Positions 1 to 32,755 of a DNA stretch of 32,755 bases are shown here, in pieces. A model generated the notes under the pieces. It made no database searches and had not been told where the DNA came from. It worked only from the letters and a program-made list of their open reading frames with translations. Every line of letters starts with the position of its first letter. Position 1 is the stretch's first letter. Source of the stretch: Planctomycetota bacterium (GTDB lineage Bacteria; Planctomycetota; UBA8108; UBA1146; JAKEFC01); NCBI GenBank assembly GCA_022616235.1, contig JAKEFC010000141.1:1-32755 (forward strand), written 5' to 3'. The position numbers and the translations under genes were made by a program.

Positions 1-2
1 CC

Positions 3-863
3 TCTCGGATCGATGCTCCCCGGGGCTGCCGGCGCGGCTGGAACGGGCGCGCTGCAGGCAGAGCGGCCGCGATCATCGCGTGCCTGCTTGCCGCGGGGCT
101 AGCCCTCGATCTCTCGGGGGCCGCGCGCGCGGAGCCCCCGGTTTCCGATGAGGAGGCAGTCGCGCTCGTGAAGGGCGCGATCGTGGCCCTCGGCGGCGCG
201 GACGCGCAGGCGCGCGCGGCGAATTTCAAGGCGGAATATCAAGCGCGCGCCTTGCCCGAACAGCCGGGCCTCAGCGTCGCCTTCCAGTGGACTATCGTGA
301 AACGCGACGATGGCGCGATCCGCATCGAAAAACGCGTGATGGACGAGAGGGAGATCTTCGGCACGGATGGCAAAGACGCCTGGCGGGTGCCGCCGGGAAG
401 CGACGATGCCGAGGCGGCGCCCGAGGTGCTGAAGCGTGTCCTCGAGCTGGAGGAGCTGCAGCAGTCGATACTCTTTCGCTACAAGGAGCGAGGCTTCATC
501 GCGCGGATGGCGCGCGCGGAAGCGGCGGCTCCCGCCGGGCTGAAGAAGGTCAGCTTCCAGCGGGAGGAATACGCGGCGCGCGCCGATGCGGAAAAGCCCG
601 GCGACGTGATCGACTTCTATTTCGACCCGAAGTCGTTCCTCCCGGCGCGCTCTGTGCTCCTCGTGCCCGATCCTGCCGGGGGCCGCCCGTACCGCATGAC
701 GACCCACTACCACGACTACGAGGCGGTGGATGGCGTGCCGATTCCGAGGCGGCTCTTGATCTATCGCGGCGAGCAGTTGATTCAGGAAGCGAAGATGACG
801 AGCGTCGAGATCGGGAAGCGCCAGCCGGACTCGCTCTTCAAAAAGCCGATCGCGAAGAACTGA
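3..863 (+). CDS. LolA-like periplasmic protein (5' end outside window)
   Basis: The reading frame is open from the left window edge, so the true start lies upstream. Near the edge it encodes a Sec signal peptide: a hydrophobic AAAIIACLLAAGLAL core followed by GAARA, with likely cleavage before EPPVSD. The mature part (about 230 residues) is beta-rich. Its C-terminal half has the pattern of outer-membrane lipoprotein-sorting (LolA/LolB-type) proteins: a DFYFDPKSFLPAR strand, then HYHDYEAVDGVPIPRR, and a terminal DSLFKKP. Such proteins bind acyl chains or lipoproteins in the periplasm, but many members have unknown roles, so only the fold-level call is made. A GTG at 168 is an internal Val codon: starting there would remove the signal peptide. 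The gene is followed by a long non-coding gap. Confidence 0.6.
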   Translation, partial: SRIDAPRGCRRGWNGRAAGRAAAIIACLLAAGLALDLSGAARAEPPVSDEEAVALVKGAIVALGGADAQARAANFKAEYQARALPEQPGLSVAFQWTIVKRDDGAIRIEKRVMDEREIFGTDGKDAWRVPPGSDDAEAAPEVLKRVLELEELQQSILFRYKERGFIARMARAEAAAPAGLKKVSFQREEYAARADAEKPGDVIDFYFDPKSFLPARSVLLVPDPAGGRPYRMTTHYHDYEAVDGVPIPRRLLIYRGEQLIQEAKMTSVEIGKRQPDSLFKKPIAKN

Positions 864-1193
864 CGGCGAGGACGCCCCCGAAGGAAGCCTCGCGCACAAG
901 AACGATGCCGTGCATCTCCCAGGATCCTTCCGCCGCGCCGCCGCGAGTGCGTATTGTCTTCGCTTCCTTGGCGGACAAGAGCACCGTCGGCCGCACGCCG
1001 GCCTCCCTTCCGCCTGCCCTTGGAGTGACAAACGATCTAGCGAGGAGGTGAGTATCAATTCGAAAGGGAACACGCAGGTGCCGCTCGCTCTCCCGCCTCT
1101 CGGCCGGCGACAGTTGCCCCTTGCCGGCGTCCGGATTCGAGCATAAAGCTGCGGGCCGAGGCGTTACCCTTGCCAGGAGGACAGGAGGATTCG
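864..1193. other. Intergenic region, no convincing gene
   Basis: About 330 bases between two plus-strand genes. Short reading frames here give Arg/Pro/Ala-rich products without a believable start. A weak promoter-like pair (TTGCCG at 1121-1126 with CATAAA at 1142-1147, spacing 15, or TAAAGC at 1144-1149, spacing 17) precedes the next gene. A purine-rich GAGGAGG near 1041 is not followed by a usable start codon. No tRNA, clear hairpin terminator or repeat was seen. Confidence 0.4.
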
Positions 1194-2798
1194 ATGGTCA
1201 TCGCGCCGCCACATCTCACGTTCGGTCTGATTGCAGCGTTCGCGCTCCCCTATGCCGGCATTGCGCGCGCGGAGGAGCTGCGATTGCCGTCCTGGGGGCA
1301 AAAGAAAGAATTGAAGGCGCGCCAGGTCTTCGCGCTTCAGAATGTCGAGGCTTCGAGTACCGATCACATTGCGGACTACCCTACGGAGCCGCGGGGGCTT
1401 GCGGAGCTTCCACCCCATGTGCAGCACGAGGCGGGCAAACTTTCGCTCTATGCGGACTACGACGATCGCTTGCAGGGCCGCATCGTGGTCCACGTGATCA
1501 ACGCCACGGAGCGGGATCAGTCGCTTCCCAACCAGGATATGGATCCATTCCTGAAGCTCTTCGCGCGCAATGACCAGGGGGATTGGGTGCGCGCACAGTC
1601 GCACAGGTACAGTTGGTGCGGAAACAGCTACTTTCAGGATTTCCAACTACCATCGGGAACATTTCGGAGCATTCTTGGTTGGATTCCACAAGCCGGCAAG
1701 CTGCGCTCGGTACGATATCAAATCGAGGGCAACGTCGGGATCATGTCGAACGAGGGGCAGCTTCCCATCGACGACTCGGAAATCGAGCGCGCTCGCTTCG
1801 ACGAGATGGCAATCCAGAGCGGCGACATCGAGTTCGTTCGCGCGCTGCTCCTGGAGCAGCCGCCGAACGTTGAAGGAGAAGAACTGGCGCGAATCCGGGA
1901 ATGCGCCGTGAGCCGCCTCTTGGATCTGCCCGTAGAAGAAATGCGATCCCTACTGGAACGGTACTGGGAGGAAGGCGAGCCGTCGCTGACCGAGATGCCG
2001 TACCTATTCGGAGCCTTCGAACGCATCGACCCGTCGCTCGCGGTGAAGCAGATCCTGGCGGCGCTCGATGGCGCCAACGAGCGATTGCGGTATCAGGTGC
2101 TTCGCTTCATACCCTTCGCGGATGATCCGCGGCTCCCCGGTTCCTCGGAGATTTGGGAGCGAGCGCGATCACTCGCGACCGATCCTGCGGCAGAGGTTCC
2201 GATGTCGTTGTACGAAAGGCTCCTCCCCGAAGACGGCGGATTGAACATGCTGCTGGACATCGCGGGGAACGACCGCCTTGACCCGACGAAACGCCGGATG
2301 GCGCAATATGCGATCGAGGCGCGCCGAGCGGCAATGACAAAGAGCCCGATCGCCCTGACGATTCAGACACCGAGAATCGACACGGTCGAAGGGCTGCCGC
2401 GACCCGGGGACCTCCGGGTCACCATCACGAACCGGAGTGAAGCACCGATCGAGTTTCGCTACCGGGACGCGCGCGATTTCGTTGGGGTCTATCTGCGGAT
2501 CGAGTCGCCGGAACACGATCGCCTGCTGCTGCCCGTCGAGCGCAACCTCGACGGCAAGACCGAGAAAAAGACCGTCGAGGTAGTACTGAAGAGCGGCGAG
2601 TGCCACTCTATCGACCTGCGCCTCTACGAACTCTTCGACATTGCTCCGTGGACGAACGCGATACAGGTGAACGCGTGGTTGTCCGCGCGAGTCAAACTCC
2701 CCGGCATCTACTACGCGCTAATCAGCGAACCGGTTTCGATACGCCTCGGACGCTCTGACTCGAAGGCCCCTGCGGGACAGGGGACGCCCGGCGGTTGA
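1194..2798 (+). CDS. Secreted protein of unknown function (helical middle, beta C-terminus)
   Basis: The ATG at 1194 is preceded by a strong Shine-Dalgarno (AGGAGG, 5-base spacing), giving 534 residues. Residues 1-24 form a signal peptide (hydrophobic LTFGLIAAFALPYAG, then IARA), so the protein is exported. Residues about 40-190 are beta-rich. Residues about 200-390 are strongly helical with Leu-rich segments such as MRSLLERYWEEG and SLAVKQILAAL, reminiscent of HEAT-like solenoids but without a clean repeat. Residues about 400-530 look like an immunoglobulin-like beta domain (LRVTITNRSEAPIEFRY). I do not recognise the family. A role in binding at the cell surface or periplasm is inference from the architecture only. 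It converges on the minus-strand lipoprotein gene, 36 bases away. Confidence 0.7.
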   Translation: MVIAPPHLTFGLIAAFALPYAGIARAEELRLPSWGQKKELKARQVFALQNVEASSTDHIADYPTEPRGLAELPPHVQHEAGKLSLYADYDDRLQGRIVVHVINATERDQSLPNQDMDPFLKLFARNDQGDWVRAQSHRYSWCGNSYFQDFQLPSGTFRSILGWIPQAGKLRSVRYQIEGNVGIMSNEGQLPIDDSEIERARFDEMAIQSGDIEFVRALLLEQPPNVEGEELARIRECAVSRLLDLPVEEMRSLLERYWEEGEPSLTEMPYLFGAFERIDPSLAVKQILAALDGANERLRYQVLRFIPFADDPRLPGSSEIWERARSLATDPAAEVPMSLYERLLPEDGGLNMLLDIAGNDRLDPTKRRMAQYAIEARRAAMTKSPIALTIQTPRIDTVEGLPRPGDLRVTITNRSEAPIEFRYRDARDFVGVYLRIESPEHDRLLLPVERNLDGKTEKKTVEVVLKSGECHSIDLRLYELFDIAPWTNAIQVNAWLSARVKLPGIYYALISEPVSIRLGRSDSKAPAGQGTPGG

Positions 2799-2834
2799 GG
2801 CGCTAAGGCGGACTGGCGCCGCCCGCAAGCGCGC

Positions 2835-3929
2835 CTATTCCCCTTCCGCGCCTTCCTTCTCCTTCGCGCCCGCGGGCGTCACTTGCGGGTTGATCGTCGG
2901 AATCTCGACCGTGCCGCGCTTGGTCTCGGGTTGCCGCGACTGCATTTCGTCGGCGGCGACGCGTGTTTCCCGCTTGTGCGCCAAGGTGCGATGTTCGGAG
3001 GGAATTCCCTGGGCGTCCTCCCAGACCCACGTCCAGCCCGTAATGACTCGGATCCGATACCCTTCTTCCGAATCGAGCGCCAGGTAACTCTCCCGGCGCA
3101 GTATGTCGCCGAGCGCGCGGTCCGCGATGTGGTAGTAGCAGAGGCGGTCGCGATTGTCGGCGCCGAGTCCCGGGTACTCGCCTTTCGCTTGCACGACGCG
3201 CTCGTCCGTGAGCGCGGCGAGGAGATACGGCACCGCGGGGTAGCCGACCGCGACGATATCCCTTTGGATGTCATTGAAGCTGCGCCTCCCATTCGGATCG
3301 TTCAGCTCATCGAGCAATGCGATGACCCTCGCGTCCCCGAGCAACTTCGTGCGCATGAGCTTGATCGTGGCGCTCGAAGCCACTAGGCGCCGAATGTCGC
3401 GCTCCGCAAGCTCGCCGTCGGTACGGCCGTACCTCTCGCGCGGCACCTCGATCGTCTCTGTGCGCCCCGCCGCCCCGGAAGCGAGCGTCGTGTCGGTAAC
3501 CGTCGCGCTCATCTCGCCCTCGTATTGGAATTCCAGATGCGTTTCCTGGCCGAGGACTCGGAATTTGAGGTCCTGGAAAAACGTCGAAGTATTCTTCCCT
3601 TCGATGAGGAAGCGCGCTTGGGAAGGATCGGCGACCGGCGTGTAGCCATGGAGCACGAGCGCACGAGTCACCAATTGCGTGGCGACGTTTTGCTCCGTGG
3701 GTTCGCCGTCGAGCGTCTCTTCGATCGCCACGTGTACGGTACCGCGCTGGAGGGGCGCATTCCCGCTCGGCGCCGTCGATGCCGACCCGCCCGTGCAACT
3801 ACACGCGGCTCCGGCAAGGGCCGCGATCGCGAGGCCGAGGACGATAGCGCTCAGTTGGTGGCGTATGCCTTTGGGGCCGAGGAACGCCACGAGCCACCCG
3901 CACGCGCCGTTCGACTTCCGACGATCCAT
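2835..3929 (-). CDS. Predicted lipoprotein of unknown function
   Basis: 364 residues from the ATG at 3929, which has a modest GGTGA ribosome site 4-5 bases upstream. A basic N-terminus, a hydrophobic stretch (IVLGLAIAALAGAAC) and Cys43 form a type II (lipoprotein) signal, followed by a flexible Ser/Gly/Ala linker. Residues about 60-180 are predicted alpha/beta (VHVAIEETL, RFLIEGKNTS, THLEFQYEGEM). A single HEAT-like segment lies around AVPYLLAALTDERV. The C-terminus is charged (AKEKEGAEGE). No enzymatic motif was recognised. The neighbours (a secreted protein and dapF) do not indicate a pathway. The gene diverges from dapF across about 230 bases in which I see no strong promoter. Confidence 0.65.
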   Translation of the reverse strand: MDRRKSNGACGWLVAFLGPKGIRHQLSAIVLGLAIAALAGAACSCTGGSASTAPSGNAPLQRGTVHVAIEETLDGEPTEQNVATQLVTRALVLHGYTPVADPSQARFLIEGKNTSTFFQDLKFRVLGQETHLEFQYEGEMSATVTDTTLASGAAGRTETIEVPRERYGRTDGELAERDIRRLVASSATIKLMRTKLLGDARVIALLDELNDPNGRRSFNDIQRDIVAVGYPAVPYLLAALTDERVVQAKGEYPGLGADNRDRLCYYHIADRALGDILRRESYLALDSEEGYRIRVITGWTWVWEDAQGIPSEHRTLAHKRETRVAADEMQSRQPETKRGTVEIPTINPQVTPAGAKEKEGAEGE

Positions 3930-4159
3930 CGAATCACCATCCTCGTGTAGTCATTCTCTTCGGGCGCCCGCGCATCGGTGCGCGCTTGCCGGCCGGCAAC
4001 GCCCCATCGCTGGGGTCCACGCCGGCTGCCGAAGGCGGGTGCCAAATGTCGCGAAATTCGGTAGAACAACGTTTCCGCGCCGGGTCACTGGACGCGCTCC
4101 GGAGCGGAAACCCGCACCACGGAGCGGATACCTTACACCGTGGCTCGGAAGGAAACGCC

Positions 4160-5038
4160 TTGCTCGATCCCAAGCTTGCTGCCGGCAGTTCCGACCAGGA
4201 CGCCGAAACTGCCGTGCCATTCGTCAAGATGCACGGGCTCGGCAATGACTATATTTATATCGACGAACGGCAAACCCGGATAGACAGCCCTTCTCGTTGG
4301 GCACGCATCCTCTCCGATCGCCACCGGGGGATCGGCGGCGATGGAGTCATACTCCTGCGCCGCGATCGCGAATTTCCGTGCCGGATGGAGATGTACAACG
4401 CGGACGGAAGTCGCGCGGAGATGTGCGGTAACGGCATCCGCTGCGTAGCCGTGCTCGCCTGGGAGCGGGGCTATTCTCCCAGCCCCGCGTTTGCGATCGG
4501 GACCGACGCCGGGGCGCGCGCCGTCGAGGTGCTGCCCCCCTTCCGCCCACCCCACCGCGTTAGGGTTTCCATGGGAATTCCGCACTTCGAAGCCGAGGTC
4601 GAGACGGTCGATGCCGGGGGCCGCACGTTTCGTGGGAGCATTCTCTCCGTCGGCAATCCGCACTTCGTGATTCCGCTGGAGGAGCCGCCCGCCGAGTTCC
4701 CCGTAGAGCGCTTCGGCCCGCTGCTCGAATCCCACTCGCGATTCCCGAAGCGCACCAACGTCGAGTTCGTGCGCGCGCGGAACGCGCGCGAGATCGAATT
4801 CAGGGTCTGGGAGCGCGGGAGCGGCGAGACGCGGGCGTGCGGCACCGGGGCGACCGCCGCGGTTGCCGCGCTCCATCGGCGCGGATTGATCGCGAGCAAG
4901 GTCGCGGTCCACTTATTGGGGGGCGACCTCGAGATCGAGATCGGCGATAGGGGAGAAGCATTCATGACCGGGCCCGCCGAGGAGGCGTACCGCGGAACCT
5001 TCGCACGTTCGGTGGTCCGAGAACAAGCCGGGACTTAA
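4160..5038 (+). CDS. dapF: Diaminopimelate epimerase
   Basis: DapF interconverts LL- and meso-diaminopimelate in lysine and peptidoglycan synthesis, a cofactor-free two-cysteine racemase in the cytoplasm. The hallmark N-terminus FVKMHGLGNDY is present, as is the first catalytic cysteine in MCGNGIRC (Cys89), the second in GETRACGTGA (Cys227), and the substrate-loop motif GNPHFV. Start choice: the TTG at 4160 has an AAGGA ribosome site 6 bases upstream and gives 292 residues. The GTG at 4214 gives 274 residues, the family's usual length, with the canonical MPFVKMHG start but no good ribosome site. The gene stands alone on the plus strand. All key residues are intact, so an active enzyme is expected. 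Confidence 0.95.
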   Translation: MLDPKLAAGSSDQDAETAVPFVKMHGLGNDYIYIDERQTRIDSPSRWARILSDRHRGIGGDGVILLRRDREFPCRMEMYNADGSRAEMCGNGIRCVAVLAWERGYSPSPAFAIGTDAGARAVEVLPPFRPPHRVRVSMGIPHFEAEVETVDAGGRTFRGSILSVGNPHFVIPLEEPPAEFPVERFGPLLESHSRFPKRTNVEFVRARNAREIEFRVWERGSGETRACGTGATAAVAALHRRGLIASKVAVHLLGGDLEIEIGDRGEAFMTGPAEEAYRGTFARSVVREQAGT

Positions 5039-5118
5039 CGCGAGCCGCTCGTTCGCGGGCCACGCAGTGCCGCTCGCGTCGCTCGCACTCTCGGCGACGC
5101 GGGACGACCGCCGAATCG

Positions 5119-5223
5119 CTACTTCCGCGCCTCGCGCTTCGCGCGCTTTTCGGCGCGCTTTTCTTCGAGGGTTTTCTTCGGCGGCTTCCGGTCTTGCTTC
5201 TGTTGCCGATGTTCCTTTGCCAT
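5119..5223 (-). CDS. Small Lys/Arg-rich protein, 34 residues
   Basis: A 34-codon frame starting at the ATG at 5223 encodes an extremely basic, charged protein beginning MAKEHRQQKQDRKPPKK and ending EKRAKREARK. It contains the KKTLEEKRAEKR pattern seen in tiny conserved basic proteins in several phyla. The composition differs from the Ala/Pro/Arg-rich noise of this G+C-rich DNA: it has many Lys, Gln and Glu codons, which supports real coding. There is no strong ribosome site upstream. In-frame starts further upstream would add an unrelated-looking sequence. The role is unknown; nucleic-acid or ribosome association would be a guess from charge. Confidence 0.45.
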   Translation of the reverse strand: MAKEHRQQKQDRKPPKKTLEEKRAEKRAKREARK

Positions 5224-5420
5224 GGCGCGAAGTTTAGCGCGGCCGTTGCGCGCAGTCCATACCCGTAGCTCGCCTAGCCGCGAAGCACTAATCGGAGGCT
5301 CAGGCCGTCTCCCGCTGCGCATTTTTTTCGTCCCGAATGAAACTTCCGCCGCACGTTCCCGTATCTAGATCGCCATCGGGTGCAAGGGCCCCTGGCTCGC
5401 AAGGAAAGGAAGCGGCAACG

Positions 5421-6134
5421 ATGCTGTATTGGCCAAAGTTCGGGATTCTCATCGGAGCGATGGCGATCACGGCGGGTTGCATCGCGATCGTTCACGAAGA
5501 GCCCGCGCCGCGCGAGCGCCGCGGCGGAGATTCGCCGGTATCCGATCGCACGATCGCGAGCTACTTCGAGTTGGCGCCGGAGCTGAAGGTGCCTGCCCGC
5601 ATCGCGGTCGTCGAATTCGGCACCACGGAATTCACGCGCCTCTTCGCCCTCCCGGCCGGAGCCGCCCCCGACGCGCCCGACCCGCTCCTCCCGGGAGAGA
5701 CGGTCGCCACCGTGATGCCATTCACCGGCTCTTCCTTGCTCGGGGACGACTTCGGCGAAGCGAACCTCCGGCTCGCCGCCGCGCGCGCCCAAGCGGATGT
5801 GCTCGTGCTCGTGGACTATCGCTATCGAAACTCGATCCAGAAGTCGGTCTTCTCCATCCTGAACTACATCCTGATCGGAGCCGTGATCCCGACGGAAGTC
5901 GCGCACACGGAGGTCGCCGGGCGCGCCACGATCGTGGATGTCCGGAACGGCCTCATCTGCGGAATCTCGGAGGCGCGCGCTCGGAGTCCCGATCGGCTCT
6001 GCACGGCGCTGAAGACTCGTACCGTGCTCGAGCGCGACCGCGGCCCCTGCAACGAGGAGCTTTATCGCGTGCTCGCGGCGCGCGCCATCGACCAGATCCG
6101 CCTCGCCCACGCGAGCGCGAAGCCGCCGAAGTGA
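5421..6134 (+). CDS. Predicted lipoprotein, first of a paralogous pair
   Basis: 237 residues from the ATG at 5421, with an AGGAAG ribosome site 8 bases upstream. The N-terminus has a hydrophobic segment ending in AITAGC, a lipobox with Cys20. The rest contains a predicted beta-alpha core: KVPARIAVVEFGTTEF, then an alanine-rich helix and ADVLVLVDYRYR, then a hydrophobic stretch (VFSILNYILIGAVIPTEV) and RATIVDVRNGLI. The same order (IA-V-E strand, AD-LVLV-Y strand, VDxRxGxI strand) occurs in the next gene, so the two are diverged tandem paralogues. I do not recognise the family. The stop overlaps the next start (GTGA), indicating translational coupling. Confidence 0.7.
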   Translation: MLYWPKFGILIGAMAITAGCIAIVHEEPAPRERRGGDSPVSDRTIASYFELAPELKVPARIAVVEFGTTEFTRLFALPAGAAPDAPDPLLPGETVATVMPFTGSSLLGDDFGEANLRLAAARAQADVLVLVDYRYRNSIQKSVFSILNYILIGAVIPTEVAHTEVAGRATIVDVRNGLICGISEARARSPDRLCTALKTRTVLERDRGPCNEELYRVLAARAIDQIRLAHASAKPPK

Positions 6135-7054
6135 CGCCGGCGCGAAGCGGCGCCGCGTCGCTCTCCGGCTGGCGACGCCCCGCGCTCCTCGCCTGCGCGG
6201 CGCTCGCCGTGGGGTGCGCCGCGGTCGCGAAGGATTATTCCGCGGCCTTCGGCACGAGCTTCGGGCTCGCCGCCGCCGCGCGAAAGAAGGAATCCGCGCG
6301 GGAAGAAGCCGGCCGGCTGCTCGCCAGCGCGGGACAGCGCGCAGGAACGGATCTGAGCGGGGACCGGCTCCAAGAACTGGCGACCTCGAACCGCTTGCTG
6401 GGAGTCCTACGCGGGCTTCCGGCGGACCAGCTCCGCGAGCTGGCGGCGCTCGCGGGCATCCCCGCCGCGCTACAGGAAGGCACCGCGCTCGCCGAGCGCA
6501 CCGCGCTCGGATTGCAGCTCCTCTTCGCGCCGAAGCCGCAAGCGAAGCTGCCCGCATCCATCGCGTTCGTGGAAGCGAACACGGGAGTGTGGACGCGCCT
6601 CATGCTCGCCGGCGCGGGGGCGGAGGCGCCGGCAACGCCACCCGCGCCGCCCGCGCCGCCGCTCATCCGATCGTGGAGCAACGCGACCGAGGGTGCCGCC
6701 GGCGCGGAAAGCGATCTCGACCGCTTGCGCGCGATCGCGGCCAGGCTACGCGCCGACCTCCTCGTGCTCGTCGAATATGACTGGTCGATCGAGCCTTGGA
6801 AGGACGCCGAACGCTACTTGATCTTCTTCCGCAAGCAGCGCATTCAGTCCAAAGTGCAGGCCAGCGTCGTGGACACGCGGACGGGGATCATCCTCGGAGT
6901 GTTCGAGGCTTACGCCTCCGACGCGCCGGCTCCGGCGCTCTTTCGGAGCGCTACGGTGGCCGCGGATGGCGCGCTCGCGGAGCAACGGTCGCGCTTGGCG
7001 AGCGACTTGTGGCTCCGCCTCCGCGACGTACTTGCGACCCTGCCGGCGAGCTAG
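6131..7054 (+). CDS. Predicted lipoprotein, second of a paralogous pair
   Basis: 307 residues starting at the GTG at 6131, which overlaps the previous stop as GTGA. The N-terminal hydrophobic segment LLACAALAVGCAAV ends in a lipobox-like AVGC. A helical, Ala/Leu-rich insert (residues about 40-135, including LRGLPADQLRELAALAG) is absent from the first paralogue. The C-terminal part repeats its core: KLPASIAFVEANTGVWTRL, ADLLVLVEYDWS, then ASVVDTRTGIILGVFEAYAS. A Pro/Ala-rich linker sits between the strands. Co-translation suggests the pair work together at the membrane; function is unknown. The gene ends 21 bases from the end of the convergent purM. Confidence 0.68.
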   Translation: MTPARSGAASLSGWRRPALLACAALAVGCAAVAKDYSAAFGTSFGLAAAARKKESAREEAGRLLASAGQRAGTDLSGDRLQELATSNRLLGVLRGLPADQLRELAALAGIPAALQEGTALAERTALGLQLLFAPKPQAKLPASIAFVEANTGVWTRLMLAGAGAEAPATPPAPPAPPLIRSWSNATEGAAGAESDLDRLRAIAARLRADLLVLVEYDWSIEPWKDAERYLIFFRKQRIQSKVQASVVDTRTGIILGVFEAYASDAPAPALFRSATVAADGALAEQRSRLASDLWLRLRDVLATLPAS

Positions 7055-7075
7055 CGCGAATGGCGCCGCGGCCGC

Positions 7076-8152
7076 TCACTCCAGCGTGACGCGCCGCGGG
7101 CCGCGCACGACTTCGCCGATCACGCCGGCCTTTTCGCCGGCCGCCGCCAGGTCGGCGCAGATCGCCTTCGCGAAGCGGGCGGCGACAATCAAGACGACGC
7201 CGATGCCGTTGTTGAATACGCGATCCATCTCGTCGGGCGCCACGTTCCCCTCGCGCTGGATCATGCGAAAGACCGCCGGGACCTCCCAGGCGCGGCGCTC
7301 GATGCGGGCCGCGCACCCATCCGGCAGCGCGCGCGGGACGTTGCCGACGAGCCCGCCGCCTGTGATGTGCGCGACGCCATGGATCGGCGAGCGCCCGCGG
7401 TAACGCGCGCCGAGGGACTGCATCGCGTGCGCGTAGATGCGAGTCGGTTCCAGCAGCTCTTCCCCCAGCGATCGTCCCAGCTCCGCAACCCGCGCCTTGA
7501 GCGCGCGCTTCGGCTTCCCGTCGACGAGCACCTTGCGCGCGAGCGAATAGCCGTTCGAGTGGAGCCCGCTGGAATGGACGCCGACCACGGCGTCTCCGAC
7601 CTGCACGCGGCGCCCGTCGATGATGCGCTTTCGATCCACGACTCCGACCGCGAACCCGGCGAGGTCCAATTCTCCCTTCTTGTAGAACCCGGGCATCTCG
7701 GCGGTCTCCCCGCCGAGCAGCGCGCACCCCGCCTGCCGGCACCCGGCGGCGATGCCGCGCACGACCTCTTCGAGCTGCGCCGGCGCGATCGCGCTGGTCG
7801 CGATGTAGTCGAGGAAGAAGAGCGGGATCGCCCCGCCCACGATCAAGTCGTTCACGCTCATCGCGACGAGATCGATCCCGATCGTGTCGAAGCGATTCAT
7901 CAGGAAGGCGATCTTGAGCTTGGTGCCGACGCCATCGGTCGTCGCGACCAGGACCGGATCCTGCATCTCCGCGGCGCGCACGTTGCCGCCGAAGAGGCGG
8001 TAGAAACCGCCGAACGCGCCGTGCGATTCGGGAAGCACCTGCGCCGTGTAGGTGCTCATCACCCAGCGCCGGATTCTCTCGACGACTTCGTCCCCCGCGT
8101 CGATATCCACGCCCGCATCGCGATAGCTGAGGCGCTTACGAACCCCCGCCAC
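7076..8152 (-). CDS. purM: Phosphoribosylformylglycinamidine cyclo-ligase (AIR synthetase)
   Basis: PurM catalyses the ATP-dependent closure of FGAM to AIR, step five of purine synthesis, in the cytoplasm. The sequence has the family landmarks in order: LSYRDAGVDIDAGDE at the N-terminus, HGAFGGFYRLF, TTDGVGTKLK, the DLVAMSVNDLIVGGA region, GGETAEMPGFY, SSGLHSNGYSLAR, HITGGGLVGNVPRALP and FNNGIGVV. The GTG at 8152 has a strong AGGAGG ribosome site 6 bases upstream and gives 358 residues, close to the usual 345 or so. A longer ATG start would add a Gly-rich unrelated leader. The start lies inside the 3' end of the upstream membrane-protein gene (17-base overlap), so the two are probably coupled. 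Confidence 0.95.
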   Translation of the reverse strand: MAGVRKRLSYRDAGVDIDAGDEVVERIRRWVMSTYTAQVLPESHGAFGGFYRLFGGNVRAAEMQDPVLVATTDGVGTKLKIAFLMNRFDTIGIDLVAMSVNDLIVGGAIPLFFLDYIATSAIAPAQLEEVVRGIAAGCRQAGCALLGGETAEMPGFYKKGELDLAGFAVGVVDRKRIIDGRRVQVGDAVVGVHSSGLHSNGYSLARKVLVDGKPKRALKARVAELGRSLGEELLEPTRIYAHAMQSLGARYRGRSPIHGVAHITGGGLVGNVPRALPDGCAARIERRAWEVPAVFRMIQREGNVAPDEMDRVFNNGIGVVLIVAARFAKAICADLAAAGEKAGVIGEVVRGPRRVTLE

Positions 8153-8660
8153 GAAGCTCCTCCTCCCGCCGCACTTCCCAGAGCCATTTATCATCGCGGT
8201 CGGCGGCGAGCAGGCGCCGCCGCTCCCCACGCGCGCTCCCCTTGCCGCCGGCCGCGCGCGCGAGAGCCCAGCGCATGAACAAGAGGTCGACGTCGCTCTC
8301 GTTCGCGCGGAGCCCCGCCTCCACCGCGACCGCCGCTTCCCCCGGCTTGTCGCGCAGGAAGCAGAACATCGCGGTCCGGTGCGCGCGGTCGCACACTTCC
8401 TGGAGCAGGCGCTGGCGCCCCGGCGCCGAGAGCGCGACGGTCCACGCCATCGATCCCAAGCTGGCCGTCGCGCCCAAGACGAGCCCGGTCCATCCGAGCA
8501 GCTCGGCGCGCTCGCTGATCCAGAGCGCGAAACCGATCAGGGCGAGGTTCCAAAGGTTCAGCCCGACGAATAGGAGCACGGAGCCGAGCACCGTGCGCCC
8601 GAGCAGGACGGCGCCCGCGCCGGGGATCACCGAAAAGATCACGAGCAGGAGCCGGAGCAA
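8136..8660 (-). CDS. Small membrane protein with helical tail, upstream of purM
   Basis: 174 residues from the TTG at 8660, chosen for the AAAGGAG ribosome site 6 bases upstream. Three hydrophobic segments (LLRLLLVIFSVIPGAGAVLL, VLLFVGLNLWNLALIGFALW, LVLGATASLGSMAWTVAL) form a membrane domain. A cytoplasmic, TPR-like helical tail of about 90 residues follows (AAVAVEAGLRANESDVDLLF). The end is charged then Gly-rich (EELRGGGS). The last codons contain purM's ribosome site and start. I do not recognise the family. The link to purM may be simple operon sharing rather than function. Confidence 0.6.
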   Translation of the reverse strand: MLRLLLVIFSVIPGAGAVLLGRTVLGSVLLFVGLNLWNLALIGFALWISERAELLGWTGLVLGATASLGSMAWTVALSAPGRQRLLQEVCDRAHRTAMFCFLRDKPGEAAVAVEAGLRANESDVDLLFMRWALARAAGGKGSARGERRRLLAADRDDKWLWEVRREEELRGGGS

Positions 8661-8763
8661 TCGCTTCTCCTTTCCGGCCGCCGAAGAGCGCGGATTATGC
8701 GCGGTTTTTCGGAATCGAACAGTGGGCAGCCGCGAAACCTGGCCGCCCTCTTCGCGCGCCTCG

Positions 8764-8836
8764 CTCCCTGCACGCTCCCTGCACGCTCCCTGCACGCTCC
8801 TGCACGCTCCTGCGCGCTCCAGCGCGCTCCAGCGCG
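8764..8836. repeat. Minisatellite: seven 10-11-bp tandem units
   Basis: Three exact copies of the 11-mer CTCCCTGCACG (8764-8796) are followed by four 10-mers: CTCCTGCACG, CTCCTGCGCG and CTCCAGCGCG twice. The array sits 49 bases before the start of the thiamine fusion gene, in the gap between two divergent genes. Identical neighbouring copies suggest recent slippage. Its position means copy number could alter the promoter or leader of the thiamine gene. Confidence 0.9.
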
Positions 8837-8885
8837 CTCGCCACGCGCCCCGCACCCGTTGCATTCCCGCGCCACGGCGCGCACC

Positions 8886-9953
8886 ATGCGCGGGATGGAT
8901 GATGCCGCGCGCCGCTATGCACGTGGGCTCGATGCGGGCTTCAACCGCCTCGCGGAAGCACTGCGCACCGTGGAGGACCGCATCCGCTTCGATCGCTCCC
9001 TGCCCGCGCTCCACGCGCGCTGGAAGGAGCTGCGCGGAGACGTCGCGCGGCTGCGCTCCCTGGTGGAGGAGCGGTTCGGCACGCTCTCGCTCTATCGCGA
9101 CGTCGCCGGGGACCCCGGCATGCCGCCCAGCGACCGCGCGGCAGAGGAGCCCGCGCGCGCGAGCCCCGATGACCTGCTCGCCGCGAATCTCGCGCGCGCG
9201 CGGGAGGCCGCGCGTTCCATCGAGGAATCGCTGCGCGCAGCGCTCCCCGAGCTGAGCGGCCAGGCGGAGCGCTTGCGCTACGCGGTCTACGCGGCCGAAG
9301 CGGTCGCGGCCGGTCTCATCCGGCGCGCGCACCGCCTCCAGGGCGCCCGCCTTTACGTGCTCCTCACGGAGTGCCTCGCGACGATGCCGTGGTTCGACGC
9401 GGCACGCGCCGCGCTCCGCGGCGGGGCGCAGGCGCTGCAGCTCCGGGAGAAGGACTTGCCTGCCGGGGAATTCCTCCGGCGCGCGCGGCTCCTCCGCGAG
9501 CTGACCGCGGAGCATGGCGCGCTACTCATCGTGAACGATCGCGTCGAGGTCGCCGCGCTCGCGGGCGCGGATGGCGTGCACCTCGGACAGGAGGATCTCC
9601 CCGCCTACGAGGCCCGCAAGCTGCTCGGCCCCGATGCCTTGATCGGAGTCTCCACCCATGCGCCGGAGCAGGCGCGCCGCGCCGAGAGCGATGGCGCAGA
9701 CTACATCGGCGTGGGCCCGATCTACGCGACGCGCACGAAAGAACATCGCGCCGCCGCCGGCCTCGGCTACATTGCCGCCGCCGCCGCGGCCACGGAGCTG
9801 CCGGGCTTCGCCATCGGCGGCGTGAATCGCGAGACGCTGCCGGCGGTCATCGCCGCGGGCGCGCGGCGCGCGGCGGTCTGCACCGGGATCATCGGCGCGC
9901 GCGACATCGAGGAGGCGGCACGATGGTGTCGAGCAAGGTTAGTCGAAGCCTAG
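8886..9953 (+). CDS. thiE: ThiD2-ThiE fusion: HMP-phosphate kinase and thiamine-phosphate synthase
   Basis: 355 residues from the ATG at 8886 (an ATG at 8895 is equally possible; neither has a good ribosome site). Residues about 1-150 match the ThiD2 pattern: GLDAGFNRLAEALRTVEDR, then LSLYRDVAG and LLAANLARAREAARSIEES. ThiD2 is known as an HMP-phosphate kinase often fused to ThiE. Residues about 155-355 are ThiE, which joins HMP-PP and thiazole phosphate into thiamine phosphate: LQLREKDLPAGEF, IVNDRVEVAALAGADGVHLG, GVSTHAPEQA, YIGVGPIYATRTKE and FAIGGVN. One protein would thus make HMP-PP and use it. A minisatellite lies just upstream, and no TPP riboswitch was seen. The last 31 bases overlap the next gene. 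Confidence 0.9.
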   Translation: MRGMDDAARRYARGLDAGFNRLAEALRTVEDRIRFDRSLPALHARWKELRGDVARLRSLVEERFGTLSLYRDVAGDPGMPPSDRAAEEPARASPDDLLAANLARAREAARSIEESLRAALPELSGQAERLRYAVYAAEAVAAGLIRRAHRLQGARLYVLLTECLATMPWFDAARAALRGGAQALQLREKDLPAGEFLRRARLLRELTAEHGALLIVNDRVEVAALAGADGVHLGQEDLPAYEARKLLGPDALIGVSTHAPEQARRAESDGADYIGVGPIYATRTKEHRAAAGLGYIAAAAAATELPGFAIGGVNRETLPAVIAAGARRAAVCTGIIGARDIEEAARWCRARLVEA

Positions 9954-11827
9954 CAATCGTCGCCGCACTCGCCGTGCTCGCCGCGATCGCGTACACGAGC
10001 AAGATTCGCTTCTCGCGCGAGGAAGCCCCCCCCATCGACCCAGCCCGCGATTTCGAGGGCGCCACCCGCCGCGTGCTCGAGCAGGCCGTGCTCCAGCTCG
10101 AGAGCCGCGACCGCGCCGAGCGCGAGAGCGCCGAGCAAGCGATCGAGCGCATGCTCATCGACGTCGAGATGGCGCGCCGCACGCAGGTGACAGCGGACGG
10201 CGCCGCGTTCTCCGCCGCGGATTGGTACGCGTCGGAGGGCGCGTCGCGGCTGTTGCAGCGCCTCCTCCAGCGCTTCGATGGCGCGCACGACGAAGCGGCC
10301 GCGCGCACCGGAGCGCGCCTCCTCACGTCGCTCGCCGCGTCTCACCCGAAGGCGACCGCGAGCGCGCTCGAGGGCGAGCGCCTCCCCGATTTCACTCAGC
10401 ACGAGCCGTGGGTGCTCGCGGCGCTGATCGCGAACGCGAAGAGCAAGGTCGCGCCGTACGCGATCTATCGCCTGCTCGACGGCGACCGCACCCCCGGCGC
10501 GCTCTTCGCTCTCGCGCTCCTCAGGCGCCTGGAACGGATGGACGGAGATGCAGAGATCCGCGCCGCACTCGCCCTCCTCCGGCGCGTCCCGGATCGCGCG
10601 CTCCGGCGCCTGCTCGCCGCAGAGCGCCAAGGAGCGGCGAACGCCGCGCGCCCGAACGACGCGGCGCTCCTCGCCGACCGCTTCGGAGCGAACCCGGAGT
10701 TCGCGACCGTGGAGGAGTGGCTAAGAGTCCCCGATGCAGGAGGCGCTCGCGCGCGCGCGCTCGGTGCGGCGCTCGCGAGCGGCCGCGAAGACGCGCTCGG
10801 CCACGCGCTCGCGCGGCTCCGCTGGGACGCCGCGCCCGCGCTCGACGGAAAGGTCCTCGAGTTGGCGGCGGGCACAGCGCCCGCCGCGACGCGCAAAGCG
10901 GCGCTCCTCGCGCTCGGCGCAATTCCGACCGCAGCCAACGCCGGCGTGCTCGAACGCGCGCTCGGCACGGCGCATCTCGGCGGCGCCTGCCGGAGCGTGA
11001 TCGCGAGGTGGCGCGGCGCGGCGCCGGTGGATGCCGGCGCCCTGGCTCTGTCGAGCGGCGTGCCGCTCGAGGCTGCGGATCTTCTCGCTCCCTGGCAGCA
11101 GGCGCTCGCGGAGATCGCGGCGCGCGCCGCGCCCGAAGCGATCGACCGCGCATTCGGCGCGGGAACGCCGGGGCTCGCGGACTACACGCTCTTGGAGCTG
11201 CTCGCGGCGCGCGGCGAGTGCGACGGCCGCTGGTACGGAGCCCACGGCGCGCGCATCGTGCGCGGGCTGGAAGATCCCGATCCCGCGATTCGCGCCGCGA
11301 CCTTGCGCGCTCTCGCCTATTGGGAGACGCCGGCGGTGGCGCCCATCCTCGTTCGCCGCTTGGGGGCCGAAGAGGACGCGGTCGTGGCGCACGCGCTCAT
11401 CGACCTGCTCCTCGAAGTCGGCGGCACGGATGCGATCCCCGCAGTCTTGCGTACGCTCACCGATGGCGCGAACTTCCACGGCGTAGAGCTGGTCACGACC
11501 TACGCGCTCGTCTTTCCCGACTACGACTTGATGCGCCCGCTGCGCGAGCTGGCGCGCGATGGGGAGCCGGCGCGGCGCGCGGGCGCGGCCTACCTGATCG
11601 CGGGCAACCCGCGCCAGAACGATGCCGAGAGCGCCGGGGAGCTGCTCTGCGCGCTGCTCGAGGACGCCGAGGAATTGCCGCGCTTTTGGGGGCATCAGGC
11701 GCTCGTCCGCCGCTACGGTACGCGCGTGGAATACGACCCAAGGCGAGCCGCCGCGGAGAGCGCGGATGCGATCGCGCGCTGGCGGGATGTCGTGCGAGCG
11801 TCGGAGCGCGCGCGCGGCGAGCGATGA
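9923..11827 (+). CDS. Membrane-anchored HEAT-repeat-like protein
   Basis: 634 residues from the ATG at 9923, with GGAGG 7 bases upstream, starting inside the 3' end of the thiamine gene in another frame. An N-terminal hydrophobic segment (SLAIVAALAVLAAIAYTS) is a membrane anchor or signal. The rest is almost wholly helical, Ala/Leu/Arg-rich, with repeated pairs of short helices typical of HEAT or PBS-lyase-like repeats: DPAIRAATLRALAYW, VAPILVRRLGAEEDAVV, TRKAALLALGAIP, and RRAGAAYLIAG. These solenoids normally hold other proteins. No catalytic motif is visible. The overlap suggests coupled translation with the thiamine gene but not necessarily a shared pathway. Confidence 0.75.
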   Translation: MVSSKVSRSLAIVAALAVLAAIAYTSKIRFSREEAPPIDPARDFEGATRRVLEQAVLQLESRDRAERESAEQAIERMLIDVEMARRTQVTADGAAFSAADWYASEGASRLLQRLLQRFDGAHDEAAARTGARLLTSLAASHPKATASALEGERLPDFTQHEPWVLAALIANAKSKVAPYAIYRLLDGDRTPGALFALALLRRLERMDGDAEIRAALALLRRVPDRALRRLLAAERQGAANAARPNDAALLADRFGANPEFATVEEWLRVPDAGGARARALGAALASGREDALGHALARLRWDAAPALDGKVLELAAGTAPAATRKAALLALGAIPTAANAGVLERALGTAHLGGACRSVIARWRGAAPVDAGALALSSGVPLEAADLLAPWQQALAEIAARAAPEAIDRAFGAGTPGLADYTLLELLAARGECDGRWYGAHGARIVRGLEDPDPAIRAATLRALAYWETPAVAPILVRRLGAEEDAVVAHALIDLLLEVGGTDAIPAVLRTLTDGANFHGVELVTTYALVFPDYDLMRPLRELARDGEPARRAGAAYLIAGNPRQNDAESAGELLCALLEDAEELPRFWGHQALVRRYGTRVEYDPRRAAAESADAIARWRDVVRASERARGER

Positions 11828-11874
11828 GATCGAGGCGAGGCAACGCGGCACTCGCAGTGCGGCGTGCGAAAACC

Positions 11875-11918
11875 AAAAAAAACGGCAGACCGATCCTCTT
11901 TCGAGAATCGATCCGCCG
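11875..11918 (-). terminator. Strong intrinsic terminator on minus strand, no close parent gene
   Basis: Read on the minus strand, CGGCGGATCGATTCTC pairs with GAGGATCGGTCTGCCG over 16 positions around a GAAA tetraloop and runs directly into eight T residues. Three of the pairs are G-U on the minus strand and A-C mismatches on the plus strand, and no T tract follows on the plus side. It therefore acts in the minus direction only. The nearest minus-strand gene upstream ends at 12600, about 680 bases away, with a plus-strand gene between. Confidence 0.85.
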
Positions 11919-12055
11919 AAATCGCTGCGGCTCGAGGCCACTTCCCCCGCGACCCTGCGCCGCCGGCGCTCTGTCGCGGCGCACGTTAGTGCAGAGCGGC
12001 GGCGAAGACAAGAGGCTTGGCCCGCGCATGAGCGCGAAGAAAGTCAGGTAGGAAG

Positions 12056-12580
12056 ATGACGGATTCGTTCGGGCTTCCGGAGCCGCTGCATCCGGCGGTG
12101 GTGCATCTGCCGCTCGGCCTCGTCTTGCTCCTGCCGCTCTGGGTGGGGCTCACGATGGCGGCGGTTCATCGACGTTGGATCTCATCTCGCGCGTGGCTCG
12201 GGGTGGTTCTGCTCCAAGCTCTCCTCTTCGGTGCGACGATCCTCGCGAAGGAGACGGGCGAGGACGAGGAGGAGCGCGCCGCGGGAATCGTGGCGATGGC
12301 GCTCATCGAGGAGCACGAAGAGCGCGCCGATCTCTTCTCGGACCTCGCTCTCGTCGGGATTGCCGTGAGCCTCTTCGGCCTCTTCCGCGGCGGCGTCGGG
12401 CTCGGCGCGGCGATCGTCACGCTCGTCTTCTCGTTCGTGCTCTTGTGGGCGGCGGCGCGGACGGGGCTCACGGGGGGAGAACTCGTCTACCGGCACGGCG
12501 CGGCGGATGCATACCGGAGCACGGCGCAGCCGGAGCCCGCTGCGAGCGCGCCGTTAGAACCGGAGGTCGAGAAGAAATGA
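12056..12580 (+). CDS. DUF2231-like integral membrane protein
   Basis: 174 residues from the ATG at 12056 (AGGTAGGAAG just upstream). Four hydrophobic segments are visible: VVHLPLGLVLLLPLWVGLTM, WLGVVLLQALLFGATIL, LVGIAVSLFGLFR and GAAIVTLVFSFVLLWAAA. The HPAVVHLPLG opening, an acidic KETGEDEEE loop, an EEHEERADLF segment and the GELVYRHGAA end match the DUF2231 pattern (conserved His and Gly in a four-helix membrane protein, sometimes considered haem-linked). Function is unproven. The C-terminal tail is Pro/Ala/Glu-rich. It ends 19 bases from the convergent ChaN-like gene. Confidence 0.75.
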   Translation: MTDSFGLPEPLHPAVVHLPLGLVLLLPLWVGLTMAAVHRRWISSRAWLGVVLLQALLFGATILAKETGEDEEERAAGIVAMALIEEHEERADLFSDLALVGIAVSLFGLFRGGVGLGAAIVTLVFSFVLLWAAARTGLTGGELVYRHGAADAYRSTAQPEPAASAPLEPEVEKK

Positions 12581-12599
12581 CGGCTCGCCCCGCGGCGGC

Positions 12600-14924
12600 T
12601 CAATGCGCTCCGCCGAGCGCCGGAGCGAGCAGGCGGTGCAGCTCCCCGCCGAACCCCGGCAGCCAATGGATTTCCAGCTTCCCGACATGGGGCTCGGCCT
12701 CGTCCCGGAGCGCGCGCATCGTCTCGGGAGGGGCGCAGAACGCGGCGGGTACGATGAGCACGTTCCTCTTCCCTTCGCGAACGAGCGCGGCGAGCACCTC
12801 CGCGAGCCCAGGGCCTTCCCCAGAAAACGCGACTCGCAGCGATGAGAAACGATGGATCTTGCGGAGGACGTTCTCGTCCGCGAGGCGCTGCCAGGTCTCC
12901 CGCTCCGCGGCGGACGCCCCCGCCGGCGCAACCACGACCGTAGTGCCCCCGAATGGGCCCGGCGGCAGCGGGATCCCGCGCCCCGACTCGAGGAGGGCGG
13001 CGCGCCCCATGTGGGCCGCATCGTCGAGACCCACCGCTTCCGCGATGCGCGGGCTTCGCTCCCCCGCCCACGCGAGGAGCTGAATCCGCGGGCGGGACGC
13101 CCCGCCCCCCGACGCCGTCAAGAGGCGCGGCGCCAGCTCTCCAAGGCCGATGACCTCCACGCTCTTCCCGCTCGCCTCCAGCGCCTGCACGGCGAGCCGC
13201 TCCCAGGAGCGCGCGAGCGAGCCTCCCGTCATGCGCACGACGAGGAGCGATTCCGCAGCCGCCGCCGCACGCGCAGGCTTTGCTACCGCCAAGGCCGCGC
13301 GCACGGCAGTCGCGGCGATCTCATCCGCCGCCGCGCCGCCGCTCGCGTCCAGCGCTTCGACCTCGACCAGGCGGCCGACGGAAGCGTAGTCGGCGCTCTC
13401 GTTTCGCCACCAATCGATGCCGTCTTCGCCGCAGTAGATGCGGCCGCGCGCCGCGCCGGTGTCGTTCGTCGCCGCGCGCGCGGGATCGGGCAGCCCCGCC
13501 TCGTGCAGCTTCGCGAACGCGCGCGGATCGAAGGCGAGGCGCGCGCCCCAGACCCCCTCTCGAAAGAGCGCGTGGGCGGCGACGACGGTGGCCCCCGCTC
13601 CTTCCCCCGCGAGCACGACGCGGGCGCGGTCGATCGGGAAGCGCGCCGCGGCGTATTCGCCGAGGGCGTCGATCCCATCGTGAAGCGCATCCAAGTCATC
13701 GAAGAAGGTCGCGGGCCAGTACCAGCGCCCCGCGACGTGGAGCTGTTCGGCGATCTCCGTGTAGGGCGGCTCCACGACGGCGATCGCGGCGTGGTCGCCG
13801 AGCAGGTAGCGCCAGAGCGCGAGCGCATCGCCCGCGCGCGTGCCGGCGTCGCCGAGCCAGATGAGGAGCGGGAGCGGACCTCGCGAAGCACCCGCCGCGG
13901 GTACGTGCAGGCGGTAGCGAAGCTCGCGGCCCACGCGCACCGCGTAGGTGCCCTCCGCGAGGCTGCGCGCCCGCCGCGGTACGTAGACGACGAAATCGGC
14001 GCGGGCCGGCGCGCTCGGGGCCTCTGCGGCGGCAAGATCTTCGACCGGCTCGACCGCGACCGTCACCACGCGCGCTCCTTCGCGCCGGAGGAGCAATTGG
14101 CGCACCGTGCCGTCGCGCGCATCGGAGTGGAAGCCGCCGTTCACGTGGAGCACGACGCAGCCGGGGTTCTGGTCGCGCGCGCGCAGGCAAGATTCCGCCA
14201 TGGTGTTGTCCCAGAGACTCTGCACGGAGTAGAGGCGCGCATCGCTTGCTGCCGCATCCGCGCCGCTCGCGCCACTGGTGCCGCCCGTGCCCGGCGCGTG
14301 CGCGCGCACCGCGCGATCGAAGCGCTCCCAATAGGCGGCGCCGTGCGGGTGAAGCTCGCTCGCGACGAAGGCGCGCTCATCCGCGCCGAGCGCGGCGTAG
14401 GCGGCGCTCCCGCCCCCCGCGATCTTTCGCGCGAGCGCCGCCGGCGCGTTCGACGCGATGACCGGCAGCTTGCGCGCGCGCGCCGCTTCGATGAGCGGGC
14501 GGTAGTCGGTGTGATAGTTCGGCCACGGGCGCGCGCGATCGAGGAGCCACGCCTCGTCCTCGTCCCCCGCGAGATAGGCATCGAGCGCTTGCTGCACGTC
14601 GCGCGAGAACATCTCGAGCGCGAGCACGGTCTTCCCGCCGGTGAGGGCGAGCAAGCGCTCGTAGAGCGCAAGCTCGAACGCGTGCGTGCTCTCATCGTCG
14701 TGGCTCTCGCCGACGAACACGAACTCCGCGCTCGCGGCGGCCGCCGCGAGCGCCGCGAAGTCGGAGCGCCCTCCGCTTCCATCGAATACGAGCGCGCTCG
14801 CGAGGAGCGCCGCGTGCTCGCGCGGCGGAGGCAGCGTGGCGCGGCTCGCGCAGGATGCCGCGAGCGCCACGAGGGCGAGGATTCCGTAGGACGCTAACAG
14901 TTTCCGCACGAGAGCCCTTTCCAT
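12600..14924 (-). CDS. Three-part lipoprotein: ChaN-like, esterase-like without Ser, and chelatase-like C-terminus
   Basis: 774 residues from the ATG at 14924 (a GTG at 14909 is an alternative). A lipoprotein signal ends in LAASC (Cys25). Residues about 55-320 match ChaN/DUF399, an iron-regulated haem-binding family: EFVFVGESHDDESTHAFEL with His75, LALEMFSRDVQQALDAYLAG, and CVVLHVNGGFHSD. Residues about 350-560 look like an alpha/beta hydrolase (PLPLLIWLGDAG, ARVVLAGEGAGATVVAAH), but the nucleophile elbow reads GEGAG, so the usual Ser of GxSxG is Glu. The C-terminal 200 residues (FGGTTVVVAPAG, KRNVLIVPAAFCAPPETM, HWLPGFGGELHRLL) vaguely recall CbiX/ferrochelatase-type folds; that is tentative. 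It follows gmhB by 4 bases, in the same operon. Confidence 0.7.
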   Translation of the reverse strand: MERALVRKLLASYGILALVALAASCASRATLPPPREHAALLASALVFDGSGGRSDFAALAAAAASAEFVFVGESHDDESTHAFELALYERLLALTGGKTVLALEMFSRDVQQALDAYLAGDEDEAWLLDRARPWPNYHTDYRPLIEAARARKLPVIASNAPAALARKIAGGGSAAYAALGADERAFVASELHPHGAAYWERFDRAVRAHAPGTGGTSGASGADAAASDARLYSVQSLWDNTMAESCLRARDQNPGCVVLHVNGGFHSDARDGTVRQLLLRREGARVVTVAVEPVEDLAAAEAPSAPARADFVVYVPRRARSLAEGTYAVRVGRELRYRLHVPAAGASRGPLPLLIWLGDAGTRAGDALALWRYLLGDHAAIAVVEPPYTEIAEQLHVAGRWYWPATFFDDLDALHDGIDALGEYAAARFPIDRARVVLAGEGAGATVVAAHALFREGVWGARLAFDPRAFAKLHEAGLPDPARAATNDTGAARGRIYCGEDGIDWWRNESADYASVGRLVEVEALDASGGAAADEIAATAVRAALAVAKPARAAAAAESLLVVRMTGGSLARSWERLAVQALEASGKSVEVIGLGELAPRLLTASGGGASRPRIQLLAWAGERSPRIAEAVGLDDAAHMGRAALLESGRGIPLPPGPFGGTTVVVAPAGASAAERETWQRLADENVLRKIHRFSSLRVAFSGEGPGLAEVLAALVREGKRNVLIVPAAFCAPPETMRALRDEAEPHVGKLEIHWLPGFGGELHRLLAPALGGAH

Positions 14925-14928
14925 TGCC

Positions 14929-15483
14929 TCATGGGCCGCGATCGTTCGCGCCCGATTTCGCGAGCATGGCACGGATCGCGCGCGCCGCCGCGAGGAGGTC
15001 CGCCACGCTGTGGTCGGGCTCCGGGCCCGGCTCCGCGCCGCGCCCCGTCTGGACCCGGAGCGTCACCATGCCGAGCCGGCGCCCCGCTTCGATGTCGCTC
15101 GGCGCATCCCCCACCAGGAACGAGCCGGCCAGATCGATGGCGAGGGCGCTCGCCGCGCGCTCGAAGAGGAGCGTCGCGGGCTTTCGGCAGGCGCAGCGCG
15201 CGGCCGGATCGTGCGGGCAGATCTCCACGGCGGCGATCGACCCCCCCCACGCGCGCGCATCGGCCTGCAAGCGTTCGTGCATCGCGGCCAGCTCTGTCTC
15301 CGGCACGATCCCGCGCGCGATCCCGGACTGATTCGTCACGACGACGATCGGGAGCCGGAGCGCGCCGAGGATCGCAAATGCGCCCGGCGTCGAATCGTAA
15401 TACGAGAACTCGGCGAGCGAGCGCACGTGATCCGAGCGATAGACGTTGATCACGCCGTCGCGGTCGAGGAAGATCGCGCGCAC
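14929..15483 (-). CDS. gmhB: HAD-family D,D-heptose-1,7-bisphosphate 7-phosphatase-like
   Basis: 184 residues from the GTG at 15483, with AAAGGA 6 bases upstream; the longer open frame above it is Arg-rich noise. The HAD nucleophile motif is IFLDRDGVIN (Asp7, Asp9), motif II is VVTNQSGIARG, the zinc-binding loop is CPHDPAARCACRKP (Cys89, His91, Cys97, Cys99), and the acidic motif is GDAPSDIEAG (Asp126, Asp130). These are the hallmarks of GmhB, which removes the 7-phosphate in ADP-heptose synthesis for lipopolysaccharide; HisB-N is the close alternative. No other heptose or histidine genes are in the window. It is the first gene of a tight pair with the ChaN-like fusion. Confidence 0.85.
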   Translation of the reverse strand: MRAIFLDRDGVINVYRSDHVRSLAEFSYYDSTPGAFAILGALRLPIVVVTNQSGIARGIVPETELAAMHERLQADARAWGGSIAAVEICPHDPAARCACRKPATLLFERAASALAIDLAGSFLVGDAPSDIEAGRRLGMVTLRVQTGRGAEPGPEPDHSVADLLAAARAIRAMLAKSGANDRGP

Positions 15484-15662
15484 CCGCCATCCTTTCGCGG
15501 CGCAGCATAGCGAAACGCACGGCGCCCGATAGCGGGAACCCTGCGCCTGAAAGGCCAGGCGGCGGCGACGCGACACGAACCCTCGCCAGAGGGCGGAGGC
15601 CGCGGTATCTTGTGCATCGATCGTCTCCTTCGAATGGCAAGCCGGAGAGCGAACCGCTTCGC

Positions 15663-16664
15663 ATGATTTCTCTCTCCACTTCCTGCCTCGATTCGGCGCA
15701 ACCGCTATCGACGCGCCTGGAACGCCTCTTTTCCTGTCCGGTCCATGGCCACGAGCTTTGCGCTGCGGGCGACGCAGGAGAGATGCGCGAATTCGCGCGG
15801 GCGATCCGGAGGTCGGGGCGCAGCATCTCCAACGTCGTCGATCCTTGCCCGAGCCCGGCGGCGGAAGCGGCAGCCGCGCGCGTTGCCGGCGCCGGCAAGG
15901 AGCCCGGCGGCGCCGCGAGCGCGGGCGGCGCGGAGCCCGAACTTGCGAGCCTCGATCGCGGGCTCTCATCCGAAGCGATCCGGCGCGCGCGCGAAACGAT
16001 GGAGTGGGCGGCGCGCGTCGAGTCCGGCATCGTCGTCCTCCGCTGCGGCGCGACCTCCGCGCGGTTTCCGCACGATCGCTTTCGGGAGCTGCGCCGCCGG
16101 CGCGGCGCGAGCGGAGAAGAGGCGGCGCGCTTGCGAAGGCTCTTCGCGAGCGAACGGCGGCGGAGCGCGCCGCAACACTTGGATGCGGTCTTCGCCGCGC
16201 TCGACGAGCTGTTGGAGGTTGCGGAGAGATTGGAGATCTCCATCGCGCTCGCGCTGCCGCGCTGTCCGGCGAAGATCCCCTCGGCGGCGGAGTTGGAGAC
16301 GATTCTGCGCGAGTTCCACGGGGCGCGGATCGGGGCCTGGTACCGGAGCGCGCACGCGAGCTATCAAGATCGCCTGGGCTTCGGCGATCTGCGGGAGCAG
16401 CGGACCGAGATCGCCCACGCAACGCTCGGCGCCGGCGTCCTGGATCTCACCGACGATGATCGTTTCGTGCTCGCGGGAGAAGGCGAATTGGATCTGCGGA
16501 GCGACCTCGCGTTTCTCCCCCCCGCGCAGCCGCTCGTCGTGGAAGCGACGCCCGCACACGACGTGACTCGGATCGCGGGTGCCGTCGCGCTCCTTCGCGC
16601 CCACGGCTTCGAGGGCCCGCCCCCCGAGCCCTGCGAGCCATTCCCGATCATCGGCCAGCGGTGA
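15663..16664 (+). CDS. TIM-barrel protein of sugar-phosphate isomerase/AP-endonuclease 2 type
   Basis: 333 residues from the ATG at 15663; an upstream GTG at 15612 is possible, and neither has an ideal ribosome site. The opening MISLSTSCLDSAQPLSTRLERL is typical of the first strand and helix of xylose-isomerase-like barrels. Further barrel pieces are ESGIVVLRCGA, HLDAVFAALDELLEVAERLEISIALAL and FLPPAQPLVVEATPAHD. Metal-ligand Glu/His/Asp positions cannot be assigned with certainty. A Gly/Ala-rich disordered insert lies near residues 80-105. The stop overlaps the following GTG start (GTGA), so the pair is translationally coupled. Substrate unknown. Confidence 0.6.
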   Translation: MISLSTSCLDSAQPLSTRLERLFSCPVHGHELCAAGDAGEMREFARAIRRSGRSISNVVDPCPSPAAEAAAARVAGAGKEPGGAASAGGAEPELASLDRGLSSEAIRRARETMEWAARVESGIVVLRCGATSARFPHDRFRELRRRRGASGEEAARLRRLFASERRRSAPQHLDAVFAALDELLEVAERLEISIALALPRCPAKIPSAAELETILREFHGARIGAWYRSAHASYQDRLGFGDLREQRTEIAHATLGAGVLDLTDDDRFVLAGEGELDLRSDLAFLPPAQPLVVEATPAHDVTRIAGAVALLRAHGFEGPPPEPCEPFPIIGQR

Positions 16665-17992
16665 GCCGCACGATCGGCACGATTCCCCGACTCGCGCTCT
16701 TGGGCTACGCCGGCATCGCCGCCCTCGCGCTCCTCCTCAGCCATGCATGGATCGCCGGACGCGGGGAAGAGCGGAGCACGACGGCGGTACACTTCGCTGC
16801 GGCCGCCGGCGCGCTGAACCTCGCCTGCCTCGCGATCTCCACGCTGGAGGTCGCGCGCCGCGCGCGCCGGACGGGCGCCGCCCCGCCCGCCGCGCCCACG
16901 CCGCCGGCGCAAAGCCGCGCGTGGATCCCGCTCCTCCGCAACGTGCTCCTCGCCGCGGCGGTGATCAACGCGATGCGGCTCCCGGAAAACGCCTACTTCG
17001 CGTGCTTCCAGTTGTGCCTCCTCCTCATCGCGGCCGCCGATTGCTGGTGGAGCGTCTGCAAGAGTCTCGCACGCGCGACAGACGGCGCCTGGAGCGCCGG
17101 TGGAGGATCGCTCGCCGCTCTGATGTTTTGCGCGGGAGGCGCATTCTGGTTCGTCACGCTCTTCCTCGGAATCCAGCTCGTCCTCGGCGTCGCGGTGGCG
17201 CGCCTGAGCGGCCGGAGCGCCGAGCCCCCAGCGTTGATAAAGGGCGAGCGGCGCATCGAGTTTCCGAGCCACGGCGGCATCCGACTCTCCGGCGTGTACC
17301 TGGAAGGGGATCCCGGCGCGCCCGGGATAGTCTTCTGCCATGGGATCGCGGATCGCGGCGCCGGCTACACGGAGATCGCGACGATCCTGCGCGGCGCGGG
17401 GTACCACTCCGTGCGCTTCGATCTCCGCGCGCATGGCGAGAGCGGCGGGGCCGTTTGCTCCGCCGGTGTCTTCGAGGCGCGCGACGTGGAAGCGGCGTGC
17501 GCCTACTTGCGCGCGCAGCCGGGGGTCGATCGCGAACGGATCCTGCTCTTGGGACATTCCCTCGGCGCCGCCGCCGCCCTCCACGCGGCGCCGCGCCTGG
17601 AGAGCGCCGGCCTGCGCGGAATCGTGGCGATCGCTCCGGCGACGGACTTGCAAGCGCTCGCCGTGCGGCGCATGGAAGCCGCATGGGTCCTCGCGCGACC
17701 CTGTGCCGCGCTTGCGGGGTGCGCCGCGCGCCTCTTCTGGGGGCTCGACTTCGAGCGCGACTCCGCGCTCGCCACGTTCGGCGAATCGAAAAACGTTCCC
17801 GTGCTCATCGCGTACTCGCCGGATGACGCCGTGATCCCGGCTCTTCTCGCGAGAGAATTCGAGGAGCGCTATCCGGAGCGAGTGGAACTGCTCGAGGTGC
17901 CCGGCGCCGCCCACAACGAGCTTGGGAACGCCCTGTTCGACCTCGATTCCCCCTGCTTCGACAGGATCCGTACCTTCTTGCGCGAGCAATGA
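16661..17992 (+). CDS. Membrane protein with C-terminal alpha/beta hydrolase domain
   Basis: 443 residues from the GTG at 16661, overlapping the previous stop. Residues about 8-190 hold four or five hydrophobic segments (LLGYAGIAALALLLSHAWI, VHFAAAAGALNLACLAI, FQLCLLLIAAADCWW, FWFVTLFLGIQLVLGVAVA). From about residue 205 a serine hydrolase domain follows: IVFCHGIADRG (oxyanion region), the nucleophile elbow LLLGHSLGAAAALH, acid residue in IAYSPDDAVIP and His in PGAAHNELG. The triad is intact. This suits a membrane-anchored esterase or peptidase; the substrate is unknown. No terminator is visible in the 120 bases after the stop, but the minus-strand small-RNA terminator lies there. Confidence 0.75.
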   Translation: MSRTIGTIPRLALLGYAGIAALALLLSHAWIAGRGEERSTTAVHFAAAAGALNLACLAISTLEVARRARRTGAAPPAAPTPPAQSRAWIPLLRNVLLAAAVINAMRLPENAYFACFQLCLLLIAAADCWWSVCKSLARATDGAWSAGGGSLAALMFCAGGAFWFVTLFLGIQLVLGVAVARLSGRSAEPPALIKGERRIEFPSHGGIRLSGVYLEGDPGAPGIVFCHGIADRGAGYTEIATILRGAGYHSVRFDLRAHGESGGAVCSAGVFEARDVEAACAYLRAQPGVDRERILLLGHSLGAAAALHAAPRLESAGLRGIVAIAPATDLQALAVRRMEAAWVLARPCAALAGCAARLFWGLDFERDSALATFGESKNVPVLIAYSPDDAVIPALLAREFEERYPERVELLEVPGAAHNELGNALFDLDSPCFDRIRTFLREQ

Positions 17993-18112
17993 TTTGGCGC
18001 CGCGCGTGGGATGGATGCACACGCTTTGGAACGAGCGCGAGAATCGATGGGAGCTGCTCAGGAAGAGACTGCGGAGGGGGAGATTCCTGCTATTGGATGC
18101 GCGAAGCGGGGG

Positions 18113-18168
18113 AAAAAAAAAGACCCAACCCGAAAGGGGGAAATTAGGGGAATGTTCCGGGCCGGGTC
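18113..18168 (-). terminator. Intrinsic terminator of the candidate small RNA
   Basis: On the minus strand GACCCGGCCCG pairs with CGGGTTGGGTC over 11 positions (two are G-U), with a 25-base loop, followed immediately by nine T residues. On the plus strand the same arms have two A-C mismatches and no T tract follows, so the signal is minus-specific. No minus-strand protein gene lies upstream before the promoter at 18326-18354. Confidence 0.85.
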
Positions 18169-18319
18169 GTATGTCTAGTTGTCCTAAATTACGTTCGGGA
18201 CTCGTGCTCCTTCGCCTCCCCCATTCGCATTCGCTCGCTTGCGCCGCTCGGTTCGCGAGCGCATGCGCGATGCGGATTTCACCTAGCAGGCCACTGCGAA
18301 GGCCAATCCCCGAACTTAG
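18113..18319 (-). ncRNA. Candidate structured small RNA, 6S-like architecture
   Basis: A transcript from about 18319 to the T tract near 18113 (about 205 nt) is bounded by its own promoter and terminator and contains no plausible reading frame. Its 5' and 3' parts fold back on each other: GTTCGGG (18315-18309) with CCCGAAC (18199-18193); a 6x9 internal loop; CCTTCGC (18302-18296) with GCGAAGG (18215-18209); a large 21x10 central bubble; CGCAT (18274-18270) with ATGCG (18230-18226), continued by CGC/GCG across a bulged A; and an apical hairpin CGCTCG-CGAAC-CGAGCG. A closing stem, central bubble and apical rod are the known architecture of 6S RNA, which mimics an open promoter and binds sigma70 RNA polymerase. 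The identity is inferred from shape and length, not sequence match; another regulatory RNA is possible. Confidence 0.5.
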
Positions 18320-18325
18320 CTTGAC

Positions 18326-18354
18326 AGTTTAGCGGTGGGGCTACCCTCGGTCAA
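18326..18354 (-). promoter_or_regulatory. Sigma70-type promoter for the candidate small RNA
   Basis: On the minus strand TTGACC (18354-18349, five of six consensus bases) is separated by 17 bases from TAAACT (18331-18326, four of six). The expected start is near 18319, just before the first paired arm of the RNA. Confidence 0.6.
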
Positions 18355-18428
18355 CAGCCGCGATAGCGCAAGGAATGCGCCGAGTGAGACGGAGTAGCGC
18401 GCGCGCGATCCGTTAGCGTTTCCGGCTT

Positions 18429-18457
18429 TTGACCTGACTTTGGACAGTGCCTATAAT
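18429..18457 (+). promoter_or_regulatory. Near-consensus sigma70 promoter for the aminotransferase gene
   Basis: TTGACC at 18429-18434, a 17-base spacer and a perfect TATAAT at 18452-18457 predict a start near 18464, giving a leader of about 60 bases before the GTG start at 18523. It is the best promoter match I found in the window and diverges from the small-RNA promoter. Confidence 0.75.
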
Positions 18458-18522
18458 CGCGGTCCCTTCGCGTTCGAGGCGTTCGTTCTCGAGCTTGCGG
18501 AACTTACCTAAGAGGAGACACC

Positions 18523-19737
18523 GTGCCGATTTCCCGCGAAGTCCGCGAAGCGCTCACTCGCTCCTCCTGGATCCGCCGCATGTTCGAGGAGGGCACCAAG
18601 CTCAAGAAGCTGCACGGCGAGGACCAGGTCTTCGACTTTAGCTTGGGGAATCCCGACCTGCCTCCTCCCGAATTCTTCACGAACCGCCTCCGCGAAATCC
18701 TGGAGCGCCCGCCCCCGGGGCTGCACCGATACATGCCGAACGCGGGCTGGCCGGAAGTGCGCCAGAAGATCGCCGTGCAGCTCGAGCGCCGCTGCGGCCT
18801 TCCTTATCGAGGAGAGAACATCGTCATGACCGTAGGCGCGGGAGGCGCGTTGAACGTCTGCTTGAAGGCGATCCTCGACCCCGGCGATGAGGTCATCGTC
18901 TTCGCCCCGTATTTCGTGGAGTACCACTTCTACATCGCGAACCACGCGGGCCGCGTCGTCGCGGTCGAAACGCGCGGCGACTTTTCGATCGACGCGGAAG
19001 CGCTCGCGAAGGCGATCACCGCGCGCACGCGCGCCGTGATCATCAATTCGCCGAACAATCCGACGGGCGTCGTCTACCGGCACGAGGAGATCGCCGCGGT
19101 CGCCGCGGCGCTCGCTCGCGCGAGCCGCACGCATGGCCGCCCGATCTACCTGATCAGCGACGAGCCGTATCGGAAGATTGTCTATCCGCCGCACTCATGT
19201 CCCGAAGTCGCGCCGCTCTACGAGCACACCGTCTTGATCACCTCGCATTCGAAGGACCTAGGACTCGCGGGCGAGCGCATCGGCTACCTCGCGATCTCGC
19301 CGCGCGCGGCGGATGCCGCGGATCTCTTCTCGGCCTGCACGTTCTGCAATCGGACCCTCGGCTTCGTGAACGCGCCGAGCCTCTTTCAGTGGGCGGTCGC
19401 GGACTGCCAAGAGGCGGCGGTCGACGTCGGCACCTACCGGGAGCGCCGCGATCTGCTCGTGGCGCATCTGCGCGAGTTGGGCTTCGAGCTGGCGGAACCG
19501 GGCGGCGCTTTCTATCTGTTCCCTCGCTCGCCGGTCCCGGACGAGACCGAGTTCGTCACGCGCCTGCTCGAATCGCGCATCCTCGTCGTCCCCGGCAGGG
19601 GTTTCGGACGCCCCGGGTACTTTCGCGTGTCCTTCGCGGTACCGACCGAGACGATTCGCCGCTCCCTGCCCGCGTGGGAAGAAGCGGCGCGCGGGTACCC
19701 CGCGCTCCGGCCCCCGGCCGCAGCGCACAAACACTAG
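18523..19737 (+). CDS. PLP-dependent class I/II aminotransferase
   Basis: 404 residues from the GTG at 18523, with AGGAG 7 bases upstream and a near-consensus promoter. Fold type I aminotransferase motifs appear in order: FDFSLGNPDLPPPEFF, RYMPNAGWPEVRQKIA, TVGAGGALNVCLKAIL (cofactor phosphate contact), INSPNNPTGVVY, LISDEPYRKIVY (Asp contacting the pyridine nitrogen), the PLP lysine in TSHSKDLGLAGERIGY, and a C-terminal FRVSFAVPTE with the substrate-carboxylate Arg. It is closest to aspartate/alanine-type enzymes of amino-acid metabolism; the exact substrate cannot be read from the sequence. An XRE-type regulator gene follows after about 140 bases. Confidence 0.9.
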   Translation: MPISREVREALTRSSWIRRMFEEGTKLKKLHGEDQVFDFSLGNPDLPPPEFFTNRLREILERPPPGLHRYMPNAGWPEVRQKIAVQLERRCGLPYRGENIVMTVGAGGALNVCLKAILDPGDEVIVFAPYFVEYHFYIANHAGRVVAVETRGDFSIDAEALAKAITARTRAVIINSPNNPTGVVYRHEEIAAVAAALARASRTHGRPIYLISDEPYRKIVYPPHSCPEVAPLYEHTVLITSHSKDLGLAGERIGYLAISPRAADAADLFSACTFCNRTLGFVNAPSLFQWAVADCQEAAVDVGTYRERRDLLVAHLRELGFELAEPGGAFYLFPRSPVPDETEFVTRLLESRILVVPGRGFGRPGYFRVSFAVPTETIRRSLPAWEEAARGYPALRPPAAAHKH

Positions 19738-19879
19738 CGGGGAAACCGGTTACGGCTGGCCGGCGCGCGGCTCGCCGGGCCCCGTTTGCGTCCGCGGCCA
19801 ATCGATGAGAAGGTTTCGATGGAGAAGTCTCTTCTCTCGATGCTGTCGTTATCGGCGCACCCGGAATGGACCGTCCGCT

Positions 19880-20350
19880 ATGCAGTCACCCGATTCCTTC
19901 CTCGCCCAAGACACGCCCGTGCCCATCGACCTCGAAGCGACGGTACGGAAGATCCGGTTTCTCGTACAAACCCATCACGTCACCGTGCCGGACCTCGAGC
20001 ACGACCTCGGCATTCGCGTGAAGACTTTGCAAAACGTTCTCGATGGCGAATCGCGCCCGTCGGGCCTCTTGCTCGAGCGGCTCGCTTCGTACTTCGGCGT
20101 GACCGTCGAATTCCTCACGGGAGCGAAGGCAGCCGCGATGGAGGACACGCTCTCCCCGAGTGCCGCTCAGGGCCACGGGCACGGGGGAGGCCACGGCGGC
20201 GGCGCCTCGCGCGCCTCGCCGCTCGGCCTCGCCGACGTCGCCGTGCGCCTGCAAGCGATGGTGGAATTGCTCGTCGAGAAGGGCGTCTGCTCCGGAGCGG
20301 AGTACCACTCTGCGGTCGAGAGAGTGAAAGAGCGACTGCTGCAGCGCTGA
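19880..20350 (+). CDS. XRE-type helix-turn-helix regulator with His/Gly-rich linker
   Basis: 156 residues from the ATG at 19880; upstream in-frame starts only add an Arg-rich leader. Residues about 14-72 form an HTH_3 domain: IRFLVQTHHVTVPDLEHDLG, then KTLQNVLDGESRPSGLLLERLASYFGVTVEFL. A linker GHGHGGGHGGGASR follows, and residues about 110-156 are a helical, probably dimerising tail (LADVAVRLQAMVELLVEKG). The His-rich linker could bind metal, but this is inference. It is likely transcribed with, or downstream of, the aminotransferase gene. Targets are unknown; the convergent lipoprotein gene and the transporter operon next to it are candidates only by position. Confidence 0.8.
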   Translation: MQSPDSFLAQDTPVPIDLEATVRKIRFLVQTHHVTVPDLEHDLGIRVKTLQNVLDGESRPSGLLLERLASYFGVTVEFLTGAKAAAMEDTLSPSAAQGHGHGGGHGGGASRASPLGLADVAVRLQAMVELLVEKGVCSGAEYHSAVERVKERLLQR

Positions 20351-20380
20351 CGCCAGACGCCGCGCCCGCGCAACTCGCGC

Positions 20381-21046
20381 CTATTTCAACCGCTTCCGCG
20401 CGCACAAGAAGTGCAGGAAGCGCCAGCCTTGCGGAGTGCGCACGGCGGCGGTGAACCGCAGCTCCGCGCGCGCGTATCCGGCCTCGAACGGCAGCGTGAG
20501 ATTGCCCGCGATCAGATTCCGCGGCCGCACGTTGGAATCTTCGACGCCCATGCTCGGGATCTGCAAGTCTCCGACCTTTACTTGGGCGTCCCCCACCAGT
20601 TCCCGCACCAGTTCCCGGATCGCGTCATGAGACTGCACGCGCGTCTCGACCGCGAGCAGCCGCGCCTGCTCCTCCCCGAAGCAGGCGACGACCTCGTCGT
20701 CGGTGAGCATGTACTTCTCGTAGAGCCGCGCATCGCTCGCGAGGAGCGCCCCCAGGAAGTCCTTCGCCTGCTGGCCTAGCGCTGCCTTCTCCTTCTCGAG
20801 GTCGAGTTCCTGCGGATCCTGCGCCTCCGCCTTGGTCGCCTCCAGGCGCTCCGTCAGCTCCGCAAGCGCCGGCACCGGCTGCGCGGCCCCCGGCGGGGTC
20901 GCCGCGCCGGCACCTGTCGCGGCAGCGTGATCCGCGGTCTTTTGCTGCCCCTTCTCCGCGCCGCGCTCGCCGGAATCGCAGGCGGAGCAAAGGAGCATCG
21001 AAGTCACGGCAAACGCCAGGACGAGCGACCGCACGGAATCATTCAT
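20381..21046 (-). CDS. Predicted lipoprotein at end of ABC importer operon
   Basis: 221 residues from the ATG at 21046. A hydrophobic N-terminus (LVLAFAVTSMLLCSAC) ends in a lipobox, followed by an Ala/Pro/Gly-rich linker. Then come a helical segment (LAELTERLEATKAEA, LEKEKAALGQQAKDFLGALL) and a beta-rich C-terminus (RAELRFTAAVRTPQGWRFLHF). The last part resembles small NTF2/DUF-type periplasmic domains, but I cannot name a family. It starts 41 bases after the permease gene, so it is probably the fourth gene of the transporter operon. Confidence 0.65.
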   Translation of the reverse strand: MNDSVRSLVLAFAVTSMLLCSACDSGERGAEKGQQKTADHAAATGAGAATPPGAAQPVPALAELTERLEATKAEAQDPQELDLEKEKAALGQQAKDFLGALLASDARLYEKYMLTDDEVVACFGEEQARLLAVETRVQSHDAIRELVRELVGDAQVKVGDLQIPSMGVEDSNVRPRNLIAGNLTLPFEAGYARAELRFTAAVRTPQGWRFLHFLCARKRLK

Positions 21047-21087
21047 CGGCAACACCGCATTCCTAATTCCTACTCTAGGAACATCGC

Positions 21088-22167
21088 CTACGTGCGCGCG
21101 AGCCGCGGGTCCACGGCGTCGCGGAGCGCATCGCCTACCAGATTGTAGCTCAGGACGCCGAGGAAGATCGCGATCGCGGGCGGATAGATCATGTGCGTCG
21201 CCGTCATCATGTTGGCGAACCCGCTCTGCAGGATGTTCCCCCACGAGGGCTGCGGGGGCTGGACGCCGACGCCGAGATAGGAGAGCGCCGACTCGAGCAG
21301 GATCGCGGCGGCGATGCCGAATGTCACCGTCACGAACAGCGGCGCCAGCGCATTCGGCAGGAGGTGGCGGAGGATGATGCGAAGCGGCCTGGCGCCGAGC
21401 GCGCGCGCCGCGATGCTGTATTCCGAATCGCGCAGCCGTATGAACTCTCCGCGCACGTAGCGCGCCGCCCCTGTCCAAGTCGTGATCCCGATCACGATCA
21501 TCACCTTCCAGATGCTCGGCCGCGGGTCGATGGCGAGGATCGTGAGGATCAAGAAGAACACGGGAAAGCACATCACGACTTCGATGAGGCGCGAGATCAG
21601 GATATCGACCCAGCCGGCGAAGTACCCGGCGAGGGCCCCCAAGAGGAGGCCGATGGTGGTGGAGATCCCGACGGAGATGAACCCCACCATCATCGACACG
21701 CGCGCCCCGTGGATCATGCGGGCGAGCACGTCGCGTCCGACTTCATCGGTGCCGAGCCAATGGCTCCGGCTCGGCGCCGCGAGATTGTGTTCCGAGGTCT
21801 TCAATTCACCGTGCGGAACGGGCGTCCACAGAACCCAATCCCCGCGCTCGGAGTTCATCCGTTTCTTGAAGTTGAACGTGACCAAGTGGAACGGTGCGCT
21901 GTGCGGAAAGAGCATCTTGCCCACATACGGCAAGTTGGCGTGCAGCAGGTCCTTTATGGCCGGGGCGTAGATCTTGCCATCGTACTTGCAGACGAGCGGA
22001 TTCTCGTTCGCGAGCGCCGGAGCCAGGAGCCCGATGGAAATGAATATCAAAGTCACGGCCAAACCCGTGATCCCCATCCGGGACCTAGTGAAGCGCCGCA
22101 GGACCTGCCGGCGAAAGCTGTCCGGCTTCGCCGAGGGTAACGCGGCTGCTCGTTCCAGCGCGATCAT
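21088..22167 (-). CDS. Oligopeptide ABC transporter permease, OppC/YejE-like
   Basis: 359 residues from the ATG at 22167; a TTG at 22203, directly after the upstream stop, would add 12 residues. After one membrane segment (GLAVTLIFISIGLLAPALA) comes an extracytoplasmic region with the YejE-like pattern ENPLVCKYDGKIYAPAIKDL, GDWVLWTPVPHGE and SRSHWLGTDEVGRDVLARM. The BPD_transp_1 domain follows, with five more segments and the EAA coupling motif EYSIAARALGARPLRIILRH. YejE belongs to an importer for microcin C and peptides. It pairs with the OppB-like permease to form the membrane channel. Confidence 0.88.
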   Translation of the reverse strand: MIALERAAALPSAKPDSFRRQVLRRFTRSRMGITGLAVTLIFISIGLLAPALANENPLVCKYDGKIYAPAIKDLLHANLPYVGKMLFPHSAPFHLVTFNFKKRMNSERGDWVLWTPVPHGELKTSEHNLAAPSRSHWLGTDEVGRDVLARMIHGARVSMMVGFISVGISTTIGLLLGALAGYFAGWVDILISRLIEVVMCFPVFFLILTILAIDPRPSIWKVMIVIGITTWTGAARYVRGEFIRLRDSEYSIAARALGARPLRIILRHLLPNALAPLFVTVTFGIAAAILLESALSYLGVGVQPPQPSWGNILQSGFANMMTATHMIYPPAIAIFLGVLSYNLVGDALRDAVDPRLART

Positions 22168-22203
22168 GACGACGGCGAACTCCCGCTTCCCAGTATGGCG
22201 CAA

Positions 22204-23181
22204 CTACCGATGCGACACGCGCGGATCCACGACGCCATAGAGCAGATCCACCGCTAAGTTTGCGAAGAGTACGAGCACTGCGGTCGCGGTGGAGAGCGCC
22301 ATGAGGACGGAGTAATCGCGCTGGTACATCGATTCGATGAAGAGCCGGCCGAGCCCGGGCCACGTGAAGATCGATTCCAGGATCACCGAGCCGCCGAGGA
22401 GCGATGGCACGACCAAGCCGACCAGCGTCACGAACGGGATCAGCGTGTTTCGAAACGCGTGGCGAATGATCACCGCGTGCTCCGGCAGGCCCTTCGCGCG
22501 CGCGGTTCGGATGTAGTCCTGGCGCACGACCTCGAGCATGTTCTGGCGCACGAAGCGCGAGTAGTACGCGAGCGAGGTGTAGGTCGCGCAGAGTACGTAG
22601 AGCGTCATGTGCGCCACGATGTCCACGAACCTGCCCCACGCGTCGAGTTGAAAATAGTCGTCGCTGATCGCGCCGCGAAACGGGAGCCAGCCGAGCCGGA
22701 CGCTCACGAACAGCACGAGGATGATCGCGCCGACGTAGCTCGGGAGCGAGTAGAGCATGTAGAGGACGACGCCGCTCGCGCGGTCGAACCATCCGTTCTG
22801 TCGCGCCGCGGCATAGAGACCGATGGGAATGCTGATGAAGAACGCGAGGATCACGGCGCATAGATTCACCTTCACGGTCGGCCAGAACGCGAGCTTGATC
22901 TTGTCGATGACCGGCCGGTCGTCCGCGAGGGAGCGCCCGAGATCGCCGGTCGCCAACCCCTTGATCCAGTGCCAGTAGCGGACCGGGATCGGCTCATCGA
23001 GGTGATAACGCTCGCGCAGGTCCATGACGATGCGCTCGGAGATCATCGGATCCTGCACCTCGCCCGCGCGCAGCGCCGCGGGATCGCCGGGGGCGAGGCA
23101 GATGATCGTGAACACGACCAGCGTGATGCCAACCAATGTCGGGATGATCTGCAACAGGCGCCGGGTCAGATATTGCAGCAT
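22204..23181 (-). CDS. Oligopeptide ABC transporter permease, OppB-like
   Basis: 325 residues from the ATG at 23181; six membrane segments. The N-terminus MLQYLTRRLLQIIPTLVGIT and CLAPGDPA are the usual OppB/DppB opening. GDLGRSL precedes the transmembrane core, and the cytoplasmic EAA loop is DYIRTARAKGLPEHAVIIRH, which contacts the ATPase. The C-terminal part has the family pattern ESIFTWPGLGRLFIESMYQRDYSV. It lies 23 bases after the binding-protein gene and directly before the OppC-like gene, so it shares their transcript. Confidence 0.92.
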   Translation of the reverse strand: MLQYLTRRLLQIIPTLVGITLVVFTIICLAPGDPAALRAGEVQDPMISERIVMDLRERYHLDEPIPVRYWHWIKGLATGDLGRSLADDRPVIDKIKLAFWPTVKVNLCAVILAFFISIPIGLYAAARQNGWFDRASGVVLYMLYSLPSYVGAIILVLFVSVRLGWLPFRGAISDDYFQLDAWGRFVDIVAHMTLYVLCATYTSLAYYSRFVRQNMLEVVRQDYIRTARAKGLPEHAVIIRHAFRNTLIPFVTLVGLVVPSLLGGSVILESIFTWPGLGRLFIESMYQRDYSVLMALSTATAVLVLFANLAVDLLYGVVDPRVSHR

Positions 23182-23204
23182 GGAGGAGCGATGCTCTCCG
23201 GGGG

Positions 23205-25157
23205 TTAGTACTTCTTCTCATCCATGTGTACCCACCACGCCGCGAACGACGGGTAGAAATTGAAGACGCCGCGCGGGCTCGTCGTCACCCCGCGGATCCG
23301 CTTGTGTACCGCCCACAGGATGTCCCGGTGCCACATGAACACGTACGGCTGCTCGTCGTAGATGATCTTCGCGATCTCGCGATAGATCGCCTGGCGCTTC
23401 TTGTGATCGAATTCGTGGCGCCCCTGGAGGAACAGCTCGTCGACGCGTGCGTTGCGATATCCGCCGTAGTTGCGTCCGGTTTCTCCGGACTTCTCGTACG
23501 AGCTGGAGTGCCAGACGTTCCAGGTCGTGTCCGGATCGACGCCGGTCCCCCACGCGGCGGTCTGCGCCTGGAACTCGTGCTTGCGGATGCGCTCCTGGAA
23601 GGTCGCCCACTCCATGATAGTCGTCCTCATGTCGACGCCGATGCTCTTCAGGTCCTCCTGGAAGATGGCCGCCATCTCCTTGCCCGTCGTGGATGCCTGC
23701 GGAATGAGGAGCGTGAACTCGAACTTGACGGGCTGGCCGTCGATGACCTTGTGCCGCCAGCCATCGCGCTCCGCGTCCTGGATCCACCCGGCTTCGTCGA
23801 GCAGTTTTTCCGCCGCCGCGAGATCGTACGGGATCAGCTTGATCTCCGGATTGAACATCCAGGAATCGCGGTGATAGATCCCATGGCTGGGCAGGACGAG
23901 GTCGTAGCAGAGCTGCTTGATCATCCTCGGAATGTCGCACGCGTGCGTCATGGCGCGCCGCACGCGCACGTCGCCGAAGAATGGATTCGAGCCATCCATG
24001 TTCCAGCAAATGTAGACAAGGTCGTACTGCGGCGCGCGAATCTTGTACCCGACCTTGGCAAAATCGTCCCCCGGGCCGGTTTGGGTCGCGAACTGCTTTG
24101 AGGTCATTCGGAATTCGTCCACGTCTTGCTTGTTGAAGCTGAGCAACATGATGTTCGGGTCCGGCACGATCCGGAAGATCATGCGCTTGAAGTGGGGTTT
24201 CGGCCCCGGGTACTCGTCCCAGCGCACCATCTCGATCTTGTCGTTCTCGACCCAGCGGACGAACTTGTAGGGACCGTTGCCGATGGGCGCGCGGTTCATG
24301 CGGTTGTTGTATTCCCCCGATTCGAGGTCGGGGTTTTGGGCCTTGTCCTTCTCGTAGATGTGCTTGGGGATGATGCTGAAGAGCGCGTTCCAACAGCTCG
24401 TGGGCAGCGCCTGCTTGTGGCGATACTCGACCGTCAAGTCGTCGATCGCCACGACGTCGGCAAGTTCTTCCGTTCCAGTCCTCTGGGCCGGACACTTGAC
24501 CCTGTCGTCCATGACGCTCTGGTAGGAGAAGACGACGTCGTGGGCGGTGAACGGCTGGCCGTCGTGCCACACGAGCCCCGACCGGAGCTTCACGCGGTAG
24601 GTCAAGTGATCGGGCGACTCTTCGAAGGACTCGACGGTGACGTCGTTGAGTCTCCAGCGCATCTCTGCATCGAAGGTAAAGATGCCGTCGTAGAGCGCAT
24701 CGTTCACGTTGAATTCGTAGGTCGAGGAAGCGAGGATCGCGTTCATATTGCGCGGATTCCCATCGAGCACTCGATAGAGCGTCTCGTCCTCCGCGATCTG
24801 GCCGGCAGCCGCGGATGCCGTCTCGTAGGTCGAACGTCGATTCACGAGCGGATCCTTGGCGGGGTCGTAGGCGCCGGGGAGGATCGCCGCGGCGGTCGTG
24901 CTCGCTTCCGGCGTGCTCGACGCCGGCTTCGGCGCCGCCGACTCCGCGCCGGCACCGCTCGCTGGGATCGTCGGCGGTGACGTCGCATCGCCCGTGCCGG
25001 CGTCTTCGCTCGTGCGAGCGGCGACTCCAGCGCTCTCCGGCGCGTCCTTGCCGCTGTCGCATCCGGCTGCCAGCGGCAGGCAGACGAGCGCGGCCAGCGC
25101 CGCGAAGGACCTCAGCGTCGATCCGAACCGAAGGGCACGCGCGGGGTAGCGACGCAT
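23205..25157 (-). CDS. Oligopeptide-type ABC transporter substrate-binding lipoprotein
   Basis: 650 residues from the ATG at 25157, preceded by AAAGGAGG at 5-base spacing. A lipoprotein signal (ALAALVCLPLAAGC) leads to a Ser/Ala/Thr/Pro-rich linker of about 80 residues, then an SBP_bac_5 domain. That domain shows YEFNVNDALYDGIFTF, YRVKLRSGLVWHDGQPFTAHDVVFSY, NGPYKFVRW, VRRAMTHACDIPRMIKQL and YRNARVDELFLQGRHEFD. The opening YRVLDGNPRNMNAI recalls peptide- or nickel-type binding proteins. It is the first gene of the operon. Ligand specificity cannot be read. No OppD/OppF ATPase gene is nearby. Confidence 0.9.
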   Translation of the reverse strand: MRRYPARALRFGSTLRSFAALAALVCLPLAAGCDSGKDAPESAGVAARTSEDAGTGDATSPPTIPASGAGAESAAPKPASSTPEASTTAAAILPGAYDPAKDPLVNRRSTYETASAAAGQIAEDETLYRVLDGNPRNMNAILASSTYEFNVNDALYDGIFTFDAEMRWRLNDVTVESFEESPDHLTYRVKLRSGLVWHDGQPFTAHDVVFSYQSVMDDRVKCPAQRTGTEELADVVAIDDLTVEYRHKQALPTSCWNALFSIIPKHIYEKDKAQNPDLESGEYNNRMNRAPIGNGPYKFVRWVENDKIEMVRWDEYPGPKPHFKRMIFRIVPDPNIMLLSFNKQDVDEFRMTSKQFATQTGPGDDFAKVGYKIRAPQYDLVYICWNMDGSNPFFGDVRVRRAMTHACDIPRMIKQLCYDLVLPSHGIYHRDSWMFNPEIKLIPYDLAAAEKLLDEAGWIQDAERDGWRHKVIDGQPVKFEFTLLIPQASTTGKEMAAIFQEDLKSIGVDMRTTIMEWATFQERIRKHEFQAQTAAWGTGVDPDTTWNVWHSSSYEKSGETGRNYGGYRNARVDELFLQGRHEFDHKKRQAIYREIAKIIYDEQPYVFMWHRDILWAVHKRIRGVTTSPRGVFNFYPSFAAWWVHMDEKKY

Positions 25158-25365
25158 CGAAGCCTCCTTTGCGTTGGTGACGAAAGCTGCAAGTCGGCGG
25201 TACGGCGGAGCAGGTTCTTGGATTCGGCGCCGAAGCGCGCCGCGGCTCGTGCCACCAAGAGATGCCACCGGGAGAGTCGCTCGATTCTAGCCATCCGACG
25301 CGGCACTCTTCAAGCGCCGGCGGTATCCGTGGCGGGTGCGCGGCGCGATCGGTTACAAGCACGGC

Positions 25366-26811
25366 ATGCTCAGAGTACGCAAAGAAGCGGCGAAGCTCGT
25401 CCGCATGTCGCTCCCGATCATAGCGACGCAGCTCGGGATCATGCTGATGCAGCTCGTCGACATCTACATGGCGCGCCACCTCGGCACGGAGGCGGTCAAG
25501 GCCGTCATCGTCGGCGGCACCTGGGGCTTCTCCACGCTGATCCTCGGCATGGGCTGCGTCATGGGGATCGATCCGGAGGTGACTCAGGCCCACGGCGCGA
25601 ACGACGGCAAGCGCGCCGCGCTCGCGCTGCAGCGCGGCATACTGATGGCGATCTTCATGAGCATCCCGGTCGGGTTCCTGTGGTGGTTCACGGAGCCCGC
25701 GCTGCTCCTCTGCCAGCAGGAGGCGAGCGTCGCGCGCGATGCGGGGATCTACTGCCGCGTGCAGATCTTCAGCATCCCGATCTTCCTCGTGTTCATCGCC
25801 CTCCGCCACTATCTGCAAGCGCGCGGCGTGCTGAGCGCTCCACTAATCGCAATCCTGTTCGCGAACCTGCTGAACCTGCCGCTCAACCAAGTGTGCATCT
25901 ACGGCGGGCTCGGCATCGAGCCGATGGGGCTAGTAGGCGCCGGGATCGCCACCGGCCTCGCCAAGTTCTGCGCGATGCTGGGGCTCCTCGCGATGATCCG
26001 CTTCGCGCGCCTCCACGAAGGCGCGTGGGTCCCGTGGAGCCGCGAAGCCTACGAATTGAACGGCATGCTCACGGTGCTCCGCCCCGGGCTCTTCGTCGCG
26101 TTGCACCTCGCGTTCGAGGTGTGGGCGTTCAGCGCCTCGACGTTCATGGCGGGCAAGCTCGGCGGCGCGAACGTCGCCGCCCACGGCGTCGTGATCAAGT
26201 ACGCATCCCTCGCGTTCATGATCCCGCTCGGGATCGCGTTCGCGACCGCGGCGCGCGTCGGCAACCTGATCGGCGCGAAAGATGGCCGCGGCGCGGGCGC
26301 AGCGGCGTGGTGCGGGCTCGGGCTCAGCGTCATCGTTATGGCGTGTACCGCCGCCCTCTTCCTCGCGTTCCGCAACGAGCTGCCGATGATCATCCTCGCC
26401 CAGAACGACGCCTTGGATCCCGGTTCCACCGTGTCGGAGGTCATCGCGCTCGCCGCCGGGATCATCCCGCTCGCCGCCGCGTTTCAGCTCTTCGATGGGC
26501 TGCAAGTCGTCGCGGCCGGAATCCTGCGCGGCATCGGCACGGTGCGCCCCGCGGCCGTGATCAATTTCATCGGCTACTACGGCGTCGCGATCCCCGCGGC
26601 GCTCTGGCTCACCTTCGACTGGGGGCTCGGAATCGGGCTCCACGGCATCTGGTACGGGCTCTGCGCCGGGCTCGCCTCGGTCGCGCTGCTCTTCCTCTAT
26701 TGGATCCTGCGCTACGGACCGCACCACTGGCACATGGAGCGCGGCGCGGTCCCGGCGGCGGCGGTGGTGCGGGTTACCGCGCCGGAAGCGGAGGCGGCGC
26801 CGCCGCGGTGA
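25366..26811 (+). CDS. MATE-family multidrug/Na+ antiporter
   Basis: 481 residues from the ATG at 25366 (a GTG at 25336 is possible; no good ribosome site at either). Twelve hydrophobic segments in two bundles. MATE landmarks are the opening AAKLVRMSLPIIATQLGIML, LVDIYMARHLGTEA, then LQARGVLSAPLIAILFANLL, and in the second half AAHGVVIKYASLAFMIPLGIAFATAARVGNLIGA and DGLQVVAAGILRGIGTVRPA. These proteins export cationic drugs or metabolites in exchange for H+ or Na+. The 3' end overlaps the convergent SPFH gene by 38 bases. It diverges from the transporter operon. Confidence 0.92.
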   Translation: MLRVRKEAAKLVRMSLPIIATQLGIMLMQLVDIYMARHLGTEAVKAVIVGGTWGFSTLILGMGCVMGIDPEVTQAHGANDGKRAALALQRGILMAIFMSIPVGFLWWFTEPALLLCQQEASVARDAGIYCRVQIFSIPIFLVFIALRHYLQARGVLSAPLIAILFANLLNLPLNQVCIYGGLGIEPMGLVGAGIATGLAKFCAMLGLLAMIRFARLHEGAWVPWSREAYELNGMLTVLRPGLFVALHLAFEVWAFSASTFMAGKLGGANVAAHGVVIKYASLAFMIPLGIAFATAARVGNLIGAKDGRGAGAAAWCGLGLSVIVMACTAALFLAFRNELPMIILAQNDALDPGSTVSEVIALAAGIIPLAAAFQLFDGLQVVAAGILRGIGTVRPAAVINFIGYYGVAIPAALWLTFDWGLGIGLHGIWYGLCAGLASVALLFLYWILRYGPHHWHMERGAVPAAAVVRVTAPEAEAAPPR

Positions 26812-27865
26812 AGAGGGACGCGAGCTGCGGCACTTGCGCCGCGGCGGTCCAAGCGGAGAGGCCGCCGCTCCAGACGAGGGTTTCGGCGTTCACGCGCCCG
26901 CTCGCGACGAATTCCGCGAGCTGCGGCAGCGTGACGGGACCGATCGGGCGGCCGTTCTCCGCGAAGTGCCACTGGCTCGCGCCGGGCAGTGGCGGCGCGA
27001 AGGACTGTCCCATTCCCTGCGCCATCTGACTCGCCATCGCGAAGCCCATGCCGAGGCCGACCCCTTCCGAGGCGCCGCCACCGCTCGGGTTCGCCGCGGC
27101 GGCCGTCATCGCGGTGCCCATCTGATACTGCTGATAGCGCTGCATGTCCCCGATCACGCCCATGCTGCTCCGCGTGTCGAGCGCGCGCTCGACCTCCTCC
27201 GGGAAGGAGATGTTCACGATGAGGAGCTGCGGCACATCGAGGCCGTATTCCTCGTCGACCTTCTCGATCACCGCTTTGCGCACCTCTTCAGAGAGGTCGC
27301 GGTAGCGCATCGCCAAGTCGAGCGCCGCGACCTTGCTCTTCGCGAGAACCTCCGAGAACGCCGTGACGATGATCGCTCGCATCAGCTCGCCGATCTCGTC
27401 GGCCTCGAACACGCCGTCCGTCCCCACCAGCTCCTTCAGGAGCGCTTTCGGGTCGGTGGCTTTCAGGGCGTAGGCGCCGAAGGCGCGCAGCCGGATCGGT
27501 CCGAAGTCCGGGTCGCGCAGCATGACGGGATTCGGCGTCCCCCACTTCAGGTCTGTCACCTGGCGCGTGCTCACAAAATAGACCTCCGACTTGAAGGGGC
27601 TGTCGAAGCCGAACTTCCACCCTTGCAGCGTGCTCAGGATCGGGAGGTTGTCGGCCTTCAATTCGTAGTTGCCCGGCTGGAATACATCGCCCAGCTTGCC
27701 GCGGTGAACGAAGATCGCGATTTGGCCGGGACGCACGATGAGCTGCGCCCCGTTCTTGATTTGGTTGTGGAAGCGGGGAAAGCGCCAAACGAGCGTGTGG
27801 CGCGTATCGTCGATCCATTCGACGATGTCGACGAATTCGCCGCGGATCTTGTCGAGCAACCCCAT
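26774..27865 (-). CDS. SPFH-domain protein with C-terminal GYF_2 domain
   Basis: 363 residues from the ATG at 27865, chosen for GAGGAG 6 bases upstream and the family opening MGLLDKIRGEFVDIVEWID. Residues about 25-260 match the SPFH 'virion core protein' family (YdjI-like): GAQLIVRPGQIAIFVHRGK, FQPGNYELKADNLPILSTLQG, LKWGTPNPVMLRDPDFGPIRLRAFG. Residues about 235-295 are a Gln/Met/Gly-rich linker. Residues about 305-355 form a GYF_2 domain (WHFAENGRPIGPVTLPQLAEF, NAETLVWSGGLSAW). Known relatives form membrane-associated oligomeric scaffolds; the C-terminal domain probably binds partners. No transmembrane segment. Convergent with MATE and divergent from glcD. Confidence 0.88.
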   Translation of the reverse strand: MGLLDKIRGEFVDIVEWIDDTRHTLVWRFPRFHNQIKNGAQLIVRPGQIAIFVHRGKLGDVFQPGNYELKADNLPILSTLQGWKFGFDSPFKSEVYFVSTRQVTDLKWGTPNPVMLRDPDFGPIRLRAFGAYALKATDPKALLKELVGTDGVFEADEIGELMRAIIVTAFSEVLAKSKVAALDLAMRYRDLSEEVRKAVIEKVDEEYGLDVPQLLIVNISFPEEVERALDTRSSMGVIGDMQRYQQYQMGTAMTAAAANPSGGGASEGVGLGMGFAMASQMAQGMGQSFAPPLPGASQWHFAENGRPIGPVTLPQLAEFVASGRVNAETLVWSGGLSAWTAAAQVPQLASLFTAAAPPPLPAR

Positions 27866-28008
27866 CGCGATCTCCTCACCGAACTTGAAGCGGACAAGAA
27901 GCGGAACGTGCCCCGAAAGGATTACACTTCGTCGCATGAGAACAGGGAGGCCCCCCGGGCGCAAGGTGGAACTTGCGCCGGCGAATCGTCTTCGCGCGAG
28001 GAGTTCGC

Positions 28009-29469
28009 GTGCGCGATCCTGACGCGCGGATCGCGCGCGAGCTGCGCCGCGTGCTGCCGCGCGAGAGGGTGCTCACGGACCGCGGCGAGCTGGCGCTCTA
28101 CGCGAGCGACGGGCTCACGGTGCATCGCGGCGAGCCGGCCGGAGTGGCGCTCGTCGCGACGCGCGCGGAGGCGGTCGAGGTCGTGCGCGTCTTCGCGCGC
28201 TCGCGCCGCCCCTTCGTCGCGCGCGGCGCCGGCACCGGCCTCTCGGGAGGCGCCGTGCCCGCGCGCGGCGCCTGGGTCGTCGACGTGAACCTGCTCCGCA
28301 GGATTCTCGAGGTGAACGCGCTCGATCGCTACGCGGTCGTGGAGCCTGGGGTCGTGAATCTCGACGTCGATCGCGCGGTCGCGCCGCACGGGCTCCGTTA
28401 CGCGCCGGATCCGTCGAGCCAGCGCGCCTGCACGATCGGCGGCAACATCGCGGAGAACGCGGGCGGGCCGCACTGCTTCCTCCACGGCATGACGACGCGT
28501 CACGTGCTCGGACTCACGGTCGTGCTCCCCGATGGAGAGGTCGCGCGCTTCGGCGGCCCGCCGGGAACCCCCGCGGGCGACGACTGGCGCGGCCTCTTCG
28601 TCGGAGCGGAGGGGACGCTCGGCCTCACGATCGAAGCGACGCTCGCCCTCATCCCGCGGCCGGAGCGCGTCCACACCTGCCTCGCTTCGTTCCCATCGCT
28701 CGGCGGCGCGTGTCGCGCGGTCGCGCGCATCATCGCGGCGGGCGTGCGCCCCGCGGCGCTCGAGATCCTCGACCGCCTCACGATCCGCGCCGTCGAAGCT
28801 TCCGTGTTTCGCGCCGGCTATCCCGAGCGCGCGGAGGCGGTGCTCCTCATCGAGGAAGAAGGGTCGCCGCAAGAGATCGCGGCGGAGCTGCCCGCGATCC
28901 GCGCCGCCTGCGCCGCGGAAAGGATGCTCGCGTTCGAGGAAGCCGCGAACGAGGATGAGCGGCAGCGGCTCTGGCGCGGGCGCAAGGGCGCGTTCGGCGC
29001 GATGGGGCGCTTGAACACGGATCTCTACGTGCTCGACGGGGTCGTGCCGCGCCGCCGCATGGCGGAAGTGATCGAGCGCATCGTGGAGATCGGGCGCCGC
29101 CACGGGGTCAGTCTCGCCAACGTCTTTCACGCCGGCGACGGCAACCTGCACCCGAATCTGTCGTTCGATGGCCGCGACCCGGAAGAGACGCGCCGCGTGC
29201 TCGCGGCCGGCGCGGAGATATTGCGCGCGTGCGTCGATGCCGGCGGCACGCTCTCCGGAGAGCACGGCATCGGCTTCGAGAAGCGGGAATACATGCCCTG
29301 GGTCTTCGACGAGGACGACCTCGCGACGCAGCGCGCCGTGCGCGCCGCGATCGATCCGCACGAGATCTCGAATCCCGAGAAGATCTTCCCGAGCGGCCGC
29401 GGCTGCGTGGAGGCAGGCCGGCGCGACGCGCGCCACGCCGCGCGTGCGGAGCGAGTCATCGGCGAGTGA
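28009..29469 (+). CDS. glcD: Glycolate oxidase FAD subunit GlcD
   Basis: 486 residues from the GTG at 28009, preceded by GAGGAG at 5-base spacing; a TTG at 27973 with AAGGTGG adds 12 residues. The FAD-binding (PCMH-type) domain shows VARGAGTGLSGGAVPARG, YAVVEPGVVNLDVD, PDPSSQRACTIGGNIAENAGG and FVGAEGTLGLTIEATL. The C-terminal oxidase domain shows LVLDGVVPR-like YVLDGVVPRRRM, NVFHAGDGNLHPNL and GGTLSGEHGIGFEK, the substrate-side His residues. It oxidises glycolate (or lactate) to glyoxylate and passes electrons through GlcE and GlcF to the membrane. The partner genes follow, but a convergent protease gene separates them. Confidence 0.92.
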   Translation: MRDPDARIARELRRVLPRERVLTDRGELALYASDGLTVHRGEPAGVALVATRAEAVEVVRVFARSRRPFVARGAGTGLSGGAVPARGAWVVDVNLLRRILEVNALDRYAVVEPGVVNLDVDRAVAPHGLRYAPDPSSQRACTIGGNIAENAGGPHCFLHGMTTRHVLGLTVVLPDGEVARFGGPPGTPAGDDWRGLFVGAEGTLGLTIEATLALIPRPERVHTCLASFPSLGGACRAVARIIAAGVRPAALEILDRLTIRAVEASVFRAGYPERAEAVLLIEEEGSPQEIAAELPAIRAACAAERMLAFEEAANEDERQRLWRGRKGAFGAMGRLNTDLYVLDGVVPRRRMAEVIERIVEIGRRHGVSLANVFHAGDGNLHPNLSFDGRDPEETRRVLAAGAEILRACVDAGGTLSGEHGIGFEKREYMPWVFDEDDLATQRAVRAAIDPHEISNPEKIFPSGRGCVEAGRRDARHAARAERVIGE

Positions 29470-29481
29470 GAGGAATCCCGC

Positions 29482-30588
29482 CTACAACTCTTGGAGCACG
29501 ACGGGCACTTCCAACAACTTCCCGTCGCGCTCGATCGTGATCGTGACCGTGTCGTCGGGCTTGTGCTCGCGCATGATTTGGTAATACGAGCGAAGAGTCG
29601 GGGTCGGTTGCCGATCGATCGCCACGATCTTGTCGAGCTCTTGGAGGCCGGCGCGGGCAGCGGCGCTCTTCGGTGGAATCTCCAGGACGATGAGCCCTTT
29701 GCTCCGAATTCCGAGGCGCTGCCGCTCTCGGTCAGAAATCTCGATCGGCTCGGGGATCCCAAGCCCGGCGCGCCTGCGGCCGTTATTGATCGTTTCCCGC
29801 ACGGAGTCGATCGGGATCGCGAAGCCAATCCCCGCGTATGCCCCCGAAGGACTCACGATCGCCGTGGTAATCCCGATCATGCGACCGGCGCTGTCGAGTA
29901 GCGGTCCCCCGGAGTTGCCGGGGTTGATCGCCGTGTCGGTCTGGATCACGTTGGCGATTTCCTGTCCGGTCGCAGACGTGATCGAGCGCCCCAGAGCGCT
30001 GATCACGCCGGTCGTCAGCGTTTGATCCAGCCCGAACGGATTCCCGATCGCCAGCACGCGCTGTCCGACCTTGAGGTCGTGCGATTCGCCGAGCGGGATA
30101 GGTCGCAGCCCGGATGGCGGATCGATCAGTCGGAGCAAGATCACATCCATTTCGGGAGCGGCGAACTCGACCTTCGCGGCGTGTTCTTTGCCGTCGTAGA
30201 GCATCACGTACACGCGGTCCGCTCGCGCGAGCACGTGGAAGTTCGTGACAATGAGTCCGCTCTCGTCCCAGACGACGCCGGAGCCAGTTCCTTGCTGTAC
30301 CTCGAGGGTCCTGCGCCGCCAGTATTGGCGCACGAACGCAGAAGTCCGGATGTTCACCACGGACGGCGACAGCTCCTCGAAGATACGGATCGTCTCCTTC
30401 TCGTCCGCCGCGAGGTCTCCACGAGGAACAGGCTCGCGCCCGGTGCTCTTGCTCTGCACAGAAGGGATGCCGAGGAAGGCGAGGAGCCCGCAGCCCGTGA
30501 GAATGACGAGGGCCGTGAGTTGGAGCGCGGCGCCGCCGGCCCTGCGGCGGGACACCTGGATTTCGTTTCGATCGTCGCTGTGTTGCAT
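29482..30588 (-). CDS. HtrA/DegP-DegS-type serine protease with one PDZ domain
   Basis: 368 residues from the ATG at 30588 (AGGAAG directly upstream). An N-terminal hydrophobic segment (residues about 22-42, LQLTALVILTGCGLLAFLG) anchors the protein, as in DegS. The trypsin-like domain carries the triad: His118 in IVTNFHVL, Asp148 in EMDVILL and Ser226 in NPGNSGGPLL. A single PDZ domain covers about 285-365 (GLIVLEIPPKSAAARAGLQELDKIVAIDRQ is split around the binding groove). It is likely an envelope quality-control or stress-sensing protease in the periplasm. The gene ends 12 bases from glcD and runs opposite to the glc genes. Confidence 0.92.
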   Translation of the reverse strand: MQHSDDRNEIQVSRRRAGGAALQLTALVILTGCGLLAFLGIPSVQSKSTGREPVPRGDLAADEKETIRIFEELSPSVVNIRTSAFVRQYWRRRTLEVQQGTGSGVVWDESGLIVTNFHVLARADRVYVMLYDGKEHAAKVEFAAPEMDVILLRLIDPPSGLRPIPLGESHDLKVGQRVLAIGNPFGLDQTLTTGVISALGRSITSATGQEIANVIQTDTAINPGNSGGPLLDSAGRMIGITTAIVSPSGAYAGIGFAIPIDSVRETINNGRRRAGLGIPEPIEISDRERQRLGIRSKGLIVLEIPPKSAAARAGLQELDKIVAIDRQPTPTLRSYYQIMREHKPDDTVTITIERDGKLLEVPVVLQEL

Positions 30589-30654
30589 CTTCCTGCACCA
30601 ATTCGTGGTCCGTGCGCTCGGCGCGGGATCCTCCAGCGCGGAAGCGCGGCGCGG

Positions 30655-30660
30655 ATTATA
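30655..30660 (-). promoter_or_regulatory. Possible -10 box for the protease gene
   Basis: A perfect TATAAT reads on the minus strand about 65 bases before the protease start. The -35 position is poor (GGGTTT at 17-base spacing), so it is a weak call. On the plus strand the overlapping TATACT (30657-30662) could serve glcE. Confidence 0.3.
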
Positions 30661-30713
30661 CTCGGCGCCGTTTCGAGAAACCCCTCGTGTCCCTCCGGCA
30701 GATCGAGGCGGCA

Positions 30714-31908
30714 ATGACGGTCCCACCGGCCGCGCGGGATTTCAAGAACTGCGATCGCGCCGCCAAGGATGCCGCGGAGATCCGCGCGTGCCTCCGCGAG
30801 GCGAACGACGGCGGCGAACGGTTCGTCGTACGCGGTACCGGGAGCCGCGGCGCGATCGATCCGGCGTCCGGTGCGAGCGTCCTCTCCATCGCGCGGCACG
30901 CGGGGATCGTGGATCTCGATCCGGAAGAGATGGTGCTCACCGCGGAAGCGGGAACCAGCATCGTGGAGATCGCCGCCGTGCTCGCTCCCCACCGCCTCTA
31001 TCTGCCGCCCCTGCTCGCGGCGCCGGCGGAGGCGTCCGGCGGCACGCTCGGCGGGCTCTACTCGGACCCGCGCGAGTCGCCGCTCTGGCCGCGCCTAGGC
31101 CGCACGCGCGACCACGCGCTCGGGATCGAAGCGGTGCGCGGCGATGCGACGCCGTTCAAGGCCGGCGGCCGCGTCGTGAAGAACGTGACCGGCTACGACC
31201 TCACGCGCTTCCTGTGCGGAGCGCGCGGGCGCTACGCCGTGATCACGCGCCTCCACTGGCGCTTGCTGCCCGCGCCGGAAGCCGTGCTCGCCGCCCGCTA
31301 TCGCTTCCCTGGATTCGCCTCCGCCTGGCGCGGGCTCGAAGCGCTACGGCGCGCGGGCCACGAGCCGCTCCTCGCCGCGCTCGACGCGGGGAAGCGCCAA
31401 CCGGCGCCGGCGGATTCGCCGCGCGCCGTCGCCTTCGCCGTCATCGTCGAGTGCGGCCGCGCGGAGGTCGCGCCTATGCGCATCGCCGCCGCGGCGAAGC
31501 TTCTCGGAGGAGAAGAAGTCGAAGCGCCGCGCGCGCGCGGCAGAGGAGTTGCACGCGCTCGCGGCGCCGGCGCACACGAGCGCAGAGGCGATCCGCGTCC
31601 ACGCGCCGTTCTCTGCGTGGCCGGCCCTCCTCGCAACGCCGGTCCCCGCGGCGGCCGGCGCGCTCTCGTGGGAGAGAGTGTTTCCATTCGCGTGCTTCGC
31701 ACTCGCCTCGTGGGCGCCGCCCCCCGGCGCGCGCGCTGGCGACCTCGCGCCGCTTTCTGCGTCGCTCGCGGCGTACGGAGCGAGCGCGAGCGCGAATGCT
31801 CTGCGCGTTCCGGTCGAGGCCAGCGATCATCTGCCCGAGCCTCCGTTCGCGCGGCGCTTGCGCGCGCTCTGGGATCCGCGCGGAGTCCTCTCGGGAGACC
31901 GCCCATGA
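30714..31908 (+). CDS. glcE: Glycolate oxidase subunit GlcE, frameshifted near residue 275
   Basis: From the ATG at 30714 (GAGG 5 bases upstream) the first 270 or so residues are clear GlcE, the second FAD-domain subunit: FVVRGTGSRGAIDPASG, MVLTAEAGTSIVEIAAVLA, SGGTLGGLYSDPR and GGRVVKNVTGYDLTRF. At a (CG)6 tract (31528-31539) this frame turns Arg-rich, while the +1 frame continues sensibly (AAEELHALAAPAHTSAEAI) and ends LRALWDPRGVLSGDRP, a normal GlcE terminus, at the TGA overlapping the glcF ATG. Adding one CG unit restores one frame. As written, the first frame has no stop and runs into glcF. This could be an assembly error, a real mutation or slippage-driven phase variation. Confidence 0.8.
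31528..31539. repeat. (CG)6 dinucleotide tract at the glcE frameshift
   Basis: Six alternating CG dinucleotides lie exactly where the coding signal of glcE moves from one frame to the next. A two-base loss here accounts for the shift. Confidence 0.85.
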
Positions 31909-32755
31909 CCAGGAGCGCGGGCCCGAGCCATCTGCCGACTTTGCTCGACTGCGTGCACTGCGGCCTTTGCCTCCCGGAGTGCCCCACCTATCGCGTCACG
32001 GGGCGCGAGGCGGAGTCGCCGCGCGGCCGCATCGCCGCGCTCCGCGCGCTTACGGAGGGGCGCGCTCCCGCGACCGCCGCGCTCCGCGCGCTTACGGAGG
32101 GGCGCGCTCCCGCGACCGCCGCGCTCCGCGAAGGACTCGCGGACTGCCTCGTCTGCCGCGCCTGCGAGAGCGCCTGTCCGGCAGGAATCTCGATGGAGCG
32201 GCTGATGGGAGGCTACCGCTCTGCCGAACCGCCGCGCGCGCTCGATTTCGGCGCACGCCTCGAGCGCTGGGCGCTCCGCGCGTTGATCGCGCGCCCCGCG
32301 CGGCTCCGGGCGGCGGCGGCGCTGCTCCGTCTCGCGGCGCCGCTCGTACGAGGATTGCCGTTCGGCGCGGATCTCCCATCCCGCGCGCGCCTGAATTCGC
32401 CCGCGCCGCTCGTCGCGCCGCCCCCCGACCCGCGCGCGCCGGCGCGCGGCACCGCAGTGATCTTCCAGGGCTGCGTCGCCGCCCATCTGTTTCGCGCGGA
32501 GACGAACGCCGCCGCGGCAGTGCTCGCGCGGAACGGCTGGCGCGTCGCGTTCTCGGCGCCGGGATGCTGCGGCGCTCTCCATCGCCACGCGGGTCTCCTC
32601 GACGATGCGCGCGCGCTCGAACGGAACACCGCGGCGGCGATCGCGGCGGCAGCACCGGCGCCGACTAAGTTGGCAGGCACCGCCGGCCCCGTCGTCGTGG
32701 ATGCGGCCGGGTGCGCCGCCGCGCTCGCGGATCCCCTCGCGCGCTCGGACGGCGC
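31905..32755 (+). CDS. glcF: Glycolate oxidase iron-sulfur subunit GlcF (3' end outside window)
   Basis: The ATG at 31905 overlaps the glcE stop as ATGA; the frame is open to the window end (283 codons seen). Two 4Fe-4S motifs are present: CVHCGLCLPECPTYR (Cys16, 19, 22, 26) and CLVCRACESACPAG (Cys81, 84, 87, 91). The first CCG domain, VIFQGCVAAHLF to PGCCGALHRHAG, follows, and a second is expected beyond the edge. GlcF carries electrons from GlcD/GlcE to the quinone pool. Residues 44-57 (AALRALTEGRAPAT) are repeated exactly as 58-71 by a 42-bp duplication, lengthening the spacer between the two clusters. Confidence 0.9.
   Translation, partial: MTRSAGPSHLPTLLDCVHCGLCLPECPTYRVTGREAESPRGRIAALRALTEGRAPATAALRALTEGRAPATAALREGLADCLVCRACESACPAGISMERLMGGYRSAEPPRALDFGARLERWALRALIARPARLRAAAALLRLAAPLVRGLPFGADLPSRARLNSPAPLVAPPPDPRAPARGTAVIFQGCVAAHLFRAETNAAAAVLARNGWRVAFSAPGCCGALHRHAGLLDDARALERNTAAAIAAAAPAPTKLAGTAGPVVVDAAGCAAALADPLARSDG
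32034..32117 (+). repeat. Exact 42-bp tandem duplication inside glcF
   Basis: Positions 32034-32075 and 32076-32117 are identical, and the first 13 bases of a third copy follow. The unit is 14 codons, in frame, so the protein gains 14 residues between its two iron-sulfur motifs. Confidence 0.95.

Follow-up and report, generated by a model that had tools for sequence, protein, structure and literature searches.

The question raised by positions 18113 to 18354 of the window, the whole 32,755-nucleotide stretch of planctomycete DNA that was analysed, is what kind of RNA, if any, is made from the minus strand there. A reading made from the sequence alone had described a self-contained small-RNA gene with a 6S-like shape, which might be a diverged member of the 6S family or, failing that, a new RNA family. 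The presence of its own promoter and terminator, together with a single conserved copy and kept synteny, bears out the idea of a self-contained gene; the same copy number and synteny, combined with the lack of an Rfam match, also bear out the fallback of a new family. The locus looks like a free-standing small-RNA gene in a little-studied planctomycete lineage, with a predicted transcript whose parts are listed in Table 1, and it apparently represents a real small-RNA family that has not been described.

Table 1. Features of the small-RNA locus and its divergent neighbour, in window coordinates.
Feature	Position	Strand	Basis
Small-RNA promoter TTGACC-N17-TAAACT	18326..18354	-	consensus scan
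Predicted small-RNA transcript, ~204 nt	18113..18318	-	start inferred ~8 nt past the -10 box, 3' end set by the U-tract; predicted folds
5' rod domain with closing helix GUUCGGG/CCCGAAC; sequence specific to the lineage	18193..18315	-	fold z = -2.5
Rod arm GTTCGGG/CCCGAAC	18309-18315 / 18193-18199	-	coordinates confirmed
Rod arm CCTTCGC/GCGAAGG	18296-18302 / 18209-18215	-	coordinates confirmed
Apical arm CGCTCG/CGAGCG	CGCTCG at 18256-18261	-	coordinates confirmed
Linker from rod to terminator hairpin; partly a local hairpin UUAGG..CUAG	18169..18192	-	predicted fold
Conserved 3' hairpin GACCCGGCCCGG...UUUCGGGUUGGGUC, 14-pair stem	18122..18168	-	covariance-model matches, identity, z = -3.6
C-rich terminator loop CAUUCCCCUAAUUUCCCCC, putative base-pairing site	18136..18154	-	C-tracts kept in all relatives
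U9 tract, intrinsic terminator	18113..18121	-	sequence
Divergent aminotransferase-gene promoter TTGACC-N17-TATAAT	18429..18457	+	consensus scan
Class I/II aminotransferase gene, divergent, synteny anchor	18523..19737	+	Pfam PF00155, E = 1.4e-51

The minus-strand promoter was found by a consensus scan where the sequence-only reading had placed it. It matches 9 of the 12 consensus letters, and the region contains two promoter-like sites versus 0.2 expected in shuffles. When compared with dinucleotide shuffles, the whole RNA on the minus strand has z = -2.2 (6 of 200 shuffles were equally good), the rod alone has z = -2.5, and the terminator hairpin has z = -3.6. The plus strand folds no better than its shuffles (z = -0.6), and on that strand the terminator lacks a U-run. 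Furthermore, a coding reading is ruled out by comparison between lineages, in which the short ORFs differ in both position and sequence and none is kept. Conservation along a protein frame, which the earlier reading had named as evidence that would speak against an RNA, was looked for and is absent.

The most conserved part of the element, the near-invariant loop of its terminator, had gone unmentioned in that reading. It had proposed an 11-bp terminator with U9; the U9 tract is present, but the stem consists of 14 pairs and closes a 19-nt loop. Within this single loop lie two C-tracts, in the motif AUUCCCC-N-UUUCCCCC. Both C-tracts are kept in all relatives, the stem is kept as well, and the spacer between the tracts varies in sequence and length; in one genome, G024, the MFE structure partly pairs the loop. 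Invariant C-tracts separated by a variable spacer fit pairing sites rather than a plain terminator, for which a long conserved loop would be needless. Across relatives, variation in the stem is one-sided only, with no two-sided pair changes, and consequently covariation gives no independent proof of the hairpin. The hairpin is supported instead by conservation and energy.

The distribution of the element follows this hairpin. In a DNA search of 59 relatives, only the final 50-65 bases were matched, with identities of 91-98% within the order and of 80-82% in two class genomes from a different family. Two more short DNA matches, in distant genomes, lie inside the rod and received no confirmation from the hairpin model. 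This covariance model (R1), which was used for class-wide and phylum-wide searches, matches 17 of the 29 class genomes, with one confident copy in each (E from 1e-12 to 1e-17); besides the window's own genome, the carriers are 14 genomes from its order and 2 from elsewhere in the class, with hairpins 87-100% identical. Among 392 sampled planctomycetes, the model matched no genome outside the class. Within the order, G015 and G016 gave no match to the model, as a result of either assembly gaps or true loss. In one other family of the class, the hairpins of L136, L137, and L146 are GC-rich, have a stem (CGGCCCGG) resembling that of the small RNA, lack the C-rich loop, and look unrelated to it. 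Weak model matches in other families of the class were rejected as ordinary terminators or coincidences. Scanning 84,980 species of bacteria and archaea for the pattern gave 29 matches, including actinobacterial, Azospirillum, and other sites that do not fold into the hairpin, and members outside Planctomycetota were rejected, these extra matches being coincidences. The named records found by the scan are planctomycetes or unlabelled MAGs, and two that stand under other phylum names are contigs of order members.

How strongly the hairpin is held can be judged from its neighbour. Its identity is 96-100% to the order members tested and 87% to G024, while the adjacent aminotransferase protein has 59-65% identity over the same distances. 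A hairpin that stays nearly identical as its surroundings diverge points to much stronger selection on the hairpin than on those surroundings.

The conserved C-rich loop suggests that the RNA is an antisense mRNA regulator and not related to 6S. On balance, the element is probably a stand-alone regulatory RNA of ~200 nt, the founder of a so far undescribed RNA family within a single class of planctomycetes, which acts in trans through this loop. In such a model, transcription would proceed from the RNA's own minus-strand promoter and end at the intrinsic terminator, whose stem would display the 19-nt loop that carries both C-tracts (AUUCCCC and UUUCCCCC). Action of the loop in trans is most likely: the tracts would pair with G-rich stretches of mRNA, chiefly Shine-Dalgarno sequences such as AGGGGGAAW. 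Pairing with several mRNAs would block ribosome binding and thereby repress translation. The 5' rod most likely shields or presents the RNA and would be free to vary between lineages. Antisense action is proposed here by inference from sRNAs with C-rich loops; as in that trans-acting class, the gene stands alone and encodes an RNA whose C-tracts are conserved and unpaired.

The 5' domain has a different history. Of the features that the sequence-only reading had listed, the arms GTTCGGG/CCCGAAC and CCTTCGC/GCGAAGG and the apical CGCTCG/CGAGCG were located as described, but the 21x10 central bubble is not clean, because small local helices take up part of it in the MFE structure. In relatives, the 5' region ranges from ~145 to 325 nt in length, the longer ones being branched, and for most comparisons its identity is near the shuffled level; a partial exception is G009, with 71% identity versus 60% shuffled. 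Predicted folds close the rod by end-to-end pairing in several lineages, and a partner permutation that set the own 3' partner of each lineage's 5' end against foreign ones gave p = 0.04 for the closing helix, kinship being uncorrected. Cross-lineage alignments of the rod are unreliable for covariation, and the weak support from the permutation concerns the closing helix. Near 18307-18312 of the window, in L066, L075, and L076, and in most lineages, there is a GGGGA tract that could pair with the C-rich loop. Intramolecular sequestration of the loop by this 5'-domain tract was tried as an explanation and rejected; though the tract is present in most lineages, its overall excess is not significant.

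If the 3' hairpin alone were functional, the transcript would be processed and the rod discarded, leaving a stable C-rich hairpin regulator of 50-65 nt. The near-invariant block in family f2 does have an abrupt start, a few bases 5' of the stem (UUCCUGAAGACCCGG), with little conserved upstream of it, and this alternative deserves some, though rather little, credence. However, promoter-like boxes recur ~155-335 nt 5' of the hairpin in most relatives (for example, TTGACA-N16-TACAAT in G006 and TTGACA-N17-CATAAT in G024), and in most members the predicted fold of the 5' region is more stable than those of shuffles. Both results suggest that the 5' region is not mere filler.

For the favoured reading, an RNA that pairs in trans with mRNAs, the search for targets covered loop complements, the Shine-Dalgarno pattern, and sodB across the class, and found no conserved target. 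Candidate sites such as AGGGGGAAAU before ATG do occur in these genomes, in some relatives at clpP, sodB, and a porin gene (the names are our own reading of the sequences). The 17 genomes that carry the RNA have 136 AGGGGGAAW-N3-10-ATG sites versus 30 for the reversed pattern, and the excess is equally strong in class genomes that lack the RNA (43 versus 6). Given that the excess is no smaller where the RNA is missing and that no target is conserved, these G-rich sites may simply be Shine-Dalgarno sequences of the usual kind. Full complements of the loop are no commoner than controls. In a single sub-clade (L197-L200), the sodB ribosome-binding site, GAGGGGGAAAUCC-AUG, is a 10-base complement of the loop; when followed class-wide, this complement is missing from the other lineages and from the window's own genome. 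With the Shine-Dalgarno excess unspecific and the sodB site limited to a sub-clade, no target is established.

The outcome of these searches, by loop complements and at sodB, is one that would also be expected if the loop were bound not by mRNA but by a protein, perhaps of a C-rich-RNA-binding or cold-shock type, which the RNA would titrate. The invariance of the single-stranded loop is compatible with this idea as well. Nevertheless, no protein partner can be named and no Rfam family is matched, and we regard protein titration as unlikely.

Membership in the 6S family is rejected by Rfam, by whole-genome scans with RF00013, and by a phylum-specific model. At the locus, an Rfam search with E up to 10 gave nothing except two chance matches; the 6S models, with which the earlier reading had proposed a comparison, were among those that did not match, as was the model for 6C/B11 (RF01066). 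No other Rfam family was found in the window or its relatives. Over the window's genome and all class genomes, RF00013 detected 6S in 0 of 29, as opposed to 68 of 148 sampled planctomycetes. As a guard against RF00013 being too distant, a planctomycete 6S model (R2) was built from 26 aligned 6S RNAs (alignment A3), wrong-strand matches having first been turned. This model, which has 17 base pairs, is not very strong, and had no check against held-out 6S RNAs, gave at most 3.8 bits and no match at the locus; across the class it found no credible 6S (best E = 0.03), and two full-length matches that were inspected do not have 6S-like sequence. It should be noted that the RF00013 match to planctomycete 6S is often antisense (in about half of 28 aligned loci, among them L099, L101, and L103-L106), because these RNAs are nearly self-complementary. 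In alignment A3, planctomycete 6S has a closing ACCUCUGC/GCGGAGGU helix immediately 5' of the U-run, and this helix is absent from the window sequence. Nor do the relatives have a conserved rod with a large central bubble, as judged from the near-shuffled alignments and the spread in length. By these sequence comparisons, the small RNA is not a member of the 6S or 6C families, and the description of it as 6S-like, or as a diverged 6S, is unsupported, since neither model matches and conservation of the rod does not go beyond chance.

A class without detectable 6S does leave slight room for an RNA that would stand in for it functionally, on the model of Ms1, a 6S-like RNA that is weakly conserved and syntenic, bears extra end hairpins, and occurs in lineages where 6S is missing (PMC9130861). 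The rod of a diverged 6S or Ms1-like substitute would mimic an open promoter and bind RNA polymerase, with the terminator being incidental, and the pairing of the rod ends in several lineages could be read in this way. However, the seat of conservation is the terminator loop, both the sequence and the length of the rod are unconserved, longer rods branch, and the 6S models and the closing helix of true planctomycete 6S argue against it. A 6S/Ms1-like role of the rod is unlikely, and we consider a substitute of this kind quite improbable as an account of the RNA. Equally hard to credit, if not more so, is a global regulator with two functions, which would have taken over 6S/Ms1-like control of the polymerase through its fast-evolving rod and would work as an antisense RNA through its terminator loop.

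The genomic neighbourhood bears on the last alternative. In those order members whose contigs cover the neighbourhood, the small RNA and the PF00155 aminotransferase gene are divergent neighbours, the RNA lying just 5' of the gene. In most order members, the gene 3' of it is on the opposite strand and convergent, as is the alpha/beta hydrolase gene in the window. This arrangement argues against a leader, a riboswitch, or a read-through terminator of the upstream gene, and by synteny a riboswitch or leader is ruled out. That the element is a mere transcription terminator or the leader of a neighbouring gene is highly improbable, even with a good intrinsic terminator and, in G024, a SIS-domain, GmhA-like gene that follows on the same strand, because the loop sequence is conserved, no same-strand protein gene ends upstream, and the opposite strand has no U-run.

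With its near-invariant loop, one copy per genome, and fixed synteny throughout the class, the family is a defined object for testing. In a limited literature search, no characterised base-pairing sRNA was found in Planctomycetota. If the trans-acting model is correct, the RNA would be another independent case in which C-rich loops antagonise G-rich ribosome-binding sites. Furthermore, the undetectability of 6S in a class of 29 genomes is itself a testable puzzle.

Among known systems, B11/6C of actinobacteria has cytosine-rich loops that are reported to pair with ribosome-binding sites (PMC10470900). The small RNA resembles it in having cytosine tracts in a hairpin loop; however, 6C has two C-rich stem-loops, whereas here both tracts lie in one terminator loop, the phylum is a different one, and the 6C model gives no match at E up to 10. 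In RepG of Helicobacter pylori, the C/U-rich loop of the terminator is the pairing site (PMC8295292), a position that the putative pairing site shares; RepG targets a homopolymeric G-repeat, whereas the likeness here comes with no demonstrated sequence relationship and with candidate sites only. The C-rich regions of RoxS/RsaE, FsrA, and other such sRNAs of Bacillota act on mRNAs, Shine-Dalgarno sequences included (PMC8216469). These too are single-stranded C-rich regions, but they are set in another architecture, and the small RNA matches none of them in Rfam. With 6S RNA (RF00013), the element shares a comparable size, a rod-like 5' part, and a stand-alone gene; it differs in matching no 6S covariance model, in having a rod and bubble that are unconserved, and in its conserved terminator loop, which is foreign to 6S. 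Finally, Ms1 of actinobacteria is similar in its rod and end hairpins, its conserved synteny, and its occurrence in a lineage without typical 6S, but polymerase binding is hypothetical for the planctomycete RNA, and the part that has been conserved in it is the terminator loop.
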